Shown here: piece after piece, positions 1-64,000 of the stretch | How the letters are laid out: every line of letters begins with the position of its first letter | Numbering within the stretch: the first letter of the stretch is position 1 | Source of the DNA: Olivibacter jilunii | GTDB taxonomy: Bacteria > Bacteroidota > Bacteroidia > Sphingobacteriales > Sphingobacteriaceae | Direction of reading: 5' to 3' | NCBI RefSeq assembly: GCF_900607235.1 | Contig: NZ_LR027848.1 | Coordinates: forward strand, 485,241 to 549,240 | DNA: 64,000 nucleotides | The notes under the pieces: generated by a model | What the model was told of the DNA's origin: nothing | The model's database searches: none | Seen by the model: only the letters and a program-made list of their open reading frames with translations | Translations under genes and position numbers: made by a program

Positions 1-957
1 TTTCTTCTCAGGATAATCGTTATAGAATGCAGGTATATCTTTTATCCCTTCTAAATTAGCGGTTGTAATACGCACAACCGTATCCTCCTTCACCTTATAA
101 AGGTAGGCAGCTGTAGCACCCTGTTCTTCTCCAACCTTGTTTCTAGTCTGTATGTCTTCCGTATAACCGGATTCAGTTACATAGTTTGGTACGATCGTAT
201 TCCGATTATCTTTCGCAGGACTATATTTTATATAGGCAATATATTGCAAATTAGGGCTAGCAGCAATTGTTCTAACAATTTCATTTTCTGCTATAGGCAG
301 CTCTCTCAGCAGTTTTATCCTTTGCAGTTCTTCTAACGAATCAGCTCGGTGTTTTTTCTGTTTACGATCGTTGAGCACGTCGAATAAAGTCAATTGATTT
401 TCTTTAAGCCATTGATTTTGATCGGAGAGTTTAGGGGCGTCACCCTTCTTTTTGCTTCCCTTAACAAAATTGGTAAGCTGTTTTAATTCGCCATTTATCA
501 AGGAGAGGCTGTATAAATTATTTTCACGTTTAAAGAAAACAACGTCTTCACGCACATTAAATTGAGGCTTAGACTCTTCCTCGATCGTCGCCGTCAATTG
601 TTTTTCGCTGCGTGTTTTTAAATCATATATAAAAATATCACCACCCTTTACATATACCGCTCGATTTCCACTTCGATTGTATTGCGTTTGTTGTGTAAAA
701 CTTCGCGTCACATCCTCCTCTTGTCTTTTAGGCTCTTGATCACGCACCGTTATACTGTATAAGGGTGAATAATCCAGATTTTCCGGATTCCATCTAAAAT
801 AGATGTGCCCATCAAATTCTCCCCACCTAATATTTTCGGGCGACACGCCCATCCACTTAGGGTCGCGCATTATTTTTTCAACTGTTAAGTTAGTCTTTTG
901 TTGTGCCCATACGGGATTGAAATAGGTTAAGATGATAAAAAGTAATATTCTCTTCAT
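1..957 (-). CDS. S9 family peptidase, DPP-IV-like N-terminal part (truncated by window edge)
   Basis: An open frame of 319 codons runs from an ATG at 957-955 to the window edge without a stop. It begins with a signal peptide (MKRILLFIILTYFNPVWAQ), so the product is exported. The rest looks like the beta-propeller half of a dipeptidyl-peptidase IV/prolyl oligopeptidase: short repeats with WGEFDGHIYFRWNP, a tail of propeller-blade phrases such as DIFIYDLKTRSEKQLT and LYSLSLINGELKQLT, and ISPDG-like strands. The catalytic alpha/beta-hydrolase half would lie beyond position 1 and is not visible. It follows frr on the same strand, separated by frr's terminator, so it is probably transcribed on its own. 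Assignment to the S9 family is likely; the exact specificity is open. Confidence 0.72.
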   Translation of the reverse strand, partial: MKRILLFIILTYFNPVWAQQKTNLTVEKIMRDPKWMGVSPENIRWGEFDGHIYFRWNPENLDYSPLYSITVRDQEPKRQEEDVTRSFTQQTQYNRSGNRAVYVKGGDIFIYDLKTRSEKQLTATIEEESKPQFNVREDVVFFKRENNLYSLSLINGELKQLTNFVKGSKKKGDAPKLSDQNQWLKENQLTLFDVLNDRKQKKHRADSLEELQRIKLLRELPIAENEIVRTIAASPNLQYIAYIKYSPAKDNRNTIVPNYVTESGYTEDIQTRNKVGEEQGATAAYLYKVKEDTVVRITTANLEGIKDIPAFYNDYPEKK

Positions 958-1078
958 ACGATGTAAACTTTGGTCTAAAAATACAAGCAATTTGTGATGG
1001 AAATGCGCTATTTGCGCAACAATTTAGTGGGTTAGTAAAGTTGTCGAATCGTCGAGTGGTTAACGGCAGCTACGAACA

Positions 1079-1108
1079 AAAAAACCACGGTGCGATCCGT
1101 GGTTTTTT
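1079..1108 (-). terminator. Rho-independent terminator after frr
   Basis: A 12-bp perfect stem, AAAAAACCACGG (1079-1090) with CCGTGGTTTTTT (1097-1108), and a 6-nt loop. It lies 20 nt past the frr stop on the minus strand. The A/T runs at both ends would let it work in either direction. Confidence 0.8.
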
Positions 1109-1128
1109 CACTAATAATTTCAATTTCC

Positions 1129-1692
1129 TTAAACGGTCATAATATCTTTTTCTTTGGCTTCGGCTAATTTGTCAACTTTCGCGATAAAGTTATCGGTTAA
1201 TTTTTGAACTTCACCTTCTCCCACCTTTATTTCATCTTCCGAGACACCATCATTTTTAAGCTTTTTAATTCCGTCATTAGCGTCCTTTCTGATGTTGCGA
1301 ATAGCGACCTTTCCTTTTTCTGCCTCCTCCTTTACTTTTCTAACCAATTCCCTACGGCGCTCTTCGGTCAAAGGAGGAACCGCTAAACGGATAATATTAC
1401 CGTCATTTTGTGGGTTTAATCCGATATTGGAATCAATAATAGCCCTTTCAATTGCACTTAATAAATTCTTTTCCCATGGTTGAATAACCAAGCTACGAGG
1501 GTCGGGCGTATTAATGTTTCCCACTTGAGATAATGGAGTAGGTGTTCCGTAGTAATCTACATTGATCCCGTCCAACATGGAAGGCATTGCTTTACCTGCG
1601 CGAATTTTTGTCAATTCTGATTCGGTATGCGAAATAGCTTTCTGCATGGAATCATTAGCGTCTTCTAACTGTAACTTTATTAGGTCATTCAT
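1129..1692 (-). CDS. frr: Ribosome recycling factor
   Basis: 187 aa, the usual RRF length. It splits post-termination ribosomes together with EF-G in the cytoplasm. Family hallmarks are visible: an N-terminal helix with SHTESELTKIRAGKAMP, then VDYYGTPTPLSQV and the domain II strand region, then IRLAVPPLTEERRRELVRKVK and the long C-terminal helix ending AEAKEKDIMTV. The ATG at 1692 gives the standard N terminus. In many bacteria frr follows pyrH; here the upstream 700 bp hold no gene, so frr has its own promoter, for which a good -7/-33 candidate sits at 1776-1806. A terminator follows at 1079-1108. Confidence 0.97.
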   Translation of the reverse strand: MNDLIKLQLEDANDSMQKAISHTESELTKIRAGKAMPSMLDGINVDYYGTPTPLSQVGNINTPDPRSLVIQPWEKNLLSAIERAIIDSNIGLNPQNDGNIIRLAVPPLTEERRRELVRKVKEEAEKGKVAIRNIRKDANDGIKKLKNDGVSEDEIKVGEGEVQKLTDNFIAKVDKLAEAKEKDIMTV

Positions 1693-1775
1693 ATGAATAC
1701 AATATTTTCTAAGGCTATAAGAAATAATTAAATGCTTATAACGATGAATATTTCATGCTATTGCAAAGATTTGCC

Positions 1776-1806
1776 CAAAAATAAGATTTTTTATTCAATG
1801 GCAAAA
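1776..1806 (-). promoter_or_regulatory. Candidate Bacteroidota-type promoter for frr
   Basis: On the minus strand TATTTTTG (1783-1776) fits the -7 consensus TAnnTTTG exactly and TTTTG (1806-1802) stands 18 nt upstream as the -33 element. The predicted start would give an untranslated leader of about 75 nt before the frr ATG. Assigned by consensus only. Confidence 0.45.
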
Positions 1807-1932
1807 CACCACAGAAAAGGGGCTGAAGTACCTGATCCATTTTAAAATAACTTTTTTTACCTTTGAAAGGTATCACGACCTCATTTCAATACACTAATCC
1901 TTCCCTTTCAGATTTTTTCAATTTTTGAATCT

Positions 1933-1987
1933 ACGTCAAGTCCACGTGAAGTCCACCTTTATTCCACGTCAGATCCACCTATTCTTC
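1933..1987. repeat. 11-bp tandem repeat cluster A
   Basis: Consecutive 11-nt units start at 1933, 1944, 1955, 1966 and 1977: ACGTCAAGTCC, ACGTGAAGTCC, ACCTTTATTCC, ACGTCAGATCC, ACCTATTCTTC. Units 1, 2 and 4 are close copies; 3 and 5 share only the ends. One unit is about one turn of DNA. Confidence 0.7.
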
Positions 1988-2026
1988 TGTATACATTCGC
2001 TACCTATTTATGTTTTCCTGCTTTTC

Positions 2027-2059
2027 TATAGAGCGGATATAGTGCGAATATAGCGGCAA
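2027..2059. repeat. 11-bp tandem repeat cluster B
   Basis: Three consecutive 11-nt units TATAGAGCGGA, TATAGTGCGAA and TATAGCGGCAA. The unit sequence differs from cluster A 40 bp away but the period is the same. Confidence 0.65.
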
Positions 2060-2262
2060 CAACTACCTTACTGCATGTTAAGTGCCCTCTTGCAAGCCAA
2101 GCAGGCAGCAGTCAATACATACGGCCGGTTAAATACGGCTGCCTCATAAGGTTTTACTTGTTTTGTTCCACGAGAAACAATCGGATAAGTTGTTAGCAAT
2201 AAGCTTGAAGCTTTGAGATGAGCCTGTGCTACCGCCACCGTTATTAATCATTCGGCGCTTCA

Positions 2263-2280
2263 GCCTACTGGTAGGCAGGC
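2263..2280. repeat. Dispersed palindromic repeat, copy 1
   Basis: GCCTACTGGTAGGC (2263-2276) is a near-perfect palindrome and contains the core GGTAGGCAGG (2270-2279) found again at 5176-5185 and 12360-12369, always in intergenic DNA. Confidence 0.6.
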
Positions 2281-2371
2281 CTAATTCATCATTAAAAGTT
2301 ACTTAAAACGTCCAACTAATAATACGCATTCGTATGCGAATTGCTAAAATCTAAAAAATATTAAAATTCTC

Positions 2372-2403
2372 TTGATAAATTAAAAATAAACCATTTACTT
2401 TAC
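2372..2403 (+). promoter_or_regulatory. Candidate promoter of the thr leader/operon
   Basis: TTG (2372-2374) and TACTTTAC (2396-2403, one mismatch to TAnnTTTG) are separated by 21 nt. They lie just upstream of the leader peptide ATG at 2418, which would leave a very short 5' leader. Consensus match only. Confidence 0.35.
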
Positions 2404-2417
2404 TGCCAATTACAAAA

Positions 2418-2489
2418 ATGAAAGCAATTATATCTATTACAACATCCACAACGATTACCACCGGGATAGCAAAACACCGAGGGAAGTAA
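2418..2489 (+). CDS. thrL: thr operon leader peptide (Thr/Ile-rich)
   Basis: A 23-codon ORF starting MKAIISITTSTTITTGIA. It holds six Thr codons and five Ile codons, with eleven of residues 4-17 being Thr or Ile. It ends at 2489, 32 nt before a terminator hairpin and 97 nt before thrA. In composition and position it copies E. coli ThrL (ITTTITITT core), the leader peptide whose translation senses charged Thr- and Ile-tRNA. The match to E. coli is by function, since a Bacteroidota leader is not expected to be homologous. Too short for ordinary gene callers. Confidence rests on the Thr/Ile run, the ATG, the following RNA hairpins and the nature of the downstream operon. Confidence 0.85.
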   Translation: MKAIISITTSTTITTGIAKHRGK

Positions 2490-2560
2490 TCTTTATGTTG
2501 TAATAACAGCGATAAAACATAAAAGGCGCTTCTCTCGATGAGAAAGCGCCTTTCTTATTT
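2435..2560 (+). promoter_or_regulatory. Threonine attenuator: alternative hairpins and terminator
   Basis: The terminator stem is AAAGGCGCTT (2522-2531) with AAGCGCCTTT (2544-2553), followed by CTTATTT. An upstream 11-bp stem pairs 2435-2445, inside the Thr codons, with 2495-2505 (ATTACAACAT with ATGTTGTAAT). A competing stem pairs TTTATGTT (2492-2499) with AACATAAA (2516-2523) and takes away the last bases of the first stem and the base of the terminator. A ribosome stalled on Thr/Ile codons would block the first stem and favour the second. The overlap with the terminator is only about 2 bp, so the antiterminator part is less certain than the leader and terminator. Confidence 0.7.
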
Positions 2561-2586
2561 AATGACTTTAAGGATAAATAGAAAAA

Positions 2587-5034
2587 ATGAAGATACTTAA
2601 GTTTGGAGGTACCTCAGTCGGATCGGCCGAAAGCATTAATGCATTATTGGACATCCTAAAACAAGGGTATGAACAGGGCGAAAAGCCAATTGTTGTCTTA
2701 TCGGCCATGAGCGGAATTACAAACCTCCTTACCAAAATGGCTGAAGAAGCAGAACAAGGAATCAGCTTCGGCCCTGCTTTAAAGGAATTGGAATCGAGAC
2801 ACTTCACAGTTGTTAAGCAACTCATTCAAATTAAGAATCAGAATCCTGTTTTTACGCAACTTAAAATTTACTTAAATGAACTTGAGGATCTTTTACAAGG
2901 TGTATTAAATCTGCGGGAGCTGAGTTCACAAAGCAAGGATCTCATTGTGAGTTACGGTGAGCGTTGTTCCGCATTTTTGGTCTCTAAGATTGCGGCTCAG
3001 TACTTCCCGGAGAGTTTATTCGTCGAAGCCAGCTCCCTTATAAAAACCGATAGCAATTTTGGTAACGCACGGGTAGATTTACAACAAAGCGAATTACTCA
3101 TCCGTCAGTTCGTGCAAGAAAATCCAGGCAAATTTTTATTTGTAACCGGCTTTATCGCTTCTAATGTCAATGGTCGGATTACTACCCTGGGAAGAGGAGG
3201 TAGTGACTATACAGCTGCTATTTTCGGTGCCGCATTACAGGCGGAAGCTATCGAAATATGGACCGATGTGGATGGTATGTTAACGGCAGATCCACGCATG
3301 GTAAAAAAAGCGTTTCCTTTACCGATTTTATCGTATACCGAGGCAATGGAGCTATCTTATTTTGGAGCGAAGGTGATCTACCCACCAACCATGATCCCCG
3401 CCTTCATGAAAAAGGTGCCTATTGTGATCCGCAATACATTTAATCCAAGCTTTCCAGGTACTATTATCCAATATGATAGCGGCAGAACATCTTATCCTAT
3501 TAAAGGTATCTCCTCGATTAATGCCATTAGCGTTATCAATGTAAGCGGCAGTGGCATGATCGGCAAGGCCGGCTTTAGCGGTCGCTTATTCTCCTTGCTA
3601 GCGCATGAACAAATAAACATTGTGCTGATCACCCAGTCATCGTCCGAACATAGCATCACGTTTGCTGTTCATCCCGCAGATGCCTTAAGAGCCAAACATC
3701 TTATTGAAACTGAATTTGAACTGGAGCTGCTTGCAAAAAAATTAGAGCCCCCCGTCATAGAAAATGAATTATCGGTACTTGCTATCGTGGGTGAAAACAT
3801 GAAACAAACCCCCGGCATGTCAGGCAGGTTATTCCATGCTTTGGGACGCAATGGTATTAATGTACGGGCTATTGCGCAAGGCTCATCGGAATACAACATT
3901 TCGGTTATTATTAGCCAAGCAGATCTGTCCAAAGCGCTGAATGCGGTACATGATGCTTTCTTTACAGCATTAAAGAAAACCTTACATGTTTTTAATCTTG
4001 GAACCGGCAATATCGGATCTACTTTGTTTAGGCAATTATTAGAACAGGAAGCTTTTCTGCGCGACAACAATGATATCCAGGTAAAGGTTGTCGGCATGAG
4101 TAATTCCCGCAAAATGTTATTTGATGTGGAAGGCATCTCATTGACCTCCTGGCAGACGGAATTGGACAGCAAAGGAGAAACTGCTTGCTTGGAGACCTTT
4201 ATTAGCAGAATGCAACAATTAAATCTACCTAATTGTATATTTGTGGACAATACCGCAAGCGAGGAACCTACCAAGCACTATCTTAAAATCTTTGAATCGA
4301 ATATATCGGTAGTGACCTGCAACAAAATTGCTAATTCCTCGAGCTACGCACAGTATAAACAATTACGCGATACGGCCAGAAGGCACGGCGTCGACTTTTT
4401 CTATGAGACGAATGTGGGCGCAGGTCTTCCGATTGTCCGCACGCTGAAAGACCTGATGACCAGTGGTGATCGTATTATCCGTATTGAGGCTATACTTTCG
4501 GGTACTATCTCTTATATTTTTAATAATTTCATTGGCGATGCTTCATTTCACGATGTAGTGAAGAAAGCCCAGGCCTTAGGCTATACGGAACCCGATCCTA
4601 GGGATGATTTACGAGGTACTGATTTTATGCGTAAGATGCTCATTTTGGCACGGGATAGCGGTTTAGCCATCGAAGCCAAGGACGTCGATCTAGGAGCGAT
4701 TCTACCCAAAACCTGTTTAGATGCAGCGAGTGTTGAGGACTTTTACTTAGAACTGCAAAAGGAAGCGGCTTACTTCGATACGCTTAAAGAAAAAGCTCAA
4801 CGGGAGAACCGAGCGATTCGTTATATCGGAAAATTGGAGGATGGAAAGGTATCCATTGCCTTGGAGCTGGTGGATGAAAAGCATCCCTTCTTCAACCTCT
4901 CGGGTAGCGATAACGTCATTTCATTCACTACTGAACGTTATAAAGAACGACCGTTAGTAGTAAAAGGACCGGGTGCCGGTAGTGAAGTCACGGCGGGCGG
5001 GGTATTTGCTGATTTGATGAACGCGGGAGCATAA
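2587..5034 (+). CDS. thrA: Bifunctional aspartokinase I / homoserine dehydrogenase I
   Basis: 815 aa, the normal length for the fused enzyme. It phosphorylates aspartate and, two steps later, reduces aspartate semialdehyde to homoserine. The N-terminal kinase shows KFGGTSVG (residues 5-12) and TLGRGGSDYTA. A tandem ACT regulatory region follows (GKAGFSGRLFSLLAHEQIN and a second copy, TPGMSGRLFHALGRNGINV), the expected site of threonine feedback. The dehydrogenase starts near residue 460 with the NAD(P) fold NLGTGNIGSTL and contains ILSGTISYIFNNF and GYTEPDPRDDLRGTDFMRK. It is first in thrA-thrB-thrC, behind the attenuator. The asd gene for the intervening step is not in the window. Confidence 0.97.
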   Translation: MKILKFGGTSVGSAESINALLDILKQGYEQGEKPIVVLSAMSGITNLLTKMAEEAEQGISFGPALKELESRHFTVVKQLIQIKNQNPVFTQLKIYLNELEDLLQGVLNLRELSSQSKDLIVSYGERCSAFLVSKIAAQYFPESLFVEASSLIKTDSNFGNARVDLQQSELLIRQFVQENPGKFLFVTGFIASNVNGRITTLGRGGSDYTAAIFGAALQAEAIEIWTDVDGMLTADPRMVKKAFPLPILSYTEAMELSYFGAKVIYPPTMIPAFMKKVPIVIRNTFNPSFPGTIIQYDSGRTSYPIKGISSINAISVINVSGSGMIGKAGFSGRLFSLLAHEQINIVLITQSSSEHSITFAVHPADALRAKHLIETEFELELLAKKLEPPVIENELSVLAIVGENMKQTPGMSGRLFHALGRNGINVRAIAQGSSEYNISVIISQADLSKALNAVHDAFFTALKKTLHVFNLGTGNIGSTLFRQLLEQEAFLRDNNDIQVKVVGMSNSRKMLFDVEGISLTSWQTELDSKGETACLETFISRMQQLNLPNCIFVDNTASEEPTKHYLKIFESNISVVTCNKIANSSSYAQYKQLRDTARRHGVDFFYETNVGAGLPIVRTLKDLMTSGDRIIRIEAILSGTISYIFNNFIGDASFHDVVKKAQALGYTEPDPRDDLRGTDFMRKMLILARDSGLAIEAKDVDLGAILPKTCLDAASVEDFYLELQKEAAYFDTLKEKAQRENRAIRYIGKLEDGKVSIALELVDEKHPFFNLSGSDNVISFTTERYKERPLVVKGPGAGSEVTAGGVFADLMNAGA

Positions 5035-5166
5035 ATTACATGTGATAATTAGCTAATGTGAAAATGAGCCTATGAAAGGTTATAGCCAAATTACACTCAA
5101 TGTACGTAATGCGAAATCGACCACTGAGACAAGATTTGCGTCTAACGACGGTAGGTCTTTTTACTT

Positions 5167-5185
5167 CCTGCCTGCGGTAGGCAGG
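5167..5185. repeat. Dispersed palindromic repeat, copy 2
   Basis: CCTGCCTGCGGTAGGCAGG has complementary ends (CCTGCCT/AGGCAGG) and the shared core GGTAGGCAGG. It lies in the 181-bp thrA-thrB gap and could form a hairpin in the operon mRNA. Confidence 0.6.
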
Positions 5186-5215
5186 TTTACTTTTGAATTT
5201 TTACTTATCTAATAA

Positions 5216-6193
5216 ATGGAATTAACAACAGAAAAAGAACCCGCTGGTAAGGCCCGAAAAGAAAAAGACCGCGTGCATGTGTTTGCACCGGCTACCGTGG
5301 CTAACCTGGTATGCGGCTTTGATATCTTGGGACTAGCCCTGGACGAACCGGGAGATGAGGTGATTATGGAACGCTCGGACCGGCCTGGCGTTAAACTGTT
5401 AAAGATTACGGGCGATGACGGCCGATTACCGCTCGATCCGGCAAAGAATACGGTTAGCGCTTGTGTTCAGATGTTACTAAAGCATTTAAACCGTGAAGAT
5501 GTGGGAGTGGAAATAGAGTTGCATAAACACATGCCTATCGGAAGTGGATTAGGATCCAGTGCTGCGAGTACGGTAGCTGGTTTATTCGCTATTAATCAGC
5601 TGCTTGGACAACCTTTAACGAAACAAGAATTGCTTCCTTTTGCGATGAAAGGCGAAGAATTGGCCTGTGGGCACGGGCACGCGGATAATGTAGCCCCTTC
5701 TTTATTTGGTGGTATTACCTTGATTAAAAGTTACGAGCCACTGGAAGTCGTGTCAATACCTGTTCCAAAAAGCTTATACTGCTCCGTAGTGTTTCCCCAC
5801 GTAGATGTGCCAACGCGTGCTGCTCGGCAGATGATTCGTTCTAAAATCGAGCTGAAAGATGCGGTGGTTCAATGGGGCAATATTGCGGGCTTGGTAAGTG
5901 GTCTGTTTATGAGCGATTATGGCTTAATCGGTCGCAGTATGCAGGATGTCCTGATTGAACCTGTTCGTGCTATTCTGATTCCTGAATTTTATGAAATGCG
6001 ACAAACTGCCATGGCAGCAGGAGCACTTGGGTTTGGCATCTCCGGCTCTGGACCCTCTGTCTTTGCCTTTGCCGATAACCATCCAACCGCATCGGACATC
6101 ACCCGGCAAATTGTACAGCATCTGCAATCGAAAGGTATTGATAGCAACGGCTACGTTTCGGCAGTAAATCAACAGGGGCCGAGGGAGTTATAG
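5216..6193 (+). CDS. thrB: Homoserine kinase
   Basis: 325 aa GHMP-family kinase that phosphorylates homoserine to O-phosphohomoserine. The ATP-binding motif PIGSGLGSSAASTVAG lies near residue 110 and the C-terminal glycine-rich loop GFGISGSGPSVFAFAD near residue 275. The N terminus (VHVFAPATVANLVCGFDILGLAL) is typical. The charged extension TEKEPAGKARKEKDR before it is not conserved in the family, so the functional protein may begin slightly later, but ATG 5216 is the only ATG there. It stands 181 bp after thrA and 109 bp before thrC on the same strand, a looser spacing than in E. coli. Confidence 0.95.
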   Translation: MELTTEKEPAGKARKEKDRVHVFAPATVANLVCGFDILGLALDEPGDEVIMERSDRPGVKLLKITGDDGRLPLDPAKNTVSACVQMLLKHLNREDVGVEIELHKHMPIGSGLGSSAASTVAGLFAINQLLGQPLTKQELLPFAMKGEELACGHGHADNVAPSLFGGITLIKSYEPLEVVSIPVPKSLYCSVVFPHVDVPTRAARQMIRSKIELKDAVVQWGNIAGLVSGLFMSDYGLIGRSMQDVLIEPVRAILIPEFYEMRQTAMAAGALGFGISGSGPSVFAFADNHPTASDITRQIVQHLQSKGIDSNGYVSAVNQQGPREL

Positions 6194-6240
6194 TTTCGTT
6201 ATTAGTTACTCGTTAATAGTTATTGGATTTAACTATACTA

Positions 6241-6291
6241 CCAATAACTAACAACCAGATAATTAACAACAAACAACCAATAACTAACAAC
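6241..6291. repeat. Direct repeat CCAATAACTAACAAC in thrB-thrC gap
   Basis: Two copies (6241-6255 and 6277-6291) are separated by AT-rich variants of the same words; a complementary GTTAATAGTTATTGG lies at 6212-6226, so a hairpin is possible. The gap is low-complexity and has no gene. Confidence 0.5.
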
Positions 6292-6302
6292 AAACAACCA
6301 TC

Positions 6303-7616
6303 ATGAAACTATACAGTACTAATAATAAAAAGCTAAGAGTTTCTTTTAAAGAAGCCGTATTTAACAGTTTGCCTTCAGATAAGGGGCTTTATATGCCTAC
6401 CGAGATCCCTTCGCTTTCTGCGGATTTTATTAATAATCTTGAGCAGTTTACTTTACCCGATATCGCTTTTGAAGTGGCTCACCACTTAATTGGCGACAGC
6501 ATTCCGGCCAATGATCTCCGATTATTAGTGGATGATGCTATCAATTTTGAAGCACCTGTAGTATCACTTGACGACCGTACGGCAGTACTAGAGCTTTTTC
6601 ACGGACCATCCCTTGCCTTTAAAGATTTCGGTGCCCGATTTATGAGTCGCGTTATGGGTTATTTTTCTAAAACCGAGGAAAACAGCAAGCTTTTAGATGT
6701 ATTGGTAGCCACTTCGGGAGACACGGGAGGAGCCGTGGCTTTAGGTTTTCTAGGTGTAGAAGGCACTCGGGTAACCATTTTATATCCTAAGGGTAAAGTA
6801 AGCCCTATTCAAGAGCAACAGCTGACCCGTAACGGCCAGAATATTCGAGCCATTGAGGTCGATGGCTCCTTTGACGACTGCCAGGCTTTGGTAAAAGAGG
6901 CGTTCAATGATGCTGAACTTAATCAACGGTTCCGATTAACATCTGCCAACTCGATTAATATAGCCCGTTTGATTCCACAGACCTTTTATTACTTCAATGC
7001 CTATGCGCAAATGAAGAGAAAAGGAATAACTGATATCGTTTTTTCTGTTCCCAGCGGAAACTTCGGTAATATTGGCGCTGGCTTATTAGCCTATAAAATG
7101 GGTTTACCTGTTAGGCAGTTTTTAGCTGCTACTAACGTGAATGATACGGTTCCACGTTTCCTATCAGACGGCTACTATGAACCGCGCCCCTCAATAGCCA
7201 CCCTATCTAACGCAATGGATGTAGGCAATCCAAGCAACTGGGTTCGCATTATGGATCTTTTTGAAGACGATCGCGCGTTATTGAAAGAAACGGTAACAGC
7301 TTACGCGTATAGCGACGAGGAGACCCGCAGTGCTATTGACGAGCTTTATAGCAGCTATCAATATCTTGCCTGCCCACACACCGCCATCGCTTACTTAGCA
7401 GGGCAAGCTTATAAAAAAGAGCAAGGTGGAAACTATACAACTATATTTTTATCAACTGCACACCCATGCAAGTTTCCCGATGTATTTTCTGAAGAAAAAC
7501 AGAAAGCCATCTTCATACCTGAACAAGTAAAAGAATTGGAAAGTAAACCCAGCCAAAAAGAGGAACTTGGAGCTGATTACGAAGCTTTTAAGCAGTGGCT
7601 GCAGGAAGAGTTATAA
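6303..7616 (+). CDS. thrC: Threonine synthase
   Basis: 437 aa PLP enzyme that converts O-phosphohomoserine to threonine and phosphate, the last step of the pathway. The PLP lysine lies in PSLAFKDFGARFM; ATSGDTGGAVALGF and SVPSGNFGNIGAGL are the phosphate-binding loops of fold type II, and STAHPCKFPDVF is the C-terminal family signature. The N-terminal YSTNNKKLRVSFKEAV matches the class of shorter bacterial synthases. Third gene of the thr operon. It converges with metG, and a long inverted repeat lies in the 62-bp gap. Confidence 0.96.
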   Translation: MKLYSTNNKKLRVSFKEAVFNSLPSDKGLYMPTEIPSLSADFINNLEQFTLPDIAFEVAHHLIGDSIPANDLRLLVDDAINFEAPVVSLDDRTAVLELFHGPSLAFKDFGARFMSRVMGYFSKTEENSKLLDVLVATSGDTGGAVALGFLGVEGTRVTILYPKGKVSPIQEQQLTRNGQNIRAIEVDGSFDDCQALVKEAFNDAELNQRFRLTSANSINIARLIPQTFYYFNAYAQMKRKGITDIVFSVPSGNFGNIGAGLLAYKMGLPVRQFLAATNVNDTVPRFLSDGYYEPRPSIATLSNAMDVGNPSNWVRIMDLFEDDRALLKETVTAYAYSDEETRSAIDELYSSYQYLACPHTAIAYLAGQAYKKEQGGNYTTIFLSTAHPCKFPDVFSEEKQKAIFIPEQVKELESKPSQKEELGADYEAFKQWLQEEL

Positions 7617-7619
7617 GTG

Positions 7620-7669
7620 ATAAGTTATACGTTGTAAGTTTAGGGTTAGCCTTATAACGTATAACTTAT
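7620..7669. terminator. Long inverted repeat between convergent thrC and metG
   Basis: ATAAGTTATACGTTGTAAG (7620-7638) pairs with CTTATAACGTATAACTTAT (7651-7669) with a single mismatch and a 12-nt loop. It is AT-rich and lacks a clean U tract. It may end transcription from both sides or simply separate the two mRNAs. Confidence 0.5.
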
Positions 7670-7678
7670 AACATAAAA

Positions 7679-9745
7679 CTACCTAACAACGCTTCCTGGT
7701 TGGATATTTGATTGCGGCGCCACGAAATCAAGGCGTCCATCGGCATCCTCGGCCATCAAGATCATCCCTTGTGAGAGAATGCCTTTGATTTCCCGCGGTT
7801 CTAAATTGACTAATATAGAAACTTGTCTTCCAATAATATCTTCAGGATTAAAGAATTCCGCAATGCCTGATACTACCGTGCGTTGATCAATTCCTGTATC
7901 AATTGTCAACTTCAGCAACTTCTTTGTCTTCGCCACCTTTTCGGCTGTTAAGATTTTGCCGACGCGAATGTCGAGGAGTGTAAATTGATCAAAGGCAATG
8001 TTCGCCTTCGCCGGCTCCGCGGTGCTTGTTTGCGTTTTTGCGTTGTCGACCTTAGCCTGTGCTAATTTGGCTAGCTGCGCATCGATTTGTTCGTCCGCTA
8101 TTTTTTCAAAAAGCAATTGTACCTCGCCCAATTGATGATCGTTTTCCAACAAATTAGGATTACCGGCAGCCGTCCAATCCCGATCCTGAAAATTTAACAT
8201 CTGGAATAGCTTTTCTGCCGTATGCGGTAAAAAAGGCTGCGCCAATACCGCCAAATTAGCGGCAATCTGCAAACCGATATTAAGCACTGTTTTCACGCGG
8301 TCTTCATCCGTCTTGATTAATTTCCAAGGCTCCTCATCGGCTAAATATTTATTCCCTAAACGCGCCACATTCATAAAATGCGCCAGGGCTTCTCGAAACC
8401 GATATTGACTTAGCGAAGAACTAATGGTTTTAGGATAACGCTCCAACTCGGAGAGCACTAATTTATCTTTATCGCTAAGCTCGCCCCCAGCCTTCACTTT
8501 ACCATCAAAGTATTTATGAGATAAGACCAGTACACGGTTGATAAAATTACCGAATATGGCTACTAATTCATTATTCACACGTGCTTGAAAATCCTTCCAG
8601 GTAAACTCACTATCCGATGTTTCCGGCAAAATAGAGGTCAAAACATAACGTAGCTCGTCTTGCTTACCCGGAAAATCAGCCAAGTACTCGTGCAACCATA
8701 CCGCATGGTTTCTAGAAGTTGACAACTTATCTCCTTCTAAATTCAAAAATTCGTTTGCAGGAATATTTTCCGGCAAAACATATTCACCATGTGCATGCAA
8801 AATAGAAGGAAATATAATGCAGTGGAAGACAATATTATCCTTCCCAATAAAATGTATCAAGCAGGCGTCATCCGCTGGATTTTCCTGCTTCTTCCAGTAT
8901 TTTTCCCAGTCTTTCCCGGTATCTAAGGCCCATTGCTTCGTAGCTGATATATAGCCTATAGGCGCATCTAACCAAACGTATAACTTTTTTCCCTTTGCTT
9001 CTTCTAAAGGAACATCCACTCCCCAATCCAAATCACGGGTCATGGATCGTGCTTGCAGACCGGATTTTAACCAAGAGCTGCATTGACCATATACATTTGA
9101 TTTTAAAATATCCTTTTTACCTTCCAATAACCATTTTTCCAGCCAAGCTTGATATTTATCTAAAGGCAAATACCAGTGTTTGGTTTCACGAAGTACAGGT
9201 GTTTTACCACTTAAGGTCGATTTTGGATTGATTAAATCCGTTGGGCTCAAGGAGGTTCCGCATTTTTCGCATTGGTCACCATAAGCTCCTTCGTTATGGC
9301 AATTCGGACAGGTCCCTACAATGTAGCGATCGGCCAAAAATTGATGATATTCTTCGTCGTAATACTGCTCTGAGTATTTCTCCACAAACTCCCCTTTATC
9401 ATAGAGGTTGAGGAAGAATTCTTGCGAAAGCTCGTGATGAATTTTGGAAGAGGTACGATGATAGATATCGAAAGAAATGCCGAACTGTTCAAAACTCTCT
9501 TTTATCTGTGCATTATACTTGTCGATTATTTCTTGAGGCGTAATCCCTTCTTTTTTGGCTTTTATAGTAATTGCAGCCCCATGCTCATCCGAACCACAGA
9601 CAAAAGCCACCTCTTTGTTGTTCATCCGCAAAAAGCGCACGAAGATATCGGCAGGAATATAGGCTCCGGCGAGGTGACCGATATGTAAAGGCCCATTGGC
9701 ATACGGCAGGGCAGAAGTGATGGTATAACGTTTAAAATCTTTCAT
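7679..9745 (-). CDS. metG: Methionyl-tRNA synthetase with C-terminal tRNA-binding domain
   Basis: 688 aa class I synthetase that charges initiator and elongator tRNA-Met. HIGH is at residues 21-24 ([11 protein letters not shown]). A zinc knuckle [18 protein letters not shown] lies near 145-162, the KMSKS equivalent is KLSTSR near 336, and the anticodon-binding helical domain follows. The last ~110 residues ([20 protein letters not shown] ... LSQGMILMA) are an EMAP-II/Trbp111 OB fold that also dimerises the enzyme. Between them is a linker rich in A, K and Q. The gene stands alone on the minus strand; 5' of it lie AT-rich repeated words with no clear promoter. Confidence 0.98.
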
Positions 9746-9901
9746 TTTGTTGTAACAAGTTGTACGTGTTAAGTTGTACGTTTTAAGCAGTAGATAGTAC
9801 TTATTACTTACAACTTATCACTTATAACGCGAGCGCTTTTTTCAAAAATGATTTGTTAATTCGGCAAAGATACATCAATTTGCACTTCATAATAAACAGA
9901 T

Positions 9902-10810
9902 ATGAAGAAAACACCTCCTTATTTAAAAAAAGGTGACAAGGTGGGTATTGTATGCCCGGCATGGAAGGTAGATAATGATTTGGAAGACGCTATAGCGCTC
10001 TTAAAATCGTGGGATCTTGACGTTGTGGTCGGTAAAACCGTTCACAGCAGCTACCGGCAGTATGCGGGCAGCGATGAACTGCGGGCACAGGACTTCCAAT
10101 CCATGCTCGATAACGACGAAATAAAAGCTGTCTTTGCAGCGAGAGGTGGCTATGGCTGTGTGCGGATGATTGATTTAGTGAATTTCTCACATTTTGTTGC
10201 AAAGCCCAAATGGATTATCGGATTCAGTGATGTGACTGTTATTCATAGCCATATTCACAGAAATTTTGGAATCCCAACCATACATGGGCAAATGCCTATT
10301 ACCATTCCTGATGCTACCAAGGAATCATTGCTCAGCTTAAAGGATACGCTTTTTGGTGAAATGCCGTCATACGAATATCAAAGTGAACATACGAATATCC
10401 CGGGTGAAGGTGAAGGCGTCGTGATTGGAGGTAACTTGGCTCTACTGGTTAACGTACTGGGCTCGGTTTCCGACATGGACTATGATGGAAAAATTTTGTT
10501 TATTGAAGATGTGGGAGAGTTCTATTATTCCATCGACCGAATGTTGTGGACTTTGAAACGAGCAGGAAAACTAAAAAATTTGAAAGGTCTTTTGGTAGGT
10601 GGCTTCACCAACTTAAAAGATAATAAAGTACCCTTTGGAATCACGCTAGAAGAGCTGATTTTGGAAATCGTAGGCGAATACGGTTATCCGGTTGCCTTTG
10701 ACTTTCCGGCAGGACACATTGATAATAACTACACCTTAATTTTTGGTGCGCAAGCTAGTTTAAGTGTCAATGAGCACCATGTATGTTTGGCTTATATAGA
10801 TGAGCAGTAG
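9902..10810 (+). CDS. LD-carboxypeptidase (S66 family)
   Basis: 302 aa, the usual size for S66 enzymes such as LdcA, which removes the terminal D-Ala from tetrapeptides during murein recycling. The nucleophile-elbow region reads GFSDVTVIHSH, the glutamate of the triad is expected in FIEDVGEFYYSIDRML and the histidine in PAGHIDNNYTLIFGA, and GYGCVRMIDL is the substrate-side loop. No signal peptide is seen (MKKTPPYLKKGDKVGIVCPA), which agrees with a cytoplasmic enzyme. It is divergent from metG and may share an upstream region with it. Family assignment is firm; the exact peptide substrate is not shown. Confidence 0.93.
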   Translation: MKKTPPYLKKGDKVGIVCPAWKVDNDLEDAIALLKSWDLDVVVGKTVHSSYRQYAGSDELRAQDFQSMLDNDEIKAVFAARGGYGCVRMIDLVNFSHFVAKPKWIIGFSDVTVIHSHIHRNFGIPTIHGQMPITIPDATKESLLSLKDTLFGEMPSYEYQSEHTNIPGEGEGVVIGGNLALLVNVLGSVSDMDYDGKILFIEDVGEFYYSIDRMLWTLKRAGKLKNLKGLLVGGFTNLKDNKVPFGITLEELILEIVGEYGYPVAFDFPAGHIDNNYTLIFGAQASLSVNEHHVCLAYIDEQ

Positions 10811-10862
10811 GCTATAGGCAGTAGGCAATAGGCAATAGGTGTAAGGGGATAAGGTGTAAGGC
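10807..10862. repeat. Short TAGGCAATAGG-type repeat
   Basis: Just after the LD-carboxypeptidase stop the sequence repeats the words TAGGCAA, TAGGCAG and TAGGTGTAAGG five or more times without a fixed period. Non-coding low-complexity DNA. Confidence 0.45.
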
Positions 10863-10933
10863 TTGGAGGTATAGTTGCTAGTTGCGAGTTGCCAGCTTTT
10901 TGAATTTTGAATTTTAAATTTTTACTTAAAAAA

Positions 10934-11338
10934 ATGGCAATACTTTCGACTCTTGGAAATTACAAAAACACGGGATTATTGATTATCCGCTTGGCGCTAG
11001 GCGCCATGTTTATTACCTATGGATATCCAAAAATTATGGGTGGCCCCGAAATGTGGAGGGGTGTAGGCACTTCGATGAACCATGTTGGCATTACTTTTGG
11101 TTATATGTTTTGGGGTTTTCTTGCAGCGGTTACGGAAACCTTAGGCGGTTTTCTATTAATCATAGGTCTAGCTTTTAGACCAGCTGCTTTGTTACTGGCT
11201 TTCGTCATGCTGGTGGCTGCGCTGCATCATTACAAGACCGAAGGCTTTATGTCGGCCGGGCATCCAATAGAGCTCTTATTTGTCTTTATAGGTTTGGCCT
11301 TAGTAGGACCCGGAAAATATAGTGTGGATAAACGTTAA
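10934..11338 (+). CDS. DoxX family membrane protein
   Basis: 134 aa with four predicted transmembrane helices: LLIIRLALGAMFITYGYPKI, an Ala/Gly-rich helix around GYMFWGFLAAVTETLGGFLL, LLLAFVMLVAALHHY, and LLFVFIGLALVGPG. The pattern RLALGAMFITYGYPKI...GGFLLIIGL fits DoxX/SURF4-like proteins, whose role in Bacteroidota is not settled (redox- or quinone-linked functions have been proposed). The start chosen is ATG 10934; an upstream TTG at 10907 would add nine residues encoded by the AT-rich GAATTTTAAATTTTTAC stretch. It is followed by a terminator hairpin at 11397. Confidence 0.85.
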   Translation: MAILSTLGNYKNTGLLIIRLALGAMFITYGYPKIMGGPEMWRGVGTSMNHVGITFGYMFWGFLAAVTETLGGFLLIIGLAFRPAALLLAFVMLVAALHHYKTEGFMSAGHPIELLFVFIGLALVGPGKYSVDKR

Positions 11339-11356
11339 GATTATGGGAGAGCGGCG

Positions 11357-11509
11357 ATGGCCAATCAATTCACAGACAGATTAAAAGAAGAACTAAAAAA
11401 GCCAATCTACAAATATGCATTTGGATTGGCTTTTATTTTATTAATCATTGCCCTATCGCTTCGCTTTGGTTATTTGCTCGGCGAATGGTTGTATGCTTTG
11501 TTTCATTAA
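11357..11509 (+). CDS. Possible 50-aa single-pass membrane protein (doubtful)
   Basis: An ATG ORF 18 nt after the DoxX gene. It encodes a basic N-terminal helix (FTDRLKEELKKPIYKY) and one hydrophobic segment (AFGLAFILLIIALSLRFGYLL). The arrangement would fit a small inner-membrane protein co-transcribed with doxX. Against it, a strong intrinsic terminator hairpin (11397-11434) lies inside the frame and its U-rich tail supplies many of the Phe/Leu codons. I do not recognise a family, so coding status is undecided. Confidence 0.42.
   Translation: MANQFTDRLKEELKKPIYKYAFGLAFILLIIALSLRFGYLLGEWLYALFH
11397..11440 (+). terminator. Intrinsic terminator downstream of doxX
   Basis: AAAAGCCAATC (11397-11407) pairs perfectly with GATTGGCTTTT (11424-11434), an inner CAAAT/ATTTG stem caps it, and the tail reads TTTTATTTTATT. 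It starts 58 nt after the doxX stop. Confidence 0.6.
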
Positions 11510-11512
11510 CCA

Positions 11513-12229
11513 TTAATGTTGGAATATCCCAACTACCATTGGCTTTTGTGCATTTCCGTTGATTCCTCTTGTTAATATTGTATAATATCGACCAGCGCTT
11601 AATGTTGCAGCTTCATCTCGTAGGGCTAATTGCGTGCCATTCATATCCGTTACTTGAATTGTATATGAACCCTGATTGGTTGCAATGAATCCGGCATTGG
11701 CTGTAGCGGAGGTCTGATTATCAACCGGACGGTCATTAAATACATTAGTAGGGGTGCCGTTTTGAATCAAATTAACCTTTACGGATGGTGTGTTTTCTGA
11801 TAAATTGAAGAATCGGATATATGCTTTACTCGCATCGAAATTAGTTGCATCTCTGTCTTCTACAAAGATACTTGATACGGTATCTTGATAGCCGTAAATA
11901 ACAGACGTGTAAGTAGCACTGTCTCTTACGTTTATAGTAGAATCTACCAGTACATCATTTGTCCCTGTTACTATTGCTCTAAACTTTCTCGTTCCTGGAA
12001 TCGTTCTCCCTAATCCATATGGAATGTACTTCCCATAAGGAACAAAGCTATTGTTTACCAAATTGTTATCCAAGACAATATCCAAACGATCTACTCCAGC
12101 ATAGGCATTCACATAATTCACGTAGGCGGTTGGGATGTAAACATAATCATCATCGTCATTACATGCGCTAAAAGTTAATCCTCCCACAAACAACATCATC
12201 AAGAGGACAAAGTAATTTTTCGTTTTCAT
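11513..12229 (-). CDS. DUF4397 domain lipoprotein
   Basis: 238 aa with a lipoprotein signal: MKTKNYFVLLMMLFVGGLTFSAC, lipid cysteine at residue 23, followed by Asp residues (NDDDDY), as is common in exported Bacteroidota lipoproteins. The body has the DUF4397 pattern of two immunoglobulin-like repeats (YVNYVNAYAGVDRLDIVLDN..., then AYIRFFNLSENTPSVKVNLI and YTIQVTDMNGTQLALRDEAATLSAGRYYTIL), seen in extracellular proteins of unknown role. It converges with doxX and lies 318 bp downstream of the PUL, on the same strand. I see no evidence that it belongs to the PUL. Confidence 0.8.
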   Translation of the reverse strand: MKTKNYFVLLMMLFVGGLTFSACNDDDDYVYIPTAYVNYVNAYAGVDRLDIVLDNNLVNNSFVPYGKYIPYGLGRTIPGTRKFRAIVTGTNDVLVDSTINVRDSATYTSVIYGYQDTVSSIFVEDRDATNFDASKAYIRFFNLSENTPSVKVNLIQNGTPTNVFNDRPVDNQTSATANAGFIATNQGSYTIQVTDMNGTQLALRDEAATLSAGRYYTILTRGINGNAQKPMVVGIFQH

Positions 12230-12348
12230 ATTCCTTTTTTGTTTAGTTTATCTTTCATTACACAACCTACATAACGGAATAGGATTTGAAAAAGCTACAG
12301 GTCTTATAAGTTGTAGTTTGTTGGTGATGAACGGTGTTTTGTAGTGAT

Positions 12349-12369
12349 GCCTACCTGCCGGTAGGCAGG
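12349..12369. repeat. Dispersed palindromic repeat, copy 3
   Basis: CCTGCC (12354-12359) pairs with GGCAGG (12364-12369); overlapping CTACC/GGTAG arms give a second fold. Core GGTAGGCAGG is identical to the copies at 2.27 and 5.18 kb. Confidence 0.6.
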
Positions 12370-12493
12370 AATTATGAAGGATGAATTATCAATGCTATAT
12401 ATACGACGATTGCAAGTAGCAGTAACTTTGCATGAGCCAGGTAATGCTAAGTTCGTGCGATCAATTCGCTCGCCAGCATACCTAATCGATAGT

Positions 12494-12535
12494 ATTAGCT
12501 AATCGGCTAATGATCACATTGGCTAATTAGCTAAT
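12494..12535. repeat. GCTAAT-rich imperfect inverted repeat
   Basis: Two 19-nt arms, 12494-12512 and 12517-12535, match at 16 of 19 positions around a 4-nt loop ATCA. Located just past the stop of the GH3 gene on the minus strand. Confidence 0.5.
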
Positions 12536-12547
12536 AATAAACTGACT

Positions 12548-14875
12548 TTACTGCAACTTAAACTGAGCCTCTTTCACATCGCGCGAATTGCCTCCCACAA
12601 AAGCTTTGAAATCACCCGGTTCTGCTACATACTGCAAGTCGGCATTATAAAACTTCAGATCTTCTGCAGAAAGATGGAAAACCACCTGTTTGCTCTCGCC
12701 TGCCTTTAGTTCAATTTTTTGAAACGCTTTAAGTTCTTTAACCGGACGGGTTATACTGCCAACCAAGTCCTGCGTATATAATTGCACCACTTCTTTACCG
12801 GCCATCTTCCCTGTATTGGTCACCGTAACCGATACCGCTAAAGAATCTCCCGCACTGAACGCGTTCTTGCTTAATTTGATATCGCTATAAGCAAATGAGG
12901 TATAACTTAAACCGTAACCAAAGGGGTAGAGCGGTTCATTATCCACGTCTAAGTAATTGGAGCGGAACTTTTGGAACCATTTTCCCTCCGCTAGCGGTCT
13001 ACCGGTGTTTTTATGGCTATAATAAATTGGTATTTGTCCTACATTTTTAGGAAAAGTGGCTGTGATCTTACCGGAAGGGTTGACATCACCAAACAACACG
13101 TCGGTAATGGCTTTAGCAGCTTGCGTACCACCGAACCATACATTCAAAATAGCGGGTACATGGGCCTGCTCCCAAGTGAGTGTAAGCGGTCGACCGGCAA
13201 AAACCACCAATACCACCGGCTTTCCTGTTTTCAATAAAGCGGCGAGTAAGCGCTGTTGCACGGCAGGGATATTCAGGTCCGTACGACTCGAACTTTCTCC
13301 GCTCATTTCCGAACTTTCTCCCAATGCGGCCACCACCACATCCGCCTGTTGCGCTGTCTTTACCGCCTCTTGTATCAAAGCTTCTTCCGAGCGATTATCT
13401 CGGGGAATTTCCCGACCGAACATCGTAGCCCGTTCTTGATAAGCGGCATCTTCCAATAAGTTTGATCCCAAGCTATGCAGTATTTTCACGTTCGACCCTA
13501 GCACTTCCTGCATACCTTCCAGTAATGACTGTGTATTCTTTAAATCCGCATTGACGCTCCACGTTCCGGGCATATTGCTTCCGGTATTGGCCAGTGGACC
13601 GATTAAAGCTACAGTCCCGGATTTTTTCAATGGCAAGACATTATTTTCGTTTTTTAACAACACAAAAGATTGTGCCGCTACTTCACGTGCAAAATCTAAA
13701 TGTTCCTTTGCTAGGATCTCTTTCTTTGCACGTTCCTCACTGCAATATTTATACGGATCATCAAAAAGCCCTAGTTTATACTTGGCTTCCAATACATTTC
13801 TACAAGCACGATCAATATCGGCCTCGCTGACTTTTCCTTCTTGTAACGACTTCTTCAAGGTTGTTAGGAAGCCTTCTCCTACCATATCCATATCAACACC
13901 GGCCTTAAGGGATAAAGCGGAAACCTGTTGCAGATCGCCCAAACCATGATCAATCAATTCATTGATCGCAGTGTAGTCGGTAGCGACCATCCCTTTAAAT
14001 CCCCATTGTTTCCGTAGCACATCGGTTAATAACCAGTGGTTAGCGGTAGCAGGTACGCCGTTGATATCATTAAAAGACGTCATAATGCTGCCCGCCCCTG
14101 CGTCCACTGCAGCCTTATAGGGTGGAAGATAATCGTTATACATACGATGCAAACTCATATCCGTTGTATTATAGTCGCGCCCAGCTTCAGCGGCACCGTA
14201 TAGGGCAAAGTGTTTTACACAGGCCATCAGGGTATTATTCGCTGCCAGATCGTTGCCCTGTAAGCCACGCACCATGGCGGCAGCGATTTGCGAACCTAGA
14301 TACGTGTCCTCGCCGCTTCCTTCGGAAATACGCCCCCACCGCGGATCACGTGAAATATCAACCATCGGGGAATAAGCCCAATTTAAGCCATCGGCGCTCG
14401 CTTCCGTTGCGGCAATGCGTGCTGTCTTTTCAATTAAGGCCAAATCCCAAGTCGCCGAAAGCCCCAAGGGGATTGGAAAAAGTGTTTTATAACCATGTAT
14501 CACATCCTGTCCGAATATTAAGGGGATCTTCAGTCTACTGTGATTGACAGCCAATTCCTGTGTTTTCCTTACGCGATCAGGCGTAGTTAAGCTAAATACA
14601 CCTCCCACTTGACCAGCTTTGATTTTGCTTTCCAGATCAGTACTTACAGCTGATCCCGTAGTTGCTTCTCCTCCGGTGGGCAAATTTAACTGGCCGATCT
14701 TTTCGTCAACGGTCATCTTGGCCATCAATTCATCAATAAAAGCCTTCATCTTGCTTTTATCTGTCGGCTTGATCGCCAATGTGGGTTTCTTATCTACCTT
14801 TCGCTGTGCTTGTGTCGTACATGGTACTGCCATCATCAGCGCAATTGCCATGCTTGGTATGATTAGTTTGTTCAT
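12548..14875 (-). CDS. bglX: Periplasmic beta-glucosidase, glycoside hydrolase family 3
   Basis: 775 aa with a signal peptide (MNKLIIPSMAIALMMAVPCTTQAQ). The GH3 N-terminal barrel has the KHFALYGAAEAGRDY region and the nucleophile Asp300 in MVATDY. The alpha/beta sandwich carries LLKNENNVLPLKK and ADVVVAALGESSEMSGESSSR, and the C-terminal Fn3-like domain is seen in VSVTVTNTGKMAGKEVVQLY. Length and order match E. coli BglX. It would split the last beta bonds of glucan fragments in the periplasm. It is the last gene of the PUL, 61 bp after the GH43 gene. The exact linkage cannot be read from sequence; some Bacteroides GH3 enzymes of this type act on beta-1,2 disaccharides. Confidence 0.92.
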   Translation of the reverse strand: MNKLIIPSMAIALMMAVPCTTQAQRKVDKKPTLAIKPTDKSKMKAFIDELMAKMTVDEKIGQLNLPTGGEATTGSAVSTDLESKIKAGQVGGVFSLTTPDRVRKTQELAVNHSRLKIPLIFGQDVIHGYKTLFPIPLGLSATWDLALIEKTARIAATEASADGLNWAYSPMVDISRDPRWGRISEGSGEDTYLGSQIAAAMVRGLQGNDLAANNTLMACVKHFALYGAAEAGRDYNTTDMSLHRMYNDYLPPYKAAVDAGAGSIMTSFNDINGVPATANHWLLTDVLRKQWGFKGMVATDYTAINELIDHGLGDLQQVSALSLKAGVDMDMVGEGFLTTLKKSLQEGKVSEADIDRACRNVLEAKYKLGLFDDPYKYCSEERAKKEILAKEHLDFAREVAAQSFVLLKNENNVLPLKKSGTVALIGPLANTGSNMPGTWSVNADLKNTQSLLEGMQEVLGSNVKILHSLGSNLLEDAAYQERATMFGREIPRDNRSEEALIQEAVKTAQQADVVVAALGESSEMSGESSSRTDLNIPAVQQRLLAALLKTGKPVVLVVFAGRPLTLTWEQAHVPAILNVWFGGTQAAKAITDVLFGDVNPSGKITATFPKNVGQIPIYYSHKNTGRPLAEGKWFQKFRSNYLDVDNEPLYPFGYGLSYTSFAYSDIKLSKNAFSAGDSLAVSVTVTNTGKMAGKEVVQLYTQDLVGSITRPVKELKAFQKIELKAGESKQVVFHLSAEDLKFYNADLQYVAEPGDFKAFVGGNSRDVKEAQFKLQ

Positions 14876-14936
14876 GTTTTACTAGTTGTTAGGTCTTAGG
14901 CGTTAACTAATAGCTAATACCTAAAAGCTAATCGCT

Positions 14937-16697
14937 TTATTTCACTTCCTGTACCTTCGTTCTTTCAGATACACCGTTTTCATTAAAAGCTTCGATGGCA
15001 AAATAATAAGTTTGATCAGTCGTCAAGCTCTTCATATCCAGTTTATTGTTATCATATACCATCCATGCGCTATATAGTTTATCTGGTGCAATACCCCATA
15101 AGACATTATAGCCTTGCGCGGTTTTCTGTTGATTCCATGTTATGGTAACATCCCTTTTATCTTGATGCCTCTTTACTTGGAAGTTGTTGACCCTAGCAGG
15201 TTTTTTCCCTTCACCTCTGCCAAAAACACGTATTCCGGAAATAGCGAGGTGAGGAGTCGGCACGTGTATATTTTTATAACGGACATATCGAATACGTTCC
15301 GGAGAAGCTAAAGAAACATATTCATTCGGCACATCCTGTAGGCTATTCCGTTTGTCAACAATCACTTTCCAATTCTTTCCATCCAATGACCCTTCTAGGA
15401 TATATTGATGCTTAAGGCCCGGAATCCGTCCATACATATCCGATTTATAATCATGATAGTTGATTTGTATAGCATGTACCGCTGCCGGCTTCAAGAGGTC
15501 GATCTGCACCCATTGTTTATCATCATTCGCTGCCGCCAGCCAGAAAGTTTTTATACTTTCATCTACGATATGTTGGGCATTGAACTCCCCCGCAGTTGAT
15601 GAAACGGAAACAGGTTTATGATAGGATAATAACATCCATTCCGTGAATTCACCTTGCTTCGGGCTTCCCGAAGCATAGTGCGGATAATCGCCGAAACGGG
15701 TGTTAGTATACATTAAGCCATCATCATCAAAATAGGTCGGAAACATACAGATGCGCCTTTCCCATCCCACATTGACTGAAACGGCCATCGATCCGAAATG
15801 CCAATATTGATTTTCTGATCCTAATACCGTACTACCATGCCCGGCGCCATTGGCAAAGCCTCCCGGTTTATAGGCGATGGGGTTATTTGGCGCGTAACGA
15901 TAGGGGCCGAGCGGGTGATCACTGACATAAACGCCATCACCATAGACATTAAACTCCGTACCCGGTGCAGCATACTGCATATAATACCTGTTACCATATT
16001 TGGTTAGCCATGGCCCTTCGATATAGCCTCCGAGAACCGTATCTTGATGATTTTCGCCAAAGCGCTCCCATCCGTGTCTGTCCGGATCTAAATTAAATAG
16101 CTCATAAGTTTTCTCTGAAGGCCTGAACCGCTTATACCGATCCAGCGTTTTCGCTCTGATCGGAAATTTATTAGAAGATCCCCAAAACATGTAAGCCTGG
16201 CCGTCATCATCTATAAAAAGATCCGGATCTTGCAAATCATTTAGAATAGCAGGAACCGCTTTCCAATCTCCTTTTTTTGGATTATCTGTATAAAGAATGC
16301 TCATAGAGCCCGAAGGATCCCCGGTCACGTAAAGTACAGAATCTTTATAATTGTGTGCTGCCGGAGCGTTAGAGCCTTGGAAGTACCATTTTTCCGGTGT
16401 AATAAAATTCCAGTTTGTTAAGTCGGTAGAATGCCAATAACCCATTGACCGTGTAACGAACATATAATATTCTCCCCGGAATTTTACAACAGCGGGATCA
16501 GCGCCCGAACGGTAAGAAATATCGTTATGGGCATTGTAGATCATATAAGTATAATCCAGATTGAGCGGATTACAATAAGTCTGCTGATGTTGCGCATGTA
16601 CCTGGAGGTGTAATCCGAATACTAAAAAAACGAAAACTGCCCTTCTAATAATCGGCCAATGGGTAACACCTCTGGTGGCTAACAACTGATAATTCAT
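14937..16697 (-). CDS. GH43-like glycosidase with F5/8C and fibronectin-III domains
   Basis: 586 aa with a long signal region (about 35 residues, ending VHAQ). The five-blade GH43 fold covers about residues 40-355. The three expected acids are present: Asp in SGADPAVVKF, Asp in LQDPDLFIDDDG and Glu in GYIEGPWLTKYG. A discoidin (F5/8 type C) carbohydrate-binding domain follows (VSVSSTAGEFNAQHIVDESIK ... WVQIDLLKP), and the C-terminal 90 residues form a fibronectin-III domain. GH43 enzymes usually cut beta-xylose or alpha-arabinose, which fits poorly with a pure glucan locus, so the target may be a decorated polymer or the enzyme may have another specificity. It sits 2 nt past... upstream of it the GH144-like gene, giving tight coupling. 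Confidence 0.85.
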   Translation of the reverse strand: MNYQLLATRGVTHWPIIRRAVFVFLVFGLHLQVHAQHQQTYCNPLNLDYTYMIYNAHNDISYRSGADPAVVKFRGEYYMFVTRSMGYWHSTDLTNWNFITPEKWYFQGSNAPAAHNYKDSVLYVTGDPSGSMSILYTDNPKKGDWKAVPAILNDLQDPDLFIDDDGQAYMFWGSSNKFPIRAKTLDRYKRFRPSEKTYELFNLDPDRHGWERFGENHQDTVLGGYIEGPWLTKYGNRYYMQYAAPGTEFNVYGDGVYVSDHPLGPYRYAPNNPIAYKPGGFANGAGHGSTVLGSENQYWHFGSMAVSVNVGWERRICMFPTYFDDDGLMYTNTRFGDYPHYASGSPKQGEFTEWMLLSYHKPVSVSSTAGEFNAQHIVDESIKTFWLAAANDDKQWVQIDLLKPAAVHAIQINYHDYKSDMYGRIPGLKHQYILEGSLDGKNWKVIVDKRNSLQDVPNEYVSLASPERIRYVRYKNIHVPTPHLAISGIRVFGRGEGKKPARVNNFQVKRHQDKRDVTITWNQQKTAQGYNVLWGIAPDKLYSAWMVYDNNKLDMKSLTTDQTYYFAIEAFNENGVSERTKVQEVK

Positions 16698-16699
16698 AA

Positions 16700-18067
16700 C
16701 TATAAAGTATGTTGACTACTTGAAAAACCTAATTTCTTTAATCCCTCCTTTACTTCCGGAGCACTCATAAATAAATTCCAAAGCAACCCACTCCGTTCAT
16801 TTTCGATCATGACAGGTATCGGTCCTTGATCAATCGCTAAATAACGTTGAGGAAACCAATTGTCCGTTTCACTATAAGCATCATAAAATCCATATTTTCC
16901 CCATACTTTATTGCCTAGTTGATCATAAAGATAACGGATGACTTCCATACTATATTCAGGCGTATAAGGATAAGAAGACAAGGCTGCTGTCGGACTGATT
17001 ACACCTAAATCCTCTTTGGGGCTATGCCCCGCATATCCTTTCACTGAATAACTTGCAGTTAAACCCCAAGCATTGGCACCGTAGCCTTTAAAATGTTTGG
17101 GGTTCTCGATGCAGTATTGGCGTTGAATGAGGGTTTGATTCTTATTGAGTTCCCAATAATCGGCGTATTGGTCTTTCAAGCCTCTCGGATCTAACCCTAG
17201 ATAGGAATAATGAGCCCAGAACATAGGTCCAACAGTTCCTTTATGTCCATTAAAGTCCAAAACGATTTTATGTCCGTACTGTTCCGCATCGGTTTTAATT
17301 TTTCCACTCTTTGCCCAACCTTCGTGGTATACCGCGGCAGGTACGCCATGCGTAGGAGACGCAGCCGCTAACACATACATAATCAGGCATTCGTTATAGC
17401 CCGTTACCGGAAAATTCATTTCCCAGCCATATTCAGGGCTCCAATGCCAGTATAATACATTCTGCCCACCTTTACGATACCAACTCCAATCGATTTCCTT
17501 CCACAATTGATCCGCTTTGTCCGCAACCGCTTTCTCCTGCTCATTGCCCCCCGCCAAATACTGTCGTACGCATAGGAGGCTTTGCGCCATAAAGGCTGTC
17601 TCTACCAAATCGCCGCCATTATCTTTTTGGCCAAAGGGCTTTACTTTACCGGTAGGGCCATGCAACCAATGAGGCCATGCACCATGAAAACGATCTGCCT
17701 TCTCCAGATAATTAACAATTTGCTCTAGTCTTTGTACTCCGGCTTGACGCGTAATAAAACCACGTTCCATTCCGACCAAAATATTCATAACACCGAAACC
17801 ACCCCCACCAATGGTTACCACATCTTGATCATTCTCCGGATACACACCGTCTAGATGAATTCGTTCACGTGCTAAGCCAGACGTCTTTTCAGCTCCTTCC
17901 CAGAAATATTGAAAGGTTTGCTGTTGTACAAGCGTCAGTAAGGAATCGTTGGAAAGCGTATCCGTCTTTTCTTCTGATTGTTGCGCTTCTTTATTAGAGG
18001 GCGACTGAGAACAGGAAAAGGAAAGAGACAGAATTGCTAATAATAATACGTAAGAAGAAACTTTCAT
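16700..18067 (-). CDS. Glucoamylase-like PF10091 lipoprotein, GH144-type (probable endo-beta-1,2-glucanase)
   Basis: 455 aa from ATG 18067, which gives a clean lipoprotein signal (SYVLLLAILSLSFSC, Cys19). The frame stays open upstream to 18199, but those 44 residues lie ahead of the signal and are unlikely to be translated. The (alpha/alpha)6-barrel features are there: QTFQYFWEGAEKTSGLARER, VVTIGGGGFGVMNILVGMERG, GPMFWAHYSYLGLDPRGL, NAWGLTASYSVKGY, GVISPTAALSSYPYTPEYS. The PF10091 family includes the GH144 endo-beta-1,2-glucanases described from Chitinophaga and Parabacteroides, about this length. Outer-membrane anchoring would place it at the cell surface. The linkage assignment is an inference from family and context. 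Confidence 0.82.
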   Translation of the reverse strand: MKVSSYVLLLAILSLSFSCSQSPSNKEAQQSEEKTDTLSNDSLLTLVQQQTFQYFWEGAEKTSGLARERIHLDGVYPENDQDVVTIGGGGFGVMNILVGMERGFITRQAGVQRLEQIVNYLEKADRFHGAWPHWLHGPTGKVKPFGQKDNGGDLVETAFMAQSLLCVRQYLAGGNEQEKAVADKADQLWKEIDWSWYRKGGQNVLYWHWSPEYGWEMNFPVTGYNECLIMYVLAAASPTHGVPAAVYHEGWAKSGKIKTDAEQYGHKIVLDFNGHKGTVGPMFWAHYSYLGLDPRGLKDQYADYWELNKNQTLIQRQYCIENPKHFKGYGANAWGLTASYSVKGYAGHSPKEDLGVISPTAALSSYPYTPEYSMEVIRYLYDQLGNKVWGKYGFYDAYSETDNWFPQRYLAIDQGPIPVMIENERSGLLWNLFMSAPEVKEGLKKLGFSSSQHTL

Positions 18068-18166
18068 TGATGTTTGTTTTTGGTGATGAAGCCCGCCCAA
18101 GCTATTACACATTTTTTTGGTGTAGTAACTCAGACAGGTTCGTTTGTATCTGAAGGAAGGTATCAA

Positions 18167-18196
18167 CAAATCTGGAAGGTAAGACTTCCAGATTTG
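18167..18196 (-). promoter_or_regulatory. Intercistronic hairpin between susD and the GH144-like gene
   Basis: A 12-bp perfect stem: CAAATCTGGAAG (18167-18178) with CTTCCAGATTTG (18185-18196), loop of 6 nt. It starts 13 nt after the susD stop (18209) on the minus strand. No U tract follows, so it is more likely an mRNA stabiliser or attenuator than a full terminator. Confidence 0.6.
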
Positions 18197-18208
18197 CAAG
18201 TTGTCGAA

Positions 18209-19735
18209 TTAATAGCCTGGATTTTGCCGCAATCTATTTTCACTAGCAATGATCTCGTTTTGAGGAATTGGAAATAGCTCATGCTTGCCATCCACAAACT
18301 GCTTACCTTGCGCCCTCAAAATAGCTCCTGCTTGACCGGTGCGAACCAAGTCGAAAAAACGGTCAAATTCCATCGCCATTTCGAGCCGTCTTTCATTCCA
18401 GATTAACCGACGAAGTTCATCTTGACCTGCGGCTTGGATATCAGGTACTGCATTTGGGTTGTTTCCTCTTGCTCTCGCTCTAATCGCGTTTACCGAAGAT
18501 AACGCTACAGAAGTATTGCCTAACTCATTAGCCGCTTCGGCCCGGATAAGGTATATTTCGCCCATACGGAGAATCCGAATGTTCACATTCGAGTAGTCGG
18601 TACTCCCTCCATACGTTTCCTTTAAAATGCTTTGATAAGCTTTGTAGTTATATCTTGGATTAAATGCCGATATTACGCGCACTCCGTCAAAAAGTGTATT
18701 CCCTACACTGATGATTGTCGCATCCCGTCTCACATCACCTTCACTATAAGCGTTATACAGATCAGCGCTAGGCGTATTGAACCCCCATCCTTGAAATACT
18801 TGTGAAGAAGGCACATTAAAGGCTCCCTCTTTGATGCCTTGCACTTGACTAAATTGTTGAACACTGCTATTTCTCAATCCACTGCTTTGGATTTCGAATA
18901 AGGATTCGGAAGAGTTTTCTCCCGACTCTCTCCAAATAGTAGTATAATCGTTTACTAATCCATAAGCTCCCACGGCCCCATTGATAATACTATCCGTCAA
19001 GGAATAAGCACGATTCCATTCCTTTCTGTACATAGACACCTTTGCCAACAGACCTGCAGCCGCACCCATGGTAGCTCGTCCCAAATCCTGCGCAGCATAT
19101 TCGGTGTTCTTCGGCAAGTTGTTTAACGCAAATTCTAAATCGCTCTTAATAAATGCATAAATTGAATCAGCTGGTAACTGTGTATATGCTGTTTCACGTT
19201 CTTCGACATTTTCGTAATCTATAACACGGTCTATTTTTGGGACGTTTCCAAACATTCTAACCAAGTTAAAATAATAGTATGCTCTCAGAAAACGTACTTC
19301 TGCAGCATATCGAGTTTTCAAAGCCTCCTCTATAGAAAATTGTGGAACATTTTCCAGAGCCCGGTTACAATAATTTACACCTAAATAGTTGCTGCTCCAC
19401 ATACTATAAAAGGATGGAGTTGACGCGCTAAAAGTGAAGTTATCCAATTGGTCTTTATCGGATCCGGTATCACCCGGCGAGCTTCCTTTGTCTGCATCAT
19501 CAGAAGTAATACTTGTCACGCCGATCCAAGCAAAGGAACTTTGATCCCAAGTAAGGAGGTTGGTATAAGCTGAATTGACGAAGCGTTGAGCATTCTGGGG
19601 ATTAGTAAATGTTGAATCGTCGCCTGAAACCTGATTTTCGGGAGCGGGATTTAACCAGTCTTTACTGCATGAGGATACAACTATACCTAAAATAAGGACA
19701 GTTAGTATACTGATATGATGGATGAATTTCTTCAT
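18209..19735 (-). CDS. susD: SusD/RagB-family surface glycan-binding lipoprotein
   Basis: 508 aa with lipobox VVSSC (Cys23). It shows the SusD fold: N-terminal CSKDWLNPAPENQVSGD, the TPR-like RFLRAYYYFNLVRMFGNVPKI and ELGNTSVALSSVNAIRARA, and the C-terminal block ELRRLIWNERRLEMAMEFDRFFDLVRTGQA with the FPIPQNEI motif. It acts as the lid that hands oligosaccharide to the SusC channel. It directly follows susC with 4 nt between the stop of susC (19740) and its ATG, the usual paired arrangement. The sequence itself does not reveal the ligand. Confidence 0.95.
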   Translation of the reverse strand: MKKFIHHISILTVLILGIVVSSCSKDWLNPAPENQVSGDDSTFTNPQNAQRFVNSAYTNLLTWDQSSFAWIGVTSITSDDADKGSSPGDTGSDKDQLDNFTFSASTPSFYSMWSSNYLGVNYCNRALENVPQFSIEEALKTRYAAEVRFLRAYYYFNLVRMFGNVPKIDRVIDYENVEERETAYTQLPADSIYAFIKSDLEFALNNLPKNTEYAAQDLGRATMGAAAGLLAKVSMYRKEWNRAYSLTDSIINGAVGAYGLVNDYTTIWRESGENSSESLFEIQSSGLRNSSVQQFSQVQGIKEGAFNVPSSQVFQGWGFNTPSADLYNAYSEGDVRRDATIISVGNTLFDGVRVISAFNPRYNYKAYQSILKETYGGSTDYSNVNIRILRMGEIYLIRAEAANELGNTSVALSSVNAIRARARGNNPNAVPDIQAAGQDELRRLIWNERRLEMAMEFDRFFDLVRTGQAGAILRAQGKQFVDGKHELFPIPQNEIIASENRLRQNPGY

Positions 19736-19739
19736 GATC

Positions 19740-22700
19740 TTAAAATGTCAAATTTAAACCAAACATATAGGTTGAATAAATTGGATATACATCCAATTCG
19801 ATACCTGAATTAATTGCCGAGCCCGCATTACGCCGATCAGCATCGGAAATATTTCCTGAGGTTGCACCTCCAATTTCGGGAGTAAATCCGCTATAAGATT
19901 TGAATACAAACGGGTTTTGTGCAGTTGCAAACACACGTAACTTACTATCTTTTAAGAATGTCCATTTTTGATTGTCAAACGTATAGCCTAATGTAATGTT
20001 GTTTACTCGCAAGAAATTACCGGATTCGACATAATATGTAGAGGGCCGAGGAATAGTATTGGATGCAGCAGGCCCAGAAGCGTTCTGATTTTCCGGTGTC
20101 CAGCGATTAGCAAAGACTTCTTGTTCTACCGCATCATTGCCAAATCGTACAGCGCGTTTACCATTGAAAATTTTGTTTCCTAAGTTTCCGTAGAGATCAA
20201 ACGACAGATCAAACTGTTTATAATTCACACCCGCATTGAATCCGAAATAAGCTTTTGGTTGATAAGACCCGACAAACACACGATCGTTGTCGTCGATCGT
20301 ACCGTCTCCATTTACGTCTCGGTAAGTAAAGTTCCCCTGATCATCATGGCCAGTCACTTCATAAACCCAAAAGCTGCCCACGGGTTCGCCTACTTGGGTC
20401 ATTGTAACAATTTGTCCATTGCCAAGACTTCCTCCCTGTAACCTTAGGTTTCCAGTAACTTCGTCGACGATATTTTTATTGAAAGTAACATTTCCGCCAA
20501 ATCGATAGGAGAAATCGTCGTTTACCCGGTTATCCCAATTCAAGGCAACTTCAAATCCTCTGTTCCGAACACGAGCTGCTTGTGTATAGACAACTCTGTC
20601 TGCATCGCCGAAGAGCGAAGGAATTGTTACTGGGACGTAGGCGTCGGTCAACTTATTGTAATATCCAAAGCTTCCAGATAACTTTCCTTGAATAATACCG
20701 AACTCCAATCCAGCATCTACTCCTTTTGTCGTTTCCCACGAAGCGCCTGCATCCCGTATTTGATTATAATTGATCCCAAGCACCGGATCAAAATTAGGAA
20801 AACCAAAAGGATAATACCCTGTTTGAGAAACGCCTAATAAAGCTGCCAGGTTATTCCCTGAAATACTGATGTCATTTCCAACTTTACCGTACCCAACTCT
20901 TAGCCGTAAATAATCAAATAAATCTTGATCCTTCATAAAGTTCTCTTCACCGATATTCCACGAACCACCAATTGAGTAAAAAGTTCCCCACTTATTATTG
21001 ACAGGGAATGAACTTGACCCGTCTCTACGCAAAGAACCACTAATGTTGTATCGACCGTCATAGGTATATGTTAATCTTCCAAAAATGGATTGGCGGCGTA
21101 CCAAATCACCGCCATTAATATTGTTGTTTGGATCAATAGTAATTGTCGATACATCTCCTTGACTGATATACCATAGATTTCGTTGATTAGGGACATCTAA
21201 TACTTGAACGTTTGACCTTGTTGCACGGTCTCTTTCAAAGGAATAGCCTACGGTGGCGTTAACTTCGTGCTTCTCCGCGAAAGTTTTATTGTAAGTAGCT
21301 TGGTTATTCCAAATGTAATAGAAGCGGTTGTTATCCAATACATTTAATCTCGAGCGATTATTTTGTTGCGCACTGAAAACGGTGTACACAGGAGCATATT
21401 GAAGACCATCTCCATTTGTCTTATCGAAATTAAAATCACTTCGTAAAGTCAAACCCTCCACGGGTTTTAAAGAGATAAAGCCATTTCCCTGCAAACGTAA
21501 CGTATTGGTAAAGTCATTGGTATAATTAATCGTCGCTACAGGGTTTCCAACATTTAACCCTGGTTGATACCCATAACTACCGTCTTCATTATAGATAGAG
21601 GCCGCAGGCGACATCCGGTAGGCTGACGCAAAAACACTTCCGGGAATATTATTCGACTTGCTGTAGGTTACGGTAAGATTATGACCAACAGAGAGAATTG
21701 GAGCTAACTTATACTCATTATTTACCCTTGCATTAAAGCGATCATATTTTGATCCTTTTAGAATACCTTGATCGCCAAAGTAACCTGCACTAAAGTAGTA
21801 CGTTGTCTTTTCTGACGACCCACTCACGCTTACGTCATAATTGTGGACTAACCCTTGGCGAGTTACGGCATCCATCCAGTCAGTGGTTTGATTAGGCAAA
21901 TTATTCGGATCGAATAACAATTCAGGTTCTTCTCCCACGGGTGTCCCATTAATGATCGCTTCATTGGTATAAATCGCATAATCTCTACCACCAGCCATAT
22001 CTACCTTGCTAGTCATGTTTCGAAAACCAGCGTAAGTATTTACATTCACTTGCATTTTACCACTTTGACCAGTTTTTGTAGTAACCAATATCACACCATT
22101 ACCAGCCCTGCTACCGTAAATTGCTTGAGCAGACGCATCTTTCAACACTTCAATGGAAGCGATATCCGAGTTATTAATATTCGTAATATCGTCCGTAATT
22201 ACACCGTCTACCACATAAATCGGATTTTGGTTCCCTGTAATTGATCCTACCCCACGGATTCTTACTTGCGGTTGCGAACCAGGCTGTCCCGAAGCGTTAA
22301 TCTGTACGCCTGACGCCTTTCCTTGTAAACCTTGTGCCGCTGTCAACACGGGCTGTTTGGTAATTTCTTCTGATTTAACGGAGCTTACTGAACCGACAAT
22401 CTGGCTCCGCTTTTGTGTACCGTAACCAACAACTACCACTTGATCCAATACCTCGCTCTCACTGGCCAAGGTAACATTAATGGTGGTTTGATTGTTTACG
22501 GCTATCTCCTGTCTTCGATAACTGATGAAACTAAATGTTAGGGTGGCATTCGACGGTGCCTTGATATTATAGTTACCATTGGCGTCCGTCTGGGTCCCTT
22601 TACCCGTCCCTTTGATTAATACACTCACGCCTGGAATCCCTGTTCCATCGAGCGAATCTGTTACCTTACCTTGAATGGTTATTTCCTGCTGCGCGAAAGA

Positions 22701-22757
22701 TGGCGCTGCGATAAAAATAAATAAAACCATTAGGCAGTACGTAAATCTGTACCTCAT
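19740..22757 (-). CDS. susC: SusC/RagA-family TonB-dependent outer-membrane transporter
   Basis: 1005 aa. Signal peptide (to about residue 22, SFAQ), then a carboxypeptidase-regulatory-like domain (GKVTDSLDGTGIPGVSVLIKG), a plug with the SusC signature VVVGYGTQKRSQIVGSVSSVK and VRIRGVGSITGNQNPIYVVDG, and a 22-strand barrel ending DVYPIYSTYMFGLNLTF. It imports glycan fragments across the outer membrane using TonB energy. First gene of the susC-susD-GH144-GH43-GH3 run; the 344-bp region upstream, after the regulator gene, is the expected control site. Confidence 0.96.
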   Translation of the reverse strand: MRYRFTYCLMVLFIFIAAPSFAQQEITIQGKVTDSLDGTGIPGVSVLIKGTGKGTQTDANGNYNIKAPSNATLTFSFISYRRQEIAVNNQTTINVTLASESEVLDQVVVVGYGTQKRSQIVGSVSSVKSEEITKQPVLTAAQGLQGKASGVQINASGQPGSQPQVRIRGVGSITGNQNPIYVVDGVITDDITNINNSDIASIEVLKDASAQAIYGSRAGNGVILVTTKTGQSGKMQVNVNTYAGFRNMTSKVDMAGGRDYAIYTNEAIINGTPVGEEPELLFDPNNLPNQTTDWMDAVTRQGLVHNYDVSVSGSSEKTTYYFSAGYFGDQGILKGSKYDRFNARVNNEYKLAPILSVGHNLTVTYSKSNNIPGSVFASAYRMSPAASIYNEDGSYGYQPGLNVGNPVATINYTNDFTNTLRLQGNGFISLKPVEGLTLRSDFNFDKTNGDGLQYAPVYTVFSAQQNNRSRLNVLDNNRFYYIWNNQATYNKTFAEKHEVNATVGYSFERDRATRSNVQVLDVPNQRNLWYISQGDVSTITIDPNNNINGGDLVRRQSIFGRLTYTYDGRYNISGSLRRDGSSSFPVNNKWGTFYSIGGSWNIGEENFMKDQDLFDYLRLRVGYGKVGNDISISGNNLAALLGVSQTGYYPFGFPNFDPVLGINYNQIRDAGASWETTKGVDAGLEFGIIQGKLSGSFGYYNKLTDAYVPVTIPSLFGDADRVVYTQAARVRNRGFEVALNWDNRVNDDFSYRFGGNVTFNKNIVDEVTGNLRLQGGSLGNGQIVTMTQVGEPVGSFWVYEVTGHDDQGNFTYRDVNGDGTIDDNDRVFVGSYQPKAYFGFNAGVNYKQFDLSFDLYGNLGNKIFNGKRAVRFGNDAVEQEVFANRWTPENQNASGPAASNTIPRPSTYYVESGNFLRVNNITLGYTFDNQKWTFLKDSKLRVFATAQNPFVFKSYSGFTPEIGGATSGNISDADRRNAGSAINSGIELDVYPIYSTYMFGLNLTF

Positions 22758-23101
22758 AGCTTTTTTGATTGGTTATAAATTGTCTCTTTAATATAGTTGG
22801 GTTTTACTCCCCTAAGTGAGCACACCCTCATTAGTGGTTAACAAAACAAAGTTGCCCGATTGTTTTAAAATTTGGAAAAAAAGAGACTCTACATCAATAC
22901 ATCAAGCGTAAAACCACTTGCTCATTTCTGGATTATATTTTTTTAAAACACTGATTAACAAACAAATAATATGATACATCACCTCTCATATTTATCGGTA
23001 AGTGTGTACTTAATACACGAAGTGTTTGATGAGGTAATGATGTAGTGTTTTACCTTACATCTAATAGGTTCTATAGGGATATACCAACACAAGAGGGGGC
23101 A
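22758..23101 (-). promoter_or_regulatory. PUL control region upstream of susC
   Basis: 344 bp with no ORF, AT-rich, on the transcript side of susC. It contains an inverted repeat GTGTA-CTTAA-TACAC (23004-23018) with flanking near-repeats (CACTTCGTG and AAGTGTGTAC), a plausible binding site for the sensor-regulator encoded next to it. A weak -7 candidate CAACTTTG reads on the minus strand at 22854-22847, one mismatch from consensus, and would leave a leader of roughly 85 nt. No terminator of the regulator gene is obvious. Confidence 0.45.
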
Positions 23102-26035
23102 CTACACATCCATTAGAAACTCGGTAAGATTCTGGTCGTGCCCAAGGTTTAATTTTTTCCGTAATCGATATCTTCTGATTTCAACTCCTCGAGTGGTGAT
23201 ATTAAGTAAGGAAGCAATTTCCTTGCTTGACATGTTCATTCGCAAATACGCACACAGTTTTAGGTCATTAGGCACCAATTCGGGATAGTTGGCTTTTAAC
23301 TTTTTAAAGAAATTCTCGTGTGCTTCATTAAAACTTTCTTCAAAGAGATTCCAATCGCGCTCATCGCTCCGAGCGTCGTCTATAATCTTGCTGATCCTTT
23401 TTAGTTGATCACTTGATAACCTGCGTCCATCTCCGTCCTTCAATTGAAGCAACTCATCATGTACATTATTCAGTAACTCATTTTTATAGACAATATTCAT
23501 GGCTGAATTGGCCAATTCTCTATTTTTGCTCGCAAGCTCCTTTTCCAATTGACTATTTTTCATCCTGAAAAGTCGCTGCTCATTTTCAAACATCTCTTTT
23601 TGTAACCGCTCCTCCTGCTCATGCAACATTTTTTGCTGCACTTCCTCGCGATGCCTTTTAAGCTTATATAAGTAATAACGTCTAACTCCGTAAAGCAGCA
23701 GCAAAAATAGCAACGCATAGGCCATCCAGGCCAAGCTACTTCTATACCAAGGGGCACTTATTTCAAAAGAAAGTGCACTGACCGACGTTACATAACCATT
23801 TACATTTGCTCTTACCCTAAAGATGTATTTACCCGGTGAAAGATTGGTAAACTCCTTCTGAGTGATACTGCTCCAGGCCGACCAGTTCTTTGAGTTTCCC
23901 TCCAGTTGATATTGAAACTGGATGGTATTGGTAGAAAAATAGGGCAACGCGAAAGTAATACGTATATTATTTTGTTTGGCTTCCAAAATAATTTCGCCCG
24001 ATTGATAAAATGCGATTGGTTTGGCTGTACTATCAGCAATATCTTCTACCTTCTGGATAATTGGCGGGGCAATTTGTTGTTGCGGGGATCCGGTGACTTT
24101 TCTATAAAGCGCGAAACCGTCATCTAAACTAACTAACGATAGGTTTGGCGTGAGCAAGTTTACATTTTCATAAAAACTCAACATACGGTTATTCAACACC
24201 GTGAAACCAGTAGAATCAATATGGACTTTGCCACTATCACCAAAACCAACCAACGCCAAATGTCCTTTACGAATGAACCAATATTTGCCACCCGCAGCCG
24301 GCATTACCTTGTTTGCATTGGCAAAGGTACCCAAGCGTTCATTCAGTTGGGTATAAGCATGAAAGTGATCCGCTATCTCATCATGTAAATAAAACCCGGA
24401 GTCCGTTGCAAAAACGACTCTACCGGCTATACTAAATACGTTGATATACGGACTTTGAGGTAATCCATCATCCTCTGTATATTTCTTTTGATGCCGAACA
24501 AGGGTAGCTTCATTATTTAGCTGGACAGCATACAGGCCTTTGTATCCACTTACCCAGAATCGGTTGTTACTTATCTGCTCGAGGTATTGAACAGGTTCGT
24601 TGAAGTTCCCTAGTTTCCGATCAAAAGTCCAACGATTATTACTCTTCTTAAAAAGAGCTAAACCCGTATAGGTTCCCTGTATCAAGCTATCACTCTTCCC
24701 TTGTAAGGTATGTAAAGTATAGCCTCCGGTAACCGTTGATAGCCAGTGTGGTCGCTCGTTTTCGACCCGAAAAGTTCCATTGTTATGACCGCAGAGCAAT
24801 TCGTCGCCTAGGGTATAGAGCTCCCAAACTTGTCCTTGTGAGCCTTCTACTAGTCGGAAATCGAAACGATTATTGTTGGCTGGCCAATTACTGTAATAGA
24901 GTCCCTGATTAGTCCCGATATAGAGTTTGCCTTTGTAGATTTTCGAGGTGTAAACAGTACCTAAAATCCCCGCGCGATCGTCAAAGTAATAAATAGGTGA
25001 ATTGATTTCTATACGATCGATTCCATTGTCCAAACCAACCCATATATTTTGAAACGCATCCGACTGTAAGCTTAAAACGGTATTATTTTGCAAGCCATTG
25101 CTTTTGTTTATGTGCTGAATGAGCTTCCCTGCTTGGTCAAGTATGTAAACGCCATTTAAAATGGTCCCGAAAGCATATTGATTTCCAAGTACTTTCAGCC
25201 CATTATTGAGTTGGTATTGTCTTAGCGCTACGTCTGCTTCGTTGATCCAGGGCCGAGCATCTCCATTTTCAAAGATAAACAAACCACTTTTGGCCGTACC
25301 AATAAGCAAGGCATTGGATGTGAAAGGAAGTATGGAAAGAATGATTGAATTTCCATAGAATTGTTTATCTAAAAGTTTTACGAGCTTTCCGTCTTTGAAC
25401 TCGAACAAGCCTTTTGATATTATTTCTACCAAATAACGTCCATTAACTTGATATAAGAATAAAAAAGGGTCTTTTGTCTTTAATACGCTTAACTTTCCAT
25501 TTTTGTAGGTATAGATGGCAGAAAAGGATTGAAAAAGCACTTGCTCATCATCAACATAAATCTTCCAAATTTCGTCATTGACCTTGTCCGCTTCCGTCAG
25601 TTGATCACTTAATGAGCGGTATACCAGCAAACCGAAAGCATTTCTTTCCCATACACCAAATTGGCCAAATCCGCCGGTATATATTTCCCCCTCCCTTCCA
25701 ACAGCAACACCTCTCACCAAAATTTTGCGCGGCATGGTATTTAGATCCCAATGCTGCCCGTCAAAAGAAAGCAAACCATCGCTATTGGCAAAATACATTC
25801 GCCCGTCGGGCCCGTAGCTTGCCGACCAGTTCTGGTTCCCCGCCTGGTAGAAAGTTTTACTGAAATTTTGGACAAGAGGCGCACCGGCAAAATGGACATC
25901 GCCCATAGCAACTGTTTGTTTCGCAACAGGCGCTCCGATTCTTGGCCTACTTGGCTGCGCCATTGCCGGTTTAAGCGAAAGGCTAAGAAGCAACAGAACT
26001 AATAGGCTAAAAGAAAATGACCAATTGTTGCGCAT
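23102..26035 (-). CDS. One-protein PUL regulator: beta-propeller sensor, Y_Y_Y domain, LuxR-type HTH
   Basis: 977 aa from ATG 26035, which opens a proper signal peptide (RNNWSFSFSLLVLLLLSLSL ... AQ); an open frame extends to 26239 but overlaps trhO by 194 nt and has no signal-like start. The sensor is a two-blade-set Reg_prop propeller from about residue 60 to 640 (phrases like NTVLSLQSDAFQNIWVGLDNGI). A Y_Y_Y domain (GKYIFRVRANVNG) follows near 690, one transmembrane helix (SLAWMAYALLFLLLLYGV) near 735, then a coiled coil, and a C-terminal LuxR-type HTH (LNITTRGVEIRRYRLRKKL). There is no histidine kinase domain. This family links periplasmic glycan sensing to transcription. Placed 10 bp after trhO and just upstream of the susC control region, it most likely regulates this PUL. 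Confidence 0.88.
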   Translation of the reverse strand: MRNNWSFSFSLLVLLLLSLSLKPAMAQPSRPRIGAPVAKQTVAMGDVHFAGAPLVQNFSKTFYQAGNQNWSASYGPDGRMYFANSDGLLSFDGQHWDLNTMPRKILVRGVAVGREGEIYTGGFGQFGVWERNAFGLLVYRSLSDQLTEADKVNDEIWKIYVDDEQVLFQSFSAIYTYKNGKLSVLKTKDPFLFLYQVNGRYLVEIISKGLFEFKDGKLVKLLDKQFYGNSIILSILPFTSNALLIGTAKSGLFIFENGDARPWINEADVALRQYQLNNGLKVLGNQYAFGTILNGVYILDQAGKLIQHINKSNGLQNNTVLSLQSDAFQNIWVGLDNGIDRIEINSPIYYFDDRAGILGTVYTSKIYKGKLYIGTNQGLYYSNWPANNNRFDFRLVEGSQGQVWELYTLGDELLCGHNNGTFRVENERPHWLSTVTGGYTLHTLQGKSDSLIQGTYTGLALFKKSNNRWTFDRKLGNFNEPVQYLEQISNNRFWVSGYKGLYAVQLNNEATLVRHQKKYTEDDGLPQSPYINVFSIAGRVVFATDSGFYLHDEIADHFHAYTQLNERLGTFANANKVMPAAGGKYWFIRKGHLALVGFGDSGKVHIDSTGFTVLNNRMLSFYENVNLLTPNLSLVSLDDGFALYRKVTGSPQQQIAPPIIQKVEDIADSTAKPIAFYQSGEIILEAKQNNIRITFALPYFSTNTIQFQYQLEGNSKNWSAWSSITQKEFTNLSPGKYIFRVRANVNGYVTSVSALSFEISAPWYRSSLAWMAYALLFLLLLYGVRRYYLYKLKRHREEVQQKMLHEQEERLQKEMFENEQRLFRMKNSQLEKELASKNRELANSAMNIVYKNELLNNVHDELLQLKDGDGRRLSSDQLKRISKIIDDARSDERDWNLFEESFNEAHENFFKKLKANYPELVPNDLKLCAYLRMNMSSKEIASLLNITTRGVEIRRYRLRKKLNLGHDQNLTEFLMDV

Positions 26036-26045
26036 ACAGGCTAAA

Positions 26046-27011
26046 TTAGGTCTTTGCCGGAAATTTTTTATGTTTTCTTTTGCTGAGATTGACAGTTTGT
26101 GGAATTTTGACATAATATCCCGTTCCGTCGTACTCTCTTTTTCTAGGGTGTGCTTTACACGCATCTGAACAACATCCATCCATCTTCCATCCGCATTCGT
26201 CGCATTGGGTAAAATGCTCATTGCATTCAGGATTGGCACAATTGATCATCTTAGTGGTTTGTGTGCCACAATTAAAACAAGTAGATACAACTGAGGGATT
26301 TACGGTGTTCACATCGACCGCCACACGGTTGTCAAAAACATAGCATTTCCCTTCAAAGTCTTTTCCGCCAGCTTCCTTCCCGTATTTTATAATCCCTCCA
26401 TGTAATTGGTATACTTGTTCAAAACCTTCATGCAAGAGTAAAGCAGATGCTTTCTCGCATTTTATTCCGCCGGTACAATAGGTAAGGATCTTCTTGTCTT
26501 TATACTTAGCAAGTTCCTTAATCTTTTCCGGAAATTCCCTAAAGTTTTCAATGTCTAAACGTACTGCGTTTTTGAAATGGCCAACTTTATGTTCGTAATC
26601 AGACCGAACATCTAATACCACTACGTCGTCCCGATCCTTCATTTCAAGAAACTCCTTGGGTTCTAAATGTACACCTGTTTTCTTTGTTGGATCAATTATA
26701 TGCGGGTCTCTCAATCCGGAATGCACAATCTCCGGTTTATACCGACAATGCATCTTAACAAATGAAGGTTCATCCACCTCGTCCACTTTAAAATCTGTCT
26801 TAGCAAAACGAGGATCAGCATGCACGGCATCCATATACGCTTGACATGCTTTCGGTGTACCTGATACTGTTCCGTTCAGTCCTTCATCTGCCACAATAAT
26901 ACGTCCGACAAGTCCTAAAGACTTACAAAAAGCTAGATGGTTTTCGGCAAATTCTTCTGCGTTTTCGATTGGGCTGTAACAATAATACAGCAAGGTTTGA
27001 TATGCTTTCAT
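26046..27011 (-). CDS. trhO: tRNA uridine(34) hydroxylase (rhodanese-like)
   Basis: 321 aa, the usual size for the YceA/TrhO family, which puts an oxygen on U34 of tRNAs in a prephenate-independent route to ho5U. The N-terminal acylphosphatase-like domain (VADEGLNGTVSGTPKAC) precedes a rhodanese domain (VVLDVRSDYEHKVGHFKNA). The active-site loop LTYCTGGIKCEKA has Cys179, the same position as in E. coli. The C terminus carries a cysteine-rich zinc-like tail (CFNCGTQT, CANPEC, CDECG, CCSDACK), common in Bacteroidota homologues. It reads into the PUL regulator with 10 bp between; the linkage is probably incidental but would put the two on one transcript. Confidence 0.93.
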   Translation of the reverse strand: MKAYQTLLYYCYSPIENAEEFAENHLAFCKSLGLVGRIIVADEGLNGTVSGTPKACQAYMDAVHADPRFAKTDFKVDEVDEPSFVKMHCRYKPEIVHSGLRDPHIIDPTKKTGVHLEPKEFLEMKDRDDVVVLDVRSDYEHKVGHFKNAVRLDIENFREFPEKIKELAKYKDKKILTYCTGGIKCEKASALLLHEGFEQVYQLHGGIIKYGKEAGGKDFEGKCYVFDNRVAVDVNTVNPSVVSTCFNCGTQTTKMINCANPECNEHFTQCDECGWKMDGCCSDACKAHPRKREYDGTGYYVKIPQTVNLSKRKHKKFPAKT

Positions 27012-27152
27012 ATGTCATTGATACCGCTGCAAACGGCGTTTAATGTTTTTTAAGGTGCAAAGATAAGAATTATTTGCCTTTTATTGATAGCGAATGACCT
27101 AGTTAGCCTTCATTACAGACTCTTCACAGCTTTGAAACGAATTGCGCTCGTG

Positions 27153-28058
27153 CTATCTCGCATATTGCAAACTGTAAAGTTGCTGAAACGCAGTCGGATT
27201 ATATCCGGCGATATGCTTAAAGAAACGACTAAAATGCGAGCTTGTGTCGAAATTAAGTTTACCGGCGATCTCTTTAACACTTAGGTCTGACGTGGTTAAC
27301 CAATATTTGGCCTCTTCCATGATCCTGCTGTGTATCATATACAATGCCGTTGTTCCTGTATACTCTTTAACCACTTCACTGAGATATTTTGCGGTCACGA
27401 AAAGGTGCTCCGCGTACTCCTGAACAGTTCTTTTGGTTAAGAAATGATCATCAATAAGTCGTTTAAATTTATTGACCAGCTGCTGCTGCCGCGAAGGCAA
27501 AGTCAGTGCCTTGGCCGAAACATGCGTACTGGCGCGACTCGTTTCCAGAAGAAGTTCAATAAACAGCAGTCGCAACATCTTATCGCGAAACAACTTACTG
27601 TTGTGATATTCTTGATGTAGTCGCTTGAAAGTTATCTGAATGGTAGCAAAATTAGGCTTAGTTAACGTGCATATAGCGGGTTCATCAAAACCATTCACCA
27701 ATACATTTTCAATCAATGGCTCTTGAAAAACTGCATTAATAATAAAATCCTTCTTAAAAAGAATAATATAGCTCTGGATATCGGCTGTCAGTGATTCAAA
27801 CACTGTTGCCGGTGTCAGTTTAATAAGATACAGCGTCCCCGGGGCTAGCTTAAATGAATAATTTTCCATATTGACTATTCCCTCTCCTCTAAGATTTAGA
27901 ATAAGAGACATGTATTCATGTAAATGAAAATTAGATAAACTTGTTAAGGTATTTCGGTTAGCCTGCATGACAATAAAGTGGGGGTTTTTGTCCACTGCGG
28001 AGTTGAAAGCAGGATCGTTCTTCTCAGTTATTACTAATTTATTTAAGGAATTGCTCAT
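27153..28058 (-). CDS. AraC-family transcriptional regulator
   Basis: 301 aa. Residues 1-170 form a cupin-type ligand domain (HFIVMQANRNTLTSLSNFHLHEYMSLILNLRGEG, with LAPGTLYLIKLTPATVF). The C-terminal two-helix-turn-helix HTH_18 region is clear: FVTAKYLSEVVKEYTGTTALY, IMEEAKYWLTTSDLSVKEIAGKLNFDTSSHFSRFFKHIAGYNPTAF. The ligand is not predictable. It stands alone between trhO and a small beta-barrel gene, with about 140-170 bp gaps each side. No operator for it was identified. Confidence 0.93.
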   Translation of the reverse strand: MSNSLNKLVITEKNDPAFNSAVDKNPHFIVMQANRNTLTSLSNFHLHEYMSLILNLRGEGIVNMENYSFKLAPGTLYLIKLTPATVFESLTADIQSYIILFKKDFIINAVFQEPLIENVLVNGFDEPAICTLTKPNFATIQITFKRLHQEYHNSKLFRDKMLRLLFIELLLETSRASTHVSAKALTLPSRQQQLVNKFKRLIDDHFLTKRTVQEYAEHLFVTAKYLSEVVKEYTGTTALYMIHSRIMEEAKYWLTTSDLSVKEIAGKLNFDTSSHFSRFFKHIAGYNPTAFQQLYSLQYAR

Positions 28059-28153
28059 ATATTACCTTTTGATCATGCAAAGCAAAGCATATCCTATCGT
28101 AACAAGGTAAATTGAATATCATATTAACATAGGTTTAATGTCAAAAACAGGCA

Positions 28154-28182
28154 AAAAAAACCTGTTTCCAAAAGGAAACAGG
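28154..28182 (-). terminator. Rho-independent terminator after the small beta-barrel gene
   Basis: CCTGTTTCC (28161-28169) pairs with GGAAACAGG (28174-28182) around AAAA. Read on the minus strand it is followed by a run of eight U (A run at 28154-28160). Strong intrinsic terminator. Confidence 0.85.
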
Positions 28183-28225
28183 CCAAATTTAAAATAAACA
28201 AAAATCACTAAGCATCTAGGGGTTC

Positions 28226-28780
28226 TTACAAACCGAAACCATAAGCTATCCGTAAACCAAAGAAGTTATTGCTACTTCCATTGTCTGTAAATTTGCTATT
28301 ACCTTGAAAACGTACACCCGCATCCAAGTAGCTTTTACCACCTAAATTGAATTGATAGCCTACTTGTGGTGCATAGGCAAATGTAGCAGATTTAGTGGCG
28401 CCTATATCGTCTTTGTTTGTTAAGAAAGACACCCCAGCTTCGCCTTGAACATAAAAGTTCCCGACAGGAAAATATTTCAAGCCTGCTTTTACAGGAAGCA
28501 ATTGTAAGTCTTCGCCGGAAATGCCATTGAAATCTTTTGCAAAGAAATTACTGAATCCTGCATTCAGGGTTACGTATAAATCATTTTTCAGGATCGGGTA
28601 TTCAGCTTGTATTGAACCTCCCACGCTCCAATCATAAGCATCTCCGAAATCTCCTACCGGTAAACCAAACTCCGGTCCAACGCTTAGACGAAAGCCTTCG
28701 CGGTCTTGCGCCTTAGCAGAAAATGTAAGCAAAGTTAATGCAGCTAATATAAATGTACTCAGTTTAATTGCCTTTTTCAT
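28226..28780 (-). CDS. Small outer-membrane beta-barrel protein
   Basis: 184 aa with signal peptide (KLSTFILAALTLLTFSAKAQ). Eight alternating strands can be picked out, from FRLSVGPEFGLPVGDF through QAEYPILKNDLYVTLNAGF, VKAGLKYFPVGNFYVQGEAGV, FAYAPQVGYQFNLGGKSYLDAGVRFQG to FFGLRIAYGFGL with its C-terminal aromatic-Gly end typical of barrel insertion. It is an OmpW/porin-like small barrel of unknown cargo. A promoter and terminator of its own (28894-28924, 28154-28182) make it a single-gene unit. Confidence 0.78.
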   Translation of the reverse strand: MKKAIKLSTFILAALTLLTFSAKAQDREGFRLSVGPEFGLPVGDFGDAYDWSVGGSIQAEYPILKNDLYVTLNAGFSNFFAKDFNGISGEDLQLLPVKAGLKYFPVGNFYVQGEAGVSFLTNKDDIGATKSATFAYAPQVGYQFNLGGKSYLDAGVRFQGNSKFTDNGSSNNFFGLRIAYGFGL

Positions 28781-29101
28781 GTTTTTAAAATTAATTGTAA
28801 GTTTTTCTCATTATTGTTACTAAGAAGTTGATAGCGTCTTTCTATCCAAAAAAATTGCTGCTTAATGATTCTTATTAATTTGTTTTTACAACACAAAAGT
28901 AGTTTGACAAATCAGCGCCATCAATTCCAAAAGGTCGGATTATGGAACCAATTTTTCGGCTAAATGAAATAATGGATATGAATTTGGAAGCGTCAGGCAT
29001 AAAAAGTTGATATCGAAGAGCCGATGCAAACGAAATATAACAACTAATTAACAGCAACTTAACAATATAAATGTTACTTTGTATACAAAGTTTATACTTT
29101 G
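28781..29101. promoter_or_regulatory. Divergent control region between beta-barrel gene and LpxH-like gene
   Basis: On the minus strand TACTTTTG (28901-28894) fits the -7 consensus exactly and TTG (28924-28922) is 20 nt upstream, a good promoter for the barrel gene with a leader of about 105 nt. On the plus side a perfect 16-bp palindrome ACTTTGTATACAAAGT (29076-29091) lies 10 nt before the LpxH-like ATG and contains TTACTTTG, a near -7 match. Confidence 0.6.
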
Positions 29102-29950
29102 ATGTCAAAACGTGCAATAGAGCTGGTGGTTATCTCAGATGTTCATCTTGGGACCTACGGATGTCACGCTAAAGAGCTCCTAAATTACCTCAAGAGCATT
29201 AAACCTGAAAGAATCATATTAAACGGCGATATCATTGATATCTGGCAATTTAGCAAACGTTACTGGCCGGAAAGCCATATGAAGGTGGTCCGTAAGCTGC
29301 TCAAATTTGTAGCCGAAGGTATCCCTGTTCATTATCTGACGGGCAACCACGATGAAATGCTTCGAAAATTTGCTGATTTCAATCTTGGCTCTCTGCAGCT
29401 TAGCAATAAATTGGTACTTCCGTTATCAAACGGCAAAGCCTGGATATTCCATGGTGATATCTTTGATGTAACCATGCAGCACTCAAAATGGCTAGCACGC
29501 TTAGGTGCCATTGGCTATGATTCACTGATCTTGCTTAACAGCTTTGTAAACTGGTGTTTAGTTAAAATGGGCAGGGGAAAGATGAGTTTTTCCAAGAAAA
29601 TCAAAGCAAGTTTTAAAGATGCTGTTAAGTTTATCAACAACTTCGAAACGATCTCTGCCGAGCTAGCCATTGAAAAGGGATATCAATATGTGGTTTGTGG
29701 CCACATACACCAACCGGAAATAAAGGAAATAGAAACAGAAAATGGCACGGTGACTTATTTAAACTCCGGCGACTGGGTTGAGAACCTGACTGCCTTGGAA
29801 TACAACAAAGGCAAGTGGGAGATTTACCGTTACAGCAAAGATGAAATGGCAAATACTGCATCAGAGGAGATTGATCCTTTTGAAAGTGAAGACCTAAATG
29901 AAAAACTGAACGTAAACAAGTTGTTGGCGCTATTGAAAGCTGAAGGTTAA
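29102..29950 (+). CDS. UDP-2,3-diacylglucosamine diphosphatase (LpxH-like metallophosphoesterase)
   Basis: 282 aa from ATG 29102; the TTG one codon earlier is not needed. It carries the calcineurin-like metal-binding motifs SDVHLG (residues 11-16), ILNGDIIDIW, TGNHDE and CGHIHQP, with a further histidine in FHGDIFDV. Membrane-associated enzymes of this type cleave UDP-2,3-diacylglucosamine to lipid X in lipid A synthesis. The YbbF/LpxH subgroup assignment follows from the GNHDE spacing and the C-terminal hydrophobic insert (LILLNSFVNWCLVKMG). Other Bacteroidota paralogues have uncharacterised substrates, so the exact substrate is moderately supported. It is followed by a DUF6427-like gene. 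Confidence 0.82.
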   Translation: MSKRAIELVVISDVHLGTYGCHAKELLNYLKSIKPERIILNGDIIDIWQFSKRYWPESHMKVVRKLLKFVAEGIPVHYLTGNHDEMLRKFADFNLGSLQLSNKLVLPLSNGKAWIFHGDIFDVTMQHSKWLARLGAIGYDSLILLNSFVNWCLVKMGRGKMSFSKKIKASFKDAVKFINNFETISAELAIEKGYQYVVCGHIHQPEIKEIETENGTVTYLNSGDWVENLTALEYNKGKWEIYRYSKDEMANTASEEIDPFESEDLNEKLNVNKLLALLKAEG

Positions 29951-30012
29951 GAATCCCCAATGCTTGAAGTCTGTCTCTCCTTTTTCAACGGATATCCTTC
30001 TAACGTGACAGC

Positions 30013-30043
30013 TTTTTACTTTTACTTTTTACTTTTTACTTTG
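30013..30043. repeat. TTTTTAC simple repeat
   Basis: Four near-identical units TTTTTAC, TTTTAC, TTTTTAC, TTTTTAC in a row, then TTTG. It lies in the gap between the LpxH-like gene and the DUF6427-like gene. The end TTACTTTG resembles a -7 box but sits in a low-complexity tract. Confidence 0.5.
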
Positions 30044-30094
30044 ATTACACTAATATTGTAGTTCTATACAGATAGGTAAAAAGCAAAACAGGTA

Positions 30095-31075
30095 ATGATC
30101 AATTTATTTAGAAAATTTACTCCCTCTAATCTTCTATTTTTAATAATCATCGCCTGCTTCCTTTGTATAGGGGCTTTTATTCACATGCCGGAATCGTTCC
30201 ATCCGATTCTTTTTGAGCAAGCTATTATGACGTTTGTGAAAAACGCAAACGATTTAACATTTACGCCTTTAGCAAGTATTCTCCTCACCCTAGTGATTAC
30301 CATTGCGCAAGCGCTGTTATTAAATCGGATCGTCGACAATCATAATTTACTGGGTAGACCCACTTTTTTGCCTGCGTTAATGTACGTAACAACCGCCAGT
30401 CTTTTACTGCCCTTTCTCGCTTTAACTCCTACACTCATCTGTAATTTTTTATTGATCTGGATGATCGATAAATTGCTGAAAACCTATCATCGTGCGGAAG
30501 TAAAATCTACCCTATACGATTTAGGCATGTTGGTTGCGCTCGGAACCTTATTCTATTTTCCTTTCATCCTCATGTTCTTGCTTTTATGGATAGCACTCAT
30601 TATTTTCAGACCTTTTGATTGGCGCGAATGGATTGCCGGACTGCTTGGCTTTATAACCATCTACTTTTTACTGGGCATCATTTATCTTTGGAAGGATCGC
30701 ATTAATGATTTTTACGCCATCTGGAAGCCTTTAACCAACCCAATTCCCACATCATTTCATATTGAGCTTTATGATTATTGGGTGTTAATGCCCTTGGCCC
30801 TGGTTTTGATTCTCTTTTTAAATACCCTGAGAGAAAACTTTTATAAAAGCATTGTCCATGTAAGAAAATCCTTTCAACTGCTGTTTTTTATGTTTCTGTT
30901 CGGCATTTTCTCTTATTATTTGAAAGCCGATGCACCGCAATATCATTTTTTAATATGCGCACCGCCTATCTCTATTTATATGGCCTACTATTTTAATTTC
31001 GCGAAAACCAGTTGGTTTTATGAAAGCGTATACGCTATTTTAGTCATTGCCATTTTATACTTTCAACTTTTTTAA
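30095..31075 (+). CDS. Polytopic membrane protein, DUF6427-like
   Basis: 326 aa with about eight transmembrane helices, among them FLIIIACFLCIGAFI, LASILLTLVITIAQALLL, TASLLLPFLALTPTLI, FYFPFILMFLLLWIALIIF, WIAGLLGFITIYFLLGIIY, LMPLALVLILFL and SFQLLFFMFLFGIFSYYL. The NLLFLIIIACFL opening and the FRPFDWREWIAGLLG motif are what I recall of DUF6427, a Bacteroidota family of unknown function; I am fairly but not fully sure. It is not co-directional with an obvious partner other than the OMP gene 118 bp downstream. Confidence 0.7.
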   Translation: MINLFRKFTPSNLLFLIIIACFLCIGAFIHMPESFHPILFEQAIMTFVKNANDLTFTPLASILLTLVITIAQALLLNRIVDNHNLLGRPTFLPALMYVTTASLLLPFLALTPTLICNFLLIWMIDKLLKTYHRAEVKSTLYDLGMLVALGTLFYFPFILMFLLLWIALIIFRPFDWREWIAGLLGFITIYFLLGIIYLWKDRINDFYAIWKPLTNPIPTSFHIELYDYWVLMPLALVLILFLNTLRENFYKSIVHVRKSFQLLFFMFLFGIFSYYLKADAPQYHFLICAPPISIYMAYYFNFAKTSWFYESVYAILVIAILYFQLF

Positions 31076-31141
31076 CCAAGTAAAACTGTTTGTTTTAACC
31101 TTTTTTAACAAAAACACCCCACTTCACAACTAAAAAATAAA

Positions 31142-31149
31142 TAGCTTTG
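31142..31149 (+). promoter_or_regulatory. Candidate -7 box for the OMP-lptC genes
   Basis: TAGCTTTG is a perfect TAnnTTTG and lies 45 nt before the ATG at 31194. No matching -33 TTG at the right distance, so support is partial. Confidence 0.35.
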
Positions 31150-31193
31150 CAGTCTTGAATTGACATATATAGCTTCATGAACAGTAGATCCGC

Positions 31194-32507
31194 ATGAGAT
31201 TACACATTAAGAAATACCTTTATATCATTGGAATATGCGTTAGTGCAACCGCTAGTGCACAATCGAACAGCAGCTCACCTTATTCGGCATTTGGGCTAGG
31301 CGCTTTAAGGGGCGACCAATTACCGCAATACAGGGCAATGGGTGGACTGTCAACAGGGGTGCGTAGTTTAGGAGGCTATAGCAATATTAACGTAGCCAAT
31401 CCGGCCGCCTATTCCAGCATTCGCCTATCAACGTTTGATATCGGAGCTTACATGAACAGAACCATCCTTGAAAAAGGAGGAAACAGTGAAGCAAGCGGAA
31501 ATTTTGCTTTAAATCATATTAATTTTGCCATTCCTTTAAGTCAGCGTTCTGCCTTTAGTTTTGGCCTTATGCCCTTTTCGGATATGGGCTATAACTATGC
31601 CTCGCCTATGTCATTCGGCTCCGGAGATACAACACGGGCGAACAGAGCTTTTGCGGGTGAAGGCGGTCTCAGTAAAGCTTATATTGGATACGGGGTACAG
31701 ATCGGCAAATACTTCAGTGTGGGAGCGAATGTATCGTATTTGTTCGGAAAACTAAATAATATTAGTGGAATCGAATATCCTAACCAACTAGGAGCTACTA
31801 ATTCGAGAATTGAGAATAAACGGGATATTAACGGCTTTAATTACGATTTAGGTCTTCAATATCACACCACCTTGAATGAAAAAACGCTCCTAACACTTGG
31901 CTATACCAACAGTTTGGGCACTAAGCTTAATTCTACTGCTTCCGAAATTGTAACACGTATATCGAGCAATATATCTGACGGTACGATCAATTCGGTTTTG
32001 GATACCGTATCTTCTTATTTTGGTAATGAAGAAAAGATAACACTCCCTATGCGCCATAGCTTTGGCTTCAGTATTAACCGTGCTAATAAATGGTTACTAG
32101 GCGCTGATCTTCGTTATGCTAAGTGGTCCGATTATAAAGATGGATCTGTCCTGGACGATCAAACGAAATTCAAAGACAGTTACGGGGCTAGCCTTGGAGG
32201 CCAATGGACTCCTGATATTACTTCTATTCGCTACTGGAACGTGGTTGATTACCGTTTCGGATTACGCTATGATAAAACCTATTTAAATCTAAACGGGCAA
32301 GACATAAAGGATATGGCCGTTAGTCTGGGCTTAGGGCTTCCCATCCGGGCACAGTCGGGTATTCAAGCTTATTACAAAATCAACCTGACAGCGGAATACG
32401 GACAAAGAGGAACCCTAACCAATAACCTGGTTAAGGAAAGGTATTTTAATTTTACCGTTTCTTTTATGTTGAACGATCGTTGGTTCCAGCGGTATCGATA
32501 CGACTAA
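31194..32507 (+). CDS. Outer-membrane protein of unknown role upstream of lptC
   Basis: 437 aa with signal peptide (IIGICVSATASAQ). It has the pattern of a FadL/PorP-like beta-barrel: SSPYSAFGLGALRGDQLPQYRAMGGLS, then strands ending INFAIPLSQRSAFSFGLMPFSD, IGYGVQIGKYFSVGANVSYLFG, LGLQYHTTLNEKTLLTLGY, FGFSINRANKWLLGADLRYAKW. The N-terminal glycine-rich YRAMGGLSTGVRSLGG segment is the plug-like signature seen in Bacteroidota genes that precede lptC. No function is assigned. Its neighbours (lptC, PpiD-like isomerase) suggest a role in outer-membrane assembly. Confidence 0.72.
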   Translation: MRLHIKKYLYIIGICVSATASAQSNSSSPYSAFGLGALRGDQLPQYRAMGGLSTGVRSLGGYSNINVANPAAYSSIRLSTFDIGAYMNRTILEKGGNSEASGNFALNHINFAIPLSQRSAFSFGLMPFSDMGYNYASPMSFGSGDTTRANRAFAGEGGLSKAYIGYGVQIGKYFSVGANVSYLFGKLNNISGIEYPNQLGATNSRIENKRDINGFNYDLGLQYHTTLNEKTLLTLGYTNSLGTKLNSTASEIVTRISSNISDGTINSVLDTVSSYFGNEEKITLPMRHSFGFSINRANKWLLGADLRYAKWSDYKDGSVLDDQTKFKDSYGASLGGQWTPDITSIRYWNVVDYRFGLRYDKTYLNLNGQDIKDMAVSLGLGLPIRAQSGIQAYYKINLTAEYGQRGTLTNNLVKERYFNFTVSFMLNDRWFQRYRYD

Positions 32508-32581
32508 GCAAAGAGAATGGGGCAAATGAAATGTATTTGGTGACTCATCAATTAATCTATAGGTTCCAAAAAAGACAAGCC

Positions 32582-33142
32582 ATGGTTTTTAAACAAACCA
32601 TGGTTTCGTTGTTTTTTGCTGTCTTATTCCTGTGTTCTTGCGAAAATGACCTGAAGGATGTCGAGCGCATAGCGAACATTAATGCTGAAGAACCGATTGA
32701 TGTCTCTTATGGTGTTACCGTCATTTACAGTGATTCGGCGGTCGTAAAAGCTAAGTTGATTTCCAGCAAAATGATTAAGCATAATGTAGATAGTCCCTTT
32801 TACGAGTTCCCAAAAGATGTGCTTTTGATCTTTTATGATAAAAACAAAAAAGAGGAGAGAAGAGTCACCTCTAACTATGGTCTATACTTTGAAAAGAAAA
32901 ACCTGGTCGAATTGAGGCATAACGTGGTTGTTACCATGGCTGATGGAACGATCTTCAAATCGGAAGAACTTTTTTGGGATAACGATAAACGGATTTTCTT
33001 CAATAAACTGCCATTGACCATCACCAGTCCTGATGGAAGTATATTGGAAGGGAACTTCTTCGAGGCTGATGAAAATTTTGAACACCGGAAAATAAACGGG
33101 GCAAGGGGAGTATACAATTTAAAAGAAGGTGATGGATTATGA
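32582..33142 (+). CDS. lptC: LPS export periplasmic protein LptC (lipoprotein form)
   Basis: 186 aa from ATG 32582, giving the lipobox SLFFAVLFLCSC; the longer frame from 32480 would overlap the preceding gene. The family core is DVSYGVTVIYSDSAVVKAKL ... YEFPKDVLLIFYDKNKKEERRVTSNYGLYFEKKNLVELRHNVVV, with the LptC beta-jellyroll strands and the NGARGVYNL end. It would bridge the inner-membrane LptBFG complex to LptA. Bacteroidota LptC is often a lipoprotein rather than a single-pass membrane protein, as here. It reads 74 nt after the OMP gene and 137 bp before ppiD. Confidence 0.85.
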   Translation: MVFKQTMVSLFFAVLFLCSCENDLKDVERIANINAEEPIDVSYGVTVIYSDSAVVKAKLISSKMIKHNVDSPFYEFPKDVLLIFYDKNKKEERRVTSNYGLYFEKKNLVELRHNVVVTMADGTIFKSEELFWDNDKRIFFNKLPLTITSPDGSILEGNFFEADENFEHRKINGARGVYNLKEGDGL

Positions 33143-33279
33143 CAATACTCCATCGCAAATACTTTTTTTATTGTTAAAAATTGTATCTTGCGCCCTCATT
33201 TAAAAATTTGTTGAATTTTTATTTTAAATACTTATAATAAAGAACTTAAAACCTTCAATCAAAATAGTATAAAGAGCAT

Positions 33280-35385
33280 ATGGGATTAATGACCTTTTTG
33301 CGAAACCGCGCGGGAATAATCATTGTAGTAATTATCGGTTTAGCAATCGTAGCATTTTTATTAGGCGACGTTATCCGCTTCGGCACCCCGTTTTGGGCAT
33401 CTCATCAAAATGAGGTGGGTAATATAGATGGCGAATCTATATCGTATACGGATTTCAATAATCAAGTGGAACAAAGCATCAACAATATGCGCCAGCAAAT
33501 GGGGGGCAATATGAGTCCACAAATGACATCCTATGCGGTTGAAGATGCATGGAATCAAAACTTAAGACGGCTATTACTCGACAAAGAACTCGAGCGTATT
33601 GGTCTGGGTGTAGGAAAGAACGAGTTGCAAGATATGGTAACCGGTAAAAATCCATCACCGATGATTGCGCAGAATTTCGGCAATCCACAGACCGGAGAAA
33701 TAGATCGCAATCAATTGAACCAATTTCTTGCCAATGTTGCAAAAGAACCTGCAAATAGCGAGCTAAGTAGACAGTGGGGTACTTTTTTGGAAGCCATGAG
33801 AGATAACCGTCTACAGCAGAAATATAACAACCTGGTACAAAACAGTGTTTACGTAACTTCCTTAGAAGCAACCGAAGATTATAATCAACGGAATAAAATT
33901 GCCAATTTTAGCTACGTTTTGTTAGATTATGCCTCCATACCCGACAAAGACATCAAGTTAACGGACGCTGATTATCAAAATTACTACAACGAACACAAGG
34001 CCGCTTTCAAGAATCAGATGGAAACGCGTTCTTTTGATTACGTTGTATTTAATGCGCAACCAACCGCACAAGATACGGCTTTAGCCAAGGAAACGATTAC
34101 TAAACTAACGGAAGAATTGGCCAAGTCTACCAATGACTCGTTGTTTGCTGTATCCAACTCGGAGCAAAAGAGACCCGTTTCTTACATAAAGAAAGGAACC
34201 TTGAGCCCTGCTTTGGATTCACTGGTATTTAGCGCGGCTAAAGGTTCAACTGTAGGGCCTGTATATTCGAACGGTGTCTACGAGTCTGCAAAAATATTGG
34301 ATGTACGCAATAGTCCGGATTCGGTCACCGCACGCCATATTTTATTAAATCCTGCAACAGAAGGCGGAGTTGATAAGGCAATGGCAAAAGCAGACTCCAT
34401 CAAAAACCTTATTCTAAAGGGAGGTAACTTTGCTGCACTGGCAGTGGAATTTGGTACGGACGGAACAAAAGATAATGGCGGCGAATTAGGTACATTCGCT
34501 AGAGGTAGCATGATCCCTGCTTTCGAAAATGCTGTTTTTGATGCAAAACCAGGTGATGTATTCGTTCTAAACACACAATATGGTGTGCATATCATTAAGG
34601 TAGACGCACAAAAAGGGATGTCTAAAGTGGTAAAGGCAGCTATTATCGATAAAAGCGTGAGTAGTAGCAATGAGACGTTAAGAGCAGCTTATAGCAAAGC
34701 ATCCGACTTCTTTGGAAAAGCAAATAGCCAAAACTTTGCTGAAGAGGCCAAAAAGGCGGGTTTGACCGTAGAACATGCGGATAACATTACGCCCATGCAA
34801 GGCTATCTGCCTAACCTTGAAACACCAAGGGAAGTGATTAAGTGGGCTTTCAAAGCCGAAAAAGGCGATTTAACGGACAAGGTCTACGAGCTTGACAATC
34901 AATATGTGATTGCTAAATTGACTAATATTCGCCCCAAAGGACAGTTGTCTTTGGAGGATGTGAAGAAAGAAATCGAACCGGCAGTATTAAATAAGGTAAA
35001 GGCCACAAAGCTAGCACAGAAGTTGAACGATGCTCTTCAAGGCGCAAAATCAATTGACCAGATAGCACAAAAAGTTGGAAAAACACCGAAAGCGGAACAA
35101 AACATCGTTTTTGCAAACCCGATATTACCGGGGGTTGCACAGGAGAATAAAGTGGTAGGTACGGTTTTCGGATTACAACCGAAGCAGCTATCTAAGCCAA
35201 TCGAAGGAAATCAAGGTGTATATGTGGTACAGGTTACTGACTTCGTAAATCCTCCTGCCTTAGATAAAGTTGATCAACAAAAGCAACAAGTTAGACAACA
35301 ACTGAGACAACGGGCTTCCAATCAATCCTTCCAAGCTTTATTAGATAAAGCAGACATTAAGGATAATCGCGTGAGGTTCTACTAA
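33280..35385 (+). CDS. PpiD/SurA-type peptidylprolyl isomerase
   Basis: 701 aa. One N-terminal transmembrane helix (AGIIIVVIIGLAIVAFLLGDVI), then a SurA-like N domain (NEVGNIDGESISYTDFNNQVEQ), a long linker, a parvulin domain at about 345-450 (VTARHILLNP, NFAALAVEFGTDG, GGELGTFARGSMIPAFENAVF, QYGVHIIKV), and a C-terminal helical chaperone part. The layout matches E. coli PpiD (623 aa), a periplasmic folding factor. Downstream terminator at 35408. It follows lptC by 137 bp and may be co-transcribed. Confidence 0.92.
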   Translation: MGLMTFLRNRAGIIIVVIIGLAIVAFLLGDVIRFGTPFWASHQNEVGNIDGESISYTDFNNQVEQSINNMRQQMGGNMSPQMTSYAVEDAWNQNLRRLLLDKELERIGLGVGKNELQDMVTGKNPSPMIAQNFGNPQTGEIDRNQLNQFLANVAKEPANSELSRQWGTFLEAMRDNRLQQKYNNLVQNSVYVTSLEATEDYNQRNKIANFSYVLLDYASIPDKDIKLTDADYQNYYNEHKAAFKNQMETRSFDYVVFNAQPTAQDTALAKETITKLTEELAKSTNDSLFAVSNSEQKRPVSYIKKGTLSPALDSLVFSAAKGSTVGPVYSNGVYESAKILDVRNSPDSVTARHILLNPATEGGVDKAMAKADSIKNLILKGGNFAALAVEFGTDGTKDNGGELGTFARGSMIPAFENAVFDAKPGDVFVLNTQYGVHIIKVDAQKGMSKVVKAAIIDKSVSSSNETLRAAYSKASDFFGKANSQNFAEEAKKAGLTVEHADNITPMQGYLPNLETPREVIKWAFKAEKGDLTDKVYELDNQYVIAKLTNIRPKGQLSLEDVKKEIEPAVLNKVKATKLAQKLNDALQGAKSIDQIAQKVGKTPKAEQNIVFANPILPGVAQENKVVGTVFGLQPKQLSKPIEGNQGVYVVQVTDFVNPPALDKVDQQKQQVRQQLRQRASNQSFQALLDKADIKDNRVRFY

Positions 35386-35407
35386 AATTATTTATTCATA
35401 CCTTTGT

Positions 35408-35446
35408 ATCCGGATAGCTATAACATACTATCCGGATTTTTTATTT
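35408..35446 (+). terminator. Rho-independent terminator after ppiD-like gene
   Basis: ATCCGGATAG (35408-35417) pairs with CTATCCGGAT (35428-35437), loop 10 nt, then TTTTTATTTT. Begins 22 nt after the stop. Confidence 0.85.
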
Positions 35447-35501
35447 TAAGACGGCCTAACATTAGTGGCAATAGAGGAATTTTGTAATTTAATCGAGGGG
35501 T

Positions 35502-36017
35502 ATGGAAATTCAAGAAAACATAGTAAACAGGGTTGCAAACAGTGGTCTGCTAACCTTTGATTTAGCATCACTCAAATCAAAAGCTGAAGTAGCCGTTTAC
35601 GATATAAAAGACAATTTATTTCAGGGACTTATTTTACGTGAAAAGGATTTTCGTGCCTTTGTAAAAGAAAACGACTGGTCTAAATACGCAGGTAAAAATG
35701 TGCTGATTACTTGCAGTGCAGATGCAATCGTTCCTACATGGGCCTATATGCTCCTGGCTAATAAATTGGAACCTTATGTAAATGAGCTTTTTTTCGGGGA
35801 CAAAAAAACCTTTGAAGATATATTATTTGAGCGTGCCTTATCCAATCTGGACATAGAGCAGTTCAGAGACCAGCGAGTAGTAGTAAAGGGTTGCGGAGAC
35901 ATAAAAATTCCGGAATCGGCCTTCGTTACCTTTGCTTATAAGTTATCAAAAGTTGCCAAAAGTATTATGTACGGTGAGCCTTGTTCTACGGTTCCTATAT
36001 TTAAACGAACGACATAA
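35502..36017 (+). CDS. DUF2480 family protein
   Basis: 171 aa with no signal peptide or membrane segment, so cytoplasmic. Opening IVNRVANSGLLTFDLASL and the block TCSADAIVPTWAYMLLANKL are family features; the C-terminal VVVKGCGDIKIPESAFVTFAYKLSKVAKSIMYGEPCS shows conserved cysteines. DUF2480 is a Bacteroidota-specific family without a known function. It is monocistronic or heads a short run with DUF3108 and DUF3109 genes (45 nt and 46 nt spacings). Confidence 0.85.
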   Translation: MEIQENIVNRVANSGLLTFDLASLKSKAEVAVYDIKDNLFQGLILREKDFRAFVKENDWSKYAGKNVLITCSADAIVPTWAYMLLANKLEPYVNELFFGDKKTFEDILFERALSNLDIEQFRDQRVVVKGCGDIKIPESAFVTFAYKLSKVAKSIMYGEPCSTVPIFKRTT

Positions 36018-36061
36018 AGTATCGTCTAAGGCGTTGGTTAATGCTTAGCGATAAATAATTT

Positions 36062-36841
36062 ATGATGAAGAAACTACTAGCGGTTATTATCTCAGTTACG
36101 TTTTCAGCCCATGTGTCCGCGCAGGTCTTACCCTATTTAAAAAAGGGCGTATTTCAACCGGGAGAAGAGCTGACTTATAAGCTTAAATATGGCTTTATTT
36201 CGGCAGCAGAAGGTGTATTAAAAGTCTTACCGTCTGATCTAACGTTTGATGGAAAACCAACATATCATTTAACCGCTGTTGGTAAGACTTCAAAGGCATT
36301 CAGTATCTTTTATAATATACGTGACCAATACGATTCGTATATTGATCAGAAAACATACCTTCCTTATTTCTTTAGCGAGGATATCAAAGAAGGTAAATAT
36401 AGGAGAAACGATAAGATTCGATTTTATCAAGATAAAAAGAAGATTGAGGCAACGCGTGGCAATTTTACCGCTAAAGAATCGCAGACATTCGATTTGCTAT
36501 CTGCCTATTATTTTTCGAGAACACTAGACTTATCGAATATAAAGGAGGGAGAATCATTTAAGCTCTCTTATTTTCTAAAAGACTCTTTAGCTTATCTCTA
36601 CATTACCTATTTAGGTAAAGAAAATATAAAAACCCCTCTGGGAACATTTAGGTGCCTGCGATTTAGCCCATCATTGGAGCCGGGTCGTGTATTTAAAAAA
36701 GATAGTAAACTTCATCTTTGGGTAACGGATGATGATAACCGAATACCGGTAAAGGCACAAGTAGATATTTTAATAGGAGCGGTAACCTTGGAACTTACCG
36801 GCGCCAAAGGTTTAAAATATCCACTGAAAACAACTAAGTAA
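36062..36841 (+). CDS. DUF3108 family periplasmic protein
   Basis: 259 aa with a signal peptide (KLLAVIISVTFSAHVSAQ). The body follows DUF3108: FQPGEELTYKLKYGFISAAEGVLKV, YHLTAVGKTSKAFSIFYNIRDQYDSYID, FDLLSAYYFSRTLDLSNIKEGESF, and VDILIGAVTLELTGAK at the end. Proteins of this type fold as beta-barrel-like lipid- or carbohydrate-handling modules; I cannot name a function. Two ATG codons stand at the start (MMKK); either may serve. Confidence 0.8.
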   Translation: MMKKLLAVIISVTFSAHVSAQVLPYLKKGVFQPGEELTYKLKYGFISAAEGVLKVLPSDLTFDGKPTYHLTAVGKTSKAFSIFYNIRDQYDSYIDQKTYLPYFFSEDIKEGKYRRNDKIRFYQDKKKIEATRGNFTAKESQTFDLLSAYYFSRTLDLSNIKEGESFKLSYFLKDSLAYLYITYLGKENIKTPLGTFRCLRFSPSLEPGRVFKKDSKLHLWVTDDDNRIPVKAQVDILIGAVTLELTGAKGLKYPLKTTK

Positions 36842-36886
36842 CGACAAAAAGACATAAAAACGCCATTTTGTCGCAATATTAACGAT

Positions 36887-37459
36887 ATGATGATTGAAGT
36901 TAGTGACGTATTGGTTAATGAGGAGATCATTAAAGAACAATTTGTCTGTAATCTGAACAGATGTAAAGGAGCGTGTTGCGTGGAAGGCGATTCGGGCGCA
37001 CCACTCGATCAGCACGAGTTGACTATACTTAAGGAGATTTATCCTGAAGTAAAACCCTTTATGACGGCTAAAGGAATTGAGACCATTGAAAGCACCGGAA
37101 CACACGTGGTGGATGAAGACGGTGATTTGACAACGCCATGTGTTGACGGAAATAAGGAATGTGCATACGTGACCTGGGAAAATGGTATTACAAAATGTGC
37201 GATTGAGATCGCCTATCAAAAAGGTCTTATACATTGGAAGAAGCCCATTTCCTGCCACCTATACCCCATTCGTATTACGAAATATCCGGAATTTGACGTC
37301 CTAAACTATGATCGTTGGCATATCTGTCATGACGCTTGTTCCTATGGAAGGGAGTTAAAGGTTCCTGTTTATAGCTTTCTGAAAGAACCATTAATCAGGA
37401 AATACGGAGAAGAATGGTATAAAGAACTGGAGGAAGCAGCAAAATCCCCACATATTTAA
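36887..37459 (+). CDS. DUF3109 / YkgJ-like cysteine cluster protein
   Basis: 190 aa with no signal. Cysteine groups: CNLNRCKGACCVEG (N-terminal), CVDGNKECAYVTWENGITKCAIE, ISCHLYPIR and WHICHDAC. This is the pattern of DUF3109, related to the zinc- or iron-binding YkgJ family, whose members are proposed metal-binding maturation or redox proteins. The start is at the first of two adjacent ATGs. It is the last of three short-spaced DUF genes; 285 bp with an HtrA promoter follow. Confidence 0.85.
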   Translation: MMIEVSDVLVNEEIIKEQFVCNLNRCKGACCVEGDSGAPLDQHELTILKEIYPEVKPFMTAKGIETIESTGTHVVDEDGDLTTPCVDGNKECAYVTWENGITKCAIEIAYQKGLIHWKKPISCHLYPIRITKYPEFDVLNYDRWHICHDACSYGRELKVPVYSFLKEPLIRKYGEEWYKELEEAAKSPHI

Positions 37460-37530
37460 TGGCTTTGTAAGTTTTTCATATTAATCTTGTTTTTTAAGTT
37501 TTCTTTAACATTTTTTAACAGAAATGACAA

Positions 37531-37571
37531 GCCAAAAATTTGGCTTTAAGCACCAAATGGTATTACTTTTG
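37531..37571 (+). promoter_or_regulatory. Promoter with inverted repeat ahead of the HtrA gene
   Basis: TACTTTTG (37564-37571) is an exact -7 match and TTTG (37539-37542) stands 21 nt upstream. The inverted repeat GCCAAAAATTTGGC (37531-37544) overlaps the -33 element, a place where a regulator would block or aid polymerase. The predicted leader is about 165 nt, unusually long here. Confidence 0.55.
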
Positions 37572-37744
37572 AAAGAGTCAAATCAAAGTTTGCAGACTTG
37601 ACTAAAACAAACAGGAGAGCGAAGGACTTTTACTAGGGGTCCAAATTTTTATCGAATTTTCCTTGAACGAAAAAAAGCAACATCCCGGTAATAAGTCATC
37701 AAGCTCCGCATAATGGTACAAACCGCTAAAAAATAAAATAGAAA

Positions 37745-39298
37745 ATGAAGAAAATAGGATTGACACTACTAACAGCCCTTATTGGTGGAGCGGTGGCTGT
37801 TGGAGGTTACAAATTGTTGGAGAAGAAACAAATTAGCCAAATGTCGTTTGAAGAGCGGCAACAACTTCACTATGCGAATAACCCAAGTAACATAGCAGCT
37901 TCAACCGGTAATCTTGATTTCACGCAAGCGGCCGCAGCAGTTACTCCCGCAGTCGTTCACATTAAAACAGAATATGAGCAATCGGGTCGATCGGGCGGTG
38001 ATCCTTTTCAGGATATGTTTGAGGAATTTTTTGGCGCACCGAGAGGACGTCAGCGTCAAGCGCAGCCGGCAAGGGCTTCAGGTTCCGGGGTAATCATTTC
38101 CAATGACGGTTATATCGTAACGAATAATCACGTGGTGGAAGGAGCTGATAAAATCACCGTTGAACTTACCAATAAAAAGGTTTATGATGCCAAAATCATT
38201 GGCCGCGACCCGAATACTGATTTGGCATTAATCAAAGTTAATGCAACAAATCTCCCAATTGTTAAATTAGGTAATTCAGATAATGTAAATATTGGCGAGT
38301 GGGTTTTAGCTGTGGGCTATCCTTTAGGTTTACAATCGACCGTTACAGCGGGTATCGTCAGTGCGAAAGGTCGCGCCATCGGTATATTAGCTGATCAACA
38401 GAGACAAGAACTTTACCAGCAGTGGCAGCAAAATGGCGCAGATCCGAATAATATACCGGCGAGCTCTGCAGTCGAATCGTTTATTCAAACCGATGCAGTG
38501 ATCAATAAAGGAAATAGTGGCGGTGCACTGGTAAATGCCAACGGCGAGTTAATTGGTATAAATGCTGCCATTATGTCGCAGAGTGGCTACTATGCCGGTT
38601 ACGGTTTTGCCATACCGGTTAACCTGGTTAAAAAGATTGCCGATGACTTTGTAAAATATGGAAGCGTAAAACGCGGCTATGTAGGCGTAACCTTCCAAGA
38701 GCTCAATACCGAAGTAGCGAAAGAATTGGGTGTTGCCGAAATTAATGGTCTTTACATCAATAGTGTAGTGCCAAATGGAGGCGGTGCCGCAGCAGGTTTG
38801 AAAAAAGGTGATATCATCACTAAAATTGACGGAAATGTAATCTACTCAAGTCCAGACCTACAAGAGCGTGTAGCAAGACTACGCCCTGGTGATAAAGTTA
38901 AGTTGACGTACAAACGCGATGGAAAGGAAAAAGAAGTAGTTGTAACCTTGAAAGGAGATGACTCCATTAAGTCAGATAAAGAAGGCAAGAGTGGTAGTAA
39001 CCGTAGTACCGCTGAACTTTACAACAAGCTAGGCGCAGGCTTCATTCCAGCAAATGCACAATTGAAAAAGAAGTTCAACATTTCTTCGGGTGTTGTCGTA
39101 TCTGAAGTGAGGAGAGACGGTTTATTTGCCGAATACAATGTTCCAAAAGGATTTATCATTACAGCGATCAATGGTAAACCGGTTAATAATGTGGATGATG
39201 TCGAAAGCGCATTAGCATATGGCAAGAATGACATGATTCAGCTTAGCGGTGTTACGCAAGACGGGGCTCGTTATACGTCGACATTCCCTTTAAAATAA
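37745..39298 (+). CDS. degP: Periplasmic serine endoprotease DegP/HtrA (Do family)
   Basis: 517 aa. N-terminal membrane anchor or uncleaved signal (IGLTLLTALIGGAVAVGGY), a trypsin-like domain with His129 (NNHVVEG), Asp159 (DPNTDLALIK) and Ser258 (NKGNSGGALVN), then two PDZ domains. The first covers about 315-395 (VGVTFQELNTEVAKELGV ... RLRPGDKVKLTYKRDG), and the second is shorter and C-terminal. The family degrades and refolds damaged envelope proteins, and HtrA genes are often stress-induced, which fits the operator-like repeat and long leader upstream. A terminator follows at 39324. Confidence 0.95.
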   Translation: MKKIGLTLLTALIGGAVAVGGYKLLEKKQISQMSFEERQQLHYANNPSNIAASTGNLDFTQAAAAVTPAVVHIKTEYEQSGRSGGDPFQDMFEEFFGAPRGRQRQAQPARASGSGVIISNDGYIVTNNHVVEGADKITVELTNKKVYDAKIIGRDPNTDLALIKVNATNLPIVKLGNSDNVNIGEWVLAVGYPLGLQSTVTAGIVSAKGRAIGILADQQRQELYQQWQQNGADPNNIPASSAVESFIQTDAVINKGNSGGALVNANGELIGINAAIMSQSGYYAGYGFAIPVNLVKKIADDFVKYGSVKRGYVGVTFQELNTEVAKELGVAEINGLYINSVVPNGGGAAAGLKKGDIITKIDGNVIYSSPDLQERVARLRPGDKVKLTYKRDGKEKEVVVTLKGDDSIKSDKEGKSGSNRSTAELYNKLGAGFIPANAQLKKKFNISSGVVVSEVRRDGLFAEYNVPKGFIITAINGKPVNNVDDVESALAYGKNDMIQLSGVTQDGARYTSTFPLK

Positions 39299-39323
39299 CA
39301 TAGTATATATAACCTTTAAACAG

Positions 39324-39355
39324 AAAGGGTTCTTCGCAAGAAGAGCCCTTTTTTG
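39324..39355 (+). terminator. Rho-independent terminator after degP
   Basis: AAAGGGTTCTT (39324-39334) pairs with AAGAGCCCTTT (39341-39351) with one G-U pair; U run TTTTTT follows. 25 nt after the stop. Confidence 0.82.
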
Positions 39356-39605
39356 TTATACGACATCCAGGATCAGCGTCTTCTGCCAATCATCGAACCT
39401 CCTGGACTTGTTTATTTCAAATTAATTATATAAAGCCTTCTTCTTCAACTCGTTTAAGCTTGATTTCAAAAAAAAGACCGAGGATCGCCTCAAAAAGAGA
39501 CATACAAAATCGGTTATAAAATTGTGTAAAAATGGTCAAAAATTAGAACCATTCTAAATTGCGTAAATAGATAGCCATTATTATGTCATTATTAAATCAA
39601 ATAAA
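39356..39605. other. Gene-free stretch before sdhC
   Basis: About 250 bp of AT-rich sequence with no ORF, repeat or hairpin worth naming; the sdhC -7 box lies at its 3' end. Confidence 0.4.
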
Positions 39606-39613
39606 TAGCTTTG
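39606..39613 (+). promoter_or_regulatory. Candidate -7 box for sdhCAB
   Basis: TAGCTTTG is a perfect consensus match 29 nt before the sdhC ATG, which implies a leader of roughly 22 nt. No -33 TTG at the usual distance. The same octamer precedes the OMP gene at 31142. Confidence 0.5.
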
Positions 39614-39641
39614 CCTACCATTAATAAAATTAACACACAAA

Positions 39642-40415
39642 ATGAGTAGTTTTAATCAAGCATTAACTTCCACATTAGGGAAAAAACTAATCATGGCCTT
39701 AACAGGTTTGTTCTTATGTACATTCCTGATAGTACACCTGATTGGTAATCTCCAATTATTTAAGGATGATGCAGGCAAGGCTTTTAATGACTATGCCTAC
39801 TTCATGACACACTTTCCTCCCATTAAGGCAGTGTCCTATCTATTGTATGCGTCTATTATAATCCATGCTATCTATGCCTTATTATTGACCTTACATAATA
39901 AGAAAGCTCGTCCTGTTGGTTATGCAAGTTATGCGGGTAATAAAAACAGTACTTGGAATTCGAGAAACATGGGTATTTTAGGGACCGTGCTTTTGGTTTT
40001 CATCGCAACTCACATGGCCAATTTTTGGTGGAAATTCCATAACGATGAAGTGCCTTATATAGAGTATCGCACCAATTTAAATACGCTAGAAACACAGGTT
40101 ACGGAGCTAAATGCATCAGATTTTACAGATTATCAAAAGTTTACTGAAAACGGAGAAGAGGTGACGAAAGCGCGCGATTTATATAAGCAGGTAGAATATG
40201 CCTTCCAAAACCCGGTTCTAGTTGCTTTTTATGTACTGGCAATGGCGGCCTTATCTTTTCACTTAATTCATGGTTTTAACAGTGCCTTCCAATCACTGGG
40301 TTTCGATCATAAAAAGTATGTGCCGATTGTGCGCTTTCTTGCAGTATGGCTGTTTGGCGTTATTATTCCGATAGCCTTTGCTGCTATGCCATTGTATTTT
40401 TTCTTTTGTAAATAA
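39642..40415 (+). CDS. sdhC: Succinate dehydrogenase cytochrome b subunit
   Basis: 257 aa, five transmembrane helices including [88 protein letters not shown] and [20 protein letters not shown]. This is the single large membrane subunit of the B-type complex, with two expected haem-ligand histidine pairs (HLIGN, HAIYA, HMANF, HLIHG) for two haems. It passes electrons between menaquinone and the succinate/fumarate site. sdhC-sdhA-sdhB order is usual in Bacteroidota. The loop between helices 3 and 4 is expanded ([20 protein letters not shown]), as seen in this group. Confidence 0.95.
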
Positions 40416-40462
40416 AATTCACTTTCCCGGTTCGCCGGAATTGTGATAAAAATAGAATAAAG

Positions 40463-42400
40463 ATGATGTTAGATTCTAAAATACCAGAAGGCCCATTAGC
40501 CGAAAAATGGTCAAAACATAAATTCAATCTTAAGTTAGTTAACCCTGCTAATAAACGTAAGTTTACCATCATTGTAGTTGGAACAGGATTAGCAGGAGCT
40601 TCTGCTGCGGCATCGCTTGCCGAGCTAGGCTATAATGTAAAAACATTCTGTTATCAGGACAGCCCCCGTCGTGCGCACTCCATTGCCGCACAGGGCGGTA
40701 TAAACGCTGCTAAAAATTATCAAAATGATGGCGATAGTGTATATCGCTTATTTTACGATACCATTAAAGGAGGCGATTATAGAGCCCGTGAAGCCAATGT
40801 ATATCGCTTGGCTGAGGTTTCGGTCAATATAATCGACCAATGTGTAGCACAAGGCGTTCCATTTGCCCGGGAATACGGCGGCTTGTTAGACAACCGTTCT
40901 TTTGGTGGAGCACAGGTTTCCCGTACTTTTTATGCTCGCGGTCAAACGGGGCAACAACTTTTACTGGGCGCCTATTCTGCACTGAACCGCCAAATTAATG
41001 CCGGCAAAGTACAATCCTATACTCGTCATGAGATGTTGGACGTGGTAATGATTGACGGACATGCGAAAGGCATTGTTACCCGTGATTTAAAAACGGGTAA
41101 AATCGAGTCGCATGAAGGGCATGCGGTTCTATTGTGTACCGGCGGATATGGCAACGTTTTCTTCTTATCTACAAATGCCATGGGATGTAACGTAACTGCT
41201 GCCTGGAGAGCGCACAAACGTGGTGCTTTCTTTGCGAATCCTTGTTACACGCAGATTCACCCGACCTGTATTCCTGTAACTGGCGACCACCAATCGAAGT
41301 TAACTTTGATGTCCGAGTCATTACGTAATGACGGTAGAGTTTGGGTGCCTAAAACAGTTGAATTAGCAGAGAAGCTCAGAAAAGGACAGTTAAAGCCGTC
41401 GGACATTAAAGAGGACGATAGAGATTACTTCTTGGAGCGGAAATATCCGTCCTTCGGTAACCTGGTTCCCCGTGATGTGGCTTCCAGAAATGCTAAAATG
41501 ATGTGCGATGAGGGAAGAGGCGTCGGCAAAACCGGACTAGCGGTATTTCTTGATTTTGCAGAGGCCATCCAACGGATGGGCGAAGATACGGTACGCGCTA
41601 AATACGGCAACCTCTTTGATATGTACTATCAGATTACGGATGAAAATCCATACAAACAACCTATGCGTATTTATCCGGCTGTACACTACACCATGGGGGG
41701 ATTATGGGTTGACTATAATCTGATGACCAGTATCCCTGGTCTATATGCTTTGGGTGAATGTAATTTCTCTGACCACGGAGCAAACCGGTTGGGTGCTTCT
41801 GCACTCATGCAGGGTTTGGCCGATGGTTACTTTGTAATTCCATATACTGTAGGTGATTACCTAACCAGCTTGGGAAGCTTTGCTCCGGTTGACAAAAATC
41901 ATCCTGCTTTTGAAACTACCCGGAAAGAAGTAGAAGAGAAGGTCAAAAAACTTCTTAGCCTTAAGGGATCGAAAACCGTAGATGACATTCATAAGAAGCT
42001 TGGCCACATTATGTGGGAATACTGCGGTATGGCTAGAAATGAAGAAGGGTTGAAAAAAGCAAAAGTAATGATTCAAGAACTTCGAAAGGAATTTTGGAGT
42101 GATGTCACCGTCTTAGGAGAGAACGAAGAGCTAAATCTGTCATTGGAAAAAGCCGGTCGCGTAGCCGATTTCTTAGAACTTGGCGAATTAATGGTTGATG
42201 ATGCCTTAAATCGCAGTGAATCTTGCGGCGGCCATTTCCGCGAGGAAAGCGCTACCCCGGAAGGTGAAGCAAAGCGGGACGATGACAATTTCGCTTATGT
42301 AGCAGCATGGCAGTATAACGGTGATAATCAACCGGAAACACTTCACAAAGAAGCACTCGTATTTGAGAATGTGAAGTTGACCCAAAGAAGTTATAAATAA
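40463..42400 (+). CDS. sdhA: Succinate dehydrogenase/fumarate reductase flavoprotein subunit
   Basis: 645 aa. The Rossmann FAD motif is [20 protein letters not shown] near residue 38; the flavin-linking His is in [18 protein letters not shown]. Catalytic Arg/His regions follow around [32 protein letters not shown]. Together with sdhB it oxidises succinate to fumarate in the TCA cycle. The N-terminal extension of about 30 residues ahead of the FAD motif is typical of the menaquinone-linked type. ATG 40463 is followed at once by ATG 40466; either gives the same protein but for one residue. It starts 47 nt after sdhC and ends 27 nt before sdhB. Confidence 0.97.
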
Positions 42401-42427
42401 TTTAACCACTCAAATATATAAAGCATC

Positions 42428-43207
42428 ATGAGTGAAGAAAGAACAATGAATTTAACGCTAAAAGTTTGGCGTCAAAAAAATGAAAATACAAAAGGTAAAT
42501 TTGTTACAATACAAGCAAATGGTATTTCCTCGGATATGTCATTTTTAGAAATGCTTGATGTTGTAAACGAAGACCTGACAAGAAAGGGAGAAGATCCCAT
42601 ATATTTTGATCACGATTGCCGTGAAGGTATCTGCGGCATGTGTTCGCTGCATATTAACGGGCAGCCACATGGTCCTAAGCAAGGAACAACCACCTGTCAA
42701 TTACATATGCGCAGCTTCCACGATGGACAAACTATCGTCATTGAACCTTGGAGAGCTGCGGCTTTTCCGGTAATCAAGGACTTAGCGGTTGACCGTACGG
42801 CTTTTGACCGCATTCAACAGGCAGGTGGATATGTATCCGTGAACACCGGTGGCGTTCCTGACGGAAACGCTATTCCAATTCCCAAACCAAAGGCGGATGA
42901 AGCTTTTGAATCAGCTACCTGTATTGGATGTGGAGCATGCGTCGCGGCTTGTAAGAATGCCTCTGCCATGTTATTTGTTTCGGCGAAAATATCACAATAT
43001 GCACTATTGCCGCAAGGACAGGCAGAACGTTACCAAAGAGCACAGGCTATGGTAGAGCAAATGGATAAAGAAGGTTTTGGTGCCTGTACCGTTACAAAGG
43101 CTTGTGAAGCAGAATGTCCGGTGGGCATTAAGTTGACAAATATTGCGAGAATGAATAGAGATTACTTTAATGCGAAGTTCTTTAAAGAAAAAACTGCTCA
43201 TTCATAA
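42428..43207 (+). CDS. sdhB: Succinate dehydrogenase/fumarate reductase iron-sulfur subunit
   Basis: 259 aa. The plant-ferredoxin [2Fe-2S] centre is [16 protein letters not shown], followed by the second ligand set near [13 protein letters not shown]. The [4Fe-4S] centre is [15 protein letters not shown]. The [3Fe-4S] site is [15 protein letters not shown]; its pattern keeps a non-Cys in the usual fourth position. It wires electrons from FAD in SdhA to the menaquinone site in SdhC. Last gene of the operon, terminated by the hairpin at 43231. Confidence 0.97.
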
Positions 43208-43230
43208 AACCGTTTTACACTAACTAAGCA

Positions 43231-43268
43231 AAAAAAGCGGTTCCTCTTTTGGAGGATACCGCTTTTTT
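43231..43268. terminator. Bidirectional terminator between sdhB and M56-TonB gene
   Basis: AAAAAGCGG (43232-43240) pairs with CCGCTTTTT (43259-43267), with an inner CCTC/GAGG stem. The flanking A and U runs let it serve both converging genes. Confidence 0.85.
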
Positions 43269-43288
43269 CATTCTATTAGTTTAGATTA

Positions 43289-44920
43289 TTAAAGACTTGA
43301 AGCTTTCTGCTTAGATGTTTCGTTTTGTTTCTGAGTAGCTAAATTTAATCGGATTGGAAGATTATACATAACTCGAACAGCCTGCCCGTTTTTCTGCCCG
43401 GGGGACCATTTGGGTGAGTGACTTAACAAATCGAGAGCAGCTTGCCCTGTTCCATAACCCAAATCTTCAACTACTTTAATATTATTCAAACTTCCGTCTT
43501 TTTCTATTATATACGACACTAAAACCGTCCCTGAAATACCTTTCTCTTTCGCTTCCATAGAGTACTTAAAATTCTCTCCGATCCACTTGTAAAAGGCATT
43601 TATCCCACCCGGAAAAGTTGGCTGCACATCTAAATCATTAAAATCAGCAATATTTTCCCAGGTACTGTCTTGCTGGTTACTCAATAATTTATTTTTATTA
43701 GTAGAAGAACCGTAACCAACAATAATAATTTCTTCTAGGTTTTCATATCCCACCAACTTAGTCGAAGAATATTTCCCCTTAGATTGACTATTTCCTTCCT
43801 TACCATCATATTCCATTCTAAAACTCACACGAAGTATATTCTTTCCTGTCGGCGTTTCATTCATTACCGCTGGCAATTTCAATACACGCAAAACCTCCAT
43901 CTCCTGTCCATAGCCTATCGTATTCAGAACCTTCGCTTCGATCGAACTATTATTCTTTTCGAAGGCAATTTCTACACTTCCTTCTGCATTATTGGTTTTA
44001 GCTTCTGGTAAATACCTTATATTACTGCCAACTAACTTGTAAAAGTTACCTCCCACTGGAGCTCCAAGAGCAAAGTCGGTTAAACGCTTGGTCTTATCAC
44101 TCACTTTTGCTGATGAAAATATTAACATAGCAGCAAACAATGGCACAGCCAAAACATATTTTAGCAATGCGGGTCTTTTTGATTTGTCTTTTAAAAGCAT
44201 AACAATCCTATTTTTTATAAACGATTGATTCAAAAAATTATTCGTTAAGACGGATGATGATACCGAAAAGGTACGGCTAATCAGCAACTCGGCATAAGCA
44301 ATTTTATCTGCGTGACTCGCATTTATTTTTTCGTCAGCAATATACTCATGTGTCAACTTGAGTGAACTTGCCAAAAAATAAATTACAGGGTTAAACCAAT
44401 TGAAAATTTTAATCAACTCAACGAAGAGCACGTCCAGCGTATGCCACTCCTGCACATGTACTAACTCGTGCGCCATCACTTTCGCGCTGCCCTCCTGCTT
44501 CGTATCTACCTTAATGGTACGCATGAAAGAATAGGCGTCTCCACGATTGTTTGCCTGCAATCGCTTTATTAATCGTCTCGTTTTCCTGATAAGCAGCAGT
44601 CCTTGCGCCAGTACACCTCCCATATACAAGTAAATCCATAGAGGTATATTTATCCCTCTAAAAGGGCTAGCTGTATCCCGACTTACTCCTATATCAACGG
44701 TTACTGCATCTAAACTTGATCTAGCAACAAAAACCGTTGATGATCCAAAAGCGTTCTGTAACCACTCCAAGTGAACCATTGGCAGAATAAACGATAAGGC
44801 GGTGGTCGCCACCAAATAAATTCTATTCAACTGAAAAAATGTCTCTCTCGCTAGGAAAAACCTATAAAAGCCGTAAAACAGGGTTAAATAGATGTTGGCT
44901 ATAATCAGATAGTTCATCAT
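43289..44920 (-). CDS. M56-family metallopeptidase fused to a TonB C-terminal domain (BlaR1-type)
   Basis: 543 aa. Four transmembrane helices (two at the N terminus, one at 91-111, one at about 250) surround a zinc protease core with HELVH at residues 151-155 and the second ligand region HEYIADEK near 191. After the last helix there is a periplasmic part, ending in a TonB_C domain (GTVLVSYIIEKDGSLNNIKVVEDLG). It lacks the penicillin-binding domain of BlaR1. It is probably the antirepressor that degrades its partner BlaI when a signal is felt at the envelope; the sensed signal is unknown. It directly follows blaI (24 nt). Confidence 0.85.
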   Translation of the reverse strand: MMNYLIIANIYLTLFYGFYRFFLARETFFQLNRIYLVATTALSFILPMVHLEWLQNAFGSSTVFVARSSLDAVTVDIGVSRDTASPFRGINIPLWIYLYMGGVLAQGLLLIRKTRRLIKRLQANNRGDAYSFMRTIKVDTKQEGSAKVMAHELVHVQEWHTLDVLFVELIKIFNWFNPVIYFLASSLKLTHEYIADEKINASHADKIAYAELLISRTFSVSSSVLTNNFLNQSFIKNRIVMLLKDKSKRPALLKYVLAVPLFAAMLIFSSAKVSDKTKRLTDFALGAPVGGNFYKLVGSNIRYLPEAKTNNAEGSVEIAFEKNNSSIEAKVLNTIGYGQEMEVLRVLKLPAVMNETPTGKNILRVSFRMEYDGKEGNSQSKGKYSSTKLVGYENLEEIIIVGYGSSTNKNKLLSNQQDSTWENIADFNDLDVQPTFPGGINAFYKWIGENFKYSMEAKEKGISGTVLVSYIIEKDGSLNNIKVVEDLGYGTGQAALDLLSHSPKWSPGQKNGQAVRVMYNLPIRLNLATQKQNETSKQKASSL

Positions 44921-44944
44921 AATTAGTATTATAAGGTGTACACT

Positions 44945-45316
44945 TTACTTCTTTTTCGCTTTTTCCAGCAGTCTTAATAGCTCATCCGTTTCCTTTACAT
45001 CCAGCTTATGCTCTTGTAAAAAAAACGACAGCATACTGCGAGGTGAATTATCAAAATACCCAGATAACAATTTGCCCGTCGCAAACTCTTTATAGGCATC
45101 CTTGCTCACCTTGGCAAAGTAACGGTGACTTTTCCCAAAACTTTCATGATCAACAAAACCTTTGGCTTCAAGAATGCGAATGATTGTAGATACGGTATTG
45201 TATGCAGGTTTGGGTTCGTCCATTTGCTCAATGATATCCTTCACAAAAGCTTTACCCAGCTTCCAAAGCTCTTGCATAACCTGCTCTTCAGCGCGTGTTA
45301 ATTCTTTGATTTCCAT
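44945..45316 (-). CDS. BlaI/MecI-type transcriptional repressor
   Basis: 123 aa from ATG 45316 (MEIKELTRAEEQVMQELW); a GTG at 45337 would add seven residues but is unlikely. The winged helix EEQVMQELWKLGKAFVKDIIEQ ... YNTVSTIIRILEAKGFVDHE matches Pfam Penicillinase_R, followed by FGKSHRYFAKVSKDAYKEFATGKL, where BlaI is cut in BlaI/BlaR systems. The C-terminal dimer helix follows. Two operators, one between -33 and -7, lie directly upstream (45344-45381). It is co-transcribed with the M56-TonB gene. Confidence 0.9.
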   Translation of the reverse strand: MEIKELTRAEEQVMQELWKLGKAFVKDIIEQMDEPKPAYNTVSTIIRILEAKGFVDHESFGKSHRYFAKVSKDAYKEFATGKLLSGYFDNSPRSMLSFFLQEHKLDVKETDELLRLLEKAKKK

Positions 45317-45336
45317 ATATTTTCCGGTTAATAACA

Positions 45337-45381
45337 CAAACTTAAAACTAAATATTTAGTTTTACAACTATTTTCTTAGTT
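45337..45381 (-). promoter_or_regulatory. blaI-M56 promoter with two tandem BlaI-type operators
   Basis: -7 box TAAGTTTG (minus strand, 45344-45337) and TTG (45367-45365) are 20 nt apart. The spacer is the 20-bp perfect palindrome AAAACTAAATATTTAGTTTT (45344-45363). A second, imperfect site AACTATTTTCTTAGTT (45366-45381) has its centre about 20 bp further on, two turns along the same face, and covers the -33 region. The leader is about 15 nt. Confidence 0.8.
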
Positions 45382-45390
45382 ATTTTAAAA

Positions 45391-45419
45391 TAAAAAAAAA
45401 CGCCCTATTAAATGGGCGT
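45391..45419 (-). terminator. Terminator for a short minus-strand transcript
   Basis: ACGCCC (45400-45405) pairs with GGGCGT (45414-45419) around a loop of 8 nt; read on the minus strand it is followed by a U run (A run 45391-45400). It sits past the end of the small ORF 45493-45693 and directly before the blaI operators. Confidence 0.7.
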
Positions 45420-45492
45420 CCATAAAAATATATGATGGGGAAAATCTTACAACCTTTTCTCCTTAAAAAACAGTTCCGCTATCTTAACCGAA

Positions 45493-45693
45493 TCAGAAAA
45501 GAAGAGCCCTCACGTTTAAATATTTAGGGATCGTAACAAAGGAGGCATTTAAATCTGCGGATCTTTGTATGACTTCTGTATTGACATGCGTACATATCAC
45601 CAAAGCTGCTATTAATATCGGTATCAATAACAGCAAGAATGGAGAAATATTCGATAAAAGCGTTTTCATATTTTTAGGAGTTAAGGTGTTCAT
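45493..45693 (-). CDS. Possible small single-pass membrane protein
   Basis: 66 aa, with one hydrophobic segment (SPFLLLLIPILIAALVICTHV) after a short basic start. A second in-frame ATG at 45669 gives 58 residues. Terminator hairpin 45391-45419 about 73 nt past the stop supports transcription on this strand. It lies 244 bp from the divergent LytS gene. No family recognised. It could also be a chance reading frame in AT-rich DNA. Confidence 0.4.
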   Translation of the reverse strand: MNTLTPKNMKTLLSNISPFLLLLIPILIAALVICTHVNTEVIQRSADLNASFVTIPKYLNVRALLF

Positions 45694-45937
45694 TTTTTTT
45701 CTTAATTATTATGATACAAATAAACGAGTGTTTTCTTTTTTAATAAAGTTTTTTAGACTAACGCTTTATATTTCTAGACAAACAGGAGATTCATTACATC
45801 GGCTGTATTAGCAAGTTCATCGCTTAAGCGGGGCCGTTAGTATATCAAGAGTACCTAAATTGCCACATAAAAGATATATTTGTTACCTTGTAAGCAGCTA
45901 TAAAAGCATAATATAAAAATAAGAGCGCTTAGCCTAC

Positions 45938-46945
45938 ATGAAGAGAAGTCACATCCTTTACCATATACTCGTTTGGCTTATTTTAGCCACCCTATTATTT
46001 TTGGCAAATGACAATAAGAACAGTCTTCCGCATTTAATCTTTTACAGTCTGTTCACGGTATTTAATGTTGGAATCTTTTATTTTACTTATTTCTTTACTG
46101 CCTCTTATTTTATTGGAAACAAGCGTTACCTTTCGGGCTTTATTATCTCCACTTGCTGCTTATTTGTTTGCGCGCTCATTAAGTTGACAATCGCCGTCTA
46201 TAATGAACCTATTCTTATGCGTTACGGTGACCATATGGAACGAACCTTAACCAAAGCAGAATACTTTACTTCAGCCATTATAATCACCCTGTTTTTTATG
46301 CTACTAGGTTATGCCTTTCGGCTGGCGACAAATTCCTATCAAATGGAACAGGCAAGGAAAACACTAGAAACGGAAAAACTGAACGCAGAGCTGGCTTTTT
46401 TAAAGACGCAGATTAACCCACACTTTCTTTTCAACTCGCTCAATAATATTTATTCACTTGCCTACCAAAAATCAGATAAAGCACCGGAAGCCATATTGAG
46501 ATTATCCGAAATTATGCGTTATATGCTATATGAAAGCAATGACGAGAAGGTGTCCTTAGAAGAAGAGATAAATTACCTGGAAAATTATATAGAACTCCAA
46601 AAACTTCGGGTTAAGGAACAAGTGTATCTGGATCTTCATATCAACATCGACAATTATCAGCACCGCATCATGCCGCTGTTAGTAATTTCCTTTCTTGAAA
46701 ATGTTTTCAAGCATGGCGTTGCAACAGACAAGGAACATCCGATTAGAATCACCGTTGAAGTTCAGAATAGTCGCCTGCACTTCAAAGCGCAGAACAAGAA
46801 GAACAAGCTAAATAAAGATAAGTCCGGAGGAATTGGCCTGACCAATCTAAAAAGGCGGTTGGAGCTTGGGTATCCCGACAAGCATAGCTTCATTGTACAC
46901 GATAACGAAGATTATTACAGCAGCGAATTATTTGTATATTTATAA
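45938..46945 (+). CDS. LytS/YehU-type sensor histidine kinase
   Basis: 335 aa. N-terminal membrane part with four helices (HILVWLILATLLFLA, HLIFYSLFTVFNVGIFYF, SGFIISTCCLFVCALIKL, SAIIITLFFMLLGYAF), then a short coiled coil and the His_kinase domain with phospho-acceptor His162 in INPHFLFNSLNNIYSLAY and N box VISFLENVFKHGV. The GIGLTNLKRRLELGYP motif is the G box. No separate sensor domain. It is followed 16 nt later by its LytTR response regulator. A perfect -7 (TATATTTG, 45875-45882) lies upstream but without a well-placed -33. Confidence 0.95.
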   Translation: MKRSHILYHILVWLILATLLFLANDNKNSLPHLIFYSLFTVFNVGIFYFTYFFTASYFIGNKRYLSGFIISTCCLFVCALIKLTIAVYNEPILMRYGDHMERTLTKAEYFTSAIIITLFFMLLGYAFRLATNSYQMEQARKTLETEKLNAELAFLKTQINPHFLFNSLNNIYSLAYQKSDKAPEAILRLSEIMRYMLYESNDEKVSLEEEINYLENYIELQKLRVKEQVYLDLHINIDNYQHRIMPLLVISFLENVFKHGVATDKEHPIRITVEVQNSRLHFKAQNKKNKLNKDKSGGIGLTNLKRRLELGYPDKHSFIVHDNEDYYSSELFVYL

Positions 46946-46961
46946 AGCAAATTCATAAACC

Positions 46962-47687
46962 ATGATACGATGTTTAGTAGTTGATGACGAACCTTTGGCA
47001 TTAGATATTATAGCAGATTATATTCAAAAAGTACCGGAGCTTACCTTATCAGCAACAACCACCAATGCCATCGAGGGTTTAGGCTTGGTACAACAAGGGG
47101 CAATTGATCTGGTCTTCCTGGACATACAAATGCCGGAATTAACCGGCATCCAATTTTTAAAAATCATAAATGGAAAATGTGATGTAATTCTCACCACGGC
47201 TTACCCTCAATATGCGCTCGAAGGCTACGAGCTGAACGTCACTGACTATTTACTAAAACCCATTGCCTTTGATAGGTTTTATAAATCCATTCAGAAAGTC
47301 ATTAGTCAAAAGATTCATTTTTCTCCAAAAAACTCCTCGGTTGATCAATCACAGAATCATAATAAAAACAGTGAGTTTATATTCGTAAAAACAGAGCATA
47401 AGATTCAACGTGTCGACTATGATGACATTTATTACATCGAAGGGCTCAAAGATTATATCTCGATTTATACTTCCAGTGAACGGATAATAACCCTTCAAAA
47501 TATGAAAAAGATGGAAGAAACGCTTCCCGAGGAGCGATTCGTCCGCGTTCATAAGTCATACATCGTAGCTTTGGAAAAAATTGAGAGTATAGAACGTGGC
47601 CGGATCTCGTTAAAAGAAAAGTTGATTCCAATAGGAGATACCTACCGGGATTCCTTCTTTAAACGCATCGGCGAAAAACATGGTTAA
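46962..47687 (+). CDS. LytTR-family response regulator
   Basis: 241 aa. Receiver domain with acidic pocket VVDDEPLAL, phospho-acceptor Asp54 in LVFLDIQMPELTG, TAYPQYA and KPI switch residues, then the LytTR DNA-binding domain (FIFVKTEHKIQRVDYDDIYYIEGLKDYISIYTSS ... RFVRVHKSYIVALEKIESIERGRISL). It pairs with the kinase 16 nt upstream. Its 3' end stands 4 bp from the convergent CtpA-like gene. Targets are unknown; its own neighbourhood (blaI-M56) is not clearly a target. Confidence 0.95.
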   Translation: MIRCLVVDDEPLALDIIADYIQKVPELTLSATTTNAIEGLGLVQQGAIDLVFLDIQMPELTGIQFLKIINGKCDVILTTAYPQYALEGYELNVTDYLLKPIAFDRFYKSIQKVISQKIHFSPKNSSVDQSQNHNKNSEFIFVKTEHKIQRVDYDDIYYIEGLKDYISIYTSSERIITLQNMKKMEETLPEERFVRVHKSYIVALEKIESIERGRISLKEKLIPIGDTYRDSFFKRIGEKHG

Positions 47688-47691
47688 AAGT

Positions 47692-49434
47692 TCAATTATT
47701 CAAGGGCTCCGCAGAGGCTAGGTGGACCTTCGGCTTTCCAATAATATGATAGTTACCTTTTCCCGAAAGCACGTTATTATAAACCAACATATCGGTCGCG
47801 GCTAAGATCTGTTGAGCCTTTTTTGTAGCGTCGTCTTTCGTTAATGCTACACGATACCTACCTTTCTGAAAATAGTACCGCGACGCAATCTCTTCTTCAA
47901 GCTGTCCCTTTATATATTCTTTATAAAGTACTAAGTCTCGATTTTTGTGCGACCTTATCTTTTGCGCAAGGACTTTCAATTCGTCTGCAACCTGCTCGCT
48001 CCGACTTTCCTTTTCCAGCTCTGACCGCAAGTATTGAAGAGCCTTTTCCGAACGTGTACTGTAGGTGAAATTATGGGCCGATAGATACGTCAAAAAGTCG
48101 CTATAATCTTCATCCGACAGCCGAAACGACTGAAGGTCTTTTAGCGAACTATGTTTATGATAATACTGATTGGCATAACCGGAAATTAAAAATTTATTTT
48201 TCAACTCCTGTACAATCATACTTTGGGCTTGTTCATTTATTTCAATATCAGGCGATATACCGTCACCATTATATACTTTTCTTCCATTTACCGTACTAAA
48301 CTCCGTGATTAAACTATCATTAATCTTTATCGCCTTGCCCCGGTTATCCTTGTGCGCATAGTCGAGCGCTTGAATGCATCTGCCTGAGGGTGTATAATAC
48401 TTTGCTACCGTTACTTTTACTAAATTATTATAAGGCAAACGATAGGTTTGTTGCACGAGTCCTTTCCCGAAACTCTTTTTTCCTATAACTACCGCACGAT
48501 CCAAATCTTGCAACGCACCCGCCACTATTTCAGAGGCAGAAGCCGAGCGCTCATTGATCAATACAACTAAAGGTAATTGAAGGGCTAAAGGAGCTTGCTT
48601 CGTGATATAAGTAAATCGGTTATCCCCTTGTCTTCCTTGTTGAAAAACTACTTCCTGTCCTTGCCGAACAAAAAAATTTACAATCTTCACCGATTCCTGC
48701 AGTATTCCCCCTCCGTTATCACGTAAATCCAGCACAAGCCCCTTTAATGGAGCTGTTCGCCTCATTTCAAGAATCGCTTTGCGAACTTCATCCGCAGCGC
48801 CGGTTAGGAACTTATCCAGTTTTATATAACCTATATTTCCGGGCAGTGTAGTCGAATAGCTCACATTAGGCTGTATGATGTTCTGACGGGTAACTTTGAT
48901 ATTTTCCAGGGTTCCGGTCAGGTTCTTTTTGATGCCCAGTTCAATTACGGTCCCTTCTTCCCCCTTTAATAGATGACTAACATCTTCCGAAGTCATTCCT
49001 TTAACCGCCTGGCCGTTGATACGTATAATTTCGTCTCCCACCTCCAACCCTGCTTTATGGGCAGGATAGGCCTCAAATATTTCGGCAATTTGAATACTTT
49101 TATCTTCTAAACTTACAATCTTGGCACCCAATCCTGCATATTGTGTGTTTATATACCTAAGACGAAAATCATCTAAATCTGATTCAGGCACGAATTCGGT
49201 GTAGGGATCCAATTCTTCCAGCATGGCATTGATTCCCTTTTTCATTAAGAGATTTGGATTTACATCCTCGACATAAGTCATACTGACTTGTCGGTAAAGA
49301 GCTGAGAAGATCTCAAGATTTTTTCCAATCTCAAAGAAATCATCTTTAACGAACGTGAAAGCCATGAACAAGACTCCAACTACAAGTCCTACTAACAGCT
49401 TAACGATGTGACTACGTTTGGTTAATCTTTTCAT
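47692..49434 (-). CDS. S41-family C-terminal processing peptidase (CtpA/Prc-like)
   Basis: 580 aa from ATG 49434 (KRLTKRSHIVKLLVGLVVGVLF, a signal-anchor); an alternative start 12 codons upstream is less likely. PDZ domain at about 85-170 (YAGLGAKIVSLEDKSIQIAEIF, PAHKAGLEVGDEIIRINGQAV), then the protease core with LVLDLRDNGGGILQESVKIV, the catalytic Ser in ERSASASEIVAGALQDLDRAV and Lys in KKSFGKGLVQ. It trims exported or lipoprotein substrates at the cell envelope. Convergent with the LytTR gene. Confidence 0.92.
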   Translation of the reverse strand: MKRLTKRSHIVKLLVGLVVGVLFMAFTFVKDDFFEIGKNLEIFSALYRQVSMTYVEDVNPNLLMKKGINAMLEELDPYTEFVPESDLDDFRLRYINTQYAGLGAKIVSLEDKSIQIAEIFEAYPAHKAGLEVGDEIIRINGQAVKGMTSEDVSHLLKGEEGTVIELGIKKNLTGTLENIKVTRQNIIQPNVSYSTTLPGNIGYIKLDKFLTGAADEVRKAILEMRRTAPLKGLVLDLRDNGGGILQESVKIVNFFVRQGQEVVFQQGRQGDNRFTYITKQAPLALQLPLVVLINERSASASEIVAGALQDLDRAVVIGKKSFGKGLVQQTYRLPYNNLVKVTVAKYYTPSGRCIQALDYAHKDNRGKAIKINDSLITEFSTVNGRKVYNGDGISPDIEINEQAQSMIVQELKNKFLISGYANQYYHKHSSLKDLQSFRLSDEDYSDFLTYLSAHNFTYSTRSEKALQYLRSELEKESRSEQVADELKVLAQKIRSHKNRDLVLYKEYIKGQLEEEIASRYYFQKGRYRVALTKDDATKKAQQILAATDMLVYNNVLSGKGNYHIIGKPKVHLASAEPLNN

Positions 49435-49555
49435 CAGCTTGCATTTTATTGATAGAGGATCAATGCCCAAAAATCAAGCTCTTGAGGCATTACTATAAGC
49501 ATAATCTGTACAAAGAATCTGACGTAGATTGGCGGGTAATAACTCACGAACTATA

Positions 49556-49771
49556 CTAAAGCCTATTGCTCGATAAATCCGCTAGCCCCTTCTTTAATGT
49601 AAACAAGATATATTCCGGTTTTCTTTTCACCCGTGTTGACAACCTATTGACGAGATCTTCTTCTTGCCCCGCCCGATAGTCAAGGTCCTCGTCAGTCAGG
49701 TGATTATATTTTCGCTTAATCTTTTCCCGGAGAACCTTCCAATCAGCTTCATTTAACGTAAAAGACATCAT
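49556..49771 (-). CDS. CsbD-like small protein
   Basis: 71 aa. It has the layout of CsbD-type stress proteins: WKVLREKIKRKYNHLTDEDLDYRAGQEEDLVNRLSTRVKRKPEYI, a short charged helical hairpin. Members are associated with general stress response, but a precise function is not known. ATG 49771 and 49768 are adjacent. Only 121 bp upstream of the CtpA-like gene start, same strand, so possibly co-transcribed. Confidence 0.78.
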   Translation of the reverse strand: MMSFTLNEADWKVLREKIKRKYNHLTDEDLDYRAGQEEDLVNRLSTRVKRKPEYILFTLKKGLADLSSNRL

Positions 49772-49951
49772 ATATTCTGGTTTTAAACAAACTTAAAACA
49801 AAATTTCACTAAATCAAACAGGTAACACATATATCCGGGCCTGTAACCCTCAAAAAACGATTTTAGGCTCGAAATTTGTGGAATCAGGTATCGGTATAGT
49901 TAACAGATGCTAAAACTTTACCATACATGCTATTAACAATTAAAAACGAGT

Positions 49952-50557
49952 ATGAACATGAAAAAAACACTTTTATCTATTTGTATACTGATTAGTACAG
50001 TGACAATTGCTTCGGCTCAATTACTTCCTACTTTTCAGCTTGGTATTAAAGGAGGGTTAAATTTTTCTTCCTTAAGAACAGACGGGAACTGGTTTGACAA
50101 AAGCAGCCGCACCGGTTATCAAGCGGGCCTTTGGGCGCGTATTGGCGGCGCAGGCTTTCATTTTCAACCGGAGCTTTAAGTAACAGGAAAAAATGCGGAG
50201 GCAAAGGTAAATGAAGGGGACGCTGAAGTAAAAATGGATTTTACAAGCTTAGATTTACCCCTATTACTAGGTACTCGAATCGGACTAGGCCCCATCGCTG
50301 CCCGTGTACAAGTAGGTCCGGTAGTCTCCTTTATAATTGATAAAGACAATTCGGTTTTTGACAGATTAGGCGAGGTTGGTAAAACCGGATCTTATAAAAA
50401 CCAAGCGATTGCTCTAACCGGTGGTGTAGGTGTAGACATCATGCGGCTTAGAGCTGATTTGCGCTACGAACATGGCTTAAGTAACTTAACTAAAGATGGT
50501 GCAGAATCGCAAAAAATAAACGTATGGACTATCGGTATTGGCTATAGGTTATTTTAA
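49952..50557 (+). pseudogene. Outer-membrane beta-barrel protein gene broken by a single in-frame stop
   Basis: Both parts are in the same frame. Part 1 (49952-50179) encodes a signal peptide (TLLSICILISTVTIASAQ) and the start of a barrel (LGIKGGLNFSSLR ... GFHFQPEL); codon 76 is TAA (50177-50179); then VTGKNAEAKVNEG continues in frame to SLDLPLLLGTRIGLGP and the barrel end WTIGIGYRLF at 50555. Without the stop the product would be 201 residues of a PorT-like (outer membrane beta-barrel) family. TAA could be a Tyr (TAT/TAC) or Leu codon lost by one base. A sequencing or assembly error is possible. No frameshift is needed. Confidence 0.82.
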
Positions 50558-50567
50558 TTTTAGCAAA

Positions 50568-50605
50568 AAAGAGCAGTGTCTCTCCGCACTGCTCTTTACT
50601 TCTTA
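50568..50605. terminator. Terminator shared by barrel pseudogene and haemoglobin gene
   Basis: AAAGAGCAGTG (50568-50578) pairs perfectly with CACTGCTCTTT (50587-50597). A-rich and T-rich flanks on both sides. The haemoglobin stop codon (50596-50598) lies inside the 3' arm. Confidence 0.8.
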
Positions 50606-50985
50606 TTTTCAGGAGGGTATACACCTAGTTTGGTTTGCATAATAATAGCAATACTGTTCGCTCTGAATTTCGCTTCTTCTGCACGTTCGCCACTAAACAA
50701 CTCGTTTACGGTATTTTCCCATATATCAAGCCATCTATCAAAATGGGCTGGTTTAAACGCGGAAAGATAATTTAAGTTCATATGCTTAAAAAGCATCCCC
50801 CCTTTATAGGCTCCTGTTTGAAATAAAATATTTTCCCAGAAAGATACAATCGTGGGAATATGTTCATCCCAATTTATCGGAACTACCGAAGTAAAATAAT
50901 GCCCTATTAGCGTATCTTTTGTAGCTCGCTCATAAAATAAGCGAACTAAGTGTTCAATATCCCGTCTATCCTGTATATCATTCAT
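50596..50985 (-). CDS. Group III truncated haemoglobin
   Basis: 129 aa, the typical length of trHbP (group III). Pre-helix A and B regions RRDIEHLVRLFYERATKD and IGHYFTSVVPINWDEH, helix E/F around SFWENILFQTGAYKGGMLFKHM, with the proximal His at residue 68, then DRWLDIWENTVNEL and the long H helix. The family binds oxygen or detoxifies NO; which applies here is not known. It is convergent with the broken barrel gene. Confidence 0.92.
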   Translation of the reverse strand: MNDIQDRRDIEHLVRLFYERATKDTLIGHYFTSVVPINWDEHIPTIVSFWENILFQTGAYKGGMLFKHMNLNYLSAFKPAHFDRWLDIWENTVNELFSGERAEEAKFRANSIAIIMQTKLGVYPPENKK

Positions 50986-51540
50986 TTCTCTATCTCATAA
51001 GCGCTGGTTAAACTAGCTAGACAAAGATACGCATAATAAAAAAAGGCCACCAAGAATATGGTAGCCTTCCGTCAGATACTAAAACAAACAGTACATACTT
51101 CTAAAGTACTTTACCGTTATCTTAACTTTACTATTTTGATTTGGTATCTCAAAAGCAAAGTCATTTGTATATTTAAACCTTTGATAGGTTTCACAAATTG
51201 TCAATTTAATTGTCTATTGAGGCCTCCCCCGATGGACATTAACAATGACTTTCATACGCTCTCTTATCTTGCTGTGCCATTGTTTCACTATTCTGTATAG
51301 AAATAGCGTGCCAAAAAAAGAAAGGGGCCGCAATGCACCTAAGAGTTCATTTTTCTATCGCTCATCTTCGCCATAGGCACACAAAGTGTGGAAAAAAATC
51401 CACATTTTGGTAATTGAATTTCGGGTGACGCGTAACATCGGTTATCGAAAAATCCTGCGATGATTTAAAGTCGCTTCTTAAGGCCCGTATTATTTAGCAT
51501 TAATACGGAACCATTCCTGCATTCATACCGTCGTATATGT
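50986..51540. other. Gene-free region with an orphan minus-strand terminator
   Basis: No convincing protein gene on either strand: frames carry only short peptides. A clear intrinsic terminator facing the minus strand lies at 51038-51068, with nothing coding upstream of it, so an unannotated RNA is possible in 51069-51500. It also contains a palindrome CACACAAAGTGTG (51378-51390) and a TGTGGA-TCCACA hairpin (51387-51404). Confidence 0.55.
51038..51068 (-). terminator. Orphan minus-strand intrinsic terminator
   Basis: AAGGC-C-ACC (51043-51051) pairs with GGT-A-GCCTT (51060-51068) with one mismatch; read on the minus strand a run of seven U follows (A run 51038-51044). Confidence 0.65.
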
Positions 51541-51554
51541 TATCTTTGCAATAT

Positions 51555-51923
51555 ATGAATGCATCAGAAATAAACAATCGCTGGCGTGTATTGCAAAAAT
51601 ATACGGCCGATCATTTTGATACAGAGGTTCCCGATATAAAAGTTTTTTTGTTTCTAATAGGCGTACAGGAGCTGGGTAAGGGACCACAAAAATTCTCCAA
51701 AAGGCAGAAGGAAGAATTAATGCATATTGCAACCTGCCGATTATTTAGCGAAATGGGTTTCTATGAACTGGAAGGCGTCGACCAAGATGGGTGGCCACAT
51801 TGGAAATTGATTAAGTCAATTCCCAATTACACCCTTTTAGAACAGGAACTCATTCTAAAGTCGCTCATTATTGATTATTTTGAAGAACATATCCCAAACT
51901 CTACAAATACTAAAACGCTATAA
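51555..51923 (+). CDS. Conserved hypothetical protein
   Basis: 122 aa from ATG 51555 (MNASEINNRWRVLQKYTADHF); an upstream ATG at 51537 would add six residues (MLSLQY) but lies on top of a perfect -7 box TATCTTTG (51541-51548). Helical, no signal peptide or membrane segment; LFLIGVQELGKGPQKFSKRQKEELMHIATCRLFSEMGF is the most conserved-looking part. It contains one Trp-rich block (DQDGWPHWKLIKSIPNYTL). No function recognised. It reads into the cyclophilin gene 17 nt downstream. Confidence 0.7.
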   Translation: MNASEINNRWRVLQKYTADHFDTEVPDIKVFLFLIGVQELGKGPQKFSKRQKEELMHIATCRLFSEMGFYELEGVDQDGWPHWKLIKSIPNYTLLEQELILKSLIIDYFEEHIPNSTNTKTL

Positions 51924-51940
51924 TCTATCCGCTATTCTAT

Positions 51941-52684
51941 ATGAAGAAAACAGTTCTCTTCTTGTCTTTATCACTTCTTAGCTTATTTACATTCGCTGCA
52001 AAACCTGAATATACCTATGCGCGTATTTCAGTAAATGGCACAGCATGCATTGTAAGGCTCTATAATGAAACCCCTAAGCACCGCGATAACTTCATTAAGC
52101 TTGTAAAAGAAGGCTTCTATAATGGTACTCTTTTCCATCGGGTAATAAAAGACTTCATGATTCAAGGAGGTGATCCCGATTCTAAAAATGCACCACAAGG
52201 GACGCTTTTGGGAGAAGGAGACCTGGATTATAAAATTCCGGCAGAGTTCAATGATAGTCTCTTTCATAAGAAAGGGGCTCTTGCCGCCGCTCGAGATAAT
52301 AACCCCGACAAATCATCCAGTGCAGCACAATTTTACCTCGTCCAAGGTAAAAAGTACAGTCCTAAAGAACTGGACCGTTTAGAGCAGTTGAAACTGGAAG
52401 GTCGGAAAATCCCACCCTACCAACGTAATGTTTATGAGACAATAGGAGGGACTCCCTTTCTTGATCATAACTATACCGTTTTTGGCGAAACCGTAAAGGG
52501 CTTGTCTTTAATTGATAGCATAGCTGCATTGCCCACAGACAGCAATGACCGACCACTCCAAAACGTTACGATGGAGGTGAGCATTCTTACCCCTTTGGCA
52601 ACCAGAAAATTGGAAGCAGAGCTGAAGGGAGTGCCGTATAAGCCAAACATTTTCAGACGATTTTTAGATTTGTTCGCAAAATAA
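51941..52684 (+). CDS. Cyclophilin-type peptidylprolyl isomerase, exported
   Basis: 247 aa with signal peptide (KTVLFLSLSLLSLFTFAAK). The cyclophilin domain shows TACIVRLYNETPKHRDNFIKLVKEGFYNGTLFHRVIKDFMIQGGDP, then AAQFYLVQGKKYSPKELDRLE, which carries an insertion, and FLDHNYTVFGETVKGLSLIDSIAALPTDSNDRPLQ. It assists proline isomerisation of periplasmic proteins. The insert of about 40 residues after FYLVQGKK is common in Bacteroidota forms. Reads 17 nt after the hypothetical gene. Confidence 0.93.
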   Translation: MKKTVLFLSLSLLSLFTFAAKPEYTYARISVNGTACIVRLYNETPKHRDNFIKLVKEGFYNGTLFHRVIKDFMIQGGDPDSKNAPQGTLLGEGDLDYKIPAEFNDSLFHKKGALAAARDNNPDKSSSAAQFYLVQGKKYSPKELDRLEQLKLEGRKIPPYQRNVYETIGGTPFLDHNYTVFGETVKGLSLIDSIAALPTDSNDRPLQNVTMEVSILTPLATRKLEAELKGVPYKPNIFRRFLDLFAK

Positions 52685-52759
52685 CAGCGATTCTTATCGA
52701 ATAAGATCGCCTAATTTCCGGTACATTACAAGACAGAACAAAAGAACTACTCTAGATTG

Positions 52760-53527
52760 ATGAAAATAATAACGTATAACGTCAACGGTATTCGTGCCGC
52801 CATGCGTAAGGATTGGATAAATTGGTTAAAAGAATCGGACGCGGATATCGTTTGTCTGCAAGAGATTAAAGCTTCACCCGATCAGCTTATTGATTTATTA
52901 TTGATCGAAGGACTTGGTTATGAACATTACTGGTTCCCTGCAGAGAAAAAGGGTTATAGTGGAACAGCCATTTTAACAAAACGTAGTCCGAAACATGTTG
53001 AATATGGTTGTGGCATTGAGGCCTATGACAAGGAAGGAAGGATCATCCGTGCAGATTTTGAAGAATTGTCCATAATAAGTGCTTATTTTCCATCCGGCTC
53101 TAGCGGCGATGCCCGACAAGATTTTAAGTATCAATTTCTGGACGATTTTCGCCGTTATAGCGATAAATTGTTAACAGAGTTCCCCAGCCTTGTCATTTCC
53201 GGCGACTATAATATTTGTCATCGCGCAATAGACATCCACAATCCCAAATCAAATGCCAATAGTTCCGGCTTCTTACCCGAAGAACGGGCTTGGATGGAAA
53301 GCTTCATTAATAGCGGGTATATAGACACCTTTAGACACCTCCATCCGGAGCCTCATCAATACACCTGGTGGAGCTATCGTGCAAATGCACGGGCTAAAAA
53401 TCTCGGTTGGCGAATTGATTACAACATGGCCAGCCGCGCTTTAGAAGGCCGTATCAAACAGGCTGCTATTTTAACAGATGCGCTACATTCCGATCACTGC
53501 CCCGTATTTTTGGAATTAGATTGCTAA
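52760..53527 (+). CDS. xth: Exodeoxyribonuclease III
   Basis: 255 aa from ATG 52760 (a TTG one codon earlier is not needed). It belongs to the AP endonuclease family: KIITYNVNGIRAAMRKDWINWL, DIVCLQEIKA, SGTAILTKRSPK, YFPSGSSGDARQDFKYQFLD, the catalytic block VISGDYNICHRAIDIHNPK, the WWSYRANARAKNLGWRIDYNM recognition region, and the terminal HSDHCPVF. It repairs abasic sites and 3' ends in DNA. Single gene, convergent with an NTF2-like lipoprotein gene. Confidence 0.96.
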   Translation: MKIITYNVNGIRAAMRKDWINWLKESDADIVCLQEIKASPDQLIDLLLIEGLGYEHYWFPAEKKGYSGTAILTKRSPKHVEYGCGIEAYDKEGRIIRADFEELSIISAYFPSGSSGDARQDFKYQFLDDFRRYSDKLLTEFPSLVISGDYNICHRAIDIHNPKSNANSSGFLPEERAWMESFINSGYIDTFRHLHPEPHQYTWWSYRANARAKNLGWRIDYNMASRALEGRIKQAAILTDALHSDHCPVFLELDC

Positions 53528-53559
53528 AAAATCGTTCTGTCGTTCATTAATGACAGCCT

Positions 53560-53985
53560 TTAACTGGTATGATCAGCAACGATTAACCATTTACCTCCTA
53601 TTTTTTTAAATAGGAGCGTAAAGGTACCTCCAAGATCATCGTTCAGCCGTTTTAAATGCCATTTACCCAATACGAAATAGCTCGTTGGAGATAAGCGGTC
53701 AAACCGCAAAAGATTAAAAGCTAATGTTCCCATGGCGTTCCGGTCCGGATAAGTTTTCTTATATCTGTCAAAGGCTCCTTGCCAGCCATAAATAGGTCCC
53801 GCCTTGCTAACAAAAAGCAAGCTATCGCTTTTCCAATAGCCCTCCATAAACCGTGGGATATCTCCAACATTCCACGCCTGTTCTTGCCTCTGCAATACGT
53901 TTTTAATGGCCGATACCTCCTTTTCTTGTGCGAACAGGCCTGCTGATAGGGAGATCAGTACTAGAAAAAATAAACTTTTTTTCAT
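53560..53985 (-). CDS. Exported NTF2-like (DUF4440/SnoaL) protein
   Basis: 141 aa with signal peptide (KKSLFFLVLISLSAGLFAQ). NTF2-like cone fold: VLQRQEQAWNVGDIPRFMEGYWKSDSLLFVSKAG, ITYGWQGAFDRYKKTYP-type segment, and YFVLGKWHLKRLNDDLGGTFTLLFKKIGGKWLIVADHTS at the end. It may bind a small ligand or act as an enzyme; no catalytic residues are diagnostic. Separate from the thi operon, from which it diverges. Confidence 0.8.
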   Translation of the reverse strand: MKKSLFFLVLISLSAGLFAQEKEVSAIKNVLQRQEQAWNVGDIPRFMEGYWKSDSLLFVSKAGPIYGWQGAFDRYKKTYPDRNAMGTLAFNLLRFDRLSPTSYFVLGKWHLKRLNDDLGGTFTLLFKKIGGKWLIVADHTS

Positions 53986-54211
53986 CCTATTATTGTCTTT
54001 TATTCATTTTTTGCTTGTTTTTATGCTGCATTCGGCGGTTAATGGCTAATAAACCGGGATGTAAATAATTTTTTTTAAACGGGAACGCTTCATATCAAGC
54101 GTTTTCCGGTGCTCAATATAGATATTACTGCTGAATGTTTATAATAACGCCTTAAGAAGAATTTTCCAACAAATAAACCAAAGGGATTTCTATTCTTTAA
54201 AAAATATTTTA

Positions 54212-54219
54212 TACTTTTG
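54212..54219 (+). promoter_or_regulatory. -7 promoter box of the thiamine operon
   Basis: TACTTTTG matches TAnnTTTG exactly and puts the start close to the first base of the TPP aptamer (54229). No clear -33 TTG, so support comes from the -7 box and position. Confidence 0.6.
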
Positions 54220-54228
54220 AAACAAAAG

Positions 54229-54306
54229 CTTTAGGGGTGTCCCATTATTGGGGCTGAGAGTTACCCTCACAACCTGCTCAGGATAATGCCTGCGAAGGGA
54301 AAAGTA
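54229..54306 (+). promoter_or_regulatory. TPP riboswitch (THI element)
   Basis: The conserved aptamer strings are GGGGTG (54234-54239), CTGAGAGTTACCC, AACCTG and CAGGATAATGCCTGCGAAGGGA (54279-54300). P1 ends read CTTT/AAAG. It senses thiamine pyrophosphate and lies directly in front of thiS. The downstream platform holds a hairpin covering the thiS start (54331-54374) rather than a terminator, which suggests control of translation. Confidence 0.95.
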
Positions 54307-54330
54307 GACAAGTCTTCTCATACCGTTCCG

Positions 54331-54362
54331 GTTGACTTCTAAAGCATCAAATTTTTTGCAAT

Positions 54363-54374
<12 letters not shown>
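54331..54374 (+). promoter_or_regulatory. Hairpin that can cover the thiS start codon
   Basis: GTTGACTTCT (54331-54340) pairs with GGAAGTCAAC (54365-54374; first pair a G-U) in a 10-bp stem around a 24-nt loop. The start codon ATG of thiS (54363-54365) sits at the base, so the stem would hide the ribosome site. Confidence 0.55.
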
Positions 54375-56470
<2,096 letters not shown>

Positions 56471-56480
56471 CACTTACAAC

Positions 56481-57071
56481 ATGAAGCTGGTTATTATAAG
56501 TCCCGAAACATTCATTAGGAACGAATCAAAAACTGTTAATCAACTGTTTGATCATGGGCTGGAAGTCTTCCACGTAAGGAAACCAAATGCGGATATTAAA
56601 TCTATTCGAAAATTTATCCAATCCATTGATCCTTTCTTTCATCACAGGTTAATTGTTCATGGCGACTGTAATCTGCTTCAGGAATTTAATTTGGCAGGCA
56701 TCCATTTGAAGGCAGGTGAATTTGAGGTTTTAAAGGAGCAGAGGGGGGTTATTTCCAGTTCGGCACATTCAATAGCGGAATTTATAGCAATGGACAGGCC
56801 TTGGACACAAATTTTTATCAGTCCTGTTTTTGATAGTATTTCAAAAACAGGATATCGTAAGGCCCCGCATTTGTTAGAAATGGGAAGCATAACAAGGCAA
56901 GGGCAGCTTATTGCTCTTGGCGGTATTTCGGATAGAAATATTGGTCTAATAAAAAGAAAAGGTTTCGACGGCGCAGGGTTATTAGGATATATATGGCTTA
57001 CAACAAATCCCTTGTCAAATTACATCAATTTAAAGCATCTAGTAGAGGAACGAACTTATGAATCGAATTAA
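56481..57071 (+). CDS. ThiE/TenI-like protein (divergent thiamine phosphate synthase family)
   Basis: 196 aa from ATG 56481; an in-frame ATG at 56406 lies inside thiC. It keeps the TIM-barrel outline (VIISPETFIRNESKTVNQLFDHGLEVFHVRKP, GIHLKAGEF, SSSAHSIAEFIAMD, FISPVFDSISKTGYRKA, IALGGISDRN) but the helix and pyrophosphate site motifs of a true ThiE ([18 protein letters not shown]) are altered: HGD replaces ND here. It resembles the TenI-like class, which in Bacillus acts as a thiazole tautomerase. Overlaps the next gene by 14 nt. Substrate not certain. Confidence 0.8.
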   Translation: MKLVIISPETFIRNESKTVNQLFDHGLEVFHVRKPNADIKSIRKFIQSIDPFFHHRLIVHGDCNLLQEFNLAGIHLKAGEFEVLKEQRGVISSSAHSIAEFIAMDRPWTQIFISPVFDSISKTGYRKAPHLLEMGSITRQGQLIALGGISDRNIGLIKRKGFDGAGLLGYIWLTTNPLSNYINLKHLVEERTYESN

Positions 57072-57720
57072 AAAACATATAGAGCGGCTACAATATATTA
57101 CGCATGCAACAAAAGACAAGTCGATTATCGATCAAGTCCATATTGCGGTGGACGCCGGCATCAAATGGGTTCAATTTAGATTAAAAAATGCTGACGATGA
57201 TACCTTTAAACAGCAGGCTATGGCTTGTTTGGAAATTGCTAAACGGCACCGTTGTACTTTTGTCATCAATGATCGCGTACATGTTGCAAAAGAAATCGAT
57301 GCAGATGGCATTCATATCGGAAAAGAAGATATGTCGCCTCGCACGGCGAGGGAAATACTCGGCCCCGATAAAATCATTGGGTGCACAGCAAATACCATTG
57401 ATGATATTATACAGTTAAGCAACCTACCTATTGACTATATCGGCTTAGGACCCTTTAGATTTACTAGAACAAAAGAAAAACTAAGCCCGATTTTAGGTTT
57501 AGCCGGCTATGATGAAATCATGAAAAAGGCAGTGGCTCACAATTTATCCGTTCCTATTATTGCCATTGGTGGAATCCAGGTTGAGGATGTCGGCCCGTTA
57601 TTCCAAACGGGCGTACATGGTATAGCCGTCTCGGGAATTATCTCAAACAGTAATCACCCACGAAAAGACTGCCAAAATTTACTGAAACAAATAGAAGCAC
57701 AATCATGTCCAACAGTTTAA
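57058..57720 (+). CDS. thiE: Thiamine phosphate synthase
   Basis: 220 aa. All main family motifs present: [88 protein letters not shown]. It joins HMP-PP and thiazole phosphate to thiamine phosphate. It begins inside the end of the preceding gene and overlaps thiG by 16 nt, so the operon is translationally coupled. Confidence 0.94.
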
Positions 57721-58478
57721 AAATAGCAGATAAGATCTTCTCCTCCCGTTTGTTTACAGGTACGGGAAAATTTAGCTCCTTGTCGATTATGGAAGAGGCC
57801 CTGCTCGCATCAGGGTCTGAATTGGTGACAGTCGCACTGAAGCGTATCGATGTTACGCCACAAGATTATTTACTCAAACATCTCGATCATCCACAAATTA
57901 GCTTGCTGCCCAATACCTCCGGGGCAAGAACGGCCAAAGAAGCTGTTTATGCAGCAGAGCTTGCTAGGGAAGCCTTGGAAACAAATTGGTTGAAGCTTGA
58001 GATCCACCCGGATCCGAAGTATCTCATGCCGGATCCGATAGAAACCCTACTTGCTGCGGAAGAATTGGTTAAAAAGGGATTTGTTGTATTGCCTTATTGC
58101 CATGCTGATCCTGTACTTTGTAAACGGCTGGAGGAAGCGGGCGTAGCTGCTGTTATGCCTTTGGGGGCACCTATCGGCAGTAATCAGGGCCTGCAGACAC
58201 TTCCGATGTTGGAAATTATTATACAACAAGCGAATGTCCCCGTTATTATAGATGCAGGTATCGGTAAGCCAAGTCATGCAGCGCAAGCAATGGAAATAGG
58301 AGCAGACGCCGTATTGGTAAATACGGCTATTGCGGTAGCTCCCGATCCAATCAACATCGCGATCGCCTTTAGAGAAGCCGTCCGGGCGGGTAGGATTGCT
58401 TACGAAGCTGGAATGGCTATTTCAGGACAAGAAGCACGTGCTTCCAGTCCGCTAACTTCCTTTTTAACGAATACATAA
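57705..58478 (+). CDS. thiG: Thiazole synthase ThiG
   Basis: 257 aa TIM barrel that forms the thiazole phosphate from deoxyxylulose phosphate, dehydroglycine and ThiS thiocarboxylate. Characteristic: [12 protein letters not shown], the Schiff-base Lys region around [86 protein letters not shown]. Length is normal. ATG of thiH overlaps its stop by one base (TAATG). Confidence 0.97.
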
Positions 58479-59590
58479 TGTTCACAACTACTTTTGATCA
58501 GTTTGACTGGGAAACAGAAAAGGCTTCTATCTACAATAAAACACAGATCGAAGCTGAAAAGGCACTGTTGGCAAAGCACCGTACCTACGAGGATTTTAAG
58601 GCATTAATTGCACCCGCAGCGCTCCCTTTATTAGAGCAAATGGCTCTATTAAGCCAAAGAGAAACGCAGCGACGTTTTGGCAAAACCATTCAGCTGTATG
58701 CACCTTTATATCTGTCGAATGAATGCCAGAATATCTGTACCTATTGCGGTTTTAGTTTGGACAACAAGATACCAAGGAAGACGCTTACGTCATTGGAGAT
58801 CTTGCAGGAAATTGCTGTGTTAAAAAAAATGGGTTACCAACATGTTCTACTGGTAACGGGTGAGGCGCAACAGCAAGTTGGAATGGATTATTTTAAGAAG
58901 GTTATTCCGCTCATTAAACCACATTTCGCTCATATAGCCATGGAAGTGCAGCCACTGGAGGAGTGTGACTACCGAATATTACGTCAGCTCGGTGTTAACA
59001 CCATTTTGGTTTATCAAGAAACGTATCATCAATCCGATTATAAAATACACCATACCAAGGGCAAAAAGTCAAACTTCAGATATCGCTTAGAAACACCCGA
59101 TAGAATCGGACGCGCTGAAATCCACAAAATTGGCTTGGGGGTTTTGTTAGGACTTGATGATTGGCGCACCGACAGTGCTTTTGCCGCCCTCCATTTGCAG
59201 TACTTGGAAAAGACGTATTGGAAAAGTAAATTTTCCATTTCTTTCCCCCGCCTTCGCCCGCACGCGGGTGGTTTGGAACCAAAAACGGTTATCAACGATG
59301 CGGAGCTTGTTCAACTGATTTGCGCGTGGCGCCTATTTAACCAAGATGTAGAGCTTTCCATGTCTACACGTGAAAGTCAGAACTTTCGGAATAACATTAT
59401 CAAATTAGGTATTACATCGATAAGTGCCGGTTCTAAAACCAACCCCGGCGGTTATGCTGTTGAACCCCAAAGTTTGGAACAATTTGAGATTGATGATACG
59501 CGGACACCGGAGGAAATCATTGAGGTTATAAAACAAGCAGGATATGACCCTGTTTGGAAAGACTGGGATGCTATCTTACAACTGGATTGA
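58478..59590 (+). CDS. thiH: 2-iminoacetate (dehydroglycine) synthase ThiH
   Basis: 370 aa radical SAM enzyme that splits tyrosine to dehydroglycine and p-cresol. [4Fe-4S] motif CxxxCxxC in SNECQNICTYCGFSL, then the typical VTGEAQQQVGMDYFKKVI, YQETYHQSDYKIHH, GLGVLLGLDDWRTDSAF and SAGSKTNPGGYAVEPQSLEQFEIDD. Presence of ThiH rather than ThiO implies tyrosine-dependent, anaerobic-type glycine imine supply. Starts in the thiG stop. Confidence 0.96.
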   Translation: MFTTTFDQFDWETEKASIYNKTQIEAEKALLAKHRTYEDFKALIAPAALPLLEQMALLSQRETQRRFGKTIQLYAPLYLSNECQNICTYCGFSLDNKIPRKTLTSLEILQEIAVLKKMGYQHVLLVTGEAQQQVGMDYFKKVIPLIKPHFAHIAMEVQPLEECDYRILRQLGVNTILVYQETYHQSDYKIHHTKGKKSNFRYRLETPDRIGRAEIHKIGLGVLLGLDDWRTDSAFAALHLQYLEKTYWKSKFSISFPRLRPHAGGLEPKTVINDAELVQLICAWRLFNQDVELSMSTRESQNFRNNIIKLGITSISAGSKTNPGGYAVEPQSLEQFEIDDTRTPEEIIEVIKQAGYDPVWKDWDAILQLD

Positions 59591-59607
59591 CATTTATTAT
59601 TGGCTTC

Positions 59608-60624
59608 ATGTTAACTGACAGAGAATATTACGACCGCCAGATAAAGTTGACGGGTTTTGGCGAGTCCGCTCAAAAAAAACTACAACAGGCAAGGGTGCTG
59701 GTTATAGGTGCCGGTGGACTTGGTTGCCCGACGTTACAATATCTCGCAACAGCAGGTGTGGGGCATATCGGGATTATTGACGGGGATCTTATTGCTATGC
59801 ATAACCTACATCGACAGATTCTCTTTAGTCGAGAAGATATTGGCCATTCCAAAGCCTCTGTTGCTGTAAAGAAATTAAAGCAGCTACAACCAGCTGTCCA
59901 ACTCAAATCCCACCCCTTTAGCTTAAGTGCTGAAAATGCCTTGGACATCATATCACAATACGATCTAATTGTTGATGGCAGCGATAATTTTAATACACGT
60001 TATCTGGTAAATGATGCCTGTGTGATAAGCGGTAAAGCCTTCGTATCAGGTGCGGTAAATGATTACACAGGGCAATTGTCGGTCTTCAATTATAATGAAG
60101 GGCCAACTTATCGTTGCCTTTACCCTGATGCACCCGATCCTGATTACTGCCATAGCTGTTCGATCAATGGCATCCTCAATGTATTACCCGGCATTGTTGG
60201 TCTATTGATGGCAAATGAGGTTATAAAGGTCGTTACAACCTACGGAGATGTATTAAGCGGCAAATTGCTGACAATCGATATTCAAAAAAATCGCTATCAA
60301 ACCATCTCTTTTGCTGTGGATCCGAACAATAAGAAAATAAACACCTTGAAACACCACAAACATGTAATGCATGACCATGAGGTGCTGACTTATCAACGAT
60401 TAAATCCCAATACATTACTGGTTGACGTAAGAGAAGATTGGGAATTTGAAGAGAAAAATATTGGAGGTATCAATATTCCGCTCTATGAATTGCCTCATCG
60501 GATTTCCGAAATTAAAGGCAATCACCCGATTATTTTTTTGTGTCAATCGGGACTGAGAAGCAAGCAAGCCGCTGCCTTATTTAAAAATGAAAACCGACAA
60601 ATTATGATCGCTAAGCTGGATTAG
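59608..60624 (+). CDS. thiF: ThiF/MoeB-type adenylyltransferase with C-terminal rhodanese domain
   Basis: 338 aa from ATG 59608; the frame is open from 59554 inside thiH. ATP-binding VIGAGGLGCPTLQYLATAGV, acceptor Arg region DGDLIAMHNLHRQILF, DGSDNFNTRYLVNDAC. The rhodanese part near 255-338 ends with active Cys in FLCQSGLRSKQAA. It adenylates the C terminus of ThiS and presents sulfur. Only one of the usual two zinc cysteine pairs is partly retained: RCLYP has a single Cys, and no later CxxC is found. The YCHSCSINGIL block keeps a cysteine pair near the catalytic site. Last gene of the operon; its stop overlaps that of the convergent MazG-like gene. Confidence 0.88.
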   Translation: MLTDREYYDRQIKLTGFGESAQKKLQQARVLVIGAGGLGCPTLQYLATAGVGHIGIIDGDLIAMHNLHRQILFSREDIGHSKASVAVKKLKQLQPAVQLKSHPFSLSAENALDIISQYDLIVDGSDNFNTRYLVNDACVISGKAFVSGAVNDYTGQLSVFNYNEGPTYRCLYPDAPDPDYCHSCSINGILNVLPGIVGLLMANEVIKVVTTYGDVLSGKLLTIDIQKNRYQTISFAVDPNNKKINTLKHHKHVMHDHEVLTYQRLNPNTLLVDVREDWEFEEKNIGGINIPLYELPHRISEIKGNHPIIFLCQSGLRSKQAAALFKNENRQIMIAKLD

Positions 60625-60953
60625 GGTCGATTCAGCTTTTCGTTATTCTTGTGTCTTTCGCTATCGCGAATAGACTTTTTATGAAGATTTTTTTCGAGTG
60701 CGTCGGTTAGATCAATTCCGGTCTGGTTTGCTAAGCAAATCAAGACAAAAAGCACGTCGGCCATTTCGTCCGCTAAATTTACTTCCTTGTCAGATTTTTT
60801 GAAGGACTGTTCACCATATTGTCTTGCCATGATGCGAGCAACTTCGCCCACTTCTTCCATTAACATGGCCGTATTGGTAAGCTCATTAAAATAACGGACA
60901 CCGGTTGTTTGAATCCAATGATCAACTAATTCTTGCGCTTCCTTTATTGTCAT
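60621..60953 (-). CDS. MazG-like nucleotide pyrophosphohydrolase
   Basis: 110 aa. All-alpha NTP pyrophosphatase motifs: EEVGEVARIMARQYGEQ and NLADEMADVLFVLICLANQTGIDL, which carry the Glu/Asp metal ligands. It hydrolyses (d)NTPs, likely as a house-cleaning enzyme; the exact nucleotide is open. Stop codon overlaps thiF's in the convergent arrangement (60621-60624). Downstream of dtd on the same strand with 23 nt spacing. Confidence 0.88.
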   Translation of the reverse strand: MTIKEAQELVDHWIQTTGVRYFNELTNTAMLMEEVGEVARIMARQYGEQSFKKSDKEVNLADEMADVLFVLICLANQTGIDLTDALEKNLHKKSIRDSERHKNNEKLNRP

Positions 60954-60976
60954 AGTTCTTTATCTAGAAATGAAAC

Positions 60977-61435
60977 TCAATAGTTTTCTTTATCCTTTGT
61001 GTTCATTATGATGGTCACGGGTCCATCGTTAAGTAAATCGACTTTCATATCAGCACCAAAAACACCTCTCGCAACAGCTTTACCCATTAACGTTTCCAAC
61101 TCGTTAATCATTTTATCATAAATAGGCATTGCCTGTAACGGCTTTGCCGCTCGTATAAAAGAAGGCCTATTGCCTTTCTTGGTTTGTGCAAAAAGCGTAA
61201 ATTGCGATATCAGTAGGATATCACCCTGCACGTCCATAAGCGATTTGTTCATCAACCCTTTGTCGTCGCCAAAAATTCGCATATTGACGATTTTTTGCGC
61301 GAGCCAGCGTACATCGTCCTCTCCGTCTTCTTCCTCAATTCCCAATAATATCAATAAGCCGTGTTTAATCTCTCCCGTAATTTTTTCAGATACCTTACAA
61401 GAAGCTCGACTGACACGTTGTAGTACCGCTCTCAA
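60977..61435 (-). CDS. dtd: D-aminoacyl-tRNA deacylase (Dtd), TTG start
   Basis: 152 aa. It cuts D-amino acids from wrongly charged tRNA. MRAVLQRVSRASCKVSEKITG, SQFTLFAQTKKGNRPSFIRAA and the C-terminal NDGPVTIIM with the cis Gly-Pro are the family signatures. The start is TTG (61435-61433): the codon before it is TAA, so no upstream start is possible, and the family N terminus MRAV requires exactly this position. The TTG overlaps the pepT stop (TTGA), so the genes are probably coupled. Second gene of pepT-dtd-MazG. Confidence 0.95.
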   Translation of the reverse strand: MRAVLQRVSRASCKVSEKITGEIKHGLLILLGIEEEDGEDDVRWLAQKIVNMRIFGDDKGLMNKSLMDVQGDILLISQFTLFAQTKKGNRPSFIRAAKPLQAMPIYDKMINELETLMGKAVARGVFGADMKVDLLNDGPVTIIMNTKDKENY

Positions 61436-62700
61436 TTACGTTCCTCCTTTTTAGTCCATAAATGGGCGATGTGAATAAGCGTTAATGCCGCCTTCTGCAT
61501 ATCTTGTACGGAAACCCATTCTTGTTTTCCGTGGAAAGCGTGCTCTCCTGCAAAAATATTGGGACATGGGAGCCCCATAAAAGAAAGTCGCGATCCGTCC
61601 GTTCCGCCCCTTATACTTCTCCTGATGGGCTTTAAGCCTGCCAACCGGATGGCCTGAAGCCCGATATTGATAATTGCAGGATATTTATCCAACACTTGCT
61701 TCATGTTGCGATATTGTTCATGAATGATCAATTGGTAAGAACACCCCGTATATTGTGCTACGACCTGCTTAGCAATGCTATCCAGTATTTGCTCATGAGC
61801 AAGAAGTTGTTCATCCCTGAAATCTCGAATTATAAAATCAATTTTCGCCTGCTCAACGGTGCCCGATATGGAGACGGGGTGAATAAATCCTTCTTTGTCG
61901 CTTGTCGTTTCGGGAGAAAGCCTGTCTTTAGGCAATGCACTTACAACTTCAGCGGCAATCTTTATAGCACTCTGCATTTTTCCTTTTGCAAAACCGGGAT
62001 GGGCACTGATTCCGTTAATGGTAAGTGATGCCCCGTCAGCCGAGAAAGTTTCGTCTTCAATTGAACCAGCGGTTTCTCCATCAACAGTATAACCAAAATC
62101 AGCGCCAAGTTTCTCCATATCTACTTTATCTACACCTCTGCCAATTTCTTCGTCCGGTGTAAAAAGGATTCGTATTTTACCGTGTTTTATTTCCGGATGC
62201 TTTAACAATAAGGCTACCGCATCCATAATAGCAGCAAGCCCCGCTTTATTGTCAGCTCCTAACAAAGTTGTTCCACTGGCGGTGATGATGTCATTGCCAA
62301 TCTGCATTTGTAGATCCGGATGGTTTTCCTTCGTAAGCACCTGCGAAGGATCATCCGGTAACACAATGGGGTCGCCCTGATAATTTTTATGGATGATCGG
62401 CTTTACATCCACGCCACTACAATCAGGAGAGGTATCCATATGCGAACACAAACAAATGACAGGTATAGCGGGATCATCAATATTGGCATCCACCGTAGCA
62501 TATACATACCCAAATTCATCTAAATGCGCATCATGCACGCCTAACGCTTTCAGTTCCTCCACCAGCAACCGCCCTAAATTCTTCTGCTTTTCAGTAGATG
62601 GTTGGCTTATGGAGTGTGGATCACTTTGCGTATCTATTTTCACGTAGCGCAAAAAACGTTCGGTAACGCTATACTCCTCGGGCTTTATCAAAATACTCAT
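61432..62700 (-). CDS. pepT: Peptidase T (tripeptide aminopeptidase)
   Basis: 422 aa M20 metallopeptidase, normal length. Zinc ligands in SHMDTSPD, TTLLGADNKAGLAAIMDA, FTPDEEIGRGVD and VDGETAGSIEDETFSADGA; the terminal GEHAFHGKQEWVS gives the last His. It removes the N-terminal residue of tripeptides in the cytoplasm. First of a three-gene operon (pepT-dtd-MazG), and 9 bp from the end of the TPR gene, so it may belong to a longer transcript. Confidence 0.96.
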   Translation of the reverse strand: MSILIKPEEYSVTERFLRYVKIDTQSDPHSISQPSTEKQKNLGRLLVEELKALGVHDAHLDEFGYVYATVDANIDDPAIPVICLCSHMDTSPDCSGVDVKPIIHKNYQGDPIVLPDDPSQVLTKENHPDLQMQIGNDIITASGTTLLGADNKAGLAAIMDAVALLLKHPEIKHGKIRILFTPDEEIGRGVDKVDMEKLGADFGYTVDGETAGSIEDETFSADGASLTINGISAHPGFAKGKMQSAIKIAAEVVSALPKDRLSPETTSDKEGFIHPVSISGTVEQAKIDFIIRDFRDEQLLAHEQILDSIAKQVVAQYTGCSYQLIIHEQYRNMKQVLDKYPAIINIGLQAIRLAGLKPIRRSIRGGTDGSRLSFMGLPCPNIFAGEHAFHGKQEWVSVQDMQKAALTLIHIAHLWTKKEERN

Positions 62701-62709
62701 TTGGTAAAA

Positions 62710-64000
62710 TTAATACTTTCCTGCTATTCTTTTTAAAGCCTCTTTAGCTTTATTCTCTATGCTACTTTCGTAATCGTGGTTTTTCATATTGATTGCTTTA
62801 CTGTAGCAATCTGCCGCCATTTTATACCGCTTTTTTTCCACATAAATATCTCCGAGGAAGAGTGCTGCATTAGCCGCATAATAGTATTTGCTGTCTTTAC
62901 CGAAGGCGATTGTGTATTGATAAAACTTGATCGCTCCATTAATCCCGCCGGTTTCATGAAATACGCGAGCAAAACGATAACAATATTCAATTTTATCTCG
63001 TTTTTGCTTATAATTATTGGCATTTTCTTTTTCTAAAACGTCCTTTGCTCTTTCATAATAGCCCCCGTCAAATAGAAATCTAGCCTTTAATAAACTTTCA
63101 TTGGGTACTCCCTCATTTGCTTCATTGAGGGCTTGCTTATCTTTTTCGTCATAAGTGGTCCCGTTAAGCTGTATCTTTGAGAGATAAGCCTTATAATTCA
63201 AACTATCGCCCTTCAGCAGAGAAATGTATGCCAAATGAAGATAAGTGTCTTTTATATAGCTTCCTCCTGCACTTTCCTCTAGGAAGCGTTGAAAATCTAC
63301 CTTTGCTGAAAAATCCAGTTTATGAAGCTTGGCCATTCCCTGTAAATAGTCGAGATAGGGATAATTAACGTAATCGGCACTTTTTGGCTTTGCGATTAAA
63401 TACGCTATTGCTTCATCGTTATGACCGGTTTTAAAAGCCGTAAATGCGCGGATGTAAAGTTTCAGTAAACTATCATCTTGCATTTTGCCGGTCAAAAAAT
63501 AAATTTTTTCAAACGCTTGCTTCTTCTTGGTGATGTTAACCCAAACCTGCATCAGATAAAAAACAGATTCGTCATAAAAAATTTCATAAGCTGACCCTGG
63601 CAAACTATTCACAAGCTCTTCCAGCATCTTCTCGCCTCTTTGGGTGCTACCGTGTACGCCCAACGTACCCAGCGCCTTCTGCGCGCCCGTGGGTAAGGAG
63701 CCGATTACGGCATTTACCATGCCTAAACCTTTTTTGTTAGGAAGAAATTCCGGAAATTTCTCCATGTTTTCATGGAGCATATTATAGGCTTTTTTAATCT
63801 CTAGCGCACTGGCCACATACTCTTGGTACTTACCTCGAAGAAGGGCCCATTGCAGGTTTATTTCGGCTTGTGCAAAAAGATAGTAAGGAGAGTTCTTATC
63901 GCCTCCACCGAGTTGAGACAAACGGCTTGATTTGTTCTTTTTTAACTTATCGAATGCCGACTTGTCATCGCATGAAAGTATGTAGAAATAGTCAACATAA
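62710..64000 (-). CDS. TPR-type protein, N-terminal end beyond window
   Basis: At least 430 codons, open to the right edge with no stop: the frame reads YVDYFYILSCDDKSAFDKLK before the TTG at 63921, so the start lies outside the window. It consists of helical repeats: LKLYIRAFTAFKTGHNDEAIAYLIA, FLFDGGYYERAKDVLEKENANNYKQ, YYAANAALFLGDIYVEKKRYKMAADCYSKAINMKNHDYES, as in tetratricopeptide proteins. No domain with catalytic sites is visible. Related Bacteroidota proteins are outer-membrane-associated DUF3808-like or TPR lipoproteins; the missing N terminus prevents choice. It ends 9 nt upstream of pepT. Confidence 0.7.
   Translation of the reverse strand, partial: YVDYFYILSCDDKSAFDKLKKNKSSRLSQLGGGDKNSPYYLFAQAEINLQWALLRGKYQEYVASALEIKKAYNMLHENMEKFPEFLPNKKGLGMVNAVIGSLPTGAQKALGTLGVHGSTQRGEKMLEELVNSLPGSAYEIFYDESVFYLMQVWVNITKKKQAFEKIYFLTGKMQDDSLLKLYIRAFTAFKTGHNDEAIAYLIAKPKSADYVNYPYLDYLQGMAKLHKLDFSAKVDFQRFLEESAGGSYIKDTYLHLAYISLLKGDSLNYKAYLSKIQLNGTTYDEKDKQALNEANEGVPNESLLKARFLFDGGYYERAKDVLEKENANNYKQKRDKIEYCYRFARVFHETGGINGAIKFYQYTIAFGKDSKYYYAANAALFLGDIYVEKKRYKMAADCYSKAINMKNHDYESSIENKAKEALKRIAGKY

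Follow-up and report, generated by a model that had tools for sequence, protein, structure and literature searches.

A probable Thr/Ile leader-peptide attenuator upstream of thrABC in Olivibacter jilunii and related Sphingobacteriaceae

The threonine operon thrABC of Olivibacter jilunii is very probably preceded by a ribosome-mediated transcription attenuator, in which the end of a Thr/Ile-rich leader ORF can pair with the 5′ arm of an intrinsic terminator. We computed the parts of this element, their conservation and their alternative folds in and around a 64,000-nucleotide stretch of DNA (the window), and from these we infer leader translation, ribosome stalling, termination and a response to Thr or Ile. 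The element represents a known mechanism in a scarcely documented place, and it is confirmed at the scale of the family with an antiterminator that differs from the one first proposed. The features of the window are as follows.

2372-2402, + strand: likely promoter, with TTG at −33 (2372-2374), a 20-nt spacer and the −7-like element TTACTTTA (2395-2402)
2418-2489, + strand: leader peptide ORF MKAIISITTSTTITTGIAKHRGK with its stop codon, 23 codons, six Thr and five Ile
2435-2445 with 2495-2505, + strand: protector stem A:A′, 11 bp, predicted by folding
2453-2459 and 2462-2464 with 2477-2479, 2482-2483 and 2487-2491, + strand: inner protector hairpin B:B′, predicted by folding
2478-2537, + strand: predicted antiterminator, outer stem 2478-2487/2528-2537 and apical stem 2492-2499/2516-2523
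2522-2553, + strand: intrinsic terminator hairpin, from folding and conservation, with a moderately T-rich tail at 2554-2561
2587-5034, + strand: thrA, fused aspartokinase I/homoserine dehydrogenase (NF006959, 1021.8 bits against a cut-off of 726)
5216-6193, + strand: thrB, homoserine kinase
6303-7616, + strand: thrC, threonine synthase

Leader ORF, promoter and operon

The leader ORF, the hairpin, thrA, thrB and thrC follow one another in this order on the + strand. The initial annotation of this DNA had placed a fused thrA downstream of the leader in a Bacteroidota genome, in agreement with the NF006959 score, which is well over the cut-off, and with the ThrA sequence, which is 87% identical to that of Olivibacter domesticus (Sphingobacteriaceae), the closest named relative among the matches listed. 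The upstream neighbour, frr, lies on the − strand, and hence no + strand gene found upstream needs a terminator at this position. No tRNA genes were found in window positions 1-10000.

Conservation was assessed at 85 loci, comprising 80 from named records (chosen as the best among at least 575 confirmed ThrA), four from the genus and the window's own. Most of them bear Sphingobacteriaceae genus names, and four (L018, L034, L046 and L063) are labelled just bacterium, Bacteroidetes or Sphingobacteriales. Counts over 83 loci leave out L009 and L010, which duplicate L006 and L008.

The 23-codon ORF with its six Thr and five Ile codons, as described in the initial annotation, is indeed present at 2418-2489, and it constitutes a short leader ORF rich in codons for the amino acid of the pathway. 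Among the 1700 frames of 15-40 amino acids screened in the window (812 on the + strand and 888 on the − strand, nested starts counted apart), it is the sole one with at least 11 Thr and Ile residues making up at least 45% of the peptide. A short Thr/Ile-rich ORF precedes thrA at all 85 related loci, the window included, where the densest ORF with at least seven Thr and Ile residues was kept at each locus and the minimum observed was eight. When the last Thr of the run is taken as an anchor, the preceding residue is Thr in 75 of 83 leaders and the next residue is Gly in 68 of 83; Thr-Gly is absent from the final 14 residues in 10 of the 85. The Thr codons vary synonymously among the leaders (ACC 231, ACA 199, ACT 60, ACG 33), and the exchange of Thr and Ile codons for synonyms suggests that the peptide is under selection.

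A promoter-like pattern lies directly 5′ of the leader, and transcription would start near 2407-2410. The pattern TTG-N17-23-[TA][TA]NCTTT[AGC], which was shaped after viewing these sequences, occurs no more than 75 nt upstream of the leader ATG at 54 of 83 loci, against a shuffled mean of 0.5 and a maximum of 3, and its distance to the leader is 8-38 nt. The strict TAnnTTTG box, taken from PMC9723704, was rejected as a descriptor, being present at merely 10 of 83 loci (shuffled mean 4.1, maximum 8), and the looser pattern was therefore counted instead.

Terminator, antiterminator and protector stems

The GC-rich terminator reported 3′ of the leader ORF is borne out as an intrinsic terminator between the leader and the first structural gene. 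A terminator-like hairpin with at least four T in the following eight bases is found, like the Thr/Ile leader, at 85 of 85 loci, so that the lack of conservation in close relatives by which the initial annotation would have been refuted is not observed, and 82 of 83 loci pass a stricter terminator test. The terminator is the only structure that RNAalifold found on a MAFFT alignment, with double changes at seven of its nine pairs. With the register that most rows share (+3 slide), 88.6% of its cells are paired, and 70 double-change cells are counted there, a raw number taken without a shuffle control. Furthermore, the 158-nt leader region as a whole folds at −37.8 kcal/mol, compared with −21.3 ± 3.4 kcal/mol for 200 shuffles, none of which is as good (z −4.9).

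In the window, folding with and without the leader covered gives two different states. The free full-length RNA folds as the protector stems plus the terminator. When a ribosome on the late Thr codons is mimicked by folding 2472-2565, the antiterminator is the minimum free energy structure (−26.7 kcal/mol), joining the outer stem and 2492-2499/2516-2523 in a single hairpin, and when a ribosome at the stop codon is mimicked by folding 2503-2565, the terminator forms. The outer stem pairs the leader end and the first base of the stop codon (2478-2487) with the terminator 5′ arm (2528-2537). With the leader masked and transcription stopped short of the terminator 3′ arm, it forms at 83 of 83 distinct loci, and it exceeds the mean of 100 one-arm shuffles at all 83, with p ≤ 0.05 at 71. 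In alignment A1 (82 distinct rows), 86.7% of outer-stem cells are paired, compared with 53.0-73.0% after slides of 1-3 columns.

Covariation gives a mixed picture of the compensatory stem changes that had been proposed as a check. The outer stem contains 24 double-change cells against a shuffled mean of 8.7. The two counts that relatedness inflates least, those of double-change pairs and of pair types, are not above shuffles (equalled or exceeded by 425 and 396 of 500, respectively); support for the outer stem therefore rests on cells and complementarity. In a cross-genus swap test, the own pairing of the outer arms is better at 60 of 83 loci overall and no better in Parapedobacter, Sphingobacterium and Pedobacter, whose arms hardly vary. 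In Olivibacter, both outer arms differ together from those of other genera (own pairing −15.1, swapped −9.8). Coordinated change of the outer arm is thus seen by cells and in Olivibacter, and not by double-change pairs or pair types. By folding and complementarity, the antiterminator and the terminator are mutually exclusive.

The two overlapping stems listed in the initial annotation, 2435-2445/2495-2505 (11 bp) and 2492-2499/2516-2523 (8 bp), are both perfect complements where they had been placed; the arm that competes with the terminator, 2478-2487/2528-2537, was absent from that list. Indeed, 2492-2499/2516-2523 shares merely 2522-2523 with the terminator hairpin, an overlap of two positions, and alone it would hardly prevent termination. 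We therefore rejected it as the entire antiterminator, the competition coming from the outer stem. This apical stem reaches p ≤ 0.05 at 4 of 83 loci and is better than its swap at 51 of 83, and its 40.6% of paired cells is an unreliable figure because the alignment is poor there.

The protector stems A:A′ and B:B′ are weakly supported by comparative evidence. The own pairing of A:A′ is better than the cross-genus swap at 72 of 83 loci and better than the shuffle mean at 77 of 83, with p ≤ 0.05 at 30 of 83 and 60.6% of cells paired. B:B′, whose span (2453-2491) contains the late Ile-Thr-Thr codons and the leader stop, reaches p ≤ 0.05 at 12 of 83 loci, its own pairing surpasses the swap at 50 of 83, and its pair counts are hardly above shuffles. 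In free RNA that reaches only as far as the terminator loop, the antiterminator is already the minimum at 64 of 83 loci, the window included, and the fate of an untranslated leader would therefore depend on folding order.

In the mechanism that we propose, RNA polymerase would start about 10 nt before the leader ORF and a ribosome would translate the leader. Under a shortage of Thr-tRNA, and perhaps of Ile-tRNA, it would stall on the Thr/Ile run and open the protector stems; the freed 2478-2487 would then pair with the terminator arm 2528-2537, in a hairpin whose apical half is 2492-2499/2516-2523, and once this antiterminator had formed transcription would continue into thrA. When Thr is plentiful, the ribosome would presumably reach the stop codon at 2487-2489 and cover the leader end, and the terminator at 2522-2553 would form. 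The conserved leader and hairpin, the promoter-like pattern and the changes in the outer arm support the earlier reading of the element as ribosome-mediated attenuation.

Two other explanations use the same parts. The short ORF might be incidental, or encode a functional small protein, with the hairpin acting as a constitutive partial terminator, which would fit the only moderate T-richness of the tail 3′ of the hairpin. This is very unlikely in view of the Thr/Ile leader that persists at 85 of 85 loci through synonymous codon change, the lack of a second such frame in the window, the promoter-like pattern directly 5′ of the leader (54 of 83 loci), the position of frr on the opposite strand and the complementarity between the leader end and the terminator arm. 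The leader might instead act mainly on the translation of thrA or on RNA stability, as could be argued from the Thr leaders before thrA in other families, which are mostly without a terminator (8 of 44 pass the test). For the window's family we regard this as highly improbable, since 82 of 83 loci pass the terminator test and the pairing partner of the leader end is the terminator 5′ arm itself. Transcription attenuation is thus the reading that we retain.

In the family's leader ends (for example GGAGGAAG in Mucilaginibacter), the antiterminator arm looks like a Shine-Dalgarno sequence and could be mistaken for a ribosome binding site. According to PMC9723704, Shine-Dalgarno sequences are absent from flavobacteria.

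Relation to known leader RNAs

The element shares with E. coli thrL a Thr/Ile-rich leader, a leader end that pairs with the terminator 5′ arm (−23.4 kcal/mol in E. coli) and a fused thrA as the next gene. In E. coli, too, thrA precedes thrB and thrC. The window differs from the E. coli system by its extra apical antiterminator stem and its Bacteroidota-like promoter. The two systems form a clear pair for weighing inheritance of the thrL design against a second, separate origin.

Neither of the two Rfam families closest in kind reaches its gathering cut-off here: RF00506 (Thr_leader) gives 20.3 bits in the window against 55 (E 0.097), and RF01692 (Bacteroid-trp) gives 21.1 bits at the thrA leader against 49 (E 4.3). 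Like Bacteroid-trp, the window element is a leader-peptide RNA of Bacteroidota; unlike it, the leader carries Thr and Ile and no Trp. By cut-off, the window attenuator is in neither family, yet it would function as members of both do. The terminator might instead be governed by a T-box or a metabolite-binding riboswitch, as an amino acid operon with a terminator in its 5′ region could bring to mind; this is barely credible and was rejected, as no Rfam family matches 2360-2600 at its gathering score, although a family that Rfam lacks would escape such a search. At gathering score, the window contains a single Rfam match, a TPP riboswitch (RF00059) at 54223-54317, with 67.6 bits.

In the window's own genome, a Trp leader, MNTTFAHINWWWHEG with its stop codon, was observed at L245:1521-1568 together with a terminator-like hairpin, and the ORF 3′ of it looks, by eye, like trpD. 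Bacteroid-trp has one copy above the cut-off in this genome (49.6 against 49 bits).

A covariance model of the thr leader matched 69 of 296 Bacteroidota genomes at E ≤ 0.01. The eight best matches are all from the window's family, the window's genome included, and some of them probably served to train the model; many of the weak hits cover only the terminator part. No clear second copy of the element was found in the window's genome, where the thrA leader scores E 9.7e-15 and the next hit, covering model positions 77-142 only, scores 0.011.

Leader-peptide attenuation had been described in the initial annotation as much less documented in Bacteroidota than in Proteobacteria, a fair statement, and one that does not make it undescribed, given the RF01692 trp leader and the clues in PMC9723704. 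According to that paper, there are clues to leader-peptide attenuation in Flavobacterium psychrophilum, and those leaders resemble the present one in belonging to Bacteroidota, to amino acid operons and to structured 5′ regions; neither threonine nor thrA occurs in its main text, though its Table S7 may include thrA. Short ORFs reminiscent of leader peptides appear for B. thetaiotaomicron in PMC7366714, and the trp leader is mentioned in PMC6414381. The sole literature match for threonine, leader peptide, Flavobacter and thrA combined, PMC10308929, concerns rhodopsins. The titles and passages obtained from open full-text searches contain no description of a thr leader in Bacteroidota. The 2004 attenuation survey by Vitreschak and colleagues (FEMS Microbiol Lett 234:357) reportedly names thr as one of its operons and Bacteroidetes/Chlorobi as one of the groups in which it has candidate attenuators, and it may already contain a Bacteroidetes thr site of this kind.

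Thr and Ile leaders elsewhere in Bacteroidota

Looking beyond the window's family, we examined 170 sites upstream of thrA, of which 110 come from the 115 places of a phylum search over 138 genomes and 60 are additional. The 110 sites include five from the same family and several second thrA copies, and of the additional 60, family f4 supplied 51 and a class search nine. Five of the 115 places, one f4 place near a contig end and seven further places were left out, and one site whose upstream region is misplaced, the start not being where expected (L138), is counted as a miss. At 45 of the 170 sites there is a Thr-rich ORF with a small GC hairpin at its end, compared with 0 of 170 on the reverse strand. 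One of them (L243) was judged spurious and dropped, giving 44 second-type sites: L136, in which the hairpin lies about 108 nt before thrA, L147, L151, L179, L256, L273 and 38 others. Alternative rules give 19 against 0 on the reverse strand among the 110 sites (five of the 19 being same-family), 16 against 0 of 110, 29 against 2 of the 60, and 21 against 1 of 170.

The second-type hairpin has the form ACCCC-NNN-GGGGT and variants of it. It holds the last leader codons or the stop, the stop codon lying within its loop or immediately 3′ of it. A TATAT..TCC-like stretch often comes next, and then a second hairpin whose sequence varies. A loose TAT..TC motif lies downstream in 28 of 44 sites (an uncontrolled count), the best second hairpin has p ≤ 0.05 at 20 of 44 (median p 0.07), and 8 of 44 pass the terminator test. 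None of seven second-type loci scanned matches Rfam at the gathering score. By family, the window's family has the E. coli-like terminator/antiterminator, and f2, f3, f4, f8, f23 and f62 have the small-hairpin type; in f12, f13, f17, f28 and other such families, the majority of sites show no Thr leader.

It is possible, if short of probable, that Bacteroidota control thrA through two unlike Thr-leader architectures, the second being an undescribed leader-peptide class that is perhaps Rho-dependent or translational. The C/G ratio is 1.86 in the 44 second-type upstream regions and 1.07 in 121 others; within the 60-site set the contrast shrinks to 1.82 against 1.48, and a C-rich stretch as a Rho signal is therefore weak. 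The terminator-poor second architecture is the more novel lead and the one most worth following.

At L130/L110, upstream of thrA in G011, a leader mixing Thr, Ile and Met codons was observed (MTTIMSIMGDVQSWR), the end of which complements the terminator arm by eye. The Met codons could be a further signal.

Among its stronger hits in other Bacteroidota families, the thr covariance model also picked up Ile-rich leader ORFs, some with Val, which are accompanied by terminator-like hairpins and lie upstream of ilv-like genes. They lie near position 1501 at L098-L105, L115 and L116 (on the other strand at L099, L100, L104, L105 and L115) and near position 104 at L097, and the genes 3′ of them look like ilvE, ilvA and ilvD, judged by eye from their first residues. 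Together, the thr attenuator at 85 of 85 loci and these Ile-rich leaders suggest that ribosome-stalling attenuation is established in Bacteroidota. For Olivibacter, no clear ilv leader was seen by eye before nine ilvD-family loci. A stretch beginning AGCTATTGCC is common to the regions before ilvD in four Olivibacter genomes (L155-L158), and in it, without a clear terminator, a short Ile/Val-containing peptide (IAIA.VIISYYFG) is readable by eye at three of the loci.
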